Positions 1 through 64,000 of a stretch of DNA of 64,000 nt are shown here, piece after piece (the stretch's first letter is position 1; every line of letters starts with the position of its first letter). The notes beneath the pieces were generated by a model, which had not been told where the DNA came from, ran no database searches, and saw only the letters and a program-made list of their open reading frames with translations. The stretch comes from Spirochaetaceae bacterium (GTDB taxonomy: Bacteria > Spirochaetota > Spirochaetia > B11-G9): NCBI GenBank assembly GCA_015493635.1, contig WGCU01000081.1, forward strand, positions 1-64,000, given 5' to 3'. Made by a program: the position numbers and the translations under genes.

Positions 1-19
1 GTCTATCAATTTGATTCAT
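1..19 (-). CDS. Start of a divergent gene, cut by the window edge
   Basis: On the minus strand an ATG at 19-17 opens a frame reading M-N-Q-I-D-R before the window ends. A strong ribosome-binding sequence (GGAGGGG, positions 27-21) lies just upstream, and a plausible promoter sits further upstream. Nothing can be said of the product from six residues. It would be transcribed away from yebC, so the first 200 bases form a divergent promoter region. Confidence 0.4.
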
Positions 20-68
20 AGTCCCCTCCATTATAGCACACGTCATACTGAACGCAATACATACGTCC

Positions 69-96
69 AGTATAGCACAAAAAAACAGATTGACAA
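69..96 (-). promoter_or_regulatory. Candidate promoter of the divergent left-edge gene
   Basis: Reading the minus strand, TTGTCA (96-91) and TATACT (74-69) are separated by 16 bases, close to the sigma-70 consensus. Transcription would start near 62 and leave a short leader containing the GGAGGGG site before the ATG at 19. A second perfect TATAAT (35-30, minus) lies too close to the start codon to leave the ribosome site in the message. The 9-base sequence TATAGCACA occurs directly repeated at 32-40 and 71-79. Confidence 0.35.
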
Positions 97-150
97 AGGG
101 TAAAACGATATATAAACAAAATTGTCGTACACCCTCAAATTTCCCTTACC

Positions 151-180
151 TTGACACCCTATTTTTAACTGTGCTATTTT
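151..180 (+). promoter_or_regulatory. Candidate sigma-70 promoter of yebC-ruvCAB-queA
   Basis: A perfect -35 hexamer TTGACA (151-156) is followed 18 bases later by TATTTT (175-180). Initiation near 187 would leave about 23 bases before the yebC ATG at 210, enough to include its GGAG ribosome site. Another TTGACA at 90-95 with TATAAA at 111-116 (15-base spacing) is a weaker alternative. Confidence 0.45.
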
Positions 181-209
181 TGATTAATACTATTATTGAA
201 GGAGTTACT

Positions 210-959
210 ATGTCCGGCCACAGTAAATGGGCGAGTATAAAACATAAAAAAGGCGCTATCGATGCAAAAAGAGGAAAAATTTTTACCAAAATTATTAAAG
301 AGATTACCGTTGCTGCGCGCCTTGGCGGCGGAGAAATAGAATCTAATCCGCGGCTGAGAACTGTTGTTCTGAAAGCTAAAGCGGAAAATATGCCGAAAGA
401 CAACATTGAAAGAGCAATAAAAAAAGGCACAGGAGACCTTGAAGGGGTTGATTACGTTGAGGGAACCTACGAGGGATACGGCCCGGGAGGCGTCGCCATA
501 CTCATCGACACCCTGACAGACAACAAAAACCGGACAGCAGCCGATATCAGGAGCATCCTCAGCAAAAACGGCGGGAACCTGGGAGAGACGGGATGTGTAT
601 CGTACCTTTTTCAGAGAAAAGGGCTTATTACTTTCAGTGCTGATACGTACAGTGAAGACGAAATATTCGAAGCAGCCCTTGAAGCCGGTGCTGAAGATGT
701 TTCTACGGAAGAGGGTGTTATAGAGGTTATAACTGATCCTGATGATTTTAATACGGTTCTGGAAGCGTTACAGGAAGCGGGAAAAGAAACGCTTTCAGCA
801 GAAATAACTAAAATTCCCGACGCGACGATTACGTTACCGGATGATAAAACAAGGAAAGCACTTCGGCTTATCGAAAAAATTGATGATCATGAAGATGTAC
901 AGTCTGTTTCTACAAATCTTGAAATTCCCGAAGGGTTCGATCCTGATATCGAAGAATAG
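210..959 (+). CDS. yebC: YebC/PmpR family protein (TACO1 family)
   Basis: This 249-residue protein belongs to the YebC/TACO1 family. Members act on translation of difficult sequences such as proline stretches, and some were described as DNA-binding transcription regulators. The N terminus [14 protein letters not shown] is the family signature, and the length fits the usual 240-250 residues. The open frame extends upstream to position 90, but the signature methionine at 210 has a GGAG site five bases before it, so I start there. It heads an operon: ruvC begins at the base after its stop codon. The yebC-ruvC pairing is common in bacteria. Confidence 0.96.
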
Positions 960-1454
960 ATGAAGCGGATTCTGGGAATTGATCCCGGTTTTGCAGCAAC
1001 AGGCTGGGGGATTGTTGATGTCTCCGGTACACGGTTTAACCATATTAGTCATGGGTATATTAAAACACTTCCTTCTGATGCTATTGGTTTTCGACTGGAT
1101 TTTATATTTCGGAATATTGTTGATATTATCGATGAATACCATCCGGTCTGTGCGGGAATAGAGGAAATATTTTTCGCACGTAACAAGGTAAGTGCACTGC
1201 CGGTGGCTCAGGCTAAAGGAGTGATTCTACTGGCTCTTGAACAAAACGGTATAAACACAGTTTCCTATACCCCGCTGCAGATTAAACAGGCACTTACCGG
1301 AAACGGTAGAGCAGATAAAAATCAGGTTCAGGATATGGTAAAACTGCTTTTGGGGTTAAAAGAGGCCATAAAGCCCGATCACTCTGCAGATGCCCTTGCA
1401 GCTGCAATCTGTTATCACAATAACAGTACCATGGAGGATTACAGCCGTGATTAA
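960..1454 (+). CDS. ruvC: Holliday junction resolvase RuvC
   Basis: RuvC cuts four-way DNA junctions produced by recombination, working with the RuvAB branch-migration motor. The 164-residue protein starts M-K-R-I-L-G-I-D-P-G, giving the first catalytic aspartate (Asp8). A-G-I-E-E carries a catalytic glutamate, and the C-terminal D-H-S-A-D-A carries the remaining acidic residues. Length matches the family (about 160-175). The ATG abuts the yebC stop codon, and the 3' end overlaps the ruvA start, so the three are probably translated from one message. Nothing unusual is seen. Confidence 0.96.
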   Translation: MKRILGIDPGFAATGWGIVDVSGTRFNHISHGYIKTLPSDAIGFRLDFIFRNIVDIIDEYHPVCAGIEEIFFARNKVSALPVAQAKGVILLALEQNGINTVSYTPLQIKQALTGNGRADKNQVQDMVKLLLGLKEAIKPDHSADALAAAICYHNNSTMEDYSRD

Positions 1455-2037
1455 CAGTATTACCGGACAATATACCGGAAGAAACGGAGCATTGCTCTTT
1501 ATTGCTCTAAACGGCATTGAATGGAGCCTTGAATGTACGGAAAATACTGCTGCGTACGCCGCATCACACAAGGATACTGTCAGGATATACACCTATCTGC
1601 ATCACAAAGAAGATCATATGAAGCTCTATGGATTTGCAAATACCCGGGAACGGGAACTGTTTCTTGAACTTATAAAAGTATCAGGCATAGGACCGAAACA
1701 AGCCTTGAGGATGCTGTCAGGAATCGGAACCGATGAGCTTGTAACGGCTCTTGATGAAGGTAATACGGACCGTCTATCACTTATCCCCGGAATTGGGAAA
1801 AAGACAGCTGCAAAAATAGTACTCTCTCTGCGGGGGAAACTTAAGCTTGAGGCAGAGAAAAATGAGAAGGAAGTTTTCCCCGATCTCGTTGAAGCACTTA
1901 TTGGAATGGGATTTGACCGGAGAAGCGCCCGTAAAGCACTGCTGGAAATTTCCAGCCGCCCGGAAATTTCCGACCTTCCTGAAGAGGTGAAAGAGAAGCA
2001 ATTGTTCAGGGAAGCTATAGTATTTTTAAGCTCATAA
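1447..2037 (+). CDS. ruvA: Holliday junction branch-migration subunit RuvA
   Basis: RuvA binds the Holliday junction as a tetramer and loads the RuvB motor. I start at GTG 1447, because the product then begins (V/M)-I-N-S-I-T-G-Q like other RuvA proteins and GGAGG sits nine bases upstream. The start overlaps the ruvC stop. The 196-residue product has the N-terminal OB fold, two helix-hairpin-helix motifs (V-S-G-I-G-P-K and I-P-G-I-G-K-K-T-A), and a C-terminal helical domain (A-L-I-G-M-G-F) that contacts RuvB. An upstream ATG at 1390 would only read through ruvC. Confidence 0.95.
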   Translation: MINSITGQYTGRNGALLFIALNGIEWSLECTENTAAYAASHKDTVRIYTYLHHKEDHMKLYGFANTRERELFLELIKVSGIGPKQALRMLSGIGTDELVTALDEGNTDRLSLIPGIGKKTAAKIVLSLRGKLKLEAEKNEKEVFPDLVEALIGMGFDRRSARKALLEISSRPEISDLPEEVKEKQLFREAIVFLSS

Positions 2038-2046
2038 GGTTTATAC

Positions 2047-3081
2047 TTGCGTATGGATACTAAAGAACCTTTTTTAACTCCCACCTATAAAGCTGATGAA
2101 GACCGCAGGGAAGGTTCACTGCGTCCGCAGTTTCTTAAAGACTTTCAAGGGCAGCAGGAACTGAAAGATAACCTTTCAGTGTTTATAAAGGCTGCCCATG
2201 AACGGGAAGAAAGCCTGGATCATATATTCTTAAGCGGTCCTCCCGGTCTGGGTAAAACAACCCTTGCGGGAATAATGGCCAATGAGATGGGAAGCGAGTT
2301 TAAGGTTACCTCAGCGCCTGCCCTCGATAAACCAAAGGACCTTGCGGGAATTTTAACAACGATAGGTGAGGGTAGTGTTTTTTTTATCGATGAAATTCAC
2401 CGCCTCAAACCGGCAATAGAAGAAATGCTCTACATCGCAATGGAAGATTATGAAATAGACTGGATAATCGGGCAAGGACCTTCAGCACGGACGATACGGA
2501 TACCTATTCCCCCTTTTACCCTCATTGGAGCGACAACAAAGGCCGGTTCTGTTGCAAGTCCGCTTTACAGCAGATTCGGTATTTCTGTACGGATGGATTT
2601 TTATACTCATACAGACATAGAAAGCATAATAAAGCGTTCAGCCGGAATCCTGAAAATTCCCATAAAGGATGAAGCGGTTTCTCTTCTTGCCGGAAGCTCC
2701 CGGGGTACTCCGAGAGTTGCAAACCGTCTCTTGAGAAGAATGCGTGATTTTGCACAGGTTATCGGGAATGGTACTATCGATACCAACACAGTAAAAACAG
2801 GTCTTGACCGGTTAAAGATCGATAATTACGGCCTTGAAAAGCATGATAGAGAGATTTTACGCACCATAATTACCCAGTACCGGGGCGGACCTGTCGGAGC
2901 TGAAACACTGGCAATCTCAGTGGGAGAAGCTATAGAATCCCTGGAAGACTTTTACGAACCATATCTCATTCAGCGCGGATTTCTTACAAGAACTCCGCGG
3001 GGAAGAATGGTTACAGATATGGCATACAAACATCTTAATATTGAGAGACAAAAAAATGAAAACCAGCGAGTTCTTTTTTGA
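2047..3081 (+). CDS. ruvB: Holliday junction branch-migration ATPase RuvB
   Basis: RuvB is the hexameric AAA+ motor that drives branch migration. The 344-residue protein has Walker [10 protein letters not shown], Walker B F-I-D-E-I-H-R-L, a sensor region G-A-T-T, an arginine finger region (S-R-F-G-I), and a C-terminal winged helix ending in R-T-P-R-G-R. Start is either TTG 2047, with AAGG about eight bases upstream, or ATG 2053 two codons later. The TTG has the better ribosome-site spacing. Its 3' end overlaps queA. Confidence 0.96.
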
Positions 3082-4072
3082 CCTTCCCCGGGAGCTGATA
3101 GCTCAGAATCCATCAGAGAAAAGGGGAGCATCAAGACTTCTTGTTCTCAACAGGACAACAGGTTCATTATCGCACTCCATGATGAAGGATTTTCCGGATT
3201 ATGTTCAAGATAACACCCTTGTCGTTGTCAACAATTCAAAAGTACGGAAAGCCCGTCTATACGGAAAATCCGAGACAGGCGGCATGGTAGAATTTCTCCT
3301 TACAAAACGTATTGATGATACAACATGGCTTTCTATCGTATCAAAAAAGAAAAAACAGCATAAAGGCAAAAAATACATTTTCCCCGGTAACTCCAGGGCT
3401 GTTATTCTGGAAGAAGAGGGGGATTTGAGGAGGATACGGTTCTCCCGGACAGTTGATGATGAGTATCTTGACCAGTACGGGCATATTCCTCTCCCTCCCT
3501 ACATAAAACGGAAGGACACAGAGAAGGACTGGATACGGTATCAGACAATCTATGCTGAAAATCCCGGTTCAACAGCAGCTCCCACAGCCGGGCTGCATTT
3601 TACGGAAGAAATTCTCCATTCATTACAGAATAAAGGTGTATCTGTTGTCCCGGTAACACTTCATGTCGGTATGGGTACTTTTATTCCTGTCCGTACGGAA
3701 AATATAGAAGATCATCAGATGCATGAAGAAGAATACGAAATTTCTTCTGACAGTGCTGAGCAGATAAACAATGCCATTCGGGAAGGGAAAACCATTCTTG
3801 CCGTGGGGACAACATCCGTAAGGACCCTTGAATCAGCATGGAAAGAAGGGAAAGTACTGGCCGGGAAAAGAAGTACTGATATTTTTATATATCCAGGCTA
3901 CCATTTTAAAGTCGTTAATCAGATGTTGACAAATTTTCACACCCCTGATTCAAGCCTCATTGTTCTTGTTTCAGCATTTGCCGGGAAAGAGCAGATAAAA
4001 ACAGCTTACGCGGAAGCTATTGAACGTCGTTACCGTTTTTTTTCTTACGGAGATGCAATGTTTATTCAGTAA
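3056..4072 (+). CDS. queA: S-adenosylmethionine:tRNA ribosyltransferase-isomerase QueA
   Basis: QueA transfers and rearranges the ribosyl part of S-adenosylmethionine onto preQ1 in tRNA, making epoxyqueuosine. The 338-residue protein begins [11 protein letters not shown] and contains family blocks P-T-A-G-L-H-F-T and L-H-V-G-M-G-T-F, plus N-F-H-T-P near the C terminus. The ATG at 3056 lies inside the last codons of ruvB. An in-frame TTG at 3041 would add five residues without family support. Tgt, which acts earlier in the same pathway, is encoded at 28118. The gene ends flush against a convergent gene with no spacer. Confidence 0.95.
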
Positions 4073-4681
4073 TCAGTAAGTAGAAGCATCCATGGCTTCG
4101 AACTGTTTTCGTACTTTATCGAGATGAGATAGATCGTTGTCTAAGAAATCCTTATAATCAAGTTCACCAGAAAGGATACGAATCCGTTCATCTTCCCAAA
4201 ACTGAATATTCTCAAGAAAATAGTAATGAACTTTTTTCAATTTCTGTACCCATATAAGGGCTTCTTTCCAGTAGTATTCTGCAGTTTTATAGTAACTTTC
4301 CGCGATATTTAAACTTTTTAACGTATCATCTTTCCAGGGAGCATTAAAAAAGTATGCAGTCTGTTTATCATAGGATCGAGCCAGATGGCGGTACTGCTCT
4401 ACAAGTTTCAAATTAACATGCATATAGAACAGATATCGGTACCGTTCCCACTCTTTTTTATTATCTATCTTTGTCAGGGCATTAAGAGGATTTACAAAGG
4501 GTCTGCCCAATGCCTGTTCCAGGAACCATATATTTCCTGTGTAGTCCTCAGGGTACTGATAGAGGTTCTGATGGTAAAGCTTGTAGTATTCTTCTGCATA
4601 CAAAAGTTTGTAGGAAAATGAGGGGACTACAAAACTTAAAAACAGAATAAAGACAAGAAGTATTCGTTTCACACTTACCAT
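4073..4681 (-). CDS. Exported protein of unknown function
   Basis: I do not recognise a named family. The 202-residue product starts with basic residues and a hydrophobic stretch (I-L-L-V-F-I-L-F-L-S-F-V-V-P) ending S-F-S-Y, a likely Sec signal peptide. The mature part is about 180 residues, rich in Tyr, Trp, Lys and Leu, with helical repeats such as A-E-S-Y-Y-K-T-A-E-Y-Y-W-K-E-A that look TPR- or coiled-coil-like. It begins nine bases after the tmk stop, so it is probably co-transcribed with tmk. Its stop codon abuts that of queA. A periplasmic role is inferred only from the signal peptide. Confidence 0.75.
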   Translation of the reverse strand: MVSVKRILLVFILFLSFVVPSFSYKLLYAEEYYKLYHQNLYQYPEDYTGNIWFLEQALGRPFVNPLNALTKIDNKKEWERYRYLFYMHVNLKLVEQYRHLARSYDKQTAYFFNAPWKDDTLKSLNIAESYYKTAEYYWKEALIWVQKLKKVHYYFLENIQFWEDERIRILSGELDYKDFLDNDLSHLDKVRKQFEAMDASTY

Positions 4682-4690
4682 TATCGGGAT

Positions 4691-5308
4691 TTAGATCAAA
4701 AGACTCCATATAATTTTCTCAAGTTCATTTTTAGAAAGTGTTCCATCAAGATAATGCACGATCATCCCTGTATCAGCATATAATGAAACTGCTTTAAGAT
4801 AATTATCACGTATCTGCTGCTGGAGCGCTGTATCTTCAAAGATTTCAAGTTCTTCCCGGATGGATAACCTGTCCCGGCAGACATGTTCCGGTACATCAAG
4901 AAAAAAAAGATGCTCCGGAAGAGGGAAGTCCTTATTAAGCATTAAAACCTGTTCATAGCCGAATTTCAGGGACTGGTACGCGAGGGAAGAAAATAAATAC
5001 CGGTCAGAAATTACTTTAACACCTTTCCTGCAGAGTGTTAGGATACCCTTTTGCTCGTTGTAAAGATGTTCATGCCTGTCAGCGGCAAATAACTTGGCCA
5101 GAGTCCCGGGAGCTACTGATTCTTCCCCTTTGAGAACTTTTCTAATTGCTTTTCCAATAAAGCTTTTTGTCGGTTCACAGTCAGCTCTGCACGGGATATC
5201 CTTTTTCGTAAAGTTTGCTTTGAGCAGATTGGTCTGGGTTGTTGTACCGGAACCGTCAAGACCTTCAAATACTATAAAATTTGTTATTATTTCCTGTTTA
5301 TTTTTCAC
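4691..5308 (-). CDS. tmk: Thymidylate kinase (P-loop lysine replaced)
   Basis: Thymidylate kinase phosphorylates dTMP to dTDP. The product shows F-I-V-F-E-G-L-D-G-S-G-T-T-T-Q near its N terminus, the D-R-Y motif with S-S-L-A-Y-Q-S, and the family's overall layout at about 205 residues. The P-loop is odd: where kinases have G-x-G-K-(S/T)-T this has G-S-G-T-T-T, so the usual lysine is threonine (residue 22). No ATG is in frame. GTG 5308 gives a normal-length N terminus; TTG at 5326 and 5344 are alternatives. The gene is divergent from tamB and followed by the exported protein. Confidence 0.88.
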   Translation of the reverse strand: MKNKQEIITNFIVFEGLDGSGTTTQTNLLKANFTKKDIPCRADCEPTKSFIGKAIRKVLKGEESVAPGTLAKLFAADRHEHLYNEQKGILTLCRKGVKVISDRYLFSSLAYQSLKFGYEQVLMLNKDFPLPEHLFFLDVPEHVCRDRLSIREELEIFEDTALQQQIRDNYLKAVSLYADTGMIVHYLDGTLSKNELEKIIWSLLI

Positions 5309-5330
5309 GGTAACATAATGGCACAAGAGA

Positions 5331-5380
5331 TTGAAAAATTTCAATATACGATATACTCTTAAGAGACGAATACCTGTTAA
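5331..5380. promoter_or_regulatory. Divergent promoter region between tmk and tamB
   Basis: This AT-rich spacer holds TATACT (5352-5357, plus) with TTGAAA (5331-5336) 15 bases upstream, and TTAACA (5380-5375, minus) facing tmk. The elements are near consensus but the spacings are not ideal, so this is only a likely location for back-to-back promoters. If the minus element is used, transcription would begin close to the tmk start, which favours the downstream GTG at 5308. Confidence 0.25.
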
Positions 5381-5400
5381 TTAATATATGAGGCATTATA

Positions 5401-8400
5401 CTGAAACTTAAAGAACCGCACATTCATATCCTGCAGATATCATCTTTTATTATTCTCATGGGTATAACAGTACTTCTTCTTGCTCCATTACAAAAAAAAA
5501 TTGACGCAAAAATTAATCATATTAAAGAACAGTCAATCATTTCTCTCGAAAAAAAACTTGACCGCAAGATATCATACCGCTCAATTTCCCCCTCTTTCTT
5601 CATGTTTCTGGAATTACGAAATGTAGTCGTAAAGAATATTGACGGACATTCAAACCTGGTTTCTATCGGGAAGGTACGGATTCATTATAATTTGTTCAAA
5701 ATACTCAAGGGTGAAATTACCCAGGCTATTGAAGGTATTACCCTCGTCACATCAGATTTTTCTATTGATAGTAACGAGAATTCAGATCTTATAAGTATGA
5801 TAAAAACGTTATTTCATGGAAACAAAGGAGAGAGGAGTGAACTGCCGCAGCTTACCCTTACAGGAAAGAATATATCGGTCACTATTAAATCAGGCAATGA
5901 CCTTGTTACCTTGAACCATCTATTTTTCACCCTGAAAAATACCAATACAACAATACAATATTCCCTTAAAGGACAGTTTTCCGGACACACGGGAACGTTC
6001 AGTACGTTTAAATATTTTAATATAAACTTGGTAAAAACAAATTTTAAAGTTTTTGGAACAAGCAATACATCTCTATCCTCTCTTAATGCCCGGTTACTTT
6101 TAAGAAACGTTCAATCAAATCTTTTCTCCTTGAAAAATCTTTCCCTTCTTATTCAACGGGACAAAAACAGTCTCTTTGTTCGAAAGATAGAGGACAGTTC
6201 TCCCCTGGATCTTGAGGTAAAATATAACATTATCCGTCAGGTTCTCAATATTTCCGTACTATCTGAAAAATTTATCCCTTCGGATTATATTTCTCCATCT
6301 AACAGCCATAATAAATATTATTCTCTTCTTTCAGCTGCTTATACTACCAATATCCAGCTGCAGTACACTTTTACCGATAAATTACTTACCTATACAGGGT
6401 CCATAAAAACAACAGGTAAAAAATCTCCTGTACTGGGAAATTATACTCTTGCTTCTAGAATAAAGGGTAATAATAAGCGTATTAAGTTTACCTATCTTTC
6501 TCTTTTATCTTCATTTGGAACAATGACCTATACCGGGGATTTTCTTTTTAGCAAATGGGAACCGGACGGTATACTTCAGGTAAAAAATATAAAGGTGAAA
6601 GGCTATTCCATATCAACAGTACTCCATTTTATCCGAAAAAATGAAGTACTGGAAATCAACAGTACCCGAATTGCCATAAATGATCTCCTATTATCAGATA
6701 TTACAGGAACGGTCAAAGGATATAAGAATGATATCGGCTATTCTCTCTCTTTCACTCTTCCCGATTTGTTACAAAGTCAGAATAATTTTTCTCTGGACGG
6801 CAGTTTCCAGATAAAACCTTCTCCTGAACTGCAGATGAACATATCCACCCGGGATGTCCCGATTGCACCCTTTCTTACGTTCATCAAGGATCTAAAAGTA
6901 CCAATTCCGAAGATAATAAAAAACATTTACGTCAATTCAGATTCTTATCTGGATACAGATTTTAATAAAACATCTTTTTCCATCATAAAAATGCAGATGT
7001 ATGACAGTGAAAATAAAAATAATGCATTACAATTTAATGCATCAGGAAACAATGACGGATTTCAAATTTCCAATCTGGTATTCCTATGGGCCGGAGAAAG
7101 ACTTACCGGTACGGTAAATCTTATTAAAAAAGGGAACACTTTTTTTGTAAAGAGTAATTCTGTTTTTAATACCTATCCGTTTAAATTTGACCTTACCTAT
7201 AATCAATATGGCATTTTTGTAAATGGTGATTACGGTTTCAGCCTGGCATATCTTTTCTCAAACAAGGGAGCAAACTTTATGCTTCACTGTGACGCGTTAC
7301 CAATACCGCTGCGCGGGAAGGTAACAGAAGTTACCGTGGACACAAGCGGGTACTATTTTAATGAAGCAAATTGGAAAATTCTGCTTAACACAGTACTTTT
7401 AAAGAATCTTCCCTTTCCCATCCCGGAGAATAAACTGAAAGTTTCAGGAGATATAACTCAAGACAGGATTGAATTTAAAACCCTGCTGTATGAAGATTTA
7501 CTGTCTCAGTTAACAGGAACTGCTTCATATACCTACAACCTTCATGAAAAAACCATTTCAGGAAGTATACAGGTTTCTAATGTAGAAAAAAATGAAACCT
7601 ATGCAGCGCAGGGTTCCTATTCCGGTAATAATCTCGATGTAACATCCATTGTTACCAACGCTCCTATTAAACGATTTAAAAGTTTTGGGTTATCCGGTCT
7701 TGTATCAGGAAATATTAATATAAAGGGACCTTTGCTCAATCCGAACATTCTTCTCTCTCTCAAGGTAGATAATGGCTTATTACAGTCAAACCCCTTTGAA
7801 ATGAACTCAACCATTCAGGTAAAGAATAGAGATATTCTCCTGAAAAGTTTCAAAGGAAAGTATAATGAAGCTGTTTTTACAAAGGGGAAGGGAGGACTTG
7901 ACATACAGAAGGGCAATTTCTCATTCTCAACCCTCTATTCAGGTAATGTGGGGGGGCACAAGGTATCGTCCAGCCTCTCATTCAGCGGAATATTTTCTCT
8001 TCCCGCCATAAAACAGGATATATCCCTTTCTGAACTTTTTAAACGCCCCTTTACTTCGGTTTTTACTTCGAAAAACGGAGAAGTTGATTTAAAGAAAGCA
8101 AAAAACTGGAAAATGTCATTACGCCGGGATAAGAATAATACCATTATGTTTAACGGCGGTCCCGGAGAAAGTATTTCCGGAAAAGTATTTCAAACAGGTG
8201 AGTTCAATGTCAACATGGCTGAAGGCTTTCCCATTAGCGGGAACCTTTCCGGAAAAGTGCAGAATGGAAAAATTATTGCAGTTCTGGAAAAATCAGAAAT
8301 TCAACTATCGGTGCTTAATATCATTAAAATAGAGGGATTCAGATTTACTACCGGCACAGCTTACGGCAAAGTCACGGTAAAAGGACCGGTAACAGACCCG

Positions 8401-9717
8401 GGTTTCTTTGGTACATTGAAGGTTATCGGTGCATCGGGAGAATTGAGCTATCTTGTAGATGCAATACAACCCTTTAATACAAGCATTGTTTTTAATGATA
8501 AAGATATGCATATAGAGGCTGCAGATTTAAAATCAGGTAATGCTACCGTACGGACAGAAGCTGATTTTACCTTTACGAAATGGATTCCAACTGTTTATAC
8601 CATCCAATTTATTTCCCGGGGAACTAACAGTATCCATGTTATCTACAAAGTTTCTTCAATTGGTCTTGGGGTAAACGGTTATGCCCATGGAACCTTTATT
8701 CTGAAAGGCAGCCCCGCAAATCTGGATTTGAGCGGTGATCTTACGGTAAATAACTGTGTTATCGCTCTTGGAGAAAAAAAAGTAACTTCAACAGGCGGAT
8801 CGGGTACATCTACATCAGTAAATATTAATTTTACCACCGGCCGCAAAGTAGAGTTTCTATGGCCGTCTTCAGCCCTTCCTATTTTAAAAGCATATGCGGA
8901 TACAAACCAGTATCTTCATGTGCTCATGGATGGGAACAACGATACATACTCGATAAAAGGGACGATACAGGTAAAATACGGGGAAGTATATTACTTTCAA
9001 CGTAATTTCTATCTCACCCAGGGTGCCATTATTTTTGATGAAAATGAGATTGAATTTGATCCCCTCCTTGACTTCAAAGCGCAAATCAGGGAAGTCGACA
9101 GTAAAGGAGAAGTGGTAAACGTGTACATGATCCTTGATAAATCCCCCTTAAGCAGGTTTTCCCCCCGGTTCGAATCCGATCCGCCGCTCTCCACTGTTGA
9201 GATCATGTCAATGCTTGGTTCAAACGTGTTTGCACAACTGGGAGGAGAGAAAATAAATATCTCATCAGCACTCATGCTGACAGGAGATCTTGTAAGTCAG
9301 TTCAGTATTATGCGCGGATTTGAACAGAAGGTTAAGGATATTTTCAAACTTGATCTCTTTTCAATTCGTACCCAGATGATCCAGAACATCATTGTTGATC
9401 GATTTATAAATGAGCCTGCCTCGGGAAATAATTCCTCAGACTTGTTCAGCAAGTATCTTGACAATACCACCTTATATCTGGGAAAGTATTTCGGAAATAC
9501 ATTGTTTTTACAGACGATGGTTCAATTTGGAACGGATAGTCCCTTTGAGACTGAGCAAAACTCTTCTTCCAGACCGCTGCGGGTGCAGACAAGAGTAAGC
9601 CTTGAGTGGAAAACGCCGTTGTTCCTTCTTGATTTTTCAGTGGAACCGAATTTTCTTGATCCGGTTTCAAGTATTAATAACACAAGTCTCAGTCTATCCT
9701 GGGGCTACTCATACTAA
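5401..9717 (+). CDS. tamB: TamB-family translocation/lipid-transport protein (DUF490), non-ATG start likely
   Basis: TamB/YtfN proteins (AsmA-like, DUF490) span the periplasm from an inner-membrane anchor and help build the outer membrane. The product is about 1,440 residues: an N-terminal anchor, a long beta-rich body of repetitive strands, and a conserved C-terminal TamB domain (about the last 350 residues, with S-T-V-E-I-M-S-M-L-G). The first in-frame ATG (5458) would cut the anchor in half. The open frame continues upstream to 5392 and contains no ATG, GTG or TTG. CTG at 5401, seven bases after GAGG, would restore M-K-L-K-E-P-H followed by a full membrane segment, so I place the start there as an inference. 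bamA follows 12 bases after the stop. Confidence 0.88.
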   Translation: MKLKEPHIHILQISSFIILMGITVLLLAPLQKKIDAKINHIKEQSIISLEKKLDRKISYRSISPSFFMFLELRNVVVKNIDGHSNLVSIGKVRIHYNLFKILKGEITQAIEGITLVTSDFSIDSNENSDLISMIKTLFHGNKGERSELPQLTLTGKNISVTIKSGNDLVTLNHLFFTLKNTNTTIQYSLKGQFSGHTGTFSTFKYFNINLVKTNFKVFGTSNTSLSSLNARLLLRNVQSNLFSLKNLSLLIQRDKNSLFVRKIEDSSPLDLEVKYNIIRQVLNISVLSEKFIPSDYISPSNSHNKYYSLLSAAYTTNIQLQYTFTDKLLTYTGSIKTTGKKSPVLGNYTLASRIKGNNKRIKFTYLSLLSSFGTMTYTGDFLFSKWEPDGILQVKNIKVKGYSISTVLHFIRKNEVLEINSTRIAINDLLLSDITGTVKGYKNDIGYSLSFTLPDLLQSQNNFSLDGSFQIKPSPELQMNISTRDVPIAPFLTFIKDLKVPIPKIIKNIYVNSDSYLDTDFNKTSFSIIKMQMYDSENKNNALQFNASGNNDGFQISNLVFLWAGERLTGTVNLIKKGNTFFVKSNSVFNTYPFKFDLTYNQYGIFVNGDYGFSLAYLFSNKGANFMLHCDALPIPLRGKVTEVTVDTSGYYFNEANWKILLNTVLLKNLPFPIPENKLKVSGDITQDRIEFKTLLYEDLLSQLTGTASYTYNLHEKTISGSIQVSNVEKNETYAAQGSYSGNNLDVTSIVTNAPIKRFKSFGLSGLVSGNINIKGPLLNPNILLSLKVDNGLLQSNPFEMNSTIQVKNRDILLKSFKGKYNEAVFTKGKGGLDIQKGNFSFSTLYSGNVGGHKVSSSLSFSGIFSLPAIKQDISLSELFKRPFTSVFTSKNGEVDLKKAKNWKMSLRRDKNNTIMFNGGPGESISGKVFQTGEFNVNMAEGFPISGNLSGKVQNGKIIAVLEKSEIQLSVLNIIKIEGFRFTTGTAYGKVTVKGPVTDPGFFGTLKVIGASGELSYLVDAIQPFNTSIVFNDKDMHIEAADLKSGNATVRTEADFTFTKWIPTVYTIQFISRGTNSIHVIYKVSSIGLGVNGYAHGTFILKGSPANLDLSGDLTVNNCVIALGEKKVTSTGGSGTSTSVNINFTTGRKVEFLWPSSALPILKAYADTNQYLHVLMDGNNDTYSIKGTIQVKYGEVYYFQRNFYLTQGAIIFDENEIEFDPLLDFKAQIREVDSKGEVVNVYMILDKSPLSRFSPRFESDPPLSTVEIMSMLGSNVFAQLGGEKINISSALMLTGDLVSQFSIMRGFEQKVKDIFKLDLFSIRTQMIQNIIVDRFINEPASGNNSSDLFSKYLDNTTLYLGKYFGNTLFLQTMVQFGTDSPFETEQNSSSRPLRVQTRVSLEWKTPLFLLDFSVEPNFLDPVSSINNTSLSLSWGYSY

Positions 9718-9729
9718 TGAGGAGAGTAT

Positions 9730-12276
9730 ATGCGAAAATTTAAACTGCTATTTTTATTGTTATGTTTCTCTGCTGTTTCCCTTGCCGCTCAGTCGGAGGC
9801 CCAATCAAAGGCTTGGTACGTCAAGAAACCCATACAGGAAATCCGTTTCGAAGGGCTGCACAACGTATCTTTGTCCGACTTATCAAGTTTTACAAACCAG
9901 TTTACCGGAAAACTTTATTCAGACAGTCTCTTTAAAGATATGCAGAGTAAACTTTTTGCTCTCGATTATTTTAAAAAGTTCAAAGCTGAAGCGGAACCGG
10001 GAGACAAAGATAAAAAGAGTGTTATTATTATCTTTTCAGTAGAGGAAAAACCGGTTATAGATGAAATTGTTATTAAGGGAAACAAAAATGTATCAAAAAG
10101 CGACATACTTGATGCTATTCTCTTAAAAAAAGATGATATCTTCAGCAAGACCAAACTGAGGGCCGATGAAAAAGCAATTAAGGACCTCTATATTGGAAAA
10201 GGATACCCTGATGTTTCGGTATCCTCCGCAACCGAGGAAAATGACAAACAAAAGCTTGTTACGGTAACTTTTACCATCAAGGAGGGGAGTCAGACCCGCG
10301 TTAAAGAGATACTTTTTTCAGGTAATCGTTTCGCTACAGCATCGACATTAAAAGGCCTTCTCTCCACAAAAGAACAGAAGTTTCTCCAAAGCGGAGTCTT
10401 TAAGCGCAATAAACTTGCGGATGATAAAAAAGCCATTGTTAAATATTATGCAGATAGAGGATACATTGATGCAAAAGTTCTTGATGTCAAACAGGATATA
10501 ACAAGCAGCGAAAAGGGTAAAAATTATCTGACACTGACATTTTACATTGATGAAGGTGAACAATGGCACTACGGAGGGATTACCTTTGAAGGAAATACTC
10601 TCTTTTCCGATAAAACCCTCTCTTCAAAAATCATGCTAAAACCGGGAGATGTGCTTAACAAAACCAAACTTACCGCTGATTATTCAAAAATAGCTGATAT
10701 GTACTATAACGACGGATACATTTACAACGACATCCGTCTCAATGAAAAGAGGGACAAGAAAACAAAAACTATCTTCTATACCATTAAGATAGTGGAAAAA
10801 GAGAGAGCCCACATTGAGAATATCATTATAAAAGGGAATAAAAAGACAAAAGATCATGTAATACTCAGGGAAATACCCCTTATCCCCGGAGATGTATTCA
10901 GTAAAGATAAGGTAATAGAAGGAATTCAAAACCTCTATAATACCGGCTTATTTTCCACCATCAACCCGGAAACCCCCTACGGCAGTGCGGAAGGGCTTAT
11001 GGATCTTGTAATCAATGTTGAAGAAGCAAAAAATACCGACATCAAATTCGGCATTACCTTTACAGGTACCGCCGGAACATTTCCTGTTGTCGGATTCTTA
11101 AAATGGAATGACAAAAATTTCAGAGGTGAAGGCCAGAATCTTAATGTTGGAACTGAGCTGTCAACAAACAAGCAGAACCTTACCTTTGGATTCAACGACA
11201 ACTGGATACTGGGGAAACGGTGGTCAGCAGGGGTTAATTTTTCTTTCGAACATCTGCTCAATACAAATATCAAACAGGACATTCTCGGGCCCCGGTTTTC
11301 TGATGCTGATTATAACAGTGGAATCGCAGCCCCGGATCCCTATACCAGTTATACTGAATACCAGAGTGCACTGGCAGCGGGAGATACGATAGACCCTTCA
11401 TACCTGATGAAATACGACAGTATCGAGTTTTCCACCGGCCTCAATACCGGTTATATTTTCCATACTCCTGTGGGAAGATTCTCAACAGCCACAGGGCTGA
11501 AAACCTCGTTTACGCGGGTTACGTATGATCCTGATACATACCGCCCATACAATCCTGCTATCCGGAATAATCTTGATACATGGCTGTTTAACAACAAACT
11601 CTGGCTGAACCTCGGATGGGATACGAGAGATTTTATTCTGAATCCTGGAAAAGGTTTTTTCCTGAATGAGCGGATTACCTATGCCGGAGGATTTATCGGA
11701 GGAAATACCAACTTTGTTAAAAGCCAGACAAAAGCGGAAGGATTCTTTACACTGCTTGATGTTCCGGTATCCGAAACGTACACATTTAAGACAATACTTG
11801 CTCTGCACACTGCCTATTCGGTTATTTTCCCTCAGTATTACTATTCATCTGACAACAAATCCTGGGATACAGGGATTCAGGCAACATCAAACGATCTGCT
11901 CTACACTGACGGAATGACAATTGCAAGAGGCTGGGCACCCATGCAGGATGGTGAAGCAATGTGGGATAACTGGCTTGAGCTGCGAATGCCTATAGCGGAA
12001 AAGGTTCTCTGGTCAGATATATTTTTCAGCGGAACCGGGTTCTGGGATAAGCGGGAAGAGGTTTCCTCCATGTCCCTTAGTAATTTTAAATTCAGTATGG
12101 GAGCCGGAATACGGCTTGTTATACCGGGACTTCCCATTGGACTGTACCTTACAAAGAGATTTCAGTTTGATACGGACAACACCTTGCAGTGGCAGGCTGG
12201 TACGATATTTAAAGATCCTGCCAAGGCTGATTCCGGACTTGATCTGGTTATTGCATTTACCATCAACCAGTTCTAA
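9730..12276 (+). CDS. bamA: Outer-membrane protein assembly factor BamA
   Basis: BamA is the core of the machine that folds and inserts outer-membrane beta-barrel proteins. The 848-residue product has a signal peptide (M-R-K-F-K-L-L-F-L-L-L to A-A-Q), then about five POTRA repeats (each with strands such as I-Q-E-I-R-F-E-G and E-I-V-I-K-G-N-K-N-V), then a 16-strand barrel ending in an aromatic residue (I-N-Q-F). The barrel has the fold's G-W-D-T-R-D-F motif. A good GAGGAG site precedes the ATG. It sits between tamB and skp, its functional partners, an order shared with other spirochaetes. Confidence 0.95.
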   Translation: MRKFKLLFLLLCFSAVSLAAQSEAQSKAWYVKKPIQEIRFEGLHNVSLSDLSSFTNQFTGKLYSDSLFKDMQSKLFALDYFKKFKAEAEPGDKDKKSVIIIFSVEEKPVIDEIVIKGNKNVSKSDILDAILLKKDDIFSKTKLRADEKAIKDLYIGKGYPDVSVSSATEENDKQKLVTVTFTIKEGSQTRVKEILFSGNRFATASTLKGLLSTKEQKFLQSGVFKRNKLADDKKAIVKYYADRGYIDAKVLDVKQDITSSEKGKNYLTLTFYIDEGEQWHYGGITFEGNTLFSDKTLSSKIMLKPGDVLNKTKLTADYSKIADMYYNDGYIYNDIRLNEKRDKKTKTIFYTIKIVEKERAHIENIIIKGNKKTKDHVILREIPLIPGDVFSKDKVIEGIQNLYNTGLFSTINPETPYGSAEGLMDLVINVEEAKNTDIKFGITFTGTAGTFPVVGFLKWNDKNFRGEGQNLNVGTELSTNKQNLTFGFNDNWILGKRWSAGVNFSFEHLLNTNIKQDILGPRFSDADYNSGIAAPDPYTSYTEYQSALAAGDTIDPSYLMKYDSIEFSTGLNTGYIFHTPVGRFSTATGLKTSFTRVTYDPDTYRPYNPAIRNNLDTWLFNNKLWLNLGWDTRDFILNPGKGFFLNERITYAGGFIGGNTNFVKSQTKAEGFFTLLDVPVSETYTFKTILALHTAYSVIFPQYYYSSDNKSWDTGIQATSNDLLYTDGMTIARGWAPMQDGEAMWDNWLELRMPIAEKVLWSDIFFSGTGFWDKREEVSSMSLSNFKFSMGAGIRLVIPGLPIGLYLTKRFQFDTDNTLQWQAGTIFKDPAKADSGLDLVIAFTINQF

Positions 12277-12309
12277 TAGATATAGATTATTTTTTTAGGA
12301 GAAAAGAAA

Positions 12310-12831
12310 GTGAAAAAATACAGACTGTTTTTTATTGTAATACTTTTAGGTTTTTCATCGCATTTATTTGCAGAAAAATTAACGATGATCGGTGTTGTTG
12401 ATCTTACAAAAATTGTTTCAAACTATTTCAAGGATTCAGCGGCATGGAGGGAAATTGATACGTTAACACAGAAGGTTGAAGATACAACGAATGCAAAGCT
12501 TACGGAGATACAGAACCTTCAGGCAAAAAAAATTGATGCAGAAAATAAAGGCGATCAGACCCTTGCACTGCAGCTTGACAATGAAATAGTAAAAGATAAG
12601 CAGTATCTTCAGGAATATCATAAAATAATGTCGGACCGGATCAGCAAGAAGAAGGAAAATCTCCTTACTTCTTCCGGATTTTCAAAACAGATTATTGATG
12701 CTATAGGTTTTATAGCAGAAGATCAGGGATTCTCAATTGTACTGAGAAAGAAAGATCCGAACATTTTGTACTACAGTTATGACGTGGATATTACCGACAA
12801 GGTCATTGATCGACTGATGAAGGTGAAATGA
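12310..12831 (+). CDS. skp: OmpH/Skp-family periplasmic chaperone
   Basis: Skp holds unfolded outer-membrane proteins in the periplasm before delivery to BamA. The 173-residue protein begins at GTG 12310, with AGGAG nine bases upstream, and has a signal peptide ending L-F-A-E. The central part is highly charged and coiled-coil (about residues 45-115, Q-N-L-Q-A-K-K-I), matching the tentacle helices of Skp. The C-terminal part (G-F-S-I-V-L-R-K) resembles the OmpH body strands. Its last codon overlaps the mutS start by four bases (ATGA), so the chaperone and repair genes are translationally coupled. Confidence 0.87.
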   Translation: MKKYRLFFIVILLGFSSHLFAEKLTMIGVVDLTKIVSNYFKDSAAWREIDTLTQKVEDTTNAKLTEIQNLQAKKIDAENKGDQTLALQLDNEIVKDKQYLQEYHKIMSDRISKKKENLLTSSGFSKQIIDAIGFIAEDQGFSIVLRKKDPNILYYSYDVDITDKVIDRLMKVK

Positions 12832-15401
12832 GTGAACTAACTCCCATGATGCAGCAGTACAGGAGAATTAAAGCACAATATCCTGATACTGTTCTCTTTT
12901 ACCGTCTGGGAGACTTCTATGAAATGTTCGAAAAGGATGCAAAAGAAGTCTCACGTATCCTTAACCTGACATTAACCGCCCGCCATGGTGTGCCTATGTG
13001 CGGGATCCCTTACCATGCATCAAAAAACTATATTCCCCGGCTGCTCAACGCCGGGAAAAAGATAGCTGTGTGTGAACAGACAACCCTCCCTGGTAAAGGA
13101 AAAGGGATTGTGGAACGCGAAGTTATCGAAGTTATAACTCCGGGAACTGTTGTCAATGAAGATTATCTCAGCCGGTATTCGAACAACTATCTTGCAGTTA
13201 TCGGCCGATTCAGGAATTACATTTCATTTGCCTACATTGATCTGTCCACATCAGAATTTGCCGCTACATCGATTCCCTATGAAGAGCGGGCTGAATACCT
13301 GAAAAAAGAGCTCTTCAGATTGAATCCTTCTGAATGTATTATTCAGGAATCTCTCCATGAAAAAGATATCACCATCAAGAATATTGTCAATACAAATCCT
13401 TCTCTTTACATCAACAGATACCAGGATTGGTATTTTGACAGTGACAGTGCTTTTGATACCCTGACACGTCAGTTTAACGTAAGTAATTTAAAGGCCTTTG
13501 GTCTTGATAGAAACAGCCCTGAACTAGTTTCATGCGGAGTGATCCTGAACTATATTGCCGAATCATCGAAATCACTTCTTCCCCACATACGTTCTCTCCA
13601 TGTGTATCATGACAGGGAATACCTTGATATTGATGAAGCAACCCAGAGAAATCTGGAGATCATACACAATCTTCATGATTCCAGCCAGAATTTTACCCTT
13701 ATAAATGTTCTTGATAAAACAAGGACAGCTATGGGTGCCCGTAAACTGAAAAGATGGCTGCTTCATCCCCTCAAGCAAAAGGCGGAAATAGAATACCGGC
13801 TTAACAGTGTCGAGGCACTGTATCATAATCAATTACTGCTGTCGGAAATCAGGGATTCCCTGGGGAATGTCCTTGATATAGAACGTCTCACATCACGGAT
13901 AGCAATGGATAAAGCACATGCCAAGGATCTTGCCGCTCTGGGTTCCAGTTTAACAAAAATTGAAAGGATCAATGAACTTATTATTTCTGCTGGTAAGATC
14001 CCCATAAAACCGCTTTCAGCATCCGGACAAAAAAAAATGGCAGTTGATGCTGAACTCATTTCCAGGAGTATCACAGATGAACCCTCAATCCTTCTCAGTG
14101 AGGGTAATCTTATTAGAGACGGATATAACAAAGATCTTGATGTATTAAAAAACATCAGAAAAAACAGCCAGAAAATGCTGAAAGAATACCTGAAACAGGA
14201 ACAGGATATTTCGGGTATTTCATCTTTAAAAATAAAGTACAATAAAATAATAGGGCATTTTATTGAAGTTACCAAAGCTAATTTGAACCAGGTACCTGAC
14301 CATTTTATCCGTCGGCAGTCTCTTCTTAACTGCGAGAGATATACGACAGACAAGCTTATAGAGCTTGAATCATCAATTAACAGTGCATCGGACAAGATTA
14401 TAGACTATGAAAGAGAACTCTTTTTAGAGATTAGAAACCGTATAAAGGAAGATATATCCCTGTTTCTGCAGATTGCTGCTTTTGTTTCAGATATCGACTG
14501 TCTCCAGGGTTTTGCTCAGGCAGCTACCGTTTACGGATATGTAAAACCTGTATTAACGGATGGGAATTCACTCTCAATTACACGGGGAAGACATCCTGTG
14601 GTAGAGAATAACCTCCCTCCCGGAGATTTTATTCCCAATTCCCTGAATCTCAACGCAGACAAACAGTTTTTCGCAATGATTACCGGGCCCAACATGGCAG
14701 GAAAGTCAACGTATCTCAGACAAATAGCACTTATTGTCCTTATGGCACAAAGCGGTTCTTTCATTCCGGCCGAACAGGCTGACATAGGAATAACCGATAA
14801 AATATTCTGCAGAGTAGGTGCTTCGGATAACCTTGCCCGTGGGGAATCAACTTTTCTTGTCGAAATGAATGAAACCGCGTTTATACTGCGTCATGCGACC
14901 GAAAAGAGTCTCATTATCATGGATGAAGTAGGGAGAGGCACCAGTACAAACGACGGTCTTTCTATTGCATGGGCGGTAACTGAACGTCTTCTGGCAATGA
15001 AGGTAAAAACACTGTTTGCAACCCACTATCACGAACTTTCTCTCATTAAAAATGAACATCTCGTAAATCTGCATCTTGAAATAATTGAAAAAAACGGTGA
15101 AATTATCTTTTTAAAACGGGTGCAAAAAGGTTCATCGGAAAAATCCTACGGTATACATGTTGCGAAACTTGCGGGCATTCCCTCCAGTGTTCTCGAACGT
15201 GCTGAGAATATTCTTTATTCATTGTCAGATAAGGAAGTATCTGTTTGTGATGCCGCACCTGAAAAAACCACTGAGTCCCTGTTTACAAAGTGCGAACTTC
15301 TTGAAAATGAACTGGAATCTATTGATATTGATACCCTCACTCCTCTTGAAGCCCTTAATGTACTGGCAAATTTAAAAAAACATATTGAATCTCCACTTTA
15401 A
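12828..15401 (+). CDS. mutS: DNA mismatch repair protein MutS
   Basis: MutS recognises mismatched base pairs and starts repair. The 857-residue protein has the mismatch-contacting motif G-D-F-Y-E-M-F near the N terminus, connector, lever and clamp domains, and an ATPase domain with Walker A G-P-N-M-A-G-K-S-T (about residue 620), Walker B I-I-M-D-E-V-G-R-G-T-S and the A-T-H-Y-H-E-L motif. All key residues are present and the length is standard for MutS1. Its ATG overlaps the skp stop. No mutL is in the window. Confidence 0.97.
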   Translation: MSELTPMMQQYRRIKAQYPDTVLFYRLGDFYEMFEKDAKEVSRILNLTLTARHGVPMCGIPYHASKNYIPRLLNAGKKIAVCEQTTLPGKGKGIVEREVIEVITPGTVVNEDYLSRYSNNYLAVIGRFRNYISFAYIDLSTSEFAATSIPYEERAEYLKKELFRLNPSECIIQESLHEKDITIKNIVNTNPSLYINRYQDWYFDSDSAFDTLTRQFNVSNLKAFGLDRNSPELVSCGVILNYIAESSKSLLPHIRSLHVYHDREYLDIDEATQRNLEIIHNLHDSSQNFTLINVLDKTRTAMGARKLKRWLLHPLKQKAEIEYRLNSVEALYHNQLLLSEIRDSLGNVLDIERLTSRIAMDKAHAKDLAALGSSLTKIERINELIISAGKIPIKPLSASGQKKMAVDAELISRSITDEPSILLSEGNLIRDGYNKDLDVLKNIRKNSQKMLKEYLKQEQDISGISSLKIKYNKIIGHFIEVTKANLNQVPDHFIRRQSLLNCERYTTDKLIELESSINSASDKIIDYERELFLEIRNRIKEDISLFLQIAAFVSDIDCLQGFAQAATVYGYVKPVLTDGNSLSITRGRHPVVENNLPPGDFIPNSLNLNADKQFFAMITGPNMAGKSTYLRQIALIVLMAQSGSFIPAEQADIGITDKIFCRVGASDNLARGESTFLVEMNETAFILRHATEKSLIIMDEVGRGTSTNDGLSIAWAVTERLLAMKVKTLFATHYHELSLIKNEHLVNLHLEIIEKNGEIIFLKRVQKGSSEKSYGIHVAKLAGIPSSVLERAENILYSLSDKEVSVCDAAPEKTTESLFTKCELLENELESIDIDTLTPLEALNVLANLKKHIESPL

Positions 15402-15422
15402 AATCTTTGTAATCTCTAGTAT

Positions 15423-16109
15423 ATGCTTGCACAAATACTCATGCACTACGTACTCTCATCCCGGCATTGTCTTCTCTGCAATAAAAATGAGATTGATAGC
15501 CCTCTATGCCACCGGTGTCTGACAAATCTTCCACTTCTGAAAGGTCAAAGATGCGCTGTATGCGGTACTCCTCTTCTTTCTGAATATAACATCTGTATGC
15601 GCTGCAGAGACCGCCAATTTTCATTTATCAGAAACCACTCACTTTTTGCTTATGAAGGAGCGGTAAAAGAACTTATCTATCAGTATAAATTTAACAATGA
15701 AAAACGGTTAGCAGAAGTATTTGCACACCTTCTTTTTTATGAGTACCTTTCCGATAACCCTTATCCGACGGTGATCGTTCCTGTTCCAGCCAGAAAAGTA
15801 ACAATACAGAGGAGAGGGTGGGATCATATGGAAACAATTTCACGATGTCTCAAAAAAAAATATAATGTTTCGGTGGTAAATCTCCTTGAAAGGAAAGGAA
15901 AAACTTCACAAAAATCATTGGACTATGAAGGAAGAATACATAACCTCAGAGGGAAGATACATGTCAAAAAATATCAGTCTCCCATGCCGGAAAAAGTTAT
16001 CCTCATTGATGATGTATTTACTACTGGTGCTACTCTTGAACAATGTACTGTTGCTTTACATTCTGCCGGAGTTAAAGAGGTGGAGACTCTTACCCTTGCT
16101 CTTGACTAA
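15423..16109 (+). CDS. comF: ComF-family phosphoribosyltransferase-like protein
   Basis: ComF proteins are linked to DNA uptake in competent bacteria and also occur in many species not known to be competent; the exact biochemical role is unclear. The 228-residue product has two paired-cysteine zinc sites (C16/C19 with C29/C32, C44/C47 with C58/C61) and a type I phosphoribosyltransferase domain with V-P-V-P and the PRPP loop V-I-L-I-D-D-V-F-T-T-G-A-T. Start is ATG 15423 or ATG 15441. It follows mutS by 21 bases and precedes a hairpin terminator. No other competence genes are seen here. Confidence 0.88.
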   Translation: MLAQILMHYVLSSRHCLLCNKNEIDSPLCHRCLTNLPLLKGQRCAVCGTPLLSEYNICMRCRDRQFSFIRNHSLFAYEGAVKELIYQYKFNNEKRLAEVFAHLLFYEYLSDNPYPTVIVPVPARKVTIQRRGWDHMETISRCLKKKYNVSVVNLLERKGKTSQKSLDYEGRIHNLRGKIHVKKYQSPMPEKVILIDDVFTTGATLEQCTVALHSAGVKEVETLTLALD

Positions 16110-16130
16110 TTAAACACTACCTGCTAGATT
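16102..16130 (+). promoter_or_regulatory. Candidate promoter for rimP-nusA operon inside the comF 3' end
   Basis: TTGACT (16102-16107) at the comF stop codon and TAGATT (16125-16130) are exactly 17 bases apart, a good sigma-70 layout with five and four consensus matches. A transcript starting near 16137 would contain the whole hairpin at 16158-16183 in its leader before reaching rimP. Confidence 0.4.
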
Positions 16131-16157
16131 AAATGAAGCATTATTATTCTTACTTCG

Positions 16158-16183
16158 AAGGAGTCGCTAACGACTCCTTTTTT
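16158..16183 (+). terminator. Rho-independent terminator or attenuator before rimP
   Basis: AAGGAGTCG (16158-16166) pairs perfectly with CGACTCCTT (16171-16179) around a four-base loop CTAA, and a run of six T (16178-16183) follows. This is a textbook intrinsic terminator. It ends one base before the rimP ATG at 16185, and its left arm contains the only AAGGAG-like sequence near that start. It may terminate the tamB-comF unit, attenuate the nusA operon, or do both. Confidence 0.8.
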
Positions 16184-16184
16184 A

Positions 16185-16634
16185 ATGGCGGCTATGGAAT
16201 ACAGAGACAGAAAAAGCACACTTTTAGAAGAAATCGAACCTGTTATTAGGGGTCTTGGATATTCACTCGTTGATTTCACTGAGAAACGCAGCGGGAATAA
16301 TCTGAATGCAGGTATCGTTATTTATAGGGAAAGCGGGATTACTCTTGACGACTGTACTCTTGTCCATAGAGCTGTTTTACCAAGAATAGAAATGATGGAA
16401 GAAACCCATGATGTTTATCTTGAAGTATCCTCTCCGGGGATGTCAAGAAACATTAAAACAGTTGAAGAGCTTATTGTGTTCTCCGGACGGAGAATAAAAG
16501 TTCTTTTGACAGATGAATCAGAATGGATTACAGGAAGAATATCATCAGCAGAAAAAGATTCGTTAACGCTGAAAACAAAAGATGATACACTTGTTGTTAA
16601 TTATGATACTATTAGAAAAGCTAAACTTGATTAA
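16185..16634 (+). CDS. rimP: Ribosome maturation factor RimP
   Basis: RimP helps mature the 30S ribosomal subunit. The 149-residue protein shows family blocks: an N-terminal E-P-V-I-R-G-L-G-Y-S-L-V-D, then L-E-V-S-S-P-G-M near the domain junction, and a C-terminal SH3-like barrel. Start is ATG 16185 or ATG 16194; neither has a normal ribosome site, since the nearest AAGGAG is buried in the hairpin 16158-16179. It is followed by nusA and infB, the order conserved widely in bacteria. Confidence 0.92.
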   Translation: MAAMEYRDRKSTLLEEIEPVIRGLGYSLVDFTEKRSGNNLNAGIVIYRESGITLDDCTLVHRAVLPRIEMMEETHDVYLEVSSPGMSRNIKTVEELIVFSGRRIKVLLTDESEWITGRISSAEKDSLTLKTKDDTLVVNYDTIRKAKLD

Positions 16635-16657
16635 AAAGAGGAGGACAGAAACATATT

Positions 16658-18151
16658 ATGGCTTCTGGACTTGCTGATGCTATCAGGAATCTCGTTCAAG
16701 AGAAGGGGATATCCGAAGATTTGGTACGAAAAACAATTGAAGATTTCCTGTATGCTGCATACAAAAGGAAATTTGGTACCGTGGAAAATGCAGTGGTACG
16801 TTTTAACGATGATTTTTCAAATGTTTCGATTTTTGCCCGTAAAAGTATCGTTAATGAAGTAGAGGATCCTGTTTATGAAATAGGAATTGAAGATGCTCTC
16901 AAACTCAATGATGAATGTGAACTGGGAGACGAACTTCTCATCGAAATCAGTCCTCAGGACTTTGACCGTGGAGCTGTACAGAGTGCTAAACAGAAAGCAC
17001 GGCAGACCCTGCGGGAGATCCATAAAGATACTCTTTACTCTGAGTTTAAGGATAAAGAGGGAGAGATGATTATAGGGTATCATCAGCGTGAACGTAACGG
17101 GAATATCTTTGTGGATTTGGGGAAAATTGAAGGTATACTACCCAAACGTTTTCAGTCTCCCCGTGAAAGCTATCGTCCAAACGATAGAATAAAAGCTTTA
17201 ATTTATGAAGTAAGTAAATCCCCTTCAGGTCTTCAAATTATTCTATCAAGAACTCACACTGATTTTGTAAAACGTATTTTTGAATTAGAAGTTCCTGAAA
17301 TTTATGATAAAACAGTTGAAATCTTTAAAATAGTAAGAGAACCCGGATACCGTACAAAAATCTCTGTCTACTCAAACCGGGATGATGTTGATCCTGTCGG
17401 TGCGTGTGTTGGTATAAAGGGAGTAAGAATTCAATCTATTGTAAGAGAACTTGAAGGAGAAAAAATAGATATACTGAAATATGAAAATGACCAGCGCGAG
17501 TTTATTAAAAATGCACTCTCTCCGGCAGAAGTTGAGAATGTTGTTATTTTAGACGAAGCAAAACGGCAGGCTTTGGCAATTGTTAATGAGAGCCAGCTGT
17601 CCCTGGCCATTGGGAAACGGGGTTTAAATGTCCGTCTTGCTAATCGATTGGTAGATTGGAACATTGATGTAAAAACAATTGAACAATTTGAAGAAATGGA
17701 TATTTCTCTTGATTCCAAGCGGGAATTGAACGCTTTATTTGGTGATATAGAGGAGGAAGAAGAAATAACCTCTATTTCAGAATTACCGGGTATATCTGAA
17801 CATCTTGTTAAACTGTTAAATGATAACGATATAACATTGATTGAAACGCTTGTTGCCATGGATAAAGATGATCTTGCCAAACTCGATGGGATTACTGAAG
17901 AAGCCATTAAGAGTATACAGTCAATTATAGCTGAGAGTGTTGATATTATTGAGGAAGAGGAACCTGAAGAACCAGAACCAGAACCAGAAAATGAGGTTGC
18001 AGAGGGTGCAGAACAGGAAGAGGAAGAACCTGAAATGTATGAATGCCCGGAATGCGGAGCTCCCATCTCGATTGAAATGACGACATGCCCGAACTGCGGA
18101 GTCGGACTGCGCTTTGAAATAGAAGAATCAGAAGAAGATATCAGTGAATAA
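16658..18151 (+). CDS. nusA: Transcription elongation/termination factor NusA with a C-terminal zinc ribbon
   Basis: NusA binds RNA polymerase and nascent RNA and controls pausing, termination and antitermination. The 497-residue product has the polymerase-binding N domain (1-125), an S1 domain (about 135-200, with F-V-D-L-G-K-I-E-G), two KH domains (about 230-345, with A-I-G-K-R-G-L-N-V-R-L), a helix-hairpin-helix acidic-repeat-like region (365-430), and an acidic linker (about 433-460). It then ends with C-P-E-C-G (C463, C466) and C-P-N-C-G (C477, C480), a zinc-ribbon pattern that I do not know from well-studied NusA proteins. A GAGGAGGA site precedes the ATG. A perfect inverted repeat spans its stop codon. 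Confidence 0.95.
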   Translation: MASGLADAIRNLVQEKGISEDLVRKTIEDFLYAAYKRKFGTVENAVVRFNDDFSNVSIFARKSIVNEVEDPVYEIGIEDALKLNDECELGDELLIEISPQDFDRGAVQSAKQKARQTLREIHKDTLYSEFKDKEGEMIIGYHQRERNGNIFVDLGKIEGILPKRFQSPRESYRPNDRIKALIYEVSKSPSGLQIILSRTHTDFVKRIFELEVPEIYDKTVEIFKIVREPGYRTKISVYSNRDDVDPVGACVGIKGVRIQSIVRELEGEKIDILKYENDQREFIKNALSPAEVENVVILDEAKRQALAIVNESQLSLAIGKRGLNVRLANRLVDWNIDVKTIEQFEEMDISLDSKRELNALFGDIEEEEEITSISELPGISEHLVKLLNDNDITLIETLVAMDKDDLAKLDGITEEAIKSIQSIIAESVDIIEEEEPEEPEPEPENEVAEGAEQEEEEPEMYECPECGAPISIEMTTCPNCGVGLRFEIEESEEDISE

Positions 18152-18170
18152 CAGGCAGGAATTCACTGAT
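18140..18170 (+). other. Perfect 10-bp inverted repeat at the nusA stop codon
   Basis: ATCAGTGAAT (18140-18149) pairs with ATTCACTGAT (18161-18170) around an 11-base loop. The left arm includes the last nusA codons and runs into the TAA at 18149-18151. The following sequence is only weakly T-rich, so it is not a classic terminator. It could be a partial terminator, an RNA processing site, or a translational element between nusA and infB. Confidence 0.5.
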
Positions 18171-18219
18171 TAGTTTATTGACAAAAATTGTTCATAAGAA
18201 GAGAGTATGAAGAGGATAT

Positions 18220-20895
18220 ATGGCTGAAGAACAGGATAAGAAAGACAAACCAAAAGCTACTTTAATCAAACACCGGAAACCACAGGAAGCAAAACCTGTA
18301 AGCCCGAAAGTGACAGAGAAGAAGAAAGTTGTTGTTATAAAGAAAAAAGCTGCTGTTAAAAAAACTGTTCACAAGGTTGTCGCAAAAAAAGATGTATCAT
18401 CGGGTGATACCCCTGCAGTTAAACCTGTTGTAAAAGCTGTTTCAAAATCTGCTGATGCAGAGAAAACTCCTGAAAACAGTACAAAACCTTCCAAGACCAG
18501 TACCCCTGCTGAAACAGGGATTCAGAAGGATCGAACATCTCCGCCAGCCAGCACAGCCCGGACTGATTCAAAAAACAGATATCCCCAACGGCCCCGGCAG
18601 AATTATTCACGATCAGGAGAGCAGGGGGGAAGACCTCCTTATTCCGGTAATAGATCCGGTCAGGGCACAAGACCTCCTTATTCCGGCAACAGGTCCGGTC
18701 AGGGCACAAGACCTCCTTACTCCGGTAACAGATCCGGTCAGGGCACAAGACCTCCTTACTCCGGCAACAGATCCGGTCAGGGTACAAGGCCTCCTTACTC
18801 CGGCAACAGATCCGGTCAGGGCACAAGGCCTCCTTACTCAGGCAACAGATCCGGTCAGGGCACAAGACCTCCTTACTCCGGCAACAGATCCGGTCAGGGC
18901 ACAAGACCTCCTTACTCCGGCAACAGACCCGGCCAGGGCGGTAGACCACCGTACTCAGGCAACAGAGCAAAAACAGGCGGAGGATTTACCCCTGAAATAG
19001 GGAAAGATGATCTTAACAAAAAACATACAGGAAAGAAATTTTTTAAAGCCAAAAAGAAACCTGCATACCAAAAAAACAAGAAAGAACACGGAAAAGAGAT
19101 TGATTTTAACATAAAGAAAAAAACAGTTGTTATGTCCAACCCTGTACCTAAATCAATTGATATTCTTGAGGCTATCAGTGTTTCCGAACTTGCAAAGAAG
19201 ATGAATTTAAAAGCTTCGGAACTCATTGGAAAACTTATGTCAATGGGTATGATGGTAAGTATCAATCAGCAGATCGATGCTGAAACAGCGGAACTTATTG
19301 CTTCCGAGTATGATTGTAAAATAAATGTCGTCTCTCTGTACGATGAGACAATCATAGAGAAAGAAAAAAGCAGTGAACAGGATCTTGTACAGAGACCTCC
19401 TATCGTTACGGTTATGGGCCATGTTGATCATGGAAAAACAAAACTTCTCGACGCCATACGGGAAACAGACACTGTTTCCGGTGAATACGGAGGAATTACA
19501 CAGCATATCGGGGCATACAAAGTAAATCTACCCCAGGGAGATATCGTTTTTCTCGACACTCCCGGTCATGAAGCTTTTACTCTTATGCGGGCAAGAGGTG
19601 CACAGATCACAGATATTGTAATACTTGTTGTTGCCGCGAATGACGGTGTAATGCCGCAAACGGTTGAAGCAATTCATCATGCCAAAGAGGCAAATGTACC
19701 TATTATCGTTGTTATTAATAAAATTGACCTACCGGATGCAAATCCTGAACGGGTAAAACAGCAGCTTGCCGACTATGATCTCCTTTCCGAAGACTGGGGA
19801 GGATCGACATTATTCTGCAACGTTTCTGCTCTTAAAAAGGAAGGGATTTCTGAACTTCTCGATACTATACTTCTGCAGGCTGAATTATTGGAATTAAAAG
19901 CTAATCCCAATGCCCGTGCTGAAGGCAGTGTCCTGGAATCAAAAATTGATCATGGCAGAGGTATTGTTTCAAGTATTATTATTCAAAACGGTACTCTTAA
20001 AATTGGAGATGCTTTTGTTGCCGGAGTCTATAACGGAAAAGTAAGGGCTCTCTTTGACGACAAGGGGAATAGAATTGAATCAGCCCCTCCCGGAACCCCT
20101 GTAGAAGTTCTAGGATTCACAGGCGTTCCTGATGCAGGATCACCGTTTCAGGTAACAAAAACCGAAAAAATTGCCAAACAAATCGGTGAAAAACGTCAGG
20201 AATTGGAAAAGCAGGGTGAAGCAAAGAATGTTAAAAAGATTACCCTTGATAATGTGTATGATTCAATCCAGGAAGGGAAAATACAGGAGTTTAAGGTTAT
20301 CATCAAGGGAGATGTACATGGTTCAGTTGAAGCCCTGAAAAGCTCTCTGGAAAAATTATCCACTGATGAGATTCGGCTGCAGGTAATTCACGCGGCTGCC
20401 GGTGCCATACTGGAAAATGATATAAACCTTGCATCAGCTTCAAATGCCATCATTATCGGATTTCACGTCAGACCGACACCTAAAGCACAGTCCCTGGCAG
20501 ATAAAGCAAAAGTTGATATAAGAAAGTACAATATAATTTATGATGTTGTTGAAGATGTAAAATCTGCCATGGAAGGGCTCCTCGCTCCTGAACTTCAGGA
20601 AATGAATATTGGTACCGTAGAAGTACGGGATCTTTTCAAAGTACCTAAAATCGGTGTTATTGCCGGCTGCTATGTAACGAAGGGTAAAGTTAAACGTGGA
20701 TCCAGTATTCATATTTTCAGAGACGGTGTTGAAATTCATACAGGAAAAATTTCATCCTTGAAACGTTTTAAAGATGATGCAAAAGAAGTAGCGGAAGGCT
20801 ATGAATGCGGTATCGGCATAGAAAACTTTAATGAACTCAAAGAAGGTGATATTTTTGAAGTTTTTGAAGTTAAAGAAATAGCAAGGAAACTGTAA
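18220..20895 (+). CDS. infB: Translation initiation factor IF-2
   Basis: IF-2 is the GTPase that places initiator tRNA on the ribosome. The 891-residue protein has a long, basic, low-complexity N-terminal part containing nine 13-residue repeats (about residues 133-250). An IF2_N domain (about 310-365, S-V-S-E-L-A-K-K-M) and the G domain follow, with G-H-V-D-H-G-K-T, D-T-P-G-H-E-A-F and N-K-I-D. Domains II, III and the fMet-tRNA-binding domain complete it. GAGG lies seven bases before the ATG. It is in the rimP-nusA-infB-rbfA-truB unit. The catalytic core is normal; only the repeat tract is unusual. Confidence 0.97.
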   Translation: MAEEQDKKDKPKATLIKHRKPQEAKPVSPKVTEKKKVVVIKKKAAVKKTVHKVVAKKDVSSGDTPAVKPVVKAVSKSADAEKTPENSTKPSKTSTPAETGIQKDRTSPPASTARTDSKNRYPQRPRQNYSRSGEQGGRPPYSGNRSGQGTRPPYSGNRSGQGTRPPYSGNRSGQGTRPPYSGNRSGQGTRPPYSGNRSGQGTRPPYSGNRSGQGTRPPYSGNRSGQGTRPPYSGNRPGQGGRPPYSGNRAKTGGGFTPEIGKDDLNKKHTGKKFFKAKKKPAYQKNKKEHGKEIDFNIKKKTVVMSNPVPKSIDILEAISVSELAKKMNLKASELIGKLMSMGMMVSINQQIDAETAELIASEYDCKINVVSLYDETIIEKEKSSEQDLVQRPPIVTVMGHVDHGKTKLLDAIRETDTVSGEYGGITQHIGAYKVNLPQGDIVFLDTPGHEAFTLMRARGAQITDIVILVVAANDGVMPQTVEAIHHAKEANVPIIVVINKIDLPDANPERVKQQLADYDLLSEDWGGSTLFCNVSALKKEGISELLDTILLQAELLELKANPNARAEGSVLESKIDHGRGIVSSIIIQNGTLKIGDAFVAGVYNGKVRALFDDKGNRIESAPPGTPVEVLGFTGVPDAGSPFQVTKTEKIAKQIGEKRQELEKQGEAKNVKKITLDNVYDSIQEGKIQEFKVIIKGDVHGSVEALKSSLEKLSTDEIRLQVIHAAAGAILENDINLASASNAIIIGFHVRPTPKAQSLADKAKVDIRKYNIIYDVVEDVKSAMEGLLAPELQEMNIGTVEVRDLFKVPKIGVIAGCYVTKGKVKRGSSIHIFRDGVEIHTGKISSLKRFKDDAKEVAEGYECGIGIENFNELKEGDIFEVFEVKEIARKL
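18618..18968 (+). repeat. Nine in-frame 39-bp tandem repeats in infB
   Basis: R-P-P-Y-S-G-N recurs nine times at an exact 39-bp period. Occurrences start near 18630, 18669, 18708, 18747, 18786, 18825, 18864, 18903 and 18942. The consensus unit is G-Q-G-T-R-P-P-Y-S-G-N-R-S. The first, eighth and ninth copies diverge (G-E-Q-G-G, final Pro, G-Q-G-G with final Ala), while the middle ones differ mainly by synonymous changes. The near identity at DNA level suggests recent expansion by slippage or unequal exchange, so copy number may differ between strains. Confidence 0.95.
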
Positions 20896-20899
20896 CACA

Positions 20900-21250
20900 A
20901 TGGGAGACAGTATTCGGTTAAAACGGGTAGCAGCGCTTATTCAGGAAGAGATTGGCACCATGATAGTGATGGGGATTGTAAAGGATCCCCGAATCAGTCA
21001 TATGGTTTCAGTTACGTCTGTCACCGTTTCAAAAGATATAAATTACGCAAAGATATATATTTCAAGTTTTGAAAATCCCCACAGGGTAGAAAAAACAGTA
21101 GAAGCCCTGAACCATGCCTCAGGTTTTATTCAGAATAGACTCGGTAAGCGACTTAAAACACGGAATACTCCGAAACTTTCATTTTTCCCGGATCACTCAA
21201 TAGAAAACGGGGTCAGGATGACGCATATCCTTGAGGAACTCAATTCTTGA
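20900..21250 (+). CDS. rbfA: Ribosome-binding factor A
   Basis: RbfA is a 30S assembly factor needed for 16S rRNA 5'-end maturation. The 116-residue protein has the family's N-terminal R-V-A-A-L-I-Q-E-E-I-G, the K-D-P-R-I block, Y-A-K-I-Y-I-S, and F-F-P-D-H-S-I-E-N-G near the C terminus. It starts four bases after the infB stop and its stop overlaps the truB TTG start. Length is typical. Confidence 0.94.
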   Translation: MGDSIRLKRVAALIQEEIGTMIVMGIVKDPRISHMVSVTSVTVSKDINYAKIYISSFENPHRVEKTVEALNHASGFIQNRLGKRLKTRNTPKLSFFPDHSIENGVRMTHILEELNS

Positions 21251-22134
21251 CTGATACAAAATCAGGTATTGTTTTTATTCATAAGCAGGAGGGTATTACT
21301 TCATTCAGGACCCTTGATACTATTAAAAAAAATCTTGGAACAAAAAAAATTGGACATGCAGGAACTCTTGACAAGTTTGCTTCCGGTGTTCTTATCGTAC
21401 TTGCCGGAAAAATGACAAAGCTTGCCGATTCTTTCAGCGGAATGGAGAAGGAATACGAAGCAGTATTTTGTTTCGGCAAACAGACAAGTACACTTGATCC
21501 GGAAGGAGAAATTATTAAAACAGGGACAGTCCCCGATCTTGATAAAATATCTGAAAACCTTTCATCTTTCAGAGGAGAACTCCTTCAGATTCCTCCCCGT
21601 TATTCAGCAGTCCATGTTGCCGGAAAAAGAGCTTACAAGATGGCCCGTAACGGCGATATTCCCGATTTGAAATCAAGAAAAATAACCATCTACGATTTCT
21701 CTATTCTAGGGTGGAACCCTCCATACCTCAGGGTTCACATCCGCTGTTCAAAAGGAACGTATGTCCGTGCTTTGGCCCGTGATCTCGGGACAGCATGCGG
21801 CTCTTGTGCTTACGTAACATCACTTGTAAGAACAAAAATAGGATCAGTTTCTCTCGAAGATACCCATACTCCAGATACCTTTGTTCTTGATAAACATCTT
21901 GTTACGGGTAAAAATATTTTCTCTTTTTTACCGGATATTAATATAATGGACGTTGATAAAGACACCATGACCCGTATCAAATACGGAAAAGAATTAAAAC
22001 GAGAGATGTTTCCCGGTAATAAACACAGCAAAAAATATTTCGCGCTTTTTTATAATGATACCTTTCTCGCTTTAGTAAAAAAAACAACAGACAAAGTTCA
22101 TTATCGTTTTGTCTCAGGTGTTATTCCATGGTAA
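21247..22134 (+). CDS. truB: tRNA pseudouridine-55 synthase TruB
   Basis: TruB makes pseudouridine at position 55 of the tRNA T loop. The 295-residue protein has the catalytic-aspartate motif G-H-A-G-T-L-D-K-F-A-S-G-V-L, P-P-R-Y-S-A-V-H and C-S-K-G-T-Y-V-R-A-L-A-R-D. It begins with TTG 21247, overlapping the rbfA stop (TTGA), with GAGGAA about ten bases upstream. Its last codons overlap the ribF start. The C-terminal PUA-like part is short but present. Confidence 0.94.
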   Translation: MTDTKSGIVFIHKQEGITSFRTLDTIKKNLGTKKIGHAGTLDKFASGVLIVLAGKMTKLADSFSGMEKEYEAVFCFGKQTSTLDPEGEIIKTGTVPDLDKISENLSSFRGELLQIPPRYSAVHVAGKRAYKMARNGDIPDLKSRKITIYDFSILGWNPPYLRVHIRCSKGTYVRALARDLGTACGSCAYVTSLVRTKIGSVSLEDTHTPDTFVLDKHLVTGKNIFSFLPDINIMDVDKDTMTRIKYGKELKREMFPGNKHSKKYFALFYNDTFLALVKKTTDKVHYRFVSGVIPW

Positions 22135-22922
22135 TATCGTGGAATGATTTTATCAATGGGCAAGTATCTCTCTCCCGGCCTGTCTCTGCTACTATAGGTG
22201 TTTTTGACGGAGTTCATCTTGGTCATAGAAAACTGATAACCAGTATATTAACGAACAAAAACACTTGTTCTGCAGTTATTACTTTTAATGTAAATCCGAG
22301 AATTATTTTCCATGATCCCTCTTATCCCGGTAATATATCAACATTAGAACAAAAAATACAAATTCTCCATGACCTGGAAGTAGATGATGTTATAGTAATT
22401 GACTTTTCTCCTGATTTTAGTAGACTAACAGGAGAGGAGTTTCTACGATTACTTGTAAAGAGTTGCAGCCTTGAATATCTTGTACTGGGTGAAAATTTCA
22501 AGTTTGGATACGGCGGGAAAACAACCCCTGAGGATGCAAAAAACATTCTTCATAAAGAATCAGTAGAAGTTGATATTTGTCCAATGGCTTATCATGACAA
22601 TGTAATTGTCAGTAGTACAAGAATACGGAGAGCACTTCTTGAAGGTCGGATAAGAGATGCAAATACGATGCTGAATCGAGTTTTTTCCCTGGATATTGCC
22701 ACTATCCCTCTTTTATTCAGGGAAAAAGCCATTAACATAGATAAGAAAAAGATTCATCAGGTCCTTCCGCCACAAGGACAGTACGATGTCTCATTGAAAG
22801 ACGCCTCCGGGGTATATACAGATACCGGTTGTGTTATTGATAGTTCACACATACGTGTAAACACAGGAGAAAAAGGTATGCATAGGTATACCGCAATAAA
22901 TTTTAATTCAGATACATTTTAA
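22128..22922 (+). CDS. ribF: RibF-type FMN adenylyltransferase without a recognisable riboflavin kinase domain
   Basis: RibF normally joins an FMN adenylyltransferase domain to a C-terminal riboflavin kinase domain. The N-terminal 185 residues carry the nucleotidyltransferase signatures [24 protein letters not shown] and the S-S-T-R-I-R motif. The remaining 80 residues are too short for the kinase (about 120 or more) and lack its G-x-P-T-A-N block. The protein, 264 residues, therefore probably makes FAD from FMN only. It overlaps truB by seven bases and precedes rpsO; ribF beside rpsO is common. I see no frameshift. Confidence 0.85.
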
Positions 22923-22932
22923 GGAGTACTAT

Positions 22933-23202
22933 ATGCCTTTAAAGAAAGAACAGAAAAAAGAGATTATCGGTGAATTCGGATCCAATGATAAAGATACCGG
23001 ATCAACAGAGGTTCAAATTGCCTTGCTTACCACAAGAATAAAAGAACTGACAGAACATTTTAAAGTACATAAAAAGGATCACGCAAGCAGACGCGGTCTT
23101 TTGAAACTTGTCGGTAGACGTCGAAAGCTTTTAAAATATCTTAAAAAGACCAATCTTGAAGGCTACCGTGCAATTCTTAAGCAATTGAACTTACGTAAGT
23201 AA
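22933..23202 (+). CDS. rpsO: 30S ribosomal protein S15
   Basis: S15 is a primary binder of 16S rRNA and forms bridges to the 50S subunit. The 89-residue product has the family length and blocks: [25 protein letters not shown] and [18 protein letters not shown] lies just before the ATG. It is followed by pnp after 21 bases, the order found in most bacteria, where the pair is often co-regulated through RNA processing. Confidence 0.97.
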
Positions 23203-23223
23203 GATATAAAGAGGAAGTAATTA

Positions 23224-25317
23224 ATGATTCAACAAGTAAAGATAGATTTAGGCGGCAGAGAACTTATTCTTGAAACCGGCCGTATGGCAAAACAGGCAAA
23301 TGGTGCCATTTTTGCACGTTATGAAGGCAGTGCTGTTCTTGCTACTGCATGTTGCGGTAAAAATCCGGTAGAAGGTCTCGATTATGTACCGCTCCAGGTA
23401 GAATACAACGAAAAATTCTACGCGGCCGGGAAAATTCCTGGCGGGTTTTTAAAACGGGAAACACGGCCGAAAGACAAAGAAATTCTTGTCAGCCGGCTTA
23501 TAGACCGACCGATGAGACCGCTCTTTCCAAAAGAATTCGGCAGGGAAATTCAGATTGTACCAACAACTATATCAACGGATCAGATCAATCCTCCTGATAT
23601 TATTGCAATGAATGCAGCATCAGCTGCGGTCTTTATCTCTGATATTCCCTTTAACGGCCCTATTGGTGCTGTGAGAATTGCAAGCATAGATGGTGAACTT
23701 ATCATAAACCCCACTTTCCAGGAGATTGAGGAAAGTGAACTTGAAATTATCGTTTCAGGGACTGAAGACGGTATTACCATGGTGGAAGGAGGAGCAAAGG
23801 AAGTCAGTGAAGAACTGATGCTCAAAGCCATCGATACCGCCAAAAGTGTTATTTCTGAAATCTGCAAGAGCCAGCGTGATCTCGCGGCATTGGCAGGTAA
23901 AGAAAAACTGCCTCTTACCACTGTTTCCATAACACTGCCTGAATATGAAAAAATAAAAAATTATGCTTATCCTCTTATGGAAGAAGCATGTTTTGTAAAG
24001 GGTAAATTTAACCGTCATAACGCGATAAAAGCTGCAAAGGAAAAGACACGGGCCGAGTTTGAGGCTCTTATAACTGATGAAAATGAAAAATTGTTTTCTG
24101 AACTTTTTGAAAAACTTGAGTATGAGATTGTACGTAAATCCATTCTTGAGAAAGGCCTCCGTACCGATGGGCGGGGTGTTGAGGACATACGTCCAATCAC
24201 CTGTGAAATTGATGTTCTGCCGCGAACTCACGGAAGTGCACTTTTTACCCGCGGAGAAACACAGAGTCTTGCTGTCACTACTCTTGGAACGGTATATGAT
24301 GAACAGATGGAAGATAATATAGACGGTGCCAAAAAATTCAATAATTTTATGCTCCACTATAATTTTCCCCCCTATTCTGTCGGTGAAACCGGTAGATTAA
24401 GCACCGGACGAAGAGAGATTGGCCACGGTCATCTTGCATACAGAGCCTTAAAGGCTGTCCTTCCCGAAAAAAAAGATTTTCCCTATACTATACGAATAGT
24501 ATCTGAAATACTGGAGTCCAACGGATCTTCTTCCATGGCTACCGTTTGCGGAGGAACACTTTCCCTTCTGAATGCAGGAGTCCACATAAAGAAACCTGTA
24601 GCCGGTATAGCCATGGGTCTTATCACCGAAGGTGATAAATTTGTAGTTCTCAGTGATATCCTTGGAGAAGAAGATCATCTTGGTGATATGGATTTTAAGG
24701 TAACCGGAACTGAAAATGGTATTACTGCATTTCAAATGGATATCAAGATAGCCGGAGTTTCTCCTGAGATCATGGCCAAAGCTCTTGATCAAGCACACCG
24801 AGGGAGACTTCATATTCTCGGTATCATGAATAAAACAATAGAAAAGCCTCAGGAGTCCCTTTCGGAATATGCCCCTAAAATTATTACCTTTTCCATAGCA
24901 GAAGATAAAATAGGCCTTATAATCGGCCCCGGTGGAAAAAATATAAAAGGTATCGCTGAGAAAACTGGTGCTGATATTAATATAGAGAATGATGGGAAAA
25001 TTATTATCTACGGAAAAACCAAGGAAAGCAGTGAGCTGGCTGAGAGTATGATACAGGGCATGCTGGAAGAACCTGTTCCCGGTAAGATATATACAGGAAC
25101 TGTTAAGAAAATTGTTGATTTCGGTGCTTTTATTGAAATTCTGCCCGGGAAAGAAGGTCTCTGCCATATATCTAAACTATCCCGACAGAGAGTCTCAAAG
25201 GTATCCGATGTATTGGAAATGGGACAGACAATAAAAGTTAAATTATTGGAAGTTGATAGAATGGGCCGTTTGAACCTGAGCTACATCGATGCCCTCGATA
25301 CTGAAGATAAAAAATAG
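23224..25317 (+). CDS. pnp: Polyribonucleotide nucleotidyltransferase (PNPase)
   Basis: PNPase degrades RNA 3' to 5' by phosphorolysis and also adds tails. The 697-residue protein has two RNase PH domains (the second with F-T-R-G-E-T-Q-S and G-D-M-D-F-K-V), a helical linker, a KH domain ([12 protein letters not shown]) and a C-terminal S1 domain ([15 protein letters not shown]). Length and key residues are standard. A GAGGAAG site precedes the ATG. dut follows after 15 bases. Confidence 0.97.
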
Positions 25318-25332
25318 TATGTTTTTACACCG

Positions 25333-25773
25333 ATGCAGAAAATAATTATCCATGGGAAATTTATGGCTGACGGAATACCTGTGTATTCCTCAGCCTTTGC
25401 TTCAGGAGCCGATGTAAAAGCAGATCTGAAAGGAGACATAACTCTCAATCCAGGGGAACGGAAATTGGTTCCTACCGGAATATATCTCGATATTCCTGTT
25501 GGTTTTGAAGCACAAGTACGTCCCCGTTCAGGGCTTGCACTTCGTTACGGTGTAACCGTTCTTAATACTCCGGGTACCATTGACAGTGATTACAGAGGCG
25601 AAGTTAAAATACTCCTCATCAATCTTGGAAAAGACCCTTACGTTATACATAACAGAGATAGAATTGCCCAGATAGTTTTTTCTCCCGTTATTCAGGCGGA
25701 ATTTATTCAAAAAAGGGATCTTTCCGTTACTGATCGCGGAGAAGGCGGGTTTGGTTCAACAGGTGAAAAGTAG
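25333..25773 (+). CDS. dut: Deoxyuridine 5'-triphosphate nucleotidohydrolase (dUTPase)
   Basis: dUTPase hydrolyses dUTP to dUMP, keeping uracil out of DNA and feeding dTMP synthesis. The 146-residue protein shows all five trimeric dUTPase motifs in order: A-S-G-A-D-V, R-P-R-S-G-L-A, the G-T-I-D-S-D-Y-R-G-E block, R-I-A-Q-I-V-F, and the C-terminal R-G-E-G-G-F-G-S-T-G. Its stop codon overlaps the next gene's GTG start by one base, so it is coupled to the permease pair. Confidence 0.95.
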   Translation: MQKIIIHGKFMADGIPVYSSAFASGADVKADLKGDITLNPGERKLVPTGIYLDIPVGFEAQVRPRSGLALRYGVTVLNTPGTIDSDYRGEVKILLINLGKDPYVIHNRDRIAQIVFSPVIQAEFIQKRDLSVTDRGEGGFGSTGEK

Positions 25774-27023
25774 TGCGTTCCACTATTCACCGATACGTAA
25801 TATCTGAATTTATCTTTTCATTCATTGTTGCATTTTTATTTTTCTTTTTTATCTTTTTTGTAAATCAGCTTCTTCTTCTTGCAGAGGAAATCCTTTCAAA
25901 AAACGTATCCATCAAAAATGTTTTTTTGATTATTCTCTATTCCCTGCCTTCAATAACAGCCTTTACCTTTCCTTTCGCTTCCCTTGTCGGAGCTCTTATG
26001 TCTGTCAGCCGTCTTTCATCTGATAATGAGATTCTCGCGTTTCAGGCTTCAGGAGTCCAGTATAGAACACTTTTAATCCCTCTTTTAATAGTAGGGTTAT
26101 TCCTTTCCGCATTTTCATTTATTGTCAATGATTATTTTCTTCCCCTAAGTACCATTAAATTCAGCAGGTTATACAGGGACATCCTTTATTCCACTCCGGA
26201 ACTTGAACTCGATTCATATACGGTGAAAAAGTATCAAAGCACCACGCTCATTACAGGAAACGTTTCAAACAAAGTGATTAGAAATATGGTTATCATTGAC
26301 AGAACTTCCCATAAAGATAAAAGAATTATAACAGCTTCTTCAGGAGAACTTGTTCCAAGCACTGCCCAGAGGGGGATATCATCTATTTCACTTCGTAATG
26401 TATTCAGCTTGACGCCAAAAAACAAGCAGCAGGGAAAATTTAATTATTTTTTTTCAGATAGTATGCTTTATAACATACTTTTAAAGAATCTCTCATTTTC
26501 AATAAAATCCCTGACTCCGAGAGAAATGAGTTCAGTGGATATTTATCGAGGAATTATAGATAAAAAAAATAGACTTGCAAAGCGTAAACAGGAAAATCAA
26601 AATCAAATAATATCAATACGAAAAAAACTCTGGGAAAATTATTCTCATGTACGTACCGAACCTGTATCTTATAAAAATATTGATTCTCTTTACAAAGAAT
26701 TAGTAAACCATGAAAATAAACAGTTTCATGACAGGAATTTACAAATTTACGAACTGGAGTTCTACAAAAAATTTTCAATAACCTTTGCCTGTTTTATATT
26801 TATCTTTTTTGCATTTCCCCTCAGTTTGTACAGCCGTAAAAGCGGCAGATCAACAGGATTTGGAATAGGTCTTCTCGTATCAGTTTTTTATTGGAGTCTC
26901 CTCTTTGCCGGGCAGACTCTTGGAATAAGAATGAATATTTCACCTTTTATCGCTATGTGGGGTCCTGATATTATTATTTTATCTCTTGGTATTATTTTTA
27001 TGCTAAAAAGGTACCGCCGATGA
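25773..27023 (+). CDS. lptF: LptF/LptG-family permease (YjgP/YjgQ), first of a pair
   Basis: LptF and LptG are the membrane subunits of the LptB2FG transporter that extracts lipopolysaccharide from the inner membrane. The 416-residue protein has three N-terminal membrane helices (about residues 12-120), a periplasmic beta-jellyroll-like region, and three C-terminal helices (about 325-412), the YjgP/YjgQ plan. It starts at GTG 25773 overlapping dut. Which of the two paralogues is LptF is inferred from order alone. Some spirochaetes without LPS keep such genes, so the cargo is uncertain. Confidence 0.8.
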   Translation: MRSTIHRYVISEFIFSFIVAFLFFFFIFFVNQLLLLAEEILSKNVSIKNVFLIILYSLPSITAFTFPFASLVGALMSVSRLSSDNEILAFQASGVQYRTLLIPLLIVGLFLSAFSFIVNDYFLPLSTIKFSRLYRDILYSTPELELDSYTVKKYQSTTLITGNVSNKVIRNMVIIDRTSHKDKRIITASSGELVPSTAQRGISSISLRNVFSLTPKNKQQGKFNYFFSDSMLYNILLKNLSFSIKSLTPREMSSVDIYRGIIDKKNRLAKRKQENQNQIISIRKKLWENYSHVRTEPVSYKNIDSLYKELVNHENKQFHDRNLQIYELEFYKKFSITFACFIFIFFAFPLSLYSRKSGRSTGFGIGLLVSVFYWSLLFAGQTLGIRMNISPFIAMWGPDIIILSLGIIFMLKRYRR

Positions 27024-28099
27024 CCAGTCTTGATAAAATGCTGCTGCGTTCATTTTTTAAAATATTCTTCATTGCTCTTGTTTTTTTTATCCTTATTCTT
27101 CAACTTGTCGATTTATTCAGTAATCTATGGCGCTATCTTAATAACGATGCTTCCATATTTGGAATTTTACAATCATTGTATTTTTACGTTCCAAAATGCA
27201 TAATATATTCAATACCACCTTCATTGCTGTTTTCTATTTCTTTTACGCTTGGTACCTACTATACAGAAAATCAGTTGATCTCGGTTTTTGGATCTGGAAT
27301 TTCCCTGTTCAGATTTACACTTCCTTTATTAATTACTGGAATATTGTTAAGTATTTTCAGTTTTTACTTCAACGATAATGTTGTTATTAAGTACTACAAA
27401 CAAAAGGTGAAATTAACGAATATTCTTCTCGGAAGAACACAGTCTTTCAGTAATACCAATGTAACCGTTATTGGGAAAAATAACTGTATCTATGATGCGG
27501 ACTACTATAACGATTCATCAAAAACATTGTCCGGCCTTACTGTTATTATCCGTAATAAAAAAAACATCATCACACAAAGAATCGACTGTCAATGGGCCGT
27601 TTTTAAGCAAGGAGTCTGGCAGATGCACAAAGCCCGTGTTTTTACCATTGATATTTCGAGTAACTCAGTAACCGAACGGTACCATGAACTTTTAACAGAT
27701 AAACTTGTTAACGAAGATACATCTACCTTTAAACGGAAAACAAGAGATATGGCTGAATTAAGGATAAAGGAAGCACGTGTTTGGCTGAGATCCGTACGTA
27801 AAGCAGGATTACCCGTTTACAGGAACTCTTTAACCGATTATTATGAGCGTTTTTCATTTACTTTGACCCCTTTTATCGTTGTGCTGTTTTCAGCAGCGAT
27901 AGGAGGACGATTTAAAAAGAACGTTTTACTCTTAAGCCTTCTTTCAAGTTTAAGTTTTTCTGTTGTATACTATGTATCACAGATGATCTTTGTTCTTTTT
28001 GCAAAACAAGGTTTTATTCCTCCCGCTACCGGTGCGTGGGGGACCTTTTTTATATTTACGGCTGCCGGTATCCTCCTTTTCCGGAAAGCACGTACCTGA
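27020..28099 (+). CDS. lptG: LptF/LptG-family permease (YjgP/YjgQ), second of a pair
   Basis: This 359-residue membrane protein has the same plan as its neighbour: N-terminal helices (F-F-K-I-F-F-I-A-L-V-F-F-I-L), a middle soluble part with W-A-V-F-K-Q-G-V-W, and C-terminal helices (F-T-L-T-P-F-I-V-V-L-F-S-A-A). The ATGA overlap with the upstream gene implies matched expression of the two subunits. The symbol follows order and family only. No lptB, lptC, lptA or lptD gene is in the window. Confidence 0.8.
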   Translation: MTSLDKMLLRSFFKIFFIALVFFILILQLVDLFSNLWRYLNNDASIFGILQSLYFYVPKCIIYSIPPSLLFSISFTLGTYYTENQLISVFGSGISLFRFTLPLLITGILLSIFSFYFNDNVVIKYYKQKVKLTNILLGRTQSFSNTNVTVIGKNNCIYDADYYNDSSKTLSGLTVIIRNKKNIITQRIDCQWAVFKQGVWQMHKARVFTIDISSNSVTERYHELLTDKLVNEDTSTFKRKTRDMAELRIKEARVWLRSVRKAGLPVYRNSLTDYYERFSFTLTPFIVVLFSAAIGGRFKKNVLLLSLLSSLSFSVVYYVSQMIFVLFAKQGFIPPATGAWGTFFIFTAAGILLFRKART

Positions 28100-28117
28100 T
28101 GAAGTATGGAGAATAGA

Positions 28118-29236
28118 ATGGTATTTTCAACACTCTCTAAAGACAAGAATACACAAGCACGGACAGGGTTACTTTCTCTCCCGCATGGTACTGTTGAAAC
28201 ACCTGCTTTTATGCCGGTGGGTACAAACGGTACGATTAAAGCTGTTCACCATGAAACAGTCGAAGCAATGGGTTATAATCTCATCCTTGCAAATACGTAT
28301 CATTTGTATTTGCGTCCCGGTATTGATGTTATTAAGCACTATGGGGATCTGCATAATTTCAGTTCCTGGAATCATAATATTCTTACTGATTCAGGGGGAT
28401 TCCAGATATTTTCCCTTGCTCCATTTAGAAAAATAAGGCGAGAAGGGGTCCGATTCCGTTCACATATTGATGGATCATACCATAATCTTACTCCTGAAAA
28501 AGTGGTAGAAATCCAGGAAATTCTGGGAAGTGATATCCAGATGGCTCTTGACGTTTGTACGCCTCCCCGTATTACGTACGCGCAAGCTCTCCAGGCGCTG
28601 GAAATAACTACTCACTGGGCAAAAAGAGCCAAGAAACGCTGGATTGATACGGATAAAATGTATAAAGGGTTATTATTCGGAATTACCCAGGGTAATTTTT
28701 ATAAAGATCTCAGGAAACGGAGTACTGAAGAAATTCTGGAACTTGATTTACCGGGCGTAGCCATCGGAGGGCTTTCTGTCGGTGAAACTTTCAATGAATT
28801 TATGGACTTTTTAACCTATACAGCTGAATTTTTACCGGAAAATAAACCCCGTTACTTAATGGGAATTGGAACTCCTGATTATATTCTCGCAGCCGTTGAA
28901 AATGGTATTGATCTGTTTGACTGTGTCTATGCAACAAGAATTGCCCGGAATGGTACGGTGTTTACCCGTTCAGGAACTATTGCTTTGAAAAAAGCACTTT
29001 ACAAGAACGACACAGGGCCTATTCAGGAGGGCTGTACATGCAGAGCATGCACCCAGTATTCAAGAGGCTACATGAGGCATCTGTTTAAGACAAATGAAAT
29101 TCTTGGACCCATGCTCGCAACAGAACATAATCTTCAGTTCCTGAAGGATTTTGTTATGGAAATACAGAAAAATATACAGCAGGATACTTTCAGCTCTTTT
29201 AAAGAAAACTTTCTTAAAAATTATTATAAAGAATAA
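28118..29236 (+). CDS. tgt: tRNA-guanine transglycosylase
   Basis: Tgt swaps guanine-34 of certain tRNAs for preQ1; QueA (3056) acts on the product. The protein (372 residues from ATG 28118) has P-H-G-T-V-E-T-P-A-F-M-P-V-G-T, the catalytic L-T-D-S-G-G-F-Q, D-L-F-D-C-V with the nucleophile aspartate, and the zinc site C-x-C-x-x-C plus His near the C terminus. I chose ATG 28118 because GGAG lies six bases upstream; ATG 28106 would add four residues with a poorer site. Confidence 0.96.
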   Translation: MVFSTLSKDKNTQARTGLLSLPHGTVETPAFMPVGTNGTIKAVHHETVEAMGYNLILANTYHLYLRPGIDVIKHYGDLHNFSSWNHNILTDSGGFQIFSLAPFRKIRREGVRFRSHIDGSYHNLTPEKVVEIQEILGSDIQMALDVCTPPRITYAQALQALEITTHWAKRAKKRWIDTDKMYKGLLFGITQGNFYKDLRKRSTEEILELDLPGVAIGGLSVGETFNEFMDFLTYTAEFLPENKPRYLMGIGTPDYILAAVENGIDLFDCVYATRIARNGTVFTRSGTIALKKALYKNDTGPIQEGCTCRACTQYSRGYMRHLFKTNEILGPMLATEHNLQFLKDFVMEIQKNIQQDTFSSFKENFLKNYYKE

Positions 29237-29242
29237 TCTAGT

Positions 29243-30811
29243 ATGTCAAACGAACAAAGTATACAGAAAAGCACTCTTTCAACAATGATAGTTATGGGAT
29301 GCACCCTTCTGTCCAGAATTCTCGGATTTGTAAGAATTGCAGTAATTTCAGCCTATTTTGGCGCTTCAGGGAATGCTGATGTTATTAACCTTACCTTCGC
29401 TATTCCGAATAACCTTCGGAAACTTCTTGCGGAAGGAGCTTTGTCTTCAGCTTTTATACCTGTTCTGTCAGAATCAATGGTAAAGAACGGTACACAGAAT
29501 AGGAAAACCAGAAATATTGTCCGTTCAATACTTTCCTTTCAATTTCTTATTATTGTTCCCTTGAGTATTTTATCGATTATTTTTGCTAAACCGCTAATTG
29601 AACATATTTTAACACAGTTTACCAATCCCGAGCAAATTACTCTCGCAATAAGTTTATTCAGATACTTTATCAACTACCTCCTCTTCATATCAATCAGTGC
29701 TGTAATGATTGGAGTATTAAACAGTGCTAGTCATTTTTTTATCCCGGCTATTACACCGATTCTCTTTTCAATATCAGTAATAACCTCCATCATTGTACTT
29801 AATAGAAGTATCGGTATTTATTCCATGGCTTTCGGAGTCCTTGCAGGAGGATTATTTCAAATCCTCTTTCAGTATCCGCTTTTTCACAGACTCGGATTTG
29901 ATTTTAAACCCCGTATCTCCTTTAAGGATAAGTACTTTAAAACTATTCTCAGACACTGGGTCCCTGTTCTTGCTACCTCTTCAATCTTTACGATAAATCA
30001 GCAGGTTGCTTTCCTTTTTGCTTCTGGCCTGGCAGAAGGCAGTGCTTCTGCGGTAACAAACGCTCTTGTTTTTTGGCAGCTTCCCTTTGGAATATTTTCT
30101 GCTTCCATTACGACGGTACTTTTTCCCCGTATGAGCAGACAGGCTGCAATTGATGACAAAGCGGGGCTCAGGGAGAGTTTGAGTACCGGTATCCGTCTTC
30201 TCTTTTCCCTTTTAATTCCTTCCGCAGTCTTTCTTGGTTTTTTTGGAAAACTGATTATAGCATCAGCACTACAAAGAGGCTTGTTTACTGCCGATAATAC
30301 TTTTATGACTGCAGCTGTTTTATCAGGTTATGTGTTCGGCCTTTTTAGTGTTGGTGGTTATAATTTCCTTTTACGTTTTTTCTATGCTTCCAAAAACTTC
30401 AAAACACCTTTTATTATTTCAACTGTTGTTTGTACCATAGATATTGTTCTCTCACTCATTCTTAAAGAAACCTCTCTTGGAGTTACGGGTCTTGCTGCCG
30501 CAAATTCTATGGCTTTCTCTATCGGATTTTTAATTCTTTATGTTTTAACGGTCAGAAAGCTTGATTTCCTATACACATGGAAACTTGTAAAAACCATTGG
30601 TTCTGTAGTGATTTCTATTTTTCCATCTCTCATTTTATCCTGGTTTATCAGAAGAATGACCGGACCGGTCTGGAAAGAGGGGAGTACCGCCGGCAATTGG
30701 CTGTATCTGTCAATACTTACACTTATCTGGATTATTCCAACGCTTATTCTCTTTAAAGCAACCGGTAATGAAGTTTTCAGTTTTATAAAAAATAAAAAGG
30801 TAAAAAAATGA
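29243..30811 (+). CDS. murJ: Lipid II flippase MurJ (MviN)
   Basis: MurJ moves the peptidoglycan precursor lipid II across the inner membrane. The 522-residue protein is highly hydrophobic with about 14 membrane helices. It has the family's N-terminal S-R-I-L-G-F-V-R, A-I-P-N-N-L-R-K-L-L-A-E-G-A-L-S-S-A-F-I and later V-L-F-P-R-M-S segments. It follows tgt by six bases and overlaps the HEAT-repeat gene by four. It fits with the cell-wall genes mrdA and rodA elsewhere in the window. Confidence 0.94.
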   Translation: MSNEQSIQKSTLSTMIVMGCTLLSRILGFVRIAVISAYFGASGNADVINLTFAIPNNLRKLLAEGALSSAFIPVLSESMVKNGTQNRKTRNIVRSILSFQFLIIVPLSILSIIFAKPLIEHILTQFTNPEQITLAISLFRYFINYLLFISISAVMIGVLNSASHFFIPAITPILFSISVITSIIVLNRSIGIYSMAFGVLAGGLFQILFQYPLFHRLGFDFKPRISFKDKYFKTILRHWVPVLATSSIFTINQQVAFLFASGLAEGSASAVTNALVFWQLPFGIFSASITTVLFPRMSRQAAIDDKAGLRESLSTGIRLLFSLLIPSAVFLGFFGKLIIASALQRGLFTADNTFMTAAVLSGYVFGLFSVGGYNFLLRFFYASKNFKTPFIISTVVCTIDIVLSLILKETSLGVTGLAAANSMAFSIGFLILYVLTVRKLDFLYTWKLVKTIGSVVISIFPSLILSWFIRRMTGPVWKEGSTAGNWLYLSILTLIWIIPTLILFKATGNEVFSFIKNKKVKK

Positions 30812-32145
30812 TAATGAAACAGTATATCTCTTCTATTATTCTCATCTTTCTTGTATTTCCTTCTCTTTCCGCCGGTGAAACCAATTCACAGGAGAAAAGG
30901 ATCGATATTATAAGATATGGTATTGATACAGAGATAATAGATCTTATAACAACGCTGAAAAAAAACAAAAACAAAGAATTTAATACAGAATTACTAAAAC
31001 TGTTAAAAACAACACACAATACTAATCTTGAAAGTAAAATTATAGATCTTTTTTCTTCTGAAAAAGATGATTCTGCTGTAGAATTTGCTTTCTCTGAAAT
31101 TAAAGATAACTATGATCTCCCAAATGAAACAGTAACACAGTTTATCTCTTATATTGCTCCATATCAAACGCCGGATATATCAACTTATCTTGCGACATTA
31201 ATTAATCATGATGACACAACCATTGCAGATACCGCCATTGATGCCCTTGGAAAATCAAAAAACGATACATACGGTAAAGTTCTCTTGGACCTGCTTAATG
31301 ATCCTGCTACAAGTGATACACAGAAAGTTCATGTTATTGAAGCCCTCGGTAATTTAAAATACCGTAAAGCGCGTGAATCTATTTCTAGGTATCTGGAAAA
31401 GGATTATACTACTAACCGGTCATTGAAATGGAAAGCATGTATTGCTCTCGGAGAAATTGCTGATGAAAAGAGCTTACCGACTATTATTAAACTATTCTCG
31501 GACAATGATCCTTATCTTCGGAATTACGCCATTCAGGCCTTACGATACTTTCCCGCACAGAAAACAGAGGATATCATTATTCAAGGGTTACGGGACTCGT
31601 CATGGAGAGTCCGTGTCAGCGCCTGCGGCAGTCTGGGTCAGATCAAAAGTAAAAAAGCAGTTCCCATCCTTATATACAAAGCCGAAAATGATCCAGATAC
31701 AAGAAATGTTCGTAATGCTGCAATACAAGCCCTTGCCCATATCAAATCAGTTAAGGCTCTTTCGTTTCTACAGACATTTATTCTTGACAATAAATCCAAT
31801 GATCTGAATAGAAAAACAACTATCTCAGCTTTGGCAGAAAGTAATTTACAGGGCTCAATCGCAACATTCAATAAACTCATGGATGAGGAGTGGAATAAAC
31901 CTGATTCTCCGCTTCTTGATTATACATGCAAGGTCCTCTCTACCCAAAAAAATGCAAACCTTACCAAACTATATAAAAAGATGCTTGAATATACAAAGAC
32001 GATGAATTTGAAAATTTATGGGCTGCGCGGAATAAAGTTCAATAAAATATCAAGCTTAAAGGGCAGGGTAGAGGAACTGACAACAGATAAAAATCCCAAG
32101 CAGATACGGCAGATAGCCAAAGATACCCTTGAAGCGTTAAAATGA
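30808..32145 (+). CDS. Exported HEAT-repeat protein
   Basis: No specific function is recognised. The 445-residue product has a signal peptide (I-I-L-I-F-L-V-F-P-S-L-S-A) and then tandem helical pairs of the HEAT/PBS-lyase type across about residues 60-445, for example A-D-T-A-I-D-A-L-G-K and W-R-V-R-V-S-A-C-G-S-L-G-Q. Such scaffolds usually bind other proteins. Start is ATG 30808, overlapping the murJ stop, or ATG 30814 two codons later. It is the last gene of this rightward run. A role in envelope assembly is only suggested by its murJ neighbour. Confidence 0.83.
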   Translation: MIMKQYISSIILIFLVFPSLSAGETNSQEKRIDIIRYGIDTEIIDLITTLKKNKNKEFNTELLKLLKTTHNTNLESKIIDLFSSEKDDSAVEFAFSEIKDNYDLPNETVTQFISYIAPYQTPDISTYLATLINHDDTTIADTAIDALGKSKNDTYGKVLLDLLNDPATSDTQKVHVIEALGNLKYRKARESISRYLEKDYTTNRSLKWKACIALGEIADEKSLPTIIKLFSDNDPYLRNYAIQALRYFPAQKTEDIIIQGLRDSSWRVRVSACGSLGQIKSKKAVPILIYKAENDPDTRNVRNAAIQALAHIKSVKALSFLQTFILDNKSNDLNRKTTISALAESNLQGSIATFNKLMDEEWNKPDSPLLDYTCKVLSTQKNANLTKLYKKMLEYTKTMNLKIYGLRGIKFNKISSLKGRVEELTTDKNPKQIRQIAKDTLEALK

Positions 32146-32155
32146 AAGGTATTTG

Positions 32156-32184
32156 GGAACGGGGCCAATAAGTTGTCCCGTTCC
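32156..32184. terminator. Hairpin between convergent genes
   Basis: GGAACGGG (32156-32163) pairs with CCCGTTCC (32177-32184) around a 13-base loop. It lies in the 59-base gap between the HEAT-repeat gene and the convergent VWA gene. Neither side has a strong T run, so it is a likely but imperfect bidirectional terminator. Confidence 0.45.
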
Positions 32185-32204
32185 ACTCATTCGTTTGAGA
32201 ATAA

Positions 32205-33866
32205 TCAGTATCTAAAATCGGGAGTGCCTGGATGATCAATAAGGTGCAGGATCCTGTTGATTTTATCCAGCGGGGATATCCACTTTTCAATTTTAAGATT
32301 GAATACACGGCCATCTGATGATACTGCCCGAAGTACACGGTTTTTCAGGGGAACAATACTGTCCTTAATATCAGGAAAATAATCTTTATTGATTATTTTA
32401 AAATACAAGGTTCCTTTTTCCATAAAAATTTCTGCAATATGATGGTCAACCGGATAGATGAAGATAAAATAATCATCTGCTCTGGTACCGCCTAACGTAA
32501 AAACACTCCCATCGGAAAACCATTGTACATTACGCGTTCCAATCCTTCTGTTCTGGCTGTCAATAATCATTTCATACGCAGTCCCTGTTACTTTTTTAGG
32601 AGAGCTGGTAACAAAATCCTTTTCATGTACTTTGTGAGTTACATACGCTACCGGTGTGGAAGTTTCTTTTTTCTGTTTATACAGATGTTTCTTTTCTTCT
32701 TCTGATATATCCTGCTTGCGATAAAGTATTTTTTTATTTTTGTACGCTTCCGTTCCTCTGGTCTGTCCTCTGGTGAGCGAAGCTTCCGCTGTTTTTTTAA
32801 TGATAAAAAGCAGCATAAGGAAAAGAAGTAAAAGGGCCGCTATTATTATAACTACCTTGAAGATACTGCTGTTTATGAAAGAATGCTTTGATACAATAAG
32901 ATTAAAAGTAATACTTCCCGTTCTCGGATATGGTCTCATATCATTTGAGAATGAAAGGACGACAGGTATGGTGTATTTTTTCCCTTCCATTGTAGGTTTG
33001 AGTTCTACCAGTGCATTTAATTCTGCAGTAGATTCCGCGTCTACCTTTACCGAAGTTTCTTTTTTAAGAATATTATTATTATTCCATGAAATACTCTTCA
33101 GTTTCAGCTGAACAGGAACTTCAGAAAAGTTTTTTACCTTAAACGGAATAGAGAATAACCGCTGGACCTTCCCGAGATCACTTGGAAAGATAATGAGAGG
33201 ATCGCCCGTAGCTTTGTGGCTTAAGGTAGTATTATTATCCACAAGAGGTATAATTTTTGTATTCAGCTCTTTACTTAACTCTGGGAAAATATCTACCCCT
33301 CTTGATGCTGAAGAGCTTCCCGCAGATCCTGATGCCGATGAAAGTGGAAATCTGATAAGAGAAACATCCCAACCCTTCCTTTTCATATTGGCTGTAATGC
33401 TTTGAATTTTTTCTTTTAGTGTAGCTGTATTATTCTTATACATGCTTCCCGGAGGAGGATCATTAACACCATCCGTTAAAATAAGAATACGCTTTTTTGT
33501 TATGGAGGGCAGATCATTCGTATAGTTATTTACGTAAACAAGAGCAGCAATGAGATCAGTATATTTACCGAGCGGCTGAAGAAGTAAAACCCTTGATAAA
33601 ATATCCTGAATATCTTTTGAATTTCGAAGTTTGCGCGATATCTCAAAATCTGGTTGATTGTCAAAAGTAAGTAAATGAAATGTATCACCTTCTTTTAATT
33701 GATTCTTTATAATATCCTGAATAAGATAATCAATAGTACTCTGGAAATAGGGGAACATGCTTTCCGACGTATCAAGAAGAACAACGGTATCCATTTCCTG
33801 AGCAGAAACAAAAAAAGGGAAAAAAATAAAAACGAAAACCAAGGCAATGTAAATGCTCTTTTTCAT
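32205..33866 (-). CDS. Membrane protein with VWA domain and FHA-like C terminus
   Basis: The 553-residue product has a signal peptide (S-I-Y-I-A-L-V-F-V-F-I-F-F-P-F-F-V-S-A). A von Willebrand A domain follows with the metal site D-T-S-E-S-M and T-D-G-V-N-D. Then come a beta-rich middle region, a membrane helix (about 335-358) and a C-terminal part (about 425-545) with the strand pattern of an FHA domain (V-F-T-L-G-G, H-H-I-A-E-I, G-T-L-Y-F). An exported VWA sensor coupled to a cytoplasmic phosphothreonine-binding domain is a reasonable inference. The ATG at 33866 has GGGAG six bases upstream; the frame runs further to 33887 but overlaps greA. Partners are unknown. Confidence 0.8.
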   Translation of the reverse strand: MKKSIYIALVFVFIFFPFFVSAQEMDTVVLLDTSESMFPYFQSTIDYLIQDIIKNQLKEGDTFHLLTFDNQPDFEISRKLRNSKDIQDILSRVLLLQPLGKYTDLIAALVYVNNYTNDLPSITKKRILILTDGVNDPPPGSMYKNNTATLKEKIQSITANMKRKGWDVSLIRFPLSSASGSAGSSSASRGVDIFPELSKELNTKIIPLVDNNTTLSHKATGDPLIIFPSDLGKVQRLFSIPFKVKNFSEVPVQLKLKSISWNNNNILKKETSVKVDAESTAELNALVELKPTMEGKKYTIPVVLSFSNDMRPYPRTGSITFNLIVSKHSFINSSIFKVVIIIAALLLLFLMLLFIIKKTAEASLTRGQTRGTEAYKNKKILYRKQDISEEEKKHLYKQKKETSTPVAYVTHKVHEKDFVTSSPKKVTGTAYEMIIDSQNRRIGTRNVQWFSDGSVFTLGGTRADDYFIFIYPVDHHIAEIFMEKGTLYFKIINKDYFPDIKDSIVPLKNRVLRAVSSDGRVFNLKIEKWISPLDKINRILHLIDHPGTPDFRY

Positions 33867-33876
33867 CGCATACTCC

Positions 33877-36558
33877 CTAGAAATCAATGGCCTCTATCTT
33901 ATCTACACGGTACGTATAATCTCTTTCATTTATTGAAAAAGACACTGTATCACCAACCTTATGGTTCCACAGTTTATTTCCAAAAGGAGAAAGATATGAA
34001 ATAACATTTTCCGAAGGATTTGACTCCCATGGCCCCATAAAACTGTAGATTTCAACTTCTTCTGTTTTAAGATTAAAAAGTGTTACTTTTGTTCCGAAAG
34101 ATATAACGTCCGTGTCAATTTCGTTCGGCGTAAATATTGTCGCCCGTTCAAGATCTTCTTTTAATTTCCCAACGGTAATATTCAGCAGTTCCTGTTTTTC
34201 CTTTCCTGCTTTATATTCAGCATTTTCTTTTAAGTCACCGAGATCTATTGCTTCACCAATTTCCTTGGAGTTAAGAGGTATCTCAACTTCAAGTATATGC
34301 TGCAACTGTTTTTGTTTGTCCTCATAACTTTTCCGTGTAACAATGAGACCTCTCGAAACAGTTTCTTTAGTTTCAGTTTCAAAAAATTTGAACTTGGGAA
34401 ACCGCTCTACTACCTTTGACTTTATTTTGAGTTTCATCGACGGATCAAGATCTTTGATATCATAAATCAATGAAAATAATCTGTTAACAGAATCTTTTTC
34501 TGTTTCAGAAATAAAATCGAGAAGAACATTATCCTTGAAAAGAAAGTTCTGGATCTGCTTATTTATTTTACGGTTAAAACTAACGTCTCTTCTATTATTT
34601 ATCTCGCGGAAGGAAATATCAAGAAGCTTTATCATTCCTATCAAAACCTTCTCAAAGGGTATATTGTATTCTTTTGACCAGTCATCCTTTTCTGTATTCC
34701 GCGCAAGCCATATAAATGCTTCCCGTTTATCTTTATAATGTTCAAGCATCCGCTGATACAGTTGGATAAGAACTGTTTTATCCTGCAGGCCAATTAATTC
34801 ATCCAGGATAAACTGATTAAGATATGAAGGGAAAAACCTGGCAAAAAGCTCGGGCCATTCATCAATCTGTTCCTTAATATTGATGAGGAATTCTTTTTTC
34901 AAATCATTATCTTCAATTTTGGTAAAGAGAGCTTCGATATCTTCTGTCTGCTCTACCAATTCTTTAAAATCGAGCATTATCCCGGGATTTAAAAAAGGAT
35001 ATTTTTTAACAACCTGCCTGATAATAAGTGAGCTGGCTACGATGTGCTCGGTTATGGTGCCGCTTGATTTGAGGAATCCTGTAAAATAGGAAAAAAGCTC
35101 ATTAAAATATTCAGATTCAGGATCACTCGTCTCCAAAAATTCCTTAAATATCTGAAGCCTTCCAAAAAACGTTTTTTCAGCTTTAAATCTGTTATAATTC
35201 TTCTCTTCAAGACTGATGGGAGTATCCCTTATAACAAACTGATCAATCTGATCGGGGAGATTTCCGAAGGTTGGATCGGTTTTTAAATGCTTCCGAGCTT
35301 CCACACTCCACGAGGTCCATTCTCCGGGGCTGAGGATGGAAGGAACCAGTTCGGCTTTAATTTGTTTCATATTTGCAGAATTACCAAAACTTTTAATGAC
35401 GACTGTAAGTGCCCAGGGAATATTCTTTTTTATTTTTTCTTTAAGCTTATCCTTGGGCCATATACTTTTCAAAACCCATATATGATCTTTTGCAAGACTG
35501 GTTAAAGCACTTACCGCCATTTTCAGGCTCATTTCATGACCCCGTTTCCGGGCGAAATCAATAATTATGCTGTTACCTTTTATTTCACGGATTCTACCGA
35601 TTCCCCAGCTTCTATGCCAGACAAAATTTCCTGCATCAAAGGATATATGCTTTTCAAAATCTTCAATTGCATCATGCACATTCCGCCAAGACTGATCCAA
35701 ATTTGCCAGACGGATGTATTCATCAAGATGGCTGTGACCTTCAAACTTCTTTCTATAGCACTCTGTAATTTCTTTCCGTGCAACCATATTTTTTGGGTCG
35801 TATGTCAACATCCGCTTCAGTATATCAATACTTTTATCCCAGTTATTCATACTCTTCAGTTTCTCGTAGAGACTTTCCAGGAGCTGGGAAGCTCTTTCAG
35901 GACTGTGAACTTTGGAAACCTTCTTTTCAATCTGAAAAAAGAAATCTGTTTCTTCAGGAATTAGTTCGATGAGCTTCAGCCACATATCTTTCACGTTTGA
36001 AAAAAGTTTCTTATTGATATACCGGTAAATAGCCCGTTTATAGTACTCCAGTGCAATATCAGATTGTCCTTCTTTTTCCTTTAATTCAGCAAGGAAACGA
36101 ACAATATCCGCTTCTTCATGATCAACCTTTATCAACCGTTCCCATATTTTATACTTCTTTTCTTCTTCATTTTCATGATCAAAACAGGTTGCCAGCGTAT
36201 GAAGTGCAAATTTATTTTCCCCAAAATCAAGTATCCTGTTGCAAAGGAACTCAACAACGTTCCATTTGTGGTTATCTGAAAATATGCTGATAAGCTGAAC
36301 CATGTTAGAGTCATCTATGACCTGACGATTTAATGCAAGTATACCGGAAATATACAGTGCTATAATACTGTTTTTTGTATGTACAAGATGTTCATCACAG
36401 ATATTTTTAACTTCATCCCTTGTTTTTTTATCAACAGTTTCGTTTATTATATCATCAAGTTCACTGAAGTTATGTATAGTGTAACTGTTTAATGTAGCAC
36501 GGGTCCATTTCTCTTCATTCAATAGCTCATTGACTTTCATCACGGTCTCATCTGACAT
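33877..36558 (-). CDS. greA: Transcription elongation factor GreA with long N-terminal extension
   Basis: GreA rescues backtracked RNA polymerase by stimulating transcript cleavage. Only the last 160 or so residues of this 893-residue protein are GreA: a coiled coil whose tip reads G-D-L-K-E-N-A-E-Y, with the acidic residues needed for cleavage, and a C-terminal globular domain. The first 730 residues are helical and TPR-like (for example A-L-E-Y-Y-K-R-A-I-Y-R-Y), unlike the usual 158-residue GreA. Such long GreA proteins are known in Treponema and Borrelia annotations. GGAG lies nine bases before the ATG. It is co-directional with the TPR gene upstream and the VWA gene downstream. Confidence 0.9.
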   Translation of the reverse strand: MSDETVMKVNELLNEEKWTRATLNSYTIHNFSELDDIINETVDKKTRDEVKNICDEHLVHTKNSIIALYISGILALNRQVIDDSNMVQLISIFSDNHKWNVVEFLCNRILDFGENKFALHTLATCFDHENEEEKKYKIWERLIKVDHEEADIVRFLAELKEKEGQSDIALEYYKRAIYRYINKKLFSNVKDMWLKLIELIPEETDFFFQIEKKVSKVHSPERASQLLESLYEKLKSMNNWDKSIDILKRMLTYDPKNMVARKEITECYRKKFEGHSHLDEYIRLANLDQSWRNVHDAIEDFEKHISFDAGNFVWHRSWGIGRIREIKGNSIIIDFARKRGHEMSLKMAVSALTSLAKDHIWVLKSIWPKDKLKEKIKKNIPWALTVVIKSFGNSANMKQIKAELVPSILSPGEWTSWSVEARKHLKTDPTFGNLPDQIDQFVIRDTPISLEEKNYNRFKAEKTFFGRLQIFKEFLETSDPESEYFNELFSYFTGFLKSSGTITEHIVASSLIIRQVVKKYPFLNPGIMLDFKELVEQTEDIEALFTKIEDNDLKKEFLINIKEQIDEWPELFARFFPSYLNQFILDELIGLQDKTVLIQLYQRMLEHYKDKREAFIWLARNTEKDDWSKEYNIPFEKVLIGMIKLLDISFREINNRRDVSFNRKINKQIQNFLFKDNVLLDFISETEKDSVNRLFSLIYDIKDLDPSMKLKIKSKVVERFPKFKFFETETKETVSRGLIVTRKSYEDKQKQLQHILEVEIPLNSKEIGEAIDLGDLKENAEYKAGKEKQELLNITVGKLKEDLERATIFTPNEIDTDVISFGTKVTLFNLKTEEVEIYSFMGPWESNPSENVISYLSPFGNKLWNHKVGDTVSFSINERDYTYRVDKIEAIDF

Positions 36559-36573
36559 TCTTTTTATCTCCGC

Positions 36574-37536
36574 TTAATTAATATAGTGCTCATACACTGA
36601 CTCATCAGCTGCATGAATCTTTCTCAAAACTTCTTCTATTTTCTCTCTGGAATCTTTTGTTATAATATAGTGGTCAATTAACCAAAAATAACGATTCAAC
36701 AACCTCGGAACGAGTGTTTTAATCTCTTCCTCGGACTCAGATTCTTTAATTCTGTTCTCAATAGAAAAAATAGACTGCTTTAATTTACCGAATTCAAGGG
36801 GTTTTAATTCTCTCTTTACATTAAAAACACTCCAGAGTACCCCGTAAACAGGAACCCACTCCTTCAGCAGGCTCTCAGAATAACCTATTTCAGTAATTCT
36901 TTCAATAAGTCTGGTTATTAAACCTGACTCAAGAAAATCAATATCAACTTTCTGTGGATTTACATAGAAAGCTTCTCGAAAAAATGCTTTCGCAATGCGG
37001 GTTTCGTTAAGAAAGGCATAGACATCCGCAAGTTCTGCTAAAATTTCTGCATCATCCCGACGTTTCCTGCTTGCATTCTCAAGATATTCCCGAGCCTTGT
37101 CATAATTTCCAATTCCTTTATAACACCTGCCTATCCTTAAAAGCAGCTCATCATCGGAAAAAGTATCAGCTCGGAATGAATTCAGATATCCTGATAGTGA
37201 TATTTGGAAAATCCAGACTTTTATGGCGTAAATTCCACGTTCAAAAGGATGATTCAACCGGGTTATGAATTTCTTGAATACTTTCCATTCTTTGTAAAGG
37301 TACTCACTAAGAGCCAGTGGATCTGATTCATACGAATTTATTCTAACCGAACGTTCTATCCAAAACCGTGCGCACTTTAATCCTGATATAATATCAGGAT
37401 CTTCAAAATCAATTTTTATTCCTTTCTCAAGCAGCTTCTCGGCATTATCAAATAGTCCTTTTTTAAACTGGTCATAAACCTGAGTAATAATACTCTCCAG
37501 TGAATCCTGATCTGCAGGAAGGCTCCGATTCAACAC
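36574..37536 (-). CDS. TPR-like protein of unknown function
   Basis: The 320-residue product has no signal peptide or membrane segment, so it is probably cytoplasmic. TPR-like helical pairs are seen near residues 20-50 (G-L-F-D-N-A-E-K-L-L-E-K-G) and 130-200 (Y-D-K-A-R-E-Y-L-E-N-A and T-R-I-A-K-A-F-F-R-E-A). It precedes greA by 15 bases on the same strand and is likely co-transcribed, so a partnership with the TPR-like N-terminal part of GreA is possible. The start is GTG 37536 (TTG 37533 next); a consensus promoter ends only about nine bases upstream, suggesting a leaderless message. Confidence 0.75.
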   Translation of the reverse strand: MLNRSLPADQDSLESIITQVYDQFKKGLFDNAEKLLEKGIKIDFEDPDIISGLKCARFWIERSVRINSYESDPLALSEYLYKEWKVFKKFITRLNHPFERGIYAIKVWIFQISLSGYLNSFRADTFSDDELLLRIGRCYKGIGNYDKAREYLENASRKRRDDAEILAELADVYAFLNETRIAKAFFREAFYVNPQKVDIDFLESGLITRLIERITEIGYSESLLKEWVPVYGVLWSVFNVKRELKPLEFGKLKQSIFSIENRIKESESEEEIKTLVPRLLNRYFWLIDHYIITKDSREKIEEVLRKIHAADESVYEHYIN

Positions 37537-37544
37537 AATGATTC

Positions 37545-37572
37545 ATTATAACATGAAGATAACTTTAGTCAA
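37545..37572 (-). promoter_or_regulatory. Strong sigma-70 promoter for TPR-greA-VWA unit
   Basis: On the minus strand TTGACT (37572-37567) and a perfect TATAAT (37550-37545) are separated by 16 bases. Transcription should start near 37538, only one or two bases before the GTG at 37536. The unit it serves continues through greA and the VWA gene. Confidence 0.6.
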
Positions 37573-37621
37573 TCATGATGATTTTGTTGCTATTTTTACC
37601 TTTTTCTGTTATGAAGATACT

Positions 37622-38287
37622 ATGAATACCCGTATTTTAATTGCACCCTCGCTGCTTTCAGCAGATTTTTCCAATATCAGAGAGGCTCTTGCCATAATTG
37701 ATAACGCCGATGCCGACTGGGTTCATCTCGATGTTATGGATGGCGCGTTTGTCCCAAACCTTACCTTCGGACCAAAGTTCGTTAAGGACCTAAAGCCTTT
37801 TACACAAAAACCTCTCGATGTTCATCTTATGGTGGAACATCCGGAGAGAATGATCGACGCTTTTGCCGGTGCCGGAGCACAGTACATAACATTTCACTGT
37901 GAAGCAGCAGTACATATCCACAGAATTATAGAACGGATTAAAGAACTTGGCTGCAAAGCTGGTATATCTCTTGTCCCGTCAACTCCTGTTTCACTTCTTA
38001 CAGAAGTTCTTCCTTTTGTTGATCTTGTTCTCGTTATGACGGTAAATCCAGGGTTTGGAGGCCAAAAAATGATTCCCGAGGTACTGGGAAAAGTACGTGA
38101 ACTCAACACCTACCGCAGAACAAACGGATACACGTATTTAATTTCAGTTGATGGAGGGGTCAATATTCAGACGGCATCTTCTGTCAGAGAAGCCGGAGCG
38201 GATGTTCTTATAAGCGGCAGTGCATTTTTCAGTGCTGATAATCCACACAGCGTAACAAAAGAACTGAGAGGTAATATTGAAGTTTAG
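37622..38287 (+). CDS. rpe: Ribulose-phosphate 3-epimerase
   Basis: Rpe interconverts ribulose-5-phosphate and xylulose-5-phosphate in the pentose phosphate pathway. The 221-residue TIM barrel has A-P-S-L-L-S-A-D-F near its N terminus, the metal-binding H-L-D-V-M-D-G-A-F-V-P-N, D-V-H-L-M-V, M-T-V-N-P-G-F-G-G-Q and the phosphate site V-D-G-G-V-N. I chose ATG 37622; the open frame extends upstream to 37538 but the extra residues are not family-like. It is divergent from the greA unit and may lead the genes to dtd. Confidence 0.95.
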   Translation: MNTRILIAPSLLSADFSNIREALAIIDNADADWVHLDVMDGAFVPNLTFGPKFVKDLKPFTQKPLDVHLMVEHPERMIDAFAGAGAQYITFHCEAAVHIHRIIERIKELGCKAGISLVPSTPVSLLTEVLPFVDLVLVMTVNPGFGGQKMIPEVLGKVRELNTYRRTNGYTYLISVDGGVNIQTASSVREAGADVLISGSAFFSADNPHSVTKELRGNIEV

Positions 38288-38328
38288 AAACTGTTCCTTT
38301 CTGTCGAAAATAGAGGAGGAGTGTTGTT

Positions 38329-39297
38329 TTGAATAAAAAAAGATTTTATACCGTTTTGATGCTTTTTTTCTTTACCGCCCTGGTTGGCGGCTTTTCACAG
38401 ACTGATGATGGAAAAGCAATCATTAAATCAGGGTTGGAAAAGTTCACTAAAGGGCAGTATGCTCATGCCATCATTGATTTTAGACAGATAATACTGAATC
38501 CGTCTTATGAAAATCTCTATGATGCTGCGTACTTCTGGATTGCACGAAGCTATATGGAAGAAGGAATACTTTCCAAAGCAGAATCAAATCTTGAATTCTT
38601 TATTCAAAACTTTCCCTCCAGCAGATTCTATCCTGAAGCTATATATCAAAAAGGCCGTCTGCTGTACATGCAGCAAGATTATGAAAACTCCATTCAGGTA
38701 CTTTACGAATATCTTAAAAAATATCCAAAAGCACCTTTTGCGGCAAACAGTTATTTTTGGATTGCTGAATCTCTCTATGCTCTCGGCCATTTCGATAAAG
38801 CCCAGCAGCTGTATGCCTATCTTATTAAAGAATATCCTACTAGTTACAAAGTGGAAACCTCAAAGTATAAACTGTCCCTTATTGCTTTAAAACAGCATGA
38901 AGAAGAACTTTTAAAACTGCTCCGTCTCAGTCATGAGGAGTATTTAAAAGTTATAAATGATTTTCAAAACCGTGAAAAAACCTATGAACAGGCACTGGCA
39001 GGCTATCAAAGGAAGCTTCTTGCAGCCTCAAGTAATGATACGAAAAAATTACTGAAAGAACTTAATGCTGAACTTTCCAAAAAAGATCAGGAGATAGCCT
39101 CCTTGAACAGACAGCTCGTGGAAGAAAAAGACAAAACAGCAAAAACGCCATCAGATTCCAGTATAAATGCTTCTCAGACGACAACATTAAACCCAAAAAA
39201 TACAACAAATATATCCGAGCTTCTCACCTTAAAAAGTGAAGCATTGGAACTAAAGGCTTTTTATCTAGACTGGCTACAAAGTAAATCCGGAGAATAG
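38329..39297 (+). CDS. Exported TPR and coiled-coil protein
   Basis: The 322-residue product has a signal peptide (L-M-L-F-F-F-T-A-L-V-G-G-F-S-Q), then five or so TPR motifs of the BamD/CpoB type between residues 30 and 200 (for example G-Q-Y-A-H-A-I-I-D-F-R-Q and Y-E-N-S-I-Q-V-L-Y-E-Y). A charged coiled coil follows at about 245-275, then a Thr/Asn-rich tail. The TTG at 38329 has AGGAGGAG about ten bases upstream. It lies three bases before the next exported gene. A periplasmic scaffold is the likely role; partners are unknown. Confidence 0.78.
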   Translation: MNKKRFYTVLMLFFFTALVGGFSQTDDGKAIIKSGLEKFTKGQYAHAIIDFRQIILNPSYENLYDAAYFWIARSYMEEGILSKAESNLEFFIQNFPSSRFYPEAIYQKGRLLYMQQDYENSIQVLYEYLKKYPKAPFAANSYFWIAESLYALGHFDKAQQLYAYLIKEYPTSYKVETSKYKLSLIALKQHEEELLKLLRLSHEEYLKVINDFQNREKTYEQALAGYQRKLLAASSNDTKKLLKELNAELSKKDQEIASLNRQLVEEKDKTAKTPSDSSINASQTTTLNPKNTTNISELLTLKSEALELKAFYLDWLQSKSGE

Positions 39298-39300
39298 AAA

Positions 39301-40365
39301 ATGAAAAAATTTGTCTCTGCAGTATTTATTGTTCTTTTTATCATATCTGGAGTATCTGCTCTGGATCTTACTGGTGGTAAAATAAAAGTTACGCTCTACA
39401 ATTCAAACGGCCGCTTTTCACTTTACTATCTTGATAACATTTCCAATAACAAATACGTTCCTCTTCTTTTTGACAAAGATCCCAAAACAACTGCTCTTTT
39501 TATCAATGTCGGTAACAAAATATATACTATGGGGGATTCTTCATTTTTTAAGCAGGAACTTAAAAACATCAATAGTACCAGTGCTTCGTTTGTATGGACG
39601 TCAGAAATAATTCAGGTAACAGAGACATTCACTCTCGTTAAATCACTGAAAAGTGCTTTTTTTGATGGTGTTAAAATTGCAGTTCGTATCGAAAACCAAT
39701 CTGAAACTCAACAAGATATCGGTGTGTCATATCTTCTTGATACCTATATGGGAGAAAATAGCAAAACACATTTTTTAACCTCCGACGGTACGCATATACA
39801 GGCAGAAACCTACTATACCTCTGATCTTCCCGCATATTTCATCTCACCTCTAAAAACGGAATCTTCCTTTAAAGGTTTTCAATGTATGCTGAAAGGCGCC
39901 GGAATTACCCCGCCTGACAGAGTAATTTTTGCAAACTGGAAACGGCTTAAGGAAAATATATTCAGTTTCTCGGTCCAGAATTCAAGAAATTTTAATTTTT
40001 TACCTTATTCAATAAATGATTCCGCTTCTGCACTGTACTACAATCAGCATTCCCTGGCATCAAAAAAGGACAGAGAGATAGTTCTCCTTCTCGGTGCAGC
40101 TACCGGCTCTCTCTTTCAGGGAACAGATACCGGCGCCAAAACCTCTGAAATAAACAAATTATACATTCAGACAGTTCAAACCGAAAAGAATACTACAGAT
40201 ATAGAGGCTTCATTAAAAACAGATTTACTTGCGGTTGATGATTTAATTAAAAAAATTGATGACAGCCTTGAGTCTCCTGAACTTTTAAGTAAAGATAATA
40301 TCACTATGATGAAACAGATCATAGGAAATCTTGAACAACGTAAAAAATTGTACGAGAACAGGTAG
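39301..40365 (+). CDS. Exported protein of unknown function
   Basis: I do not recognise this family. The 354-residue product has a signal peptide (F-V-S-A-V-F-I-V-L-F-I-I-S-G-V-S-A) followed by a beta-rich region of about 270 residues (for example G-K-I-K-V-T-L-Y-N and F-S-L-Y-Y-L-D-N-I) and a short helical C-terminal part (about 295-350, L-A-V-D-D-L-I-K-K-I-D). No lipobox or further membrane segment is seen. It starts three bases after the preceding TPR gene and ends ten bases before the next start, so the three are probably one unit of periplasmic proteins. Confidence 0.75.
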   Translation: MKKFVSAVFIVLFIISGVSALDLTGGKIKVTLYNSNGRFSLYYLDNISNNKYVPLLFDKDPKTTALFINVGNKIYTMGDSSFFKQELKNINSTSASFVWTSEIIQVTETFTLVKSLKSAFFDGVKIAVRIENQSETQQDIGVSYLLDTYMGENSKTHFLTSDGTHIQAETYYTSDLPAYFISPLKTESSFKGFQCMLKGAGITPPDRVIFANWKRLKENIFSFSVQNSRNFNFLPYSINDSASALYYNQHSLASKKDREIVLLLGAATGSLFQGTDTGAKTSEINKLYIQTVQTEKNTTDIEASLKTDLLAVDDLIKKIDDSLESPELLSKDNITMMKQIIGNLEQRKKLYENR

Positions 40366-40375
40366 GTTTTTATCA

Positions 40376-41443
40376 GTGGGGGGGAATCAGTTCCGTAGAG
40401 CAAAAAATTTATTTAATCATAAAAAGTATTCGAAAGTTATACAGATGCTTGAACCGCAGGTATTCAGATTCAGGGAAAGTTTTACCTTTTTTTATCTTCT
40501 GGGGATGTCCTGTCTCTGGATGGGGGATGTCGGCGGTGCCTATTCATATTTAAACAGAGCACGGGACATAAATCCTGATAATATCAATACACTGCTTGGT
40601 CTTGCTGCTCTTTTTCTTAAAAAGCAGGATACTCAGAAGGCATTAAGCACGTGGTTCCTGGTCCTTGATAAGGATCCTAAAAATAAAACAGCTCAAAGAG
40701 GACTAAAGCTGCTTCGAAAATATACTGACTCGGCAGATCTTGTTACTCTCGTTGAATCAGCTCAATTTTACAAAATTATCCCGGCCCCTTCGTCTGCAGG
40801 AACGGTTCTTACAAAAAGTATCATTTTTTTTATATCTCTTATCCTGGCTGCAGGAGCCGGATACGGCATCTATACATATCTTCCAACTTTAACCCAAAAA
40901 CCCCAGAGAGAAGGTGTGCAAACACTTTCAATACAATCTGCAGCCGTTTCAGACAGCAGCACCGTAACCTATACCTTTACAAAAAAAGAACTTCAAAAGG
41001 AAATACAGGAAATAAAAGATTATTTTAATAATTTTAATGATAATAAAGCTATGCGGGAAATTAACCGGGTTCTCCTTTCCAATGCTGATTCTTCTGTAAA
41101 AAAGGAAGTTTTAGTACTTCGGGGATACCTCAGGCAGCCTACGTTCAGCACTTTAAAAACTGCATATACATATAAGGATGTTATAAAGGATCCGCTTCTT
41201 TATGAAGGCTGTTATGTCAAATGGAAAGGCCGCCTGAGTAACCTTGTAACTACCGATACATACATTTCTTTTGATCTCCTTGTCGGTTATGAGAAAGAAA
41301 AAGTCCTCCAGGGGATCGTTCCCGTAAAACTTGATTTTGCTGTTAGACTTGATCCTTCCCTCGCTATTGAGGTACTCGGAAAACTACATATAGAAAAAAC
41401 AAAAATCTTTTTATCAGGTATTTCTGTACATCAATTTCAATAA
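40376..41443 (+). CDS. TPR protein with a single membrane helix
   Basis: The 355-residue product has TPR motifs in its N-terminal 110 residues (for example F-N-H-K-K-Y-S-K-V-I-Q-M-L and G-G-A-Y-S-Y-L-N-R-A) and a membrane helix near residues 150-172 (I-I-F-F-I-S-L-I-L-A-A-G-A-G-Y-G-I). An extracytoplasmic helical and beta C terminus follows. With no signal peptide, the TPR part would face the cytoplasm. I chose GTG 40376 because AGG sites lie nine bases upstream; an earlier start at 40331 would overlap the previous gene. It may link cytoplasmic partners to the two exported proteins encoded before it. Confidence 0.72.
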   Translation: MGGNQFRRAKNLFNHKKYSKVIQMLEPQVFRFRESFTFFYLLGMSCLWMGDVGGAYSYLNRARDINPDNINTLLGLAALFLKKQDTQKALSTWFLVLDKDPKNKTAQRGLKLLRKYTDSADLVTLVESAQFYKIIPAPSSAGTVLTKSIIFFISLILAAGAGYGIYTYLPTLTQKPQREGVQTLSIQSAAVSDSSTVTYTFTKKELQKEIQEIKDYFNNFNDNKAMREINRVLLSNADSSVKKEVLVLRGYLRQPTFSTLKTAYTYKDVIKDPLLYEGCYVKWKGRLSNLVTTDTYISFDLLVGYEKEKVLQGIVPVKLDFAVRLDPSLAIEVLGKLHIEKTKIFLSGISVHQFQ

Positions 41444-41464
41444 GATGACGGGGTAAACAAATAT

Positions 41465-41914
41465 ATGCGTGCTGTTATTCAAAGAGTATCAGATTGTTCA
41501 GTAACTGTTGAAAACGAGCTGATAAGCCGGATAAATACCGGGTTGCTTGTATATCTTGGTGTTGAGAAAGGTGATAAGGATAAAGATACACTATACATGA
41601 CCAATAAAATAGCAGGTTTACGTATTTTCAATGATGAACAAGGTAAAATGAATTTGTCAATTTCTGACAGCGGCGGGTCGATCCTTGTCGTTTCACAATT
41701 TACTCTGTGTGCCGACACGAGAAAAGGGAATCGGCCTTCTTACAATAATGCCGCTGATCCGTATTATGCGGAAAAACTCTATACCGATTTTATTTCTCAT
41801 CTGCGAAATCGTGGGTTTACCGTTAAAACAGGAAAGTTTCAATCATTCATGCATGTAACATATTCAAATACAGGGCCTGTTACCATTCTTGTTGATTCAC
41901 GAAAAACATTCTAG
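41465..41914 (+). CDS. dtd: D-aminoacyl-tRNA deacylase
   Basis: Dtd removes D-amino acids wrongly attached to tRNA. The 149-residue protein begins M-R-A-V-I-Q-R-V and has the active-site S-Q-F-T-L-C-A-D and the N-T-G-P-V-T loop containing the Gly-cis-Pro motif that gives chiral proofreading. Length is typical. It follows the TPR membrane gene by 21 bases and precedes the 110-base gap before recA. Confidence 0.94.
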   Translation: MRAVIQRVSDCSVTVENELISRINTGLLVYLGVEKGDKDKDTLYMTNKIAGLRIFNDEQGKMNLSISDSGGSILVVSQFTLCADTRKGNRPSYNNAADPYYAEKLYTDFISHLRNRGFTVKTGKFQSFMHVTYSNTGPVTILVDSRKTF

Positions 41915-42024
41915 TTCCTTAAAATTTTATATAGAATATTTTAATCATTTACAGTACAATCCTTGAAGCATGGGAGCTCAAATTACCGTATTATAGGGTA
42001 AAGAGAAAAACAGGGAGATATGAT
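41915..42024 (+). promoter_or_regulatory. Leader region of recA
   Basis: This 110-base gap begins with an AT-only inverted repeat (TTAAAAT 41919-41925, ATTTTAA 41938-41944). It then has TTGAAG (41963-41968) and TATTAT (41989-41994), but these are 20 bases apart, so the promoter call is weak. The recA ribosome site GGGAG is at 42013-42017. I looked for a LexA-type palindrome and saw none that is convincing. Confidence 0.3.
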
Positions 42025-43107
42025 ATGGCAAAGAAAACAGAATCTGGAACACAAAAAGCGGCCGCCTCACCGTTGAATGAAAAAACAAAAGCTATAGAGG
42101 CAGCTAAACTTCACATAGAAAAACAGTTTGGAAAGGGCTCTCTCATGAAACTGGGAGCTTCGCCTCTCGATCTCAACATAGATGTCATCCCCTCAGGCTC
42201 CATCCTTCTTGATGCTGCTCTTGGCGTCGGAGGATATCCCAAAGGCAGAATTATCGAAGTATACGGCCCTGAATCTTCCGGTAAAACAACACTTGCTCTT
42301 CATGCTATCGCCGAATGCCAGAAGATAAATGGAATTGCCGCTTTCATTGATGCAGAACATGCTCTTGATCCGGTATATGCTAAAAATCTCGGAGTTAATA
42401 CCGATGAACTCTGGGTATCCCAACCGGATACGGGAGAACAGGCCCTGGAGATTACAGAATCCCTCATACGTTCAGGAGGAGTTGATATTATCGTTATTGA
42501 TTCAGTGGCTGCATTAACTCCACAAGCTGAAATAGACGGCGATATGGGAGATTCACATATGGGTCTCCAGGCACGGCTTATGAGTCAGGCATTACGGAAA
42601 CTTACAGGAGTTATTTCCAAATCGGGGACCTGTCTCATTTTTATAAATCAGATACGAATGAAAATAGGTGTTATGTTCGGAAATCCTGAAACAACAACCG
42701 GAGGAAAAGCATTAAAATTCTATTCTTCCATTCGTCTTGAAGTGAGAAAAATTGAAACAATTTCAAAAGGTACAGAAGATGCTTTTGGAAACCGTGTAAG
42801 AGTTAAAGTTGTAAAGAACAAAGTCGCACCCCCTTTTAGAAAAGTTGAACTTGAAATAATCTTCGGAAAGGGTATAAGCACATACGCAAGCCTTCTTGAT
42901 GCGGCACTTCAGCATAATCTTATTTCTAAAAGCGGAAGCTGGTATTCCTATGGAGAAGAAAGAATCGGACAGGGTAGGGAAAACGCTAAATTATTTCTGG
43001 AAAACAATCCCGATATTGCAGTATCTATTGAAAAAAGTGTAAGAGGGATTCTCTTCCCTGAAGCACCTGAAAAAGAACAAAAAAAAGAGAAAGCTGGACT
43101 CGTTTAA
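42025..43107 (+). CDS. recA: Recombinase RecA
   Basis: RecA forms filaments on single-stranded DNA and drives strand exchange. The 360-residue protein has the N-terminal polymerisation helix, Walker [10 protein letters not shown], Walker [11 protein letters not shown], the [17 protein letters not shown] block, and a lysine/glutamate-rich C-terminal tail. GGGAG lies seven bases before the ATG. It complements RuvABC in the same window. No recX or lexA is adjacent. Confidence 0.98.
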
Positions 43108-43113
43108 AACCAG

Positions 43114-43143
43114 TTGAATTTACCATGAGTTTCCCTGTATAGT
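43114..43143 (+). promoter_or_regulatory. Candidate promoter for scpA-scpB-rluB-cmk-rpsA
   Basis: TTGAAT (43114-43119) and TATAGT (43138-43143) are separated by 18 bases. Initiation near 43150 would leave a short leader with GGAG (43161-43164) six bases before the TTG start of scpA. It lies in the only non-coding gap between recA and scpA. Confidence 0.45.
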
Positions 43144-43170
43144 AATGGGGTAACACAAGCGGAGAATTAT

Positions 43171-43908
43171 TTGGAAACGGCTGGTGAAACAGCAGCACAA
43201 TTCAGACTGGGTTCTTTTGAGGGTCCTCTTGATTTGCTGCTTTTTCTTATAAAAAAATCAGAAGTAAATATCTATGATATCCCTATTTCCCAGATAACGG
43301 AACAGTACCTTGCGTACATAGAATATGCCGTTGCTATTAATCTGGATAACTTAACCGAATTCTATCTTATGGCATCTACGCTTCTTTATATAAAATCCCG
43401 TATGCTTCTTCCCGTTGAAATTGATTTTAATGATGAAATTGAAGACCCCAGACAGGAACTCGTTGACAGACTCATTGAATATCAGAAAATAAAAAAGTTT
43501 TCTGAACTTATGGCCAGAAAAGAAGAAGAAGCTGAGTGGAGTATTGAAAGAAGAAAAAAACAGCGGATTCTGCCTTTCCCAGAAGATGAAGGGCTGTGGG
43601 AAAAAATAGATGTATGGGATCTTTTGAAGACATTTACCTCAATTATTTCCTCTTTTTCCTCTGAACGTATTATTGATCTTTATGAAGAGGTTTCAATAAA
43701 TGAGAAGATAAGTCTTATTCAGGAACTTATTGAAACAAAAGGAGAATTTCTCTTTACAGATCTTATTACAAAAAAGAATTCAACAATGGAAATTATATGT
43801 TCGTTTCTCGCTATTCTGGAATCGGTAAAATTAAAACGTATCGTTATCTTCCAAAATAGACTCTTTGGAGATATCAGAATACGAGGGAGAGACGGAGAAG
43901 GAGAATGA
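43171..43908 (+). CDS. scpA: Segregation and condensation protein A
   Basis: ScpA is the kleisin that closes the ring of the SMC-ScpAB chromosome condensation complex. The 245-residue protein has the N-terminal F-E-G-P-L-D-L-L-L-F-L-I, the K-S-R-M-L-L-P block, and a C-terminal winged-helix part (F-L-A-I-L-E-S-V-K-L). It starts at TTG 43171 and overlaps scpB by four bases (ATGA). The smc gene itself is not in the window. Confidence 0.93.
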   Translation: METAGETAAQFRLGSFEGPLDLLLFLIKKSEVNIYDIPISQITEQYLAYIEYAVAINLDNLTEFYLMASTLLYIKSRMLLPVEIDFNDEIEDPRQELVDRLIEYQKIKKFSELMARKEEEAEWSIERRKKQRILPFPEDEGLWEKIDVWDLLKTFTSIISSFSSERIIDLYEEVSINEKISLIQELIETKGEFLFTDLITKKNSTMEIICSFLAILESVKLKRIVIFQNRLFGDIRIRGRDGEGE

Positions 43909-44444
43909 ATCTGGAAAAGGAAGCAGCATTGATAGAAACGATCTTGTTCCTTGAAAGTGATCCGGTTAGTACCAGACAGCTTTCCCGGATAACAAGTATA
44001 TCGGAAGATATTGTAGAGGAAGCTCTTCTACAGCTAAAGAATACACTTAAAGAAGAACAGCACGGGCTTGAACTTATTGAAATAGGAGAGGGATATCAGC
44101 TTTCTCCAAAATCAGAGCTCTGGGAACATCTGAAAGAACGTTACGGAAGGAAAAATGATTCCCGACTATCAAAAGCCGCTCTGGAAACACTGTCCATCAT
44201 TGCCTATTCGCAGCCTATTACCAGAGCGGAGATAGAAAATATCAGAGGAGTGGCTGCTGACGGTATGATAAAACTCTTGTTGCACAGAGATTTTATTAAA
44301 ACGGTAGGGAAAAAAGATGTTCCGGGTAAACCTCATCAATATGGAACAACGAAAGAATTTCTCAAGGCATTTCGTTTGTCAAGTATTGCTGAACTACCAA
44401 AACTGGATGAAGAAAACAAAGAAAGGTTTGAATTGAATGGATAA
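43905..44444 (+). CDS. scpB: Segregation and condensation protein B
   Basis: ScpB dimers bind ScpA in the SMC complex. The 179-residue protein is two winged-helix domains, with family motifs A-L-E-T-L-S-I-I-A-Y-S-Q-P-I-T-R-A-E-I and I-R-G-V. The C-terminal K-P-H-Q-Y-G-T-T-K-E-F-L is the expected second-domain end. Its last codons overlap the rluB start, continuing the tight coupling begun with scpA. Confidence 0.94.
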   Translation: MNLEKEAALIETILFLESDPVSTRQLSRITSISEDIVEEALLQLKNTLKEEQHGLELIEIGEGYQLSPKSELWEHLKERYGRKNDSRLSKAALETLSIIAYSQPITRAEIENIRGVAADGMIKLLLHRDFIKTVGKKDVPGKPHQYGTTKEFLKAFRLSSIAELPKLDEENKERFELNG

Positions 44445-45174
44445 AAATAACAACGGTAACGGTATCCGCTTACAGCTTTTTATGGCACGAAGCGGGGTTG
44501 GGTCAAGAAGAAAATGTGAAGAACTTATAGCCGAGGGTTTTGTGAAAGTTAACGGTGAAACCGTTACTGCCAGAGGAGTCAAGGTAACCGATGATGATGT
44601 TATCACCTACCGGGGAAGAACACTGCATGCTACAAGAAAACTCATTTATCTTGCCCTTCACAAACCAAGCCTCTACATTTGTTCGAATAGTGATCCGGAA
44701 GGACGGAACCTTGCAATAGACCTCCTTAAGGGGGAGTTCCCGGTACGGCTCTATAATGTCGGCCGTCTGGATTATCTTTCTACCGGTCTTATTTTTTTTA
44801 CCAATGACGGAAATTTTGCAAAAATTGTTTCCCACCCTTCCAGCGGAATAGAAAAGGAGTATCTCGTTGAAACAAAGCAGGAGATCAGTGAGGATATTCT
44901 AAAAAGCTTTCTTAAAGGAATCTGGATTGAAGGTGTCTTTTACAAAATATCTTCATACAGCTATAAAACTCCCTACAAGGTAAAACTTGTTCTTAAAGAG
45001 GGAAAGAACAGAGAAATCAGACGTTTTTTTCAATCCCGAAATCTGAAAATTAAAAAACTGCACCGAATACGAATAGGAATCGTTTCACTCGGTACTATTC
45101 CACAGGGTGGATACCGCTTTTTGACTGAAAAAGAAGTTCAGTGGTTCCTTAAAAAAAGAAAAAAGGCAAAGTAA
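44437..45174 (+). CDS. rluB: 23S rRNA pseudouridine synthase, RsuA/RluB family
   Basis: This enzyme makes pseudouridine in ribosomal RNA. The 245-residue protein has an N-terminal S4 RNA-binding domain (G-V-G-S-R-R-K-C-E-E-L-I-A-E-G-F-V-K-V-N-G) and a catalytic domain with V-G-R-L-D-Y-L-S-T-G-L, carrying the nucleophile aspartate. K-N-R-E-I-R-R-F-F lies near the end. The RluB assignment rests on its place after scpB, a common arrangement; RsuA or RluE activity cannot be excluded. It overlaps scpB and is followed directly by cmk. Confidence 0.87.
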   Translation: MDKNNNGNGIRLQLFMARSGVGSRRKCEELIAEGFVKVNGETVTARGVKVTDDDVITYRGRTLHATRKLIYLALHKPSLYICSNSDPEGRNLAIDLLKGEFPVRLYNVGRLDYLSTGLIFFTNDGNFAKIVSHPSSGIEKEYLVETKQEISEDILKSFLKGIWIEGVFYKISSYSYKTPYKVKLVLKEGKNREIRRFFQSRNLKIKKLHRIRIGIVSLGTIPQGGYRFLTEKEVQWFLKKRKKAK

Positions 45175-45831
45175 ATGATCGTAGCAATTGATGGTCCCGC
45201 AGGAGTAGGAAAAAGTACTATTACGTCGCTTATTGCAAAAAAAACCGGGCTTCTCTATGTAAATTCCGGTAATTTTTATCGTGCTGTAACATTTTTTATA
45301 CTAAAAAGGGGGCTGTCACTTACTGATGAACAGGAAATTATCAATACTGCTGAAAAACTTGATTTCAAGCTTGTCAATGGTCGTCTTTTTGTCGAAGGAC
45401 TTGACCTTGATGATGAACTCCACACAGACATTATAGATTCTCATGTAGCTGCTGTTTCATCCATTATAGGTGTAAGAAATGTTGTGAATAATGCACTCCA
45501 TACAACGACGAAGAATCTTGATATCATTGTGGAAGGAAGGGATATTACAACAGTGGTATTCCCCCATGCTGATATTAAAATATATCTGGATGCTTCAGTT
45601 GAAACGAGAGCAAAAAGACGATGGTCACAGGGAATAAGTGACCTTTCTTTTAAAGAAATTAAAGAAGCCATTAAGAAACGTGATGATATTGACAAAAACA
45701 AAAAAGAGGGCAGTCTAAAAATTTCTTCCGACGCACTATATTTAGACACATCGGACTTGACCATAGATCAAGTTTGTGAGAAAGTGGTTGGGATTATAAA
45801 GAACTGTAATAAAAGCATCCAGGAGAAATAA
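45175..45831 (+). CDS. cmk: Cytidylate kinase
   Basis: Cmk phosphorylates CMP and dCMP. The 218-residue protein has the P-loop G-P-A-G-V-G-K-S-T at its N terminus, the N-S-G-N-F-Y-R-A block, E-G-R-D-I-T-T-V-V-F-P and R-A-K-R-R-W. The start ATG abuts the rluB stop. rpsA follows after seven bases. In Treponema pallidum, from memory, the homologues of cmk and rpsA are annotated as one fused gene; here they are separate. Confidence 0.95.
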   Translation: MIVAIDGPAGVGKSTITSLIAKKTGLLYVNSGNFYRAVTFFILKRGLSLTDEQEIINTAEKLDFKLVNGRLFVEGLDLDDELHTDIIDSHVAAVSSIIGVRNVVNNALHTTTKNLDIIVEGRDITTVVFPHADIKIYLDASVETRAKRRWSQGISDLSFKEIKEAIKKRDDIDKNKKEGSLKISSDALYLDTSDLTIDQVCEKVVGIIKNCNKSIQEK

Positions 45832-45838
45832 GAACGTT

Positions 45839-47548
45839 ATGGTGGATAAAGAATCGGATATTACCTCAGAGACACAATTAGACCTACAGGAAGAATATTT
45901 AAAAAACCTCAATAGTATTGAGGAGGGTCAACTTATTGAGAGCACGGTAATTGAAATCAGTACAGAAAGCGTATTTGTTGACGTTGGATATAAATCTGAA
46001 GGTAAAATTCCTCTATCAGAGTTTACAGAAACGCCTAAAATCGGTGATAAAGTCAATGTTATTCTTGTCCGTAAAGAGGGCAAAGGAGGGCAGGTTGTTG
46101 TTTCCAAAGGGAAAGCCGATGTTAAAGTTTTCTGGAAAGAACTCCGTAAAGCCAGTCAGGAAGATATACCGGTTGATGGTACTTTTGTAAAAAGTATAAA
46201 GGGCGGTTTTGAAGTTGATCTTGGTCATGGCGTCATTGGTTTTTGTCCGTTGTCCAAAACTGACGTTGTCAGAGTAGAAGAACCTGAGGAATATGTTGGT
46301 AAAAAAGGTAAATTTCTTATAGACCGTCTTTACAGTGAAAATAAACTTAAAATAGTTCTATCCAGAAGAGGCTTTCTCGAACGGGATATTGCAGATAAAA
46401 AAGAAAAGTTTTTTAATAATACACAGATTGGTGATGTTGTAACGGGAGAGGTAAAAAGTTTTACCTCTTTCGGTGCGTTTATAGATCTGGGAGGGTTTGA
46501 TGGACTTCTCCACATAAATGACATGAGCTGGGGACATGTTACAAGACCGAAGGATTTTGTCAAAAAAGGTGAAAAAGTAGAACTTAAGGTCATTCGGCTG
46601 GATTCTGAAAAACAGAAGATAAATCTGTCTCTCAAGCACTTTACGCCGGATCCATGGTCTCTCTTTGAAGAAAAATACCATATTGATGATGTTGTAAAGG
46701 GGAAGGTTACAAAACTTACTGATTTTGGAGCATTTATTGAAATCGAAGAAGGGATCGAAGGGCTAGCACACATTTCCGAACTCTCCTGGGTAAAGAGGAT
46801 TAAACATCCTTCAGAACTTCTTTCCATAGGAGATGAGGTTGAAGCAAAGATTCTTGCATATGATATTGAGAATGGTAGAGTTTCTCTCGGAGTAAAACAG
46901 GTTTACGATAACCCGTGGGACACGATTGACGAACAATTCCCTGTTGGCAAACGTCTTACCGGAAAGATAGTAAAAGTTACCGGCGCAGGGGCGTTCATTG
47001 AGCTTGCGGAAGGAATTGATGGATTCCTGCACGTTGATGACTATTCCTGGACAAAAAGGATCAAGAATGCTGCTTCGATTTTTAAAGCAGGTGATGAACT
47101 TGAAGTAATGGTTATTGCACTCGATAAAGATGCCCGCAGAATCAAGCTTGGAGTTAAACAACTGTCAGAAGACCCCTGGAAATCGCTGCTTAAATCAAAT
47201 CCTAAGGGAAGCTCCATTGAAGGAGAAGTTACCAATGTAACTGATTTCGGTGTTTTCGTCCGAGTTTCCAGCGGTATTGAGGGACTGATCAATAAATATA
47301 ACCTTGGAGAACCTGATCCTGATAAAGAGGAAGATCTCCTTGCTAAATTCTCAGTCGGCGATAAAGTTACTGCTCTTGTTTCGGATATTAACGCTGCTTC
47401 TCACAGATTGTCTCTTTCTATTCGTGATTATCAAAAAAATCTTCAAAGAAAAGAGCTGTCAAAGTACATTCATGATGAGGAAGATGAATCAACTTCTACC
47501 TTCGGTGATTTTTTGAAGAGTAAAGATCAAGATTCAATAGAAAACTAG
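45839..47548 (+). CDS. rpsA: 30S ribosomal protein S1
   Basis: S1 binds mRNA and helps start translation. The 569-residue protein has six S1 motifs spaced about 85 residues apart, with F-G-A-F-I-D-L-G-G-F-D-G-L-L-H-I and F-G-A-F-I-E-I-E-E-G-I-E-G-L-A-H among the clearest. The first two are more divergent, as in other S1 proteins. Start is ATG 45839 or the adjoining GTG 45842; AGGAG is about 14 bases upstream. A sigma-54 activator gene begins two bases after its stop. Confidence 0.95.
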   Translation: MVDKESDITSETQLDLQEEYLKNLNSIEEGQLIESTVIEISTESVFVDVGYKSEGKIPLSEFTETPKIGDKVNVILVRKEGKGGQVVVSKGKADVKVFWKELRKASQEDIPVDGTFVKSIKGGFEVDLGHGVIGFCPLSKTDVVRVEEPEEYVGKKGKFLIDRLYSENKLKIVLSRRGFLERDIADKKEKFFNNTQIGDVVTGEVKSFTSFGAFIDLGGFDGLLHINDMSWGHVTRPKDFVKKGEKVELKVIRLDSEKQKINLSLKHFTPDPWSLFEEKYHIDDVVKGKVTKLTDFGAFIEIEEGIEGLAHISELSWVKRIKHPSELLSIGDEVEAKILAYDIENGRVSLGVKQVYDNPWDTIDEQFPVGKRLTGKIVKVTGAGAFIELAEGIDGFLHVDDYSWTKRIKNAASIFKAGDELEVMVIALDKDARRIKLGVKQLSEDPWKSLLKSNPKGSSIEGEVTNVTDFGVFVRVSSGIEGLINKYNLGEPDPDKEEDLLAKFSVGDKVTALVSDINAASHRLSLSIRDYQKNLQRKELSKYIHDEEDESTSTFGDFLKSKDQDSIEN

Positions 47549-47549
47549 T

Positions 47550-49052
47550 ATGCTTACATCGAAAATCGATGCTAAGAGGTTAAATACACTCATAGAGATA
47601 AATGCACTTATAAATTCCAATTATAAAGATGCAAAATCTCTTCTAACAAGAATTATTGAATCTGCTACCCGGTTAACCATGGGGGAGGCTTCATCGTTAC
47701 TTCTTGTTAACAGCGAAAATAATAAACTGTACTTTGAAATATCTTTAGGTTCAAAAGGATCGGAATTAAAAAACTTTTCCCTGAATATGGGAGAAGGTAT
47801 TGCAGGATGGGTCGCAAAAAACACGACATCGCTTATTGTAAATGATGTTGATACTGATCCGCGTTTTTTTTCTGAAATTGGGAAAAAAATCAGTTTCAAC
47901 ACGAAATCCATTCTTGCCGTTCCAATGCTTATAAAAGACAGATGCGTCGGAGTCCTGGAAATTGTAAACAGAACCGATGGAGGGTACTTTAACAATGAGG
48001 ATCTCCAATGGCTTGAAATATTTGCAAATCAGGCAGCCTTGGCTATTCAGAACGCCCGGGAATATCAGAGAATACGGGATGAAATCAATCATTTACAGGA
48101 CCAGATCCATGTAGGAAAAGGATTTCATACATTTGTAGGTAAAAGCCGTATTATATTAGAAAAACTTGAACTTACCACAAAAATTGCCCGGACAAACTCA
48201 TCGGTTCTCATCGTCGGAGAGAGCGGTGTTGGAAAAGAACTGTTCGCAGAACAAATTCATCTCCAAAGTAGTAGAAAAGATAAAGCCTTTATCCGTATTA
48301 ACTGTGCTGCTTTGCCTGAAAATCTGCTTGAAAGTGAATTGTTCGGTCATGTGAAAGGAGCTTTCACAGACGCATCCTCTGACAGAAGAGGAAGATTTGA
48401 ACTTGCAGACGGCGGTACTATTTTTCTTGATGAGATAGGAGAGATACCATTGTCTCTTCAGTCAAAATTACTAAGGGTTATTCAGAATAAAGTATTTGAG
48501 AAAGTCGGTTCCAGTGTTCCGATGCATGTTGATGTAAGAATACTTGCAGCTACGAACAAAGATATGGAAAAAGCCCTTGAGCAGGGAACATTCCGCCGTG
48601 ATCTCTACTATCGATTGAATGTACTACCCTTTTATGTACCACCGCTGAGAGAGAGGCAGGAAGATATTACTGAGTTAGCCCAGTTTTTTTTAAAAAAAAT
48701 AACCCGGGAAACCAAAAAACATATCAGAGACTTTTCACCTGCGGCTATTGATGCGCTGCTAACCTATTCATGGCCCGGAAATGTCAGAGAACTTGAAAAT
48801 GTTGTTGAACGGGCGGTACTGATAGCCTCTGCAGAATACATACAACCGGAAGATCTTATGCTTCAAACATCCAACAAACCGGAAGAATACAGGGGAGAAA
48901 CACTAAAAAATGCCGTCAACCAATTTAAAAAACACTTTATTAAAAATGTACTCGATACCAATGGATGGAAACAAACGAAAGCTGCACAGGAATTAGGAAT
49001 ACAGAGGACGTATCTCTCTAAACTTATAAGAGAACTTAATTTACGTAGATAA
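47550..49052 (+). CDS. GAF-domain sigma-54-dependent transcription activator
   Basis: The 500-residue protein is an enhancer-binding activator of sigma-54 RNA polymerase. It has an N-terminal GAF sensor domain (about 20-165), a AAA+ ATPase domain with Walker A G-E-S-G-V-G-K-E (223-230) and Walker B T-I-F-L-D-E-I-G-E, and a C-terminal Fis-type helix-turn-helix (K-A-A-Q-E-L-G-I-Q-R-T-Y-L). The sigma-54 contact loop reads G-A-F-T-D-A (270-275) rather than the consensus G-A-F-T-G-A. There is no receiver domain, so control is probably by a ligand at GAF. It sits immediately after rpsA; its targets are not shown. Confidence 0.92.
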   Translation: MLTSKIDAKRLNTLIEINALINSNYKDAKSLLTRIIESATRLTMGEASSLLLVNSENNKLYFEISLGSKGSELKNFSLNMGEGIAGWVAKNTTSLIVNDVDTDPRFFSEIGKKISFNTKSILAVPMLIKDRCVGVLEIVNRTDGGYFNNEDLQWLEIFANQAALAIQNAREYQRIRDEINHLQDQIHVGKGFHTFVGKSRIILEKLELTTKIARTNSSVLIVGESGVGKELFAEQIHLQSSRKDKAFIRINCAALPENLLESELFGHVKGAFTDASSDRRGRFELADGGTIFLDEIGEIPLSLQSKLLRVIQNKVFEKVGSSVPMHVDVRILAATNKDMEKALEQGTFRRDLYYRLNVLPFYVPPLRERQEDITELAQFFLKKITRETKKHIRDFSPAAIDALLTYSWPGNVRELENVVERAVLIASAEYIQPEDLMLQTSNKPEEYRGETLKNAVNQFKKHFIKNVLDTNGWKQTKAAQELGIQRTYLSKLIRELNLRR

Positions 49053-49073
49053 TTATACATAGAAGGAGACATT

Positions 49074-49763
49074 ATGGCGAACATTATACATAAGAATGAG
49101 AAGGTGTCATTTCAGCATAAGGTTTTACTGCTCTTGCATAAAAACGGGATTATTATTCTTGCTGCTCTTGGAGTCCTTGCTGCAGCTCTTATCATTCTAG
49201 CTGTTGTCAGCAACGCAAATTCGAAAAAACTTGAAGCTGACACCCAGAAAATCGAAGGGATACAGAACGACTACAGTTCTTATCTTTCCGCAACAGATAC
49301 AGCGAAAAAAGCTGAACTTAAGAAAAAAATAACCAGCGAACTTAAGGAAATTATAGCGAAGGGAGTAAAAACGTACCCCCTGGAACGGGCTTTGTTTATA
49401 CAGGGGAATATGTACTATAATGACAAACAATGGAAAAAGTCTTCAGAGAGTTTTATACAACTCAGTACTCTTTTTCCCAAAAGCTACCTTTCTGCCGTTG
49501 CTTTACTGGATGCGGCCGCTGCGTATGAAGAAAACAACAGCCTTGACAAAGCTCTTGAAAGTTACCAGCGTGTTGTAGATTCCTATAAGAATATGTCTCC
49601 CGACATTCCCCACGCACTTTTCTCCATTGGAAGAGTGTACGAGGCTAAAAAAGATACTAAATCTGCCCTTAAAACGTATAATTCATTAATTGACAGATTT
49701 CCTGCAAGTAATTGGACAAATCTTGCAAGAAGCCGTATAATCTATTTGGAAACAAGGAAATAG
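49074..49763 (+). CDS. Membrane-anchored TPR protein
   Basis: The 229-residue product has a charged N terminus, one membrane helix (about residues 25-46, G-I-I-I-L-A-A-L-G-V-L-A), a Lys/Glu-rich coiled segment (50-90) and TPR motifs in the C-terminal half (for example L-D-K-A-L-E-S-Y-Q-R-V-V and T-K-S-A-L-K-T-Y-N-S-L). AAGGAG lies seven bases before the ATG. The layout resembles YfgM/BamD-like periplasmic TPR proteins. It precedes the cyclase gene by 29 bases. Confidence 0.78.
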   Translation: MANIIHKNEKVSFQHKVLLLLHKNGIIILAALGVLAAALIILAVVSNANSKKLEADTQKIEGIQNDYSSYLSATDTAKKAELKKKITSELKEIIAKGVKTYPLERALFIQGNMYYNDKQWKKSSESFIQLSTLFPKSYLSAVALLDAAAAYEENNSLDKALESYQRVVDSYKNMSPDIPHALFSIGRVYEAKKDTKSALKTYNSLIDRFPASNWTNLARSRIIYLETRK

Positions 49764-49792
49764 AGATATCTTCTTTAAAAAGGAGTTGGTGG

Positions 49793-52186
49793 ATGGAAAT
49801 AAAGAAGAAACGGTATAAGTTATTCGAGGCAAAATACTTCGGACTCATTTTGGGAATTGTTATTGTTCTTATCTTTATTTTACTATCCAGCTTCACCTCA
49901 ATTATAAACAATATAGAAGTAAAAGTCCTTGACATTCACTTCCGGTACAAAAATCTTACGCTTGCCACGACCATCCAGCAGGGAGTAAGTTCTGTTAGCC
50001 GTAATCCTCAGATCTCTCCGGATATCCTTATTGTGGGTATAGATTCCCGTTCTCTTTCAAAATTGGGCCGATGGCCTTTCCCGCGATACGAACATTCTTA
50101 TCTTTTGAATAACTTTTCCCGTATCAAGAATCAAAATAACCGTGAAAGTTCTGTTTTCCTTGATATTTTTTTTAATGAACCCGGTATTGCGGTTGATGAT
50201 AGTACACTTATCAACAGTATTAAAGAAAACGGCCGGGTTTTCCTCGAGACACTTCTTGATGAAGTCCCGCCGCCTCCTGCAAGCAGGAATGATTTTTACA
50301 AAAGGGAACAGATCCTCTCAAAAAAATATGGTGAAATAACCAATATTGTTGGTGACTGGGAACAAATGGAAGCATTTTCTGGTATTGAACCTCCGTTACA
50401 ACCTTATGCTCAAGCAACTCATGGCTATGGTCATGCAAATTATCAGAAAGATGATGATGAGATTTACCGAAGGCAGCCCCTCGTTGCTAAATATTCTGTT
50501 CCTATAAGAGAAATTAAACTAAGAGACCTTGATACAGGATTAAAAATTGACAGAAATTCTTTTCAGCGTGTTGCATGGAATGATAAAAACAATATTCAGC
50601 ACTCTATCGCCTATCCGCTGACAGAAAAAAGTATTGCAGCACTAAAAATACGTATGAAAACGGATGCGCCAATAAAGAAAGTGGATACGAATAACGACGG
50701 TACTCCTGATGACAGTTATTATACGGTCCAGGTATATCAGGATCACTTTATTCCTGCCATTACTTTGTCTCTCGCCCTTAATTATTTCAACAAGAAACTA
50801 TCGGATATAGAAGTAAACCTGGGAAAGTATATTTTTATTCCGCATCCCCAGCACTTTAATGTAAAAAAAGGAGTTTGGGAGCCTTACAGGATTACTGTCA
50901 GAGAACCGGTATATGATGATAAAAATCAGCTTGTCAAAAAAGGTGTGTACGAAGATGTTCCGGAAATAAGGATTCCAATTGATAAAACTGGTTCCATGCT
51001 TGTTAATTTTATGGGTCCTCCATCCATAGCAACGATTGGAGAACGGCAGACCTTTCCTATACGTTCTTATTCAGGATATGCGTCCAATCCTCCCGGTCTC
51101 AATTCAGCAAGATGGCCGAGGACACGGGCTCTCGGAAATAAAATTGTCATGGTCGGCGCCTTTTCCAGAGGTATGGCTGCTGATGAAAAACCGACCCCTG
51201 TAGGACTCATGTATGGAGTAGAGATTCATGCCAATGCGCTTAACACCATTCTCATGAAAAACTTTCTCGTACCTGTTCCTTTCTGGGCCGATCTCCTCAT
51301 TCTTCTCTTTATGGTTATGCTTGTTTCATTTCTTGCATCCCGCTTATCTACCATCTGGGCTTTTGTTGTAACAATATTTCTCATACTCTTTCTCTTCGTG
51401 GCTGATTCAGTTGTTTTTGACCGTTACGCATACATCGTTAATTTTACGGCTCCTGCACTTGCCACATTTTTCAGCCTTATAACTATTATTGTTTACCGCG
51501 TCATGACGGAAGAGAAGGATAAAAAACGTATCCGTAATATGTTTGGAACGTATGTAAGCCCGGCAGTTGTGGATCAGATTCTTGATAATCCCCCTGAACT
51601 GGGCGGTGTTGATAAAGAGTTAACCGTTTTCTTTTCAGATATCCGAGGTTTTACAACACTTTCCGAAAGTATGACACCCCAAGAGCTTGTTAAGGTTTTA
51701 AACAGATATCTCACAGCCATGACCGATATAATCCTTGCCCATGACGGTACCCTTGACAAGTATGAGGGAGACGCCATCATGGCTTTCTGGGGTGCTCCGT
51801 TATCCCAGGAGGACCATGCTCTTCGCGCATGCAGAAGTGCTCTCGAGCAGATGAAAGCACTTAAAGAACTTAATAAAGAATTCCCTGATAAACAGATAAA
51901 TATCGGTATCGGACTGAACACGGGAAATATGACAGTAGGGAATATGGGTTCACTCCAGAGAATGGATTATACGCTGATAGGTGACCATGTCAATCTTGGA
52001 GCCAGACTGGAGGGGACGAACAAACAGTACCGTACGAATATTATCATCAGTGAATATACTTACGGCTACGTTAAAGACAGGATGATAGTCCGGGAACTCG
52101 ATAATATCCGGGTCAAGGGTAAAAATAAACCGGTTCTTATCTATGAACTTATTGATGAAAAAGAAACTCAGGAACCGGAAAATTAA
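49793..52186 (+). CDS. CHASE2-domain class III adenylate cyclase
   Basis: The protein (797 residues from ATG 49793) has one N-terminal membrane helix, an extracytoplasmic CHASE2 sensor domain (about 45-480), three membrane helices (about 495-565), and a class III cyclase domain (about 605-785). The catalytic part shows metal aspartates in F-F-S-D-I-R-G-F-T and G-D-A-I-M-A-F-W. The lysine in D-K-Y-E-G-D and aspartate in M-D-Y-T-L-I-G-D select ATP, and an arginine lies in N-L-G-A-R-L. It should make cAMP in response to an envelope signal. The chosen ATG has AGGAG seven bases upstream; the frame opens earlier at 49712 inside the TPR gene. It overlaps the lipoprotein gene. Confidence 0.93.
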   Translation: MEIKKKRYKLFEAKYFGLILGIVIVLIFILLSSFTSIINNIEVKVLDIHFRYKNLTLATTIQQGVSSVSRNPQISPDILIVGIDSRSLSKLGRWPFPRYEHSYLLNNFSRIKNQNNRESSVFLDIFFNEPGIAVDDSTLINSIKENGRVFLETLLDEVPPPPASRNDFYKREQILSKKYGEITNIVGDWEQMEAFSGIEPPLQPYAQATHGYGHANYQKDDDEIYRRQPLVAKYSVPIREIKLRDLDTGLKIDRNSFQRVAWNDKNNIQHSIAYPLTEKSIAALKIRMKTDAPIKKVDTNNDGTPDDSYYTVQVYQDHFIPAITLSLALNYFNKKLSDIEVNLGKYIFIPHPQHFNVKKGVWEPYRITVREPVYDDKNQLVKKGVYEDVPEIRIPIDKTGSMLVNFMGPPSIATIGERQTFPIRSYSGYASNPPGLNSARWPRTRALGNKIVMVGAFSRGMAADEKPTPVGLMYGVEIHANALNTILMKNFLVPVPFWADLLILLFMVMLVSFLASRLSTIWAFVVTIFLILFLFVADSVVFDRYAYIVNFTAPALATFFSLITIIVYRVMTEEKDKKRIRNMFGTYVSPAVVDQILDNPPELGGVDKELTVFFSDIRGFTTLSESMTPQELVKVLNRYLTAMTDIILAHDGTLDKYEGDAIMAFWGAPLSQEDHALRACRSALEQMKALKELNKEFPDKQINIGIGLNTGNMTVGNMGSLQRMDYTLIGDHVNLGARLEGTNKQYRTNIIISEYTYGYVKDRMIVRELDNIRVKGKNKPVLIYELIDEKETQEPEN

Positions 52187-52862
52187 TTTTTCAAAGAGGG
52201 GAGGGTGGGTGTTCATTTTAACCCCTCTATTCTTTTTTGTATTTGGATTCTTTTCTTCCTGTGGTCTTCCTTCGTATCCTGTTGTATATCCTCCTACAAC
52301 GACAACAGATCTTGTTTTTTATCATAATGCAAATAATACAGTAAGTCCCAACTTTATTATTCTAGGATACGATATTGTATACCGAATCTACGATGGTACC
52401 GTTTCCGATTCTACAATTGAAAATGATGCTTCTGCGTATATTTCTCCATCTGTTTTTTCATCAATTATCAGCAACAACTGGGATACCATGACAGTATACC
52501 GACGGTTGAATCCAGACAACGGCAGTGTTCCCGGATTATCAACCACACCACTATATACTATTAACGATGCATTTTCATCTTCTACATACTCCATCAGTAT
52601 AAATATTAATACTTCCGGTGAATCATCCTTACAGGATGATCTTGGAAACACAATTCCCTTTAACCGTTTTCTAGGGAAGGATATTCCAACTGAAAATTTC
52701 ACACTAAGTGATTTTAATGCTGGAGATATTGATGTACCTGATACGTATACCTCGTCCGGGAATGGTGTAACGGTTGCTTTCTTCTGTTATACGTACGGTT
52801 TTTCGAAAGACCTCTTATCATTACATAGCAATATGGTTTATATTGGCTCATATACTTTTTAA
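52155..52862 (+). CDS. Predicted lipoprotein of unknown function
   Basis: No family is recognised. From ATG 52155 the 235-residue product has a basic start (M-K-K-K-L-R-N-R-K), a hydrophobic stretch (I-L-T-P-L-F-F-F-V-F-G-F-F) and a lipobox-like F-S-S-C with Cys36. Spirochaetal lipoboxes are often relaxed like this. The mature protein is Ser/Thr/Asn-rich and looks beta-stranded. Starts at ATG 52143 and GTG 52209 (with a strong GGGAGG site) are alternatives; the GTG would lose the basic region. The start overlaps the cyclase end, so it may be functionally paired with that sensor. Confidence 0.7.
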   Translation: MKKKLRNRKINFSKRGGWVFILTPLFFFVFGFFSSCGLPSYPVVYPPTTTTDLVFYHNANNTVSPNFIILGYDIVYRIYDGTVSDSTIENDASAYISPSVFSSIISNNWDTMTVYRRLNPDNGSVPGLSTTPLYTINDAFSSSTYSISININTSGESSLQDDLGNTIPFNRFLGKDIPTENFTLSDFNAGDIDVPDTYTSSGNGVTVAFFCYTYGFSKDLLSLHSNMVYIGSYTF

Positions 52863-52870
52863 AAGGAGCT

Positions 52871-53164
52871 TTGTCAGTTTTGTTTGGTTACTATTTTACA
52901 ATCGGACTTATATATCTTATTATAGGTTTTGCCGTGGCGCTACTTTCCTACTATGTTTTTAAAAAAGATGTGCCGGGAAAGTTTATCGGAGCTTTAATAA
53001 TCGCACTTATCGGTTCATATCTCGGGGGTATACTGCAGTATTTTTTCAAAAATATCATCGATTATCTTACTCATATTAATAATGCTGTTAATATTTTCCC
53101 CCCCCTTATTACATCAATTATCCTTGTCTGGATATTCGCGGGAATAAGCAGGAAGAACAGATGA
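52871..53164 (+). CDS. Small membrane protein
   Basis: The 97-residue product is mostly hydrophobic with three likely membrane helices (about 5-28, 38-60, 70-92) and glycine-rich segments (F-I-G-A-L-I-I-A-L-I-G-S-Y-L-G-G), recalling small GlsB/YeaQ-type proteins, though the match is not firm. AAGGAG precedes TTG 52871; TTG 52880 is an alternative start. It follows the lipoprotein gene by eight bases. Function unknown. Confidence 0.65.
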   Translation: MSVLFGYYFTIGLIYLIIGFAVALLSYYVFKKDVPGKFIGALIIALIGSYLGGILQYFFKNIIDYLTHINNAVNIFPPLITSIILVWIFAGISRKNR

Positions 53165-53217
53165 TAATACCATCACAACTGAAAACAGAAGATTCTCATC
53201 TAGCACATGTAACTTCC

Positions 53218-53223
53218 TATAAT
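53218..53223 (+). promoter_or_regulatory. Possible -10 element before mazG
   Basis: A perfect TATAAT lies 38 bases before the mazG ATG in a 96-base gap. No acceptable -35 hexamer is found at 16-18 bases upstream (CTCATC region), so this is weak evidence. The rest of the gap shows nothing recognisable. Confidence 0.25.
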
Positions 53224-53260
53224 GTATATTCTGTCTACTCTTTAAAGGAAAAAGCCAAGT

Positions 53261-54067
53261 ATGGAAATTAAATACGGTAAAAATGCAGCAAAGGCGTTCG
53301 AAACACTTCTCGTCATTATCACCAAGCTACGTAACCCGGATGACGGTTGCCCATGGGATAAGAAACAGACCATCTCAACATTACTTCCACACGTTCTGGA
53401 AGAAACCTACGAATGTATTGACGCAGTACACAATAAAGATACAGAAAATTTATCAGAAGAAATTGGCGATTTATACCTTCTTATCACTATGATTTCTTAT
53501 ATACTTGAACAGACAGAACAGATACCTGTTTACGAAACAATTAATGGTATTTCTAAAAAACTCATCAGAAGGCACCCTCATGTATTTGGTAATTTAAAAG
53601 TTAATAATGCAAACGATGTCATTGCTATATGGAACAATGTTAAAACTGAAATTGAAAAAAAACCACAGAAGGATTCACTTCTTGATTCAGTACCCTTGTC
53701 AACTCCTCCCCTGGAAAGATCTTATTCAATGCAGAAAATAGCTTCCAAAGCTGGTTTTGACTGGAATAATTCGCATGATGTATTTAAAAAGATAACAGAA
53801 GAAATTACAGAATTTGAAGATGCATTAGAATCTGAAAATTCAGAAGAAATGGCTGCTGAATTTGGAGACGTCCTCTTCTCTCTTATCAATGCAGCTAGAT
53901 TTGCAGGAATAGATCCTGTTAAAGCACTACATAGAACAAATCAAAAATTTGCAAACCGTTTTAAATATATTGAAAAACAGCTTAAAGAACGCGGTATTAA
54001 AATTGATGATGCTTCAATTGAACTGATGGAAACATTTTGGCAAGAAGCTAAAAAATTACAAAAGTGA
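53261..54067 (+). CDS. mazG: Nucleoside triphosphate pyrophosphohydrolase MazG
   Basis: MazG hydrolyses nucleoside triphosphates to monophosphates, clearing damaged or excess nucleotides. The 268-residue protein is the full-length two-domain type. It has L-R-x-P-x-D-G-C-P-W-D-x-x-Q-T at the start, the metal-binding E-E-T-Y-E and E-E-I-G-D motifs of domain one, and E-E-I-T-E-F-E-D with E-F-G-D-V-L-F of domain two. Its 3' end overlaps the convergent radical SAM gene by 12 bases. Confidence 0.93.
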   Translation: MEIKYGKNAAKAFETLLVIITKLRNPDDGCPWDKKQTISTLLPHVLEETYECIDAVHNKDTENLSEEIGDLYLLITMISYILEQTEQIPVYETINGISKKLIRRHPHVFGNLKVNNANDVIAIWNNVKTEIEKKPQKDSLLDSVPLSTPPLERSYSMQKIASKAGFDWNNSHDVFKKITEEITEFEDALESENSEEMAAEFGDVLFSLINAARFAGIDPVKALHRTNQKFANRFKYIEKQLKERGIKIDDASIELMETFWQEAKKLQK

Positions 54068-56581
54068 AAAGTAATCAATGCGTTCACCTTTATTGAGACT
54101 GGCGTATAGAGCGATCCTTTCGATATAAAATAATTCATTACATTCCTTTAGCCCGTATATTTCTTTTAGAACATACATAATGTTACTTAATTTTGTATTT
54201 GTTTCAGGGAGAAATATTTCCAATTTTTCTGATTCTTCATCATCCGTAATCTTAAGAGATATATCTCCATACACTGTTTTCTCAACATTTTTTTTGTGAA
54301 TATCCAGAAATCTTTCAAAATCTTCTTTTACCTTCACTATACTTATACTTGTTCTTTTTTTTAATCGAAGTTTATATCGCGATCCTGCATACAAAGACAT
54401 AAGAGATCTCTTCTTGTTACCTTTTACGTACGGTGGCAGCTTTTTACAATCAATAACCCGTATTCCTTCTGGAAGAAACCCATTCAGAACTTCCATACAC
54501 TTTTTTGTATTCTGCTCGACAGCGTTTAAAACTATAAAAGAACCTATTTCAGCAACCGATGATATACCGAGACTTAACGGATGGGCAAACTCAAGTTTAG
54601 GTTTTGGATTAAATCCATGAGAATATTCAAGATCTATGGATGACCGTTGCAGAGATTTTTGAAAAATATTCATAATGTTTATATGAGATAAAAATACAGC
54701 TTTACCAACTTTAATAAATTTAAAAATATATTTTATTGGCTGAAGTATTTCAGGGTAATGATGTATTTGTACCCCGCTCTTTTTATCCAATTTTTCAGAA
54801 CTATTATTTCGTGGCGTGACAGTATCATTACAAACACCGCATTTATACCGGCAATCAGGTTTACAGCCTTCAGTAAGTTCATTTTTTTGTGATTTTCTAT
54901 ACTCATATTCAATATATTTTTTATTGACTCCTAAATCAACAGTATCCCACGGTAGGCTGCAATCGGGAGATTTAGTTAAACACGTCTGACTCTCTATATC
55001 CCAATCAGCTTCAGAAAAGACTTTAGTCCAAATTTCTCTATCAAAGTACTCTGACCATGCTTCAAGCCGTGCTCCTCTTTTATATGCTTTATATATAAGG
55101 TTACCTACCCGTTCATCTCCCCTGGAAATTACTCCTTCGAGGAAGGAAACAAACGGAGTGTGATAACTTAATTTTACGTGAGGATTACGCTTGAATTTTG
55201 CTTTGAGCCATGTCAGTTTTCTATAAGATTCTTCAACTGTCAACTGACCGGACCATTGAAAAGGAGTGTGGGGTTTCGGAATAAAGGTACCGACATTAAC
55301 ATTAAGCCGCATTCCTGTAGCTTTCTGAACCGTATCTATAAATTCTGCTATCTTTTCTTCTTCAGACATCTTGCTTCCGCCTGTTACAGGCAGCCCGACC
55401 ATAAAATAAAACTTTGCAACTTTCCAACCGAGCTTCTTTGCTTCACGAAGAATTTCAACTGTCCTTTCAAGAGTAACTTCTTTATTTATACTGCGCTGCC
55501 AATCGGGATCCGGTGTTTCAACAGCAAACGTTAAGCCGCTCTTTCTGATAATTGCCAGATCCTGAAGTAAAGAAAGAGTAAAAGTATTTATTCGCAGCGA
55601 TGGAAGAGAAAAAGAGATATGTTTTCCACCGTACCTTGAATTTAATTCTTTAACAAGGTCACTTAAACCATTGTAATCTCCTGACGAGAGAGATGAAAGG
55701 GTAATCTCATTATATCCACATCCATTGATAAGAAAATCAGCTTCTTTTATGATATCTTTAACATCTTTCTGCCTGTAAGGACGGTAAAAAAATCCCGCAT
55801 GACAAAACCTGCAGTTATGAGGGCACCCTCTCATAATTTCGATAATTCCGTTATCCTGTACAGTAGTGATATTTGAAACAGGAATTCCTTCAAGTTTTTC
55901 TCTCGTTGCAAATCCATTCCACAAGGCTCTTTTTGCTGGAATATTTTTTTTATGCTTTCGATAAGTCCATATATTTTCCGAATCCTCAATAATCTTAAGA
56001 GCATCATTTCTTTTTCCGCCGGACTGCTTACTTTCACGTAATTTCACCAGTACTTTGGAAAAAGCATCTTCCGCTTCACCGATAAAAACTCCATCGAAAA
56101 ACTTTCCAAAAGGCAGCGGATTTGTTATTGCGGGACCACCTGCTATAATAAGAGGCTCATCGTCAGTTCGTTCCTCGTTCCAGATGGAAATTTTTCCAGC
56201 CTCTAAAATTGAAAGAATTGTTGTAGCACTCAGCTCATATCCAATTGTTATACCAAGCAAATCTAGTTCATACAGGGGCATACCGCTTTCAAGCGTATAC
56301 AACGGTATATCATTATCAATAAGTTCTTGTTCAAAATCTTTGTCTGGAGCAAAAACCCGTTCACATGATATGCCTTCAAGGGTATTGAATTCCCGGTAGA
56401 GTATTTTGACTGCTTGATTAGACATACCTATTTCGTAAAGGTCCGGGAAACAGAGTGCCATGGAATAATCATGCTTTCCACTCTTTTTTATACTTCCATA
56501 TTCACCACCAGTATATCTTCCCGGTAAACTAACATTGAGTAAAATATCATGTAGATCTTGTTCTGGTATAATTTTTTTCAT
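54056..56581 (-). CDS. Radical SAM protein fused to a DUF2344 domain
   Basis: The 841-residue product has an N-terminal B12-binding-like domain (about 1-200) and a radical SAM domain with the iron-sulfur motif C-P-H-N-C-R-F-C (C253, C257, C260). A second cysteine cluster follows (G-C-K-P-D-C-R-Y-K-C-G-V-C), then a C-terminal DUF2344-type domain (about 640-841, F-L-S-H-I-N-I-M and G-F-N-P-K-P-K-L). In many bacteria these are two proteins encoded next to each other, often near ribonuclease G or rod-shape genes. The reaction is unknown; an RNA or ribosome target is a guess. It abuts the rodA stop and closes the mre operon. Confidence 0.9.
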   Translation of the reverse strand: MKKIIPEQDLHDILLNVSLPGRYTGGEYGSIKKSGKHDYSMALCFPDLYEIGMSNQAVKILYREFNTLEGISCERVFAPDKDFEQELIDNDIPLYTLESGMPLYELDLLGITIGYELSATTILSILEAGKISIWNEERTDDEPLIIAGGPAITNPLPFGKFFDGVFIGEAEDAFSKVLVKLRESKQSGGKRNDALKIIEDSENIWTYRKHKKNIPAKRALWNGFATREKLEGIPVSNITTVQDNGIIEIMRGCPHNCRFCHAGFFYRPYRQKDVKDIIKEADFLINGCGYNEITLSSLSSGDYNGLSDLVKELNSRYGGKHISFSLPSLRINTFTLSLLQDLAIIRKSGLTFAVETPDPDWQRSINKEVTLERTVEILREAKKLGWKVAKFYFMVGLPVTGGSKMSEEEKIAEFIDTVQKATGMRLNVNVGTFIPKPHTPFQWSGQLTVEESYRKLTWLKAKFKRNPHVKLSYHTPFVSFLEGVISRGDERVGNLIYKAYKRGARLEAWSEYFDREIWTKVFSEADWDIESQTCLTKSPDCSLPWDTVDLGVNKKYIEYEYRKSQKNELTEGCKPDCRYKCGVCNDTVTPRNNSSEKLDKKSGVQIHHYPEILQPIKYIFKFIKVGKAVFLSHINIMNIFQKSLQRSSIDLEYSHGFNPKPKLEFAHPLSLGISSVAEIGSFIVLNAVEQNTKKCMEVLNGFLPEGIRVIDCKKLPPYVKGNKKRSLMSLYAGSRYKLRLKKRTSISIVKVKEDFERFLDIHKKNVEKTVYGDISLKITDDEESEKLEIFLPETNTKLSNIMYVLKEIYGLKECNELFYIERIALYASLNKGERIDYFSLL

Positions 56582-57892
56582 TTAATAACTAAATCTTTTA
56601 ATGTAAATATTTTCTATAATTCCAAGTGATATCATTACAGTCCATAATGAAGAGCCTCCATAAGAGAGAAAGAAAAGAGGAATCCCTGTAATAGGCATAA
56701 TACCTATAGCCATTCCAATATTAACAACAACATGAAAGAATATCATCGTTAGAATTCCAGTACCAAGTAAAATACCATAATTTTCTTTTGAATGTAGTAA
56801 AAGAATAAAACCCCTTACAATAATAACCCCAAAACCCAGGAGTACGAGAAAAGATCCGATAAACCCCCATTCTTCCGCCAGGATTGAAAATATAAAATCA
56901 GTGCTCTGCTGGGGAAGAAACCGATAATGACTCTGTGTACCCTTTAAAAAACCTTTACCGAACAATCCGCCGGATCCCACTGCAGTAATAGACTGAATAA
57001 TGTTCCAACCAGTCCCTTTCGGATCTATATACGGATTTAAAAAAACAATAAGCCGCATTATCTGATATTCTTTTAAAACAATACGGACACCTATTGATCC
57101 AGCTAACCCTGTGAGAATAGAAGAAACAATGTAGGAGAACCAGTAAAAATATCTTTTTTTTGTTGACAGATATCCAACTAGTGAAATAATCAGTATTGCC
57201 GCAATTGAAAAGAAAAGAATTTTAATAATATCCATGGAAACAAATATTCTGGCAATCCCAATATCACTTTTTACAAAATATTTAACCCAGGAAGGGAAAA
57301 CTCCCAGGAAAACCATCAAAACACCTGATATTAACAGAAAGAAAAGATATCTTCGCTTGATACCTGCTACATAAGCAACAAGAAAAAATATTGGCAGGAA
57401 AACGAGAGCCGTACCCATATCGGGTTGTGCCAAAATAAGAAGAAAAGGGAGAAGCGTCAGTAAAATTCCTATAAGAAAAGTTCGAAACTCAAGAATATTT
57501 TTACGATGCTTATCAAAATAATCAGCTAAAATCATCATGGTTGAAATTTTAGCAAATTCAGAAGGCTGTATGCCAAAACCAAAAAAACCAAGCCAGGATC
57601 GTGCCCCATTAACTTTTCTACCGACAGCTAACGTTATAAGGAGTAAAATTATGGTAAAAAAATAAAAATAATATGTCCATCTTCTTAACATAAGATAATC
57701 AGTAAACATTACAAGAAAAAAGAGTACAAGCCCTGTTACAATCCATATGCTCTGCATAATGTACTCATGGGAGACATTCTGTCCTGTTGAGGTGATGCCG
57801 CTTGAATAGATAAACAACAAACCGAAAACCATAAGCATCAGCGAAGACAAAAATATCGGGATGTCAAAACTGAAAAACGACTTCCCTTTCAC
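56582..57892 (-). CDS. rodA: Rod-shape peptidoglycan polymerase RodA
   Basis: RodA is the SEDS-family glycosyltransferase that polymerises glycan strands in the elongation machine. The 436-residue protein has about ten membrane helices, W-L-G-F-F-G-F-G-I-Q-P-S-E-F-A-K, A-Q-P-D-M-G-T-A-L-V, and the C-terminal G-I-P-L-F-F-L-S-Y-G-G-S-S. It is longer than the usual 370 residues, mainly from an extra hydrophobic stretch in the middle (about 185-265). GTG 57892 overlaps the mrdA stop and has AAGGAGG just upstream. Confidence 0.94.
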   Translation of the reverse strand: MKGKSFFSFDIPIFLSSLMLMVFGLLFIYSSGITSTGQNVSHEYIMQSIWIVTGLVLFFLVMFTDYLMLRRWTYYFYFFTIILLLITLAVGRKVNGARSWLGFFGFGIQPSEFAKISTMMILADYFDKHRKNILEFRTFLIGILLTLLPFLLILAQPDMGTALVFLPIFFLVAYVAGIKRRYLFFLLISGVLMVFLGVFPSWVKYFVKSDIGIARIFVSMDIIKILFFSIAAILIISLVGYLSTKKRYFYWFSYIVSSILTGLAGSIGVRIVLKEYQIMRLIVFLNPYIDPKGTGWNIIQSITAVGSGGLFGKGFLKGTQSHYRFLPQQSTDFIFSILAEEWGFIGSFLVLLGFGVIIVRGFILLLHSKENYGILLGTGILTMIFFHVVVNIGMAIGIMPITGIPLFFLSYGGSSLWTVMISLGIIENIYIKRFSY

Positions 57893-59757
57893 TCAACCTC
57901 CTTCTTGTTTCGGAGCCATCCCCAATGAAGAGAATCTATAGCTTCATCGTACGTTTCTCCTGCAAAAATACCCTGGAATATGATGTTGGCAGCGCGTACA
58001 GCCCACCATTCCCATTTATTTGTCGCTTCCACCATGGTGACAACAACAACTTGATCTTTGGGATCAGCTCCATATGGACCATTCGCGACAAACCAGGCAT
58101 TCCATCTGTCTTTAAGACCGACTTCGCCAGTTCCAGTCTTTCCGGCTATGTTTACCGCTTTTGTCGTAATAACAACTTTGGCTGTTCCGTCCGTAATAAC
58201 ACCCCGTAAATATTTTTGAATGGTTGAAAAATTCTGCTCAGTAATACTTGATGTTTTCAGTATTTCAGGTTTTATCTTTTTCAGGACCTTACCTGTAACC
58301 GGATCCCGTATCTCTTTTAAAATATGAGGTTTATAGATAATTCCTTTGTTGACTGTCATGGCAAGCATATCCGCCATCTGGAGGGGTGTTACATTTAAAT
58401 ATCCCTGTCCAATGGAGGTATTGACCGTATCTCCCCCTACCCACTTGGTATTAAACATTTTTTCTTTCCATGCAGGAGTTGGAACAAGACCTTTTATTTC
58501 GCCGGGAAGATCAATCTTTGTAAGACTTCCATATCCAAACTTTCTCGCGAAATCAGAAATAACATTTATCCCGAGATAATCAAGACCGAGGGTATAGAAG
58601 TATACGTCACATGACTGTGCCAGAGCTTCAGGTAGATCAAGAGGTCCGTGGCCCTCTTTTTTCCAGCAGTCAAACGTACGATTACCCACTCTAATGCTGC
58701 CGTTACACGTAATTGTTTTATCAATGGGAAAAGCCCTCTCTTCAAGGTCTGCTGTAGTCATAATTATTTTAAAGGTTGAAGCAGGAGCATATGCAGACTG
58801 AATTGCTCTGTTCAAAAAAGGATGTTTGGGATCAAGAGCCTTCTCCCGGTAATATTCTTTCGCTTTCTGTGTATAAAATATATTTGGATCAAACCACGGA
58901 TATGAAACCATTGCCAGGATTTCTCCGGATGCGGGTTTAAGAACTACTACAGATCCCATTCGTGCTCCGAGAGCTTCTTCTGCAAGTCTTTGGATATGTC
59001 TGTCAATGGTAAGGACAAGAGTCTTGCCATTCTGAGGAGGAATATCATCCATTTTCCGGTTTGCTATCTTCCGTCCCTTTACATCTACTGTTTTAAACTG
59101 TTCTCCATCCTTCCCCCGCAAAAGTACGTCATATTCTTTTTCAATACCACTTTTACCAATTTGAGAGTTTAAACTGTATCCCTTGTTATAGAGTACTTGG
59201 TACTCTTCTACCGTTATATCACCAACATAACCAAGAATGTGTGTTAATGAATCTTTATACAAATAGTTCCTGATTGGTTTACTGTTCCATGTTACACCGG
59301 GAAAATCCTCTTTATGCTCAGCAATGTACCCCACTTTATGGAGGTCTACACCACTTTTTACTTCCAGTGGTTGAAAAAGATGCCTATAACTGGAAGTTAT
59401 TTTCTTCTTAATATCAGACACCGGTATAGAGAACAGTTTAGCAAGCCGTTTTATGGTTTGATTCAATGTCCTATCGTCTAGTTCTCCCGGGGTAATATTT
59501 ACAGCAAAAGAATCTATATTTATAACGAGGGGTTTATCTGTATTACGGTCAAAGATTTCTCCCCGTTGGGCTGGTATAGGGAGTGCCCGGACAGAAATGT
59601 TCCTGGCTCTGTCCTGATATTTTAATTTATTTAGAACCTGTAGATTAAAAAGGTACAGAACAAAGAAAATAAATATACCAATGACAGAAACTATAATAAT
59701 AATTATCCTATGTTTTGTATTACTGTTTTCCATCTTATTATATTGATCTACTTTCAT
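57889..59757 (-). CDS. mrdA: Penicillin-binding protein 2 (elongation transpeptidase)
   Basis: PBP2 crosslinks peptidoglycan made by RodA. The 622-residue protein has one N-terminal membrane helix (about 20-42), a pedestal domain (R-G-E-I-F-D-R), and a transpeptidase domain with the active-site serine in A-S-T-F-K (about residue 325), the second motif S-C-D, and G-K-T-G-T-G (about residue 540). Start is ATG 59757, overlapping the mreD end by 20 bases, or ATG 59733. All three catalytic motifs are intact. Confidence 0.95.
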   Translation of the reverse strand: MKVDQYNKMENSNTKHRIIIIIVSVIGIFIFFVLYLFNLQVLNKLKYQDRARNISVRALPIPAQRGEIFDRNTDKPLVINIDSFAVNITPGELDDRTLNQTIKRLAKLFSIPVSDIKKKITSSYRHLFQPLEVKSGVDLHKVGYIAEHKEDFPGVTWNSKPIRNYLYKDSLTHILGYVGDITVEEYQVLYNKGYSLNSQIGKSGIEKEYDVLLRGKDGEQFKTVDVKGRKIANRKMDDIPPQNGKTLVLTIDRHIQRLAEEALGARMGSVVVLKPASGEILAMVSYPWFDPNIFYTQKAKEYYREKALDPKHPFLNRAIQSAYAPASTFKIIMTTADLEERAFPIDKTITCNGSIRVGNRTFDCWKKEGHGPLDLPEALAQSCDVYFYTLGLDYLGINVISDFARKFGYGSLTKIDLPGEIKGLVPTPAWKEKMFNTKWVGGDTVNTSIGQGYLNVTPLQMADMLAMTVNKGIIYKPHILKEIRDPVTGKVLKKIKPEILKTSSITEQNFSTIQKYLRGVITDGTAKVVITTKAVNIAGKTGTGEVGLKDRWNAWFVANGPYGADPKDQVVVVTMVEATNKWEWWAVRAANIIFQGIFAGETYDEAIDSLHWGWLRNKKEVE

Positions 59758-60244
59758 AGTCAGCAGGGATGAGTTTTGTTACTTTTAAAAGTAACAAAAC
59801 AAAAGGTGTCAATAGAATATTCATTATCAATTGAAATAGAAGAGCAGTGTCAAAAACCATGGGAGCATTACGAGGAATAAAAATAATAAGAAGAATATAC
59901 ATAATTACTGCTTTAAAGAGATTAAAGAAACCAACAAGTATAACAGGTGTTATCACTGGATCCAGGAATATTTTACCTTTGGTCACTCCCGCTAAATATC
60001 CTGTTAATGTCCGGACAAAGGTATTAAAACCGGGAGGAGCCAATGTAAGAAAGTCTTCAACCAGACCGGCAGCAGCTCCAAATAATTCTCCTCTCAACGT
60101 ACCGAAATAATTAGAAAAAATAACCATAACAATAAGAACAAAGTCAGGTTTAGCACCAAAAATTTCGATATTTTTTAGAATTGTCGTTTGTAGAATAACA
60201 AGCGTTACAAGAACAAGTGGAGAAGAAAGAGAATACTTTCTCAT
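59738..60244 (-). CDS. mreD: Rod-shape-determining protein MreD
   Basis: MreD is a small membrane component of the elongation complex. The 168-residue protein has five or so membrane helices, matching the family in length and hydrophobicity (L-V-L-V-T-L-V-I-L-Q, F-G-A-K-P-D-F-V-L-I-V-M). Sequence motifs are weak in this family, so its position between mreC and mrdA is the main support. Its ATG overlaps the mreC stop (ATGA). Confidence 0.88.
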   Translation of the reverse strand: MRKYSLSSPLVLVTLVILQTTILKNIEIFGAKPDFVLIVMVIFSNYFGTLRGELFGAAAGLVEDFLTLAPPGFNTFVRTLTGYLAGVTKGKIFLDPVITPVILVGFFNLFKAVIMYILLIIFIPRNAPMVFDTALLFQLIMNILLTPFVLLLLKVTKLIPADYESRSI

Positions 60245-61086
60245 TTTTTTTCTCCTGTTAGGATAAAAACATATTCCAACCTTGAAAAATCAATTATCGG
60301 TTCAAGAAAAAGCTGCAGGGAAGGCTGCCACTCCGGGGTTTGCATTTCTCTGACTCTTCCTATATATAATCCTTCAGGGTATATTGATTCAACTCCGGAC
60401 GTAACAACAATATCTCCAAACTTCACCTTTTCTTTTGCTTGTTTCTTTATGTAATTCATTATCAGAAAACCATACTTGTCCCCTTCTCCATTCACAAGAC
60501 CTTCATAGCGGCTTTTTAACATACGTGCACTGACATACGAATCTCTTGAAAATACGGGAAGGACTTTTGACGTATACGCTGTAACAGCAGCAATCCTCCC
60601 AACAAGCCCCTGAAAACCATCCTGAAAAGCAACCACAGGCATGTTTCTGTGAATACCGCTCTTGGATCCTTTATCTAGAACCATCGTTCTGAATAATTTT
60701 CCAGGTTCCTGAGCAATTATCTGAGATGAAATAAAAGTAACATTTAATGTTTGTGAATATCCAATTTGCGCTCTCAGCCTTTGATTTTCAAGCCTGAGCT
60801 CATGTATGTCACGCTGTAATACCTGGTAATCAGCAACTTTATCACGTAAAGAGCTGTATTTACTTTTTAATTTTTTTAATTCACTTATGGAAGTAATCGT
60901 TCCACTAAAAAACGTGGATACTTTCGATACCCCAATCTGGAAAAGTGAAAAAAAAGATGCACCAATCTCATGGGATTGAATTTTTATATTCCCTACTGAT
61001 AGAGAGATCGATGTCAAAGAGACAACCAAAATTACAATGAGGACGAGAATACTCAGATGTTTAGAAACATAATTATTAAATCTCAT
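60241..61086 (-). CDS. mreC: Rod-shape-determining protein MreC
   Basis: MreC is the periplasmic scaffold that activates PBP2/RodA. The 281-residue protein has one N-terminal membrane helix (about 10-30), a coiled coil (about 65-105), and a beta-rich domain with V-A-F-Q-D-G-F-Q-G-L-V-G-R and the D-I-V-V-T-S-G segment. Length is typical. It begins 16 bases after mreB, directly beyond a small hairpin. Confidence 0.93.
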   Translation of the reverse strand: MRFNNYVSKHLSILVLIVILVVSLTSISLSVGNIKIQSHEIGASFFSLFQIGVSKVSTFFSGTITSISELKKLKSKYSSLRDKVADYQVLQRDIHELRLENQRLRAQIGYSQTLNVTFISSQIIAQEPGKLFRTMVLDKGSKSGIHRNMPVVAFQDGFQGLVGRIAAVTAYTSKVLPVFSRDSYVSARMLKSRYEGLVNGEGDKYGFLIMNYIKKQAKEKVKFGDIVVTSGVESIYPEGLYIGRVREMQTPEWQPSLQLFLEPIIDFSRLEYVFILTGEKK

Positions 61087-61103
61087 GGAAAAGACAGTTT
61101 TCC
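61087..61103 (-). other. Small inverted repeat between mreB and mreC
   Basis: In the mreB-mreC gap, reading the minus strand, GGAAAA pairs with TTTTCC around a five-base loop (6-bp stem, 61103-61087). It spans from the mreB stop codon to the base before the mreC ATG. The only purine-rich ribosome-site candidate, AGGAAA, lies in its left arm, so folding could lower mreC translation relative to mreB. Confidence 0.35.
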
Positions 61104-62146
61104 TACGTATTCAGATAATTATAGATGGTTTTTGTACTTGTCGCGTTTTTTGAATGCTCAAAGTACATACCTGCGCCATTTGCAACACACAGGAGCGGGT
61201 CTTCCGCAAGAATTACCGGAACTCCAGTTTCTTTTGAAATAAGTTTTGGAAGGCCCTTCAACAGAGAGCCGCCGCCCGTCATTATGATACCCCGTTCCAC
61301 AATGTCAGCAGCCAGTTCAGGAGGAGTCTGACCAAGGGTTTTTTTAATTTCCTCAACAATGGCAGTTATCGGTTCTTGTAATGCTTCTCTTACTTCTACA
61401 CTGTCAACTTCAAGTCTTCTAGGTAAACCGGTTATAGCATCAGTTCCTTTCAGCTCCATTTTTTCAATTTTCTTTTCTGCAGTCGCATTGCCGATTTTCA
61501 TTTTTAAGTTTTCTGCTGATTGTTCACCTATTATTAAGTTATGAACGGTACGGACATGCTTTATTATAGCTTCATCAAACTCATCTCCTCCCAGCCGTAT
61601 TGCATTAGTAACAACCATACCTCCGAGAGAAATAACAGATATTTCAGTAGTTCCTCCACCTATATCACAGACCATGTGCCCTGCAGGCTCAAATATTGGA
61701 ATATTTGCACCAATGGCCGCTGCAAGAGATTCTTCAATAACATGAACCTCCCGTGCTCCTGCTTTATATGCGCTCTCTTCTACAGCGCGTCTCTCTACCT
61801 CAGTTATACACGTTGGGACCCCGATAACCATGCGGGGTTTTACAAACCATCTCCGTGGAATAACTTTAGCAATAAAATAGCGTATCATTTTTTCAGTGGT
61901 TTCAAGATCAGCAATAACCCCGTCACGCAAAGGCCTGATAGCAATAATATCACCGGGAGTTTTCCACAGCATTCTTTTAGCTTCAGTACCGACGGCAACA
62001 ACTTTTTTTGTCCCCCGTTCTACAGCGACCACGGAGGGTTCGCTTACAACAATACCCTTGCCTTTCACAAAAATAAGAGTATTACATGTCCCGAGATCAA
62101 TACCAATATCAGTTGAGAATAAATCCGACATTTTTTTTCTAGCCAT
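61103..62146 (-). CDS. mreB: Rod-shape-determining actin homologue MreB
   Basis: MreB forms membrane-bound actin-like filaments that guide cell-wall elongation. The 347-residue protein has the phosphate loop G-I-D-L-G-T-C-N-T, the second loop [10 protein letters not shown], and the adenosine motif I-M-T-G-G-G-S-L-L. Length matches the family. TAGGAG lies six bases before the ATG. It is followed by mreC, mreD, mrdA, rodA, so filaments and synthases are made together. Confidence 0.97.
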
Positions 62147-62165
62147 AGTACGCTCCTACCGTAGT

Positions 62166-63119
62166 TTAATAAAGCCTCAACAGCGCACCATAATGTGAAG
62201 GATCAATTTCCAAAGCCTTCCTCCATTCGGCACGGGCTTTTACTTTCTTATGTAATTTAGAATAAATCTCACCTAAATAATAGTGTGCATCAGCAGAATT
62301 CCGATTTTTTTCAAGTATTTTATTGTATTGATCTTCAGCTTTGATAAGTTCATTCTTATCAAGAAAAATCTTTCCCAATAAAAATCTGCTTTTTTGCTCT
62401 ATTGAAAAATCATGTGTGTTATTAAGCGCTTCATTAAGATATCTTTCTGAGGTTGATGAATCCTCCATTTTATAGTAGGTCTGTCCCAGAACAAGATAGA
62501 GCATATCATCCGGTTTCTTCGCAAGTGCTTTAAGAAAATAACCAATCGCGTTTTTATACATCCCAAGTTCACCATAAGCCATCCCCAGATACTTGTAGCT
62601 GTCATCCTGAATAAATCCGGCATCAATAGATTTTTTCAGATATTCTATGGAGAGATCCAGATAATAGCGGCCCTTGTTGTAATATGCCTTTCCAAGAATG
62701 TAGTCTACTTTACTCTGAAGAGGTATCGGATGTAACAAAAGTACCTGCCGTAAATAAAAAATAGATTTATTTAAAAGGGGTATTTTTTCTTCCATGGTAA
62801 ACTGGCCTACAGCCAGATAGAAGTAGGAAAATCCTCCATAGACGAGAGCTTTTGGATCAAATGGTTTCAAAGCTATTTTTTGATCACATTTTTCCGCAAG
62901 TTTTTTGTAATCCCCTTTCTGCCATAATTGTTCATATGTTTTCTGTACTGCGGCAGGTTCTTTACTCTTTGACGAATTCACGGGTTCTTTTAACACCAGA
63001 TAAAGCAATGCACCTCCGCCGGCAATACATATGAGAATAAGAATCAACAGCCATCTTTTTTTTGACGGCTTGTGATAGTAATTTGAATGTGCACGAAACC
63101 TGTTTTCTGGAATTATCAT
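62166..63119 (-). CDS. Membrane-anchored TPR protein leading the mre operon
   Basis: From ATG 63119 the 317-residue product has one membrane helix near residues 23-45 (L-L-I-L-I-L-I-C-I-A-G-G-G) and then six or more TPR motifs (for example A-L-A-K-K-P-D-D-M-L-Y-L-V-L-G and D-A-H-Y-Y-L-G-E-I-Y-S-K-L). The frame opens upstream to 63227, but that part overlaps the 3' end of RNase P RNA and is unlikely to be coding. A GAGG lies very close to the ATG (one base apart), so the exact start is unsure. Its place before mreB hints at an elongation-complex role. Confidence 0.78.
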   Translation of the reverse strand: MIIPENRFRAHSNYYHKPSKKRWLLILILICIAGGGALLYLVLKEPVNSSKSKEPAAVQKTYEQLWQKGDYKKLAEKCDQKIALKPFDPKALVYGGFSYFYLAVGQFTMEEKIPLLNKSIFYLRQVLLLHPIPLQSKVDYILGKAYYNKGRYYLDLSIEYLKKSIDAGFIQDDSYKYLGMAYGELGMYKNAIGYFLKALAKKPDDMLYLVLGQTYYKMEDSSTSERYLNEALNNTHDFSIEQKSRFLLGKIFLDKNELIKAEDQYNKILEKNRNSADAHYYLGEIYSKLHKKVKARAEWRKALEIDPSHYGALLRLY

Positions 63120-63154
63120 ACCTCTGAAACCTAATAACCTGTTATAAATATAAA

Positions 63155-63517
<363 letters not shown>

Positions 63518-63524
63518 TAAAGAT

Positions 63525-64000
63525 TTATATATCAAAATTTATTTCGTCTGCATTTACAAGATCGGCAAGACTGCCGGAATCTTCATCATTAAACACTGCT
63601 TCATCCATTTCTTCTTCATAATAAAGAATTCTGCTGCAGTATGGGCAGAACATTATCTCATCTCTTTTACGGACATTATTTTCAAACTGAGCAGGTAGCA
63701 TCATATGACAACCGGTACAAACGGAATTTTTTACAGGAACGATTCCTAATCCTGATTTGTTTTTGATAATTCTTTCAAACTTGAAAAGTATATCTTCATC
63801 CAGTCCGGGAACTATCTCAGATTCCTTTTCTTCCAACTCTTTTAAAAGATCCTCTTTCTTTGCACTTTCATTCTTTATCTTTTCAAGTTCTTCTTCAAGC
63901 TCAGTTTCCTGCTCGTGAATCATCTTTTCTTCCTGCTCGAGAGAAAAGACAATTTCATCTCTCTCTTTCTCTTCCCGAATTATATCCTTTCGAAACTGCT
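63525..64000 (-). CDS. C4-type zinc ribbon coiled-coil protein (partial)
   Basis: The frame is open from the right edge to the stop at 63525, so only the C-terminal 158 residues are seen. The upstream part is a highly charged coiled coil (E-L-E-E-E-L-E-K-I-K-N-E) and the end holds a zinc ribbon, C-T-G-C-H-M-M-L-P then F-C-P-Y-C-S-R-I-L-Y-Y. This plan matches the widespread DUF164/CT398 (CdsZ-like) family, whose roles are linked to protein-complex assembly. An internal ATG at 63923 is not needed as a start, since the coiled coil continues upstream. It directly precedes rnpB. Confidence 0.85.
   Translation of the reverse strand, partial: QFRKDIIREEKERDEIVFSLEQEEKMIHEQETELEEELEKIKNESAKKEDLLKELEEKESEIVPGLDEDILFKFERIIKNKSGLGIVPVKNSVCTGCHMMLPAQFENNVRKRDEIMFCPYCSRILYYEEEMDEAVFNDEDSGSLADLVNADEINFDI

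Follow-up and report, generated by a model that had tools for sequence, protein, structure and literature searches.

A putative leader attenuator of the rimP-nusA-infB-rbfA operon, conserved across spirochaetes

The window, a stretch of 64,000 nt from an uncultured Spirochaetaceae bacterium, carries a comF-type gene followed on the same strand by rimP, nusA, infB and rbfA (Table 1). The closest named record to its NusA comes from a 'Spirochaetes bacterium' of a Guaymas metagenome (85% identity). In the gap between comF and rimP, a promoter-like TTGACT-17-TAGATT is present where the original prediction had placed it; the -35 overlaps the comF stop codon TAA (16107-16109), and the 17-nt spacer (16108-16124) ends in TGC, giving an extended -10. 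Between this promoter and rimP we also found the predicted perfect 9-bp hairpin, made up of the 5' arm AAGGAGTCG (16158-16166), the loop CTAA (16167-16170) and the 3' arm CGACTCCTT (16171-16179), and followed by TTTT (16180-16183), or six consecutive T if those of the stem are included. The end of the -10 and the first stem G are 29 nt apart. Transcription would start at about 16137, as deduced from the position of the -10, and the terminator would then end about 47 nt on, in line with the 45 or so bases first proposed. The 9-bp stem has a folding energy of -12.8 kcal/mol, and folding the leader from 16137 adds a tenth, outer G-T pair.

Table 1. Coordinates of the leader elements and neighbouring genes in the window.
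Feature	Position	Strand	Basis
comF-type upstream gene	15423-16109	+	Double zinc ribbon and phosphoribosyltransferase domains (Pfam); upstream in many, not all, relatives
-35 hexamer TTGACT of the putative rimP-operon promoter	16102-16107	+	Sequence; TTGAC-type -35 with 17-nt spacer likewise placed before the hairpin in most relatives
-10 hexamer TAGATT, with TGC directly 5' (extended -10)	16125-16130	+	Sequence
Predicted attenuated leader RNA, ~47 nt	16137-16183	+	Start deduced from the -10 (promoter geometry); fold -14.7 kcal/mol
Putative attenuator, an intrinsic terminator: 9-bp stem AAGGAGUCG/CGACUCCUU, loop CUAA, U run	16158-16183	+	
rimP CDS (likelier start)	16194-16634	+	Pfam RimP_N (9.8e-16) and RimP C-terminal domain; start by family comparison
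nusA, proposed feedback regulator	16658-18151	+	Pfam NusA_N (4.5e-31), KH_5 (8.6e-29)
infB (IF2), same operon	18220-20895	+	Open reading frame and translation; GTPase motifs such as GHVDHGKT
rbfA, same operon	20900-21250	+	Pfam RBFA (2.3e-32)

The first in-frame ATG of rimP, at 16185, adjoins the T run. The rimP genes of family members, however, begin GTGGAATA, TTGGAAC or TTGGAT, which aligns with the ATG at 16194 (ATGGAATAC), and the ATG equivalent to 16185 meets a stop within four codons in 4/5 relatives. We therefore consider 16194 to be probably the true start. Further along the operon, the helix-hairpin-helix domain of NusA is followed by a C-terminal zinc ribbon (CPECGAPI..CPNCG; window 18032-18106), whose four cysteines are invariant in eight spirochaete NusAs. 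A 39-bp tandem repeat (RPPYSGNRSGQGT), 8.6 copies long, occupies 18630-18966, in the part of infB that encodes the N-terminal region of IF2.

The promoter matches 9/12 consensus positions. Promoter-like matches are no commoner in the window than in shuffled sequence (46 vs 39.3 +/- 6.5 expected), so the match is not significant by itself. Some 2% of 275-nt upstream regions have a T-run hairpin after shuffling, and the combination of promoter and hairpin is found at only one of the 51 gene starts in the window, that of rimP. A simple terminator scan overlooked the rimP-leader hairpin, probably by counting the A-T pairs at the base of the stem as stem. Our genome-wide statistics are based on the window, the fetched loci and genome searches.

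We fetched the rimP upstream regions from 95 genomes of the phylum and scored them by fixed rules for a promoter followed, after 12-60 nt, by a T-run hairpin and then rimP. All 95 loci have a NusA match 3' of rimP. A T-run hairpin is present in 81/95 regions, and a promoter lies 12-60 nt 5' of it in 68/95. Dinucleotide shuffles of the same regions gave on average 2.05 with a hairpin and 0.05 with both elements, while 368 other regions from the same loci, used as in-locus controls, gave four and one. In a second set of 75 loci with named records, which partly overlaps the first and is weighted to close relatives, 69 have the hairpin and 55 of them also the promoter. The layout occurs in 30/41 sampled families, the genomes in these counts being non-independent samples. 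The interval between the end of the -10 and the first stem G clusters at 29-35 nt, with a median of 31 nt in both locus sets, and is 26-35 nt in 46/68 leaders. Aligning this gap in related spirochaetes had been suggested as a check, and the promoter-hairpin-rimP layout does recur.

The scoring script is blind to stems with bulges or small loops. Hairpins it missed in L007 and L042 are visible by eye, and L064 has a bulged hairpin with a long T run. A genome of 1.1 Mb from the same class (L059) has no recognisable T-run hairpin before rimP, likely a loss, and several genomes of other classes (e.g. L069, L074, L091) also appear to be without one. The rimP leader of L086 keeps the GGAGTCG/CGACTCC hairpin with a long A/T extension of the stem and no T run, which hints at a role of the stem sequence beyond termination.

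In an alignment of 39 hairpins, 96.3% of cells pair. This figure is partly a matter of construction, as the hairpins were selected as hairpins; the informative part is the double changes. Six of the nine stem pairs show changes in both partners, column 10 (A-U/G-C) being a notable case, and none of 500 shuffles reached any of the observed covariation measures. The leaders also share a stem signature, GAGUCG/CGACUC, with variants GGGUC, GAGCC and GAAGUC in relatives. GRGYC is present in the 5' arm of 49/54 leader terminators vs 6/47 other terminators in the same DNA.

The exact hairpin GGAGTCG..CGACTCC with T6 occurs as one copy each in 5/40 genomes of relatives. The copies in L099, L100, L101 and the window were checked and precede rimP and nusA, and that in G001 is the hairpin of L003. 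A covariance model scores the leader hairpin at 36.3 bits, with the next best match elsewhere in the genome at 25.2, and its top match lies before rimP in nine genomes outside the training set (G400, G402, G404, G405, G406, G407, G408, G413 and G415). We looked among the other matches for a regulon sharing the hairpin and rejected this idea: the ten inspected (L102, L111, L113, L114, L117, L119, L120, L123, L126 and L129) lie mostly just past gene ends, and nine have no promoter-like sequence upstream, the remaining one (L113) having a weak one. Matches away from rimP were mostly ordinary gene-end terminators with no promoter. The GGAGTCGTTCGAACGACTCC hairpin with a T run is also found on the minus strand of L178 (4196) and L210 (4455), which may be the leader hairpin read from the opposite strand or the terminator of another gene.

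The original prediction had noted that the only AAGGAG resembling a ribosome site is inside the stem. This is correct for the present genome, but in many relatives a Shine-Dalgarno-like stretch lies after the hairpin and before the start codon. The hairpin might mainly affect how the rimP mRNA is translated or how stable it is, by sequestering AAGGAG or as a protective 5' stem, and the lack of a good ribosome site between hairpin and start here would fit such a role. We nevertheless consider it extremely unlikely: AAGGAG is separated from any rimP start by at least some 20 nt, with no start codon nearby, and the Shine-Dalgarno-like stretches of relatives are 3' of the hairpin (e.g. L018, L027). 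Moreover, GAGUCG is conserved without AAGG, column 10 is A-U instead of G-C in 20/39 hairpins, and the T run is kept.

The simpler reading of the hairpin is that it terminates only comF transcripts (from mutS-comF), rimP then depending on readthrough or on an unseen promoter in or after the hairpin. Here the hairpin lies about 50 nt past the comF stop, no other terminator fits in the gap, and comF is upstream of rimP in many relatives. Yet seven loci with a gene other than comF, or a divergent one, upstream of rimP (L012, L024, L036, L054, L057, L079 and L095) keep both hairpin and promoter; the divergent neighbours are an aldolase gene in L012, an RmlD-like gene in L024 and L036, and an MFS transporter gene in L057. 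As they remain next to unrelated or divergent neighbours, the hairpin belongs to the rimP leader. A comF terminator with readthrough explains neither these loci without a co-directional upstream gene nor the conserved promoter 5' of the hairpin, with its near-constant spacing. Together with the compensatory changes and a signature that other terminators do not share, this makes a role confined to comF very unlikely, and we reject it, although in this genome the hairpin would also end comF transcripts.

Interpretation of the locus as a leader attenuator acting on transcription of rimP-nusA-infB-rbfA, put forward with caution in the original prediction, is strongly supported: the layout is kept across the phylum, even without comF or beside a divergent neighbour, and corresponds to a documented type of element (rimP-leader). 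A promoter with a terminator about 45 nt downstream makes sense only if readthrough matters. RNA polymerase would start at the conserved promoter and transcribe some 20 nt of leader before the GAGUCG/CGACUC hairpin and U run form, and a fraction of complexes would stop at about 16183, directly before rimP, as the sequence and its conservation suggest. NusA, the product of the second gene, would probably strengthen this stop, so that high NusA would give less readthrough into the operon and low NusA more. By also ending comF-derived transcripts, the hairpin would insulate the operon and leave its expression to its own promoter and readthrough. On balance, we judge this account as a whole, a leader attenuator that also stops comF transcripts and whose readthrough is set probably by NusA, to be probable.

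Several other means of control were considered. In the window's own family, the leader pairs with the 5' arm no better than shuffled sequence does (f1 mean z 0.0), and an antiterminator was rejected there. A leader peptide was also rejected: the ATG at about 16133 starts a frame, but this codon sits no later than the predicted start of transcription, lacks a ribosome site and is not kept in relatives, just 25/68 leaders having an ATG. Since the window's family has neither a conserved leader peptide nor an antiterminator, a protein that modulates termination is the likely control. Outside this family, some loci carry an additional hairpin in the leader (e.g. UUCUUAGGGAUAAGAA), adjoining or overlapping the 5' arm of the terminator (L032, L034, L038 and L047, and also L009, L015, L016, L071, L079 and L085), in most cases stronger than in shuffled sequence; it is possibly an antiterminator or a pause hairpin.

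NusA as the effector is carried over from B. subtilis, S. agalactiae and E. coli. In B. subtilis, NusA represses its own operon through leader attenuation, and termination there is stimulated by NusA (reviewed in PMC12288461). NusA was also judged the best candidate for rimP-leaders by Naville and Gautheret (2010; PMC2965389). Both points argue against an attenuator that responds to something else, such as RimP, a cold-shock antiterminator or another RNA-binding protein reading the conserved stem. We regard such an effector as unlikely, although a sequence-specific stem leaves room for one. The stem is conserved beyond the needs of pairing, with G at columns 11 and 13 in 38/39 hairpins, and the L086 leader keeps its GGAGTCG hairpin without the T run. 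Naville and Gautheret also considered feedback by RimP (PMC2965389), and the E. coli nusA-infB operon is cold-induced, with CspA-family proteins cited as transcription antiterminators (PMC6511841).

The strong, perfect hairpin and the lack of a conserved antiterminator or leader peptide in the window's family would also suit a constitutive terminator that simply weakens transcription, insulating the operon and fixing its output with no feedback. Such an arrangement seems to us quite unlikely given the sequence-specific conservation over some 30 families and the reports of homologous leaders being regulated in other phyla. More speculatively, the short and near-constant distance from promoter to hairpin might let the terminator sample how quickly NusA joins newly escaped polymerase. 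The leader could then be a minimal NusA sensor, in which the constant ~30 nt after the -10 would test for NusA joining and GAGUCG would be read by the RNA-binding domains of NusA, which in spirochaetes has an extra C-terminal zinc ribbon; this full version is unlikely.

Very probably, the leader is a genuine feedback valve of a type described before in other bacteria, and NusA would act here by analogy with them. What appears to be a comF terminator should be labelled a regulatory leader in annotation. An attenuator that is widespread but has received little study is hereby extended across a phylum with poorly known termination control; NusA is unstudied in Borrelia burgdorferi, according to the paper describing its termination map (PMC10319736). 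With a compact leader, a stem signature and a covariance model in hand, a direct in vitro test of NusA feedback is possible.

Searches against Rfam found no riboswitch within the window. At the leader, no known Rfam element was found at the gathering threshold and none of relevance at E<=5. The Rfam model of the rimP leader itself (RF01770; 102 positions, cut-off 47 bits) matched nothing at this locus with E allowed up to 10, and exceeded its cut-off in only 1/14 control genomes. RF01770 represents a leader of the same operon, but the model does not recognise the spirochaete form. A bacterial class A RNase P RNA (RF00010, 308 bits) was found on the minus strand at 63152-63516.

Regulatory leaders of this operon are documented elsewhere, and they differ in build. 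In E. coli, the terminators t1 and t2 lie upstream of rimP in the metY-rimP-nusA-infB operon, which is controlled by its own NusA (PMC6511841). Terminators 5' of rimP are a shared feature, whereas multiple promoters, a tRNA gene and RNase III sites belong to the E. coli leader and are not seen in the spirochaete one. In B. subtilis, entry of transcription into the operon is governed by an intrinsic terminator within the leader (PMC12288461), as proposed here, but the leader of rimP (ylxS) is given as ~180 nt (PMC2965389), vs the ~47 nt predicted here. In the S. agalactiae rimP operon (gbs0413-0418), short and long RNAs share one start and termination occurs 31 nt past it (PMC4448216). An intrinsic terminator a few dozen nt past the start, predicted in our case, is common to both leaders; that of S. 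agalactiae was shown by RNA-seq, while the spirochaete leader is known from sequence alone.

A further comparison is with rimP-leader, described by Naville and Gautheret (2010) as the most ubiquitous attenuator, found before rimP-nusA-infB operons. Their published set includes Firmicutes and Gammaproteobacteria, and spirochaetes go unmentioned in the main text. As described there, rimP-leader has a GGGc..gCCC stem and no antiterminator, with NusA suggested as the regulator (PMC2965389). The spirochaete leader occupies the same place before the same operon, identified here from RimP, NusA and RbfA by Pfam and from IF2 by its open reading frame and motifs. Its hairpin and T run lie in the expected 4-130 nt 5' of the gene (the T run ends at 16183 and the gene begins at 16185 or 16194), and the hairpin is likewise short, with a G-rich 5' arm and a C-rich 3' arm. 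As in the published description (PMC2965389), the stem sequence is conserved in leaders and not in ordinary terminators, and no antiterminator structure is seen, in our case in the window's family. The difference lies in the signature itself, GGGc..gCCC in PMC2965389 vs GAGUCG..CGACUC in spirochaetes, with GGAGUCG..CGACUCC in the window and GGGUC or GGGCC in some relatives only. Judged by these features of sequence, the spirochaete form is a lineage form of rimP-leader, with the same layout but outside the GGGc..gCCC sequence class.
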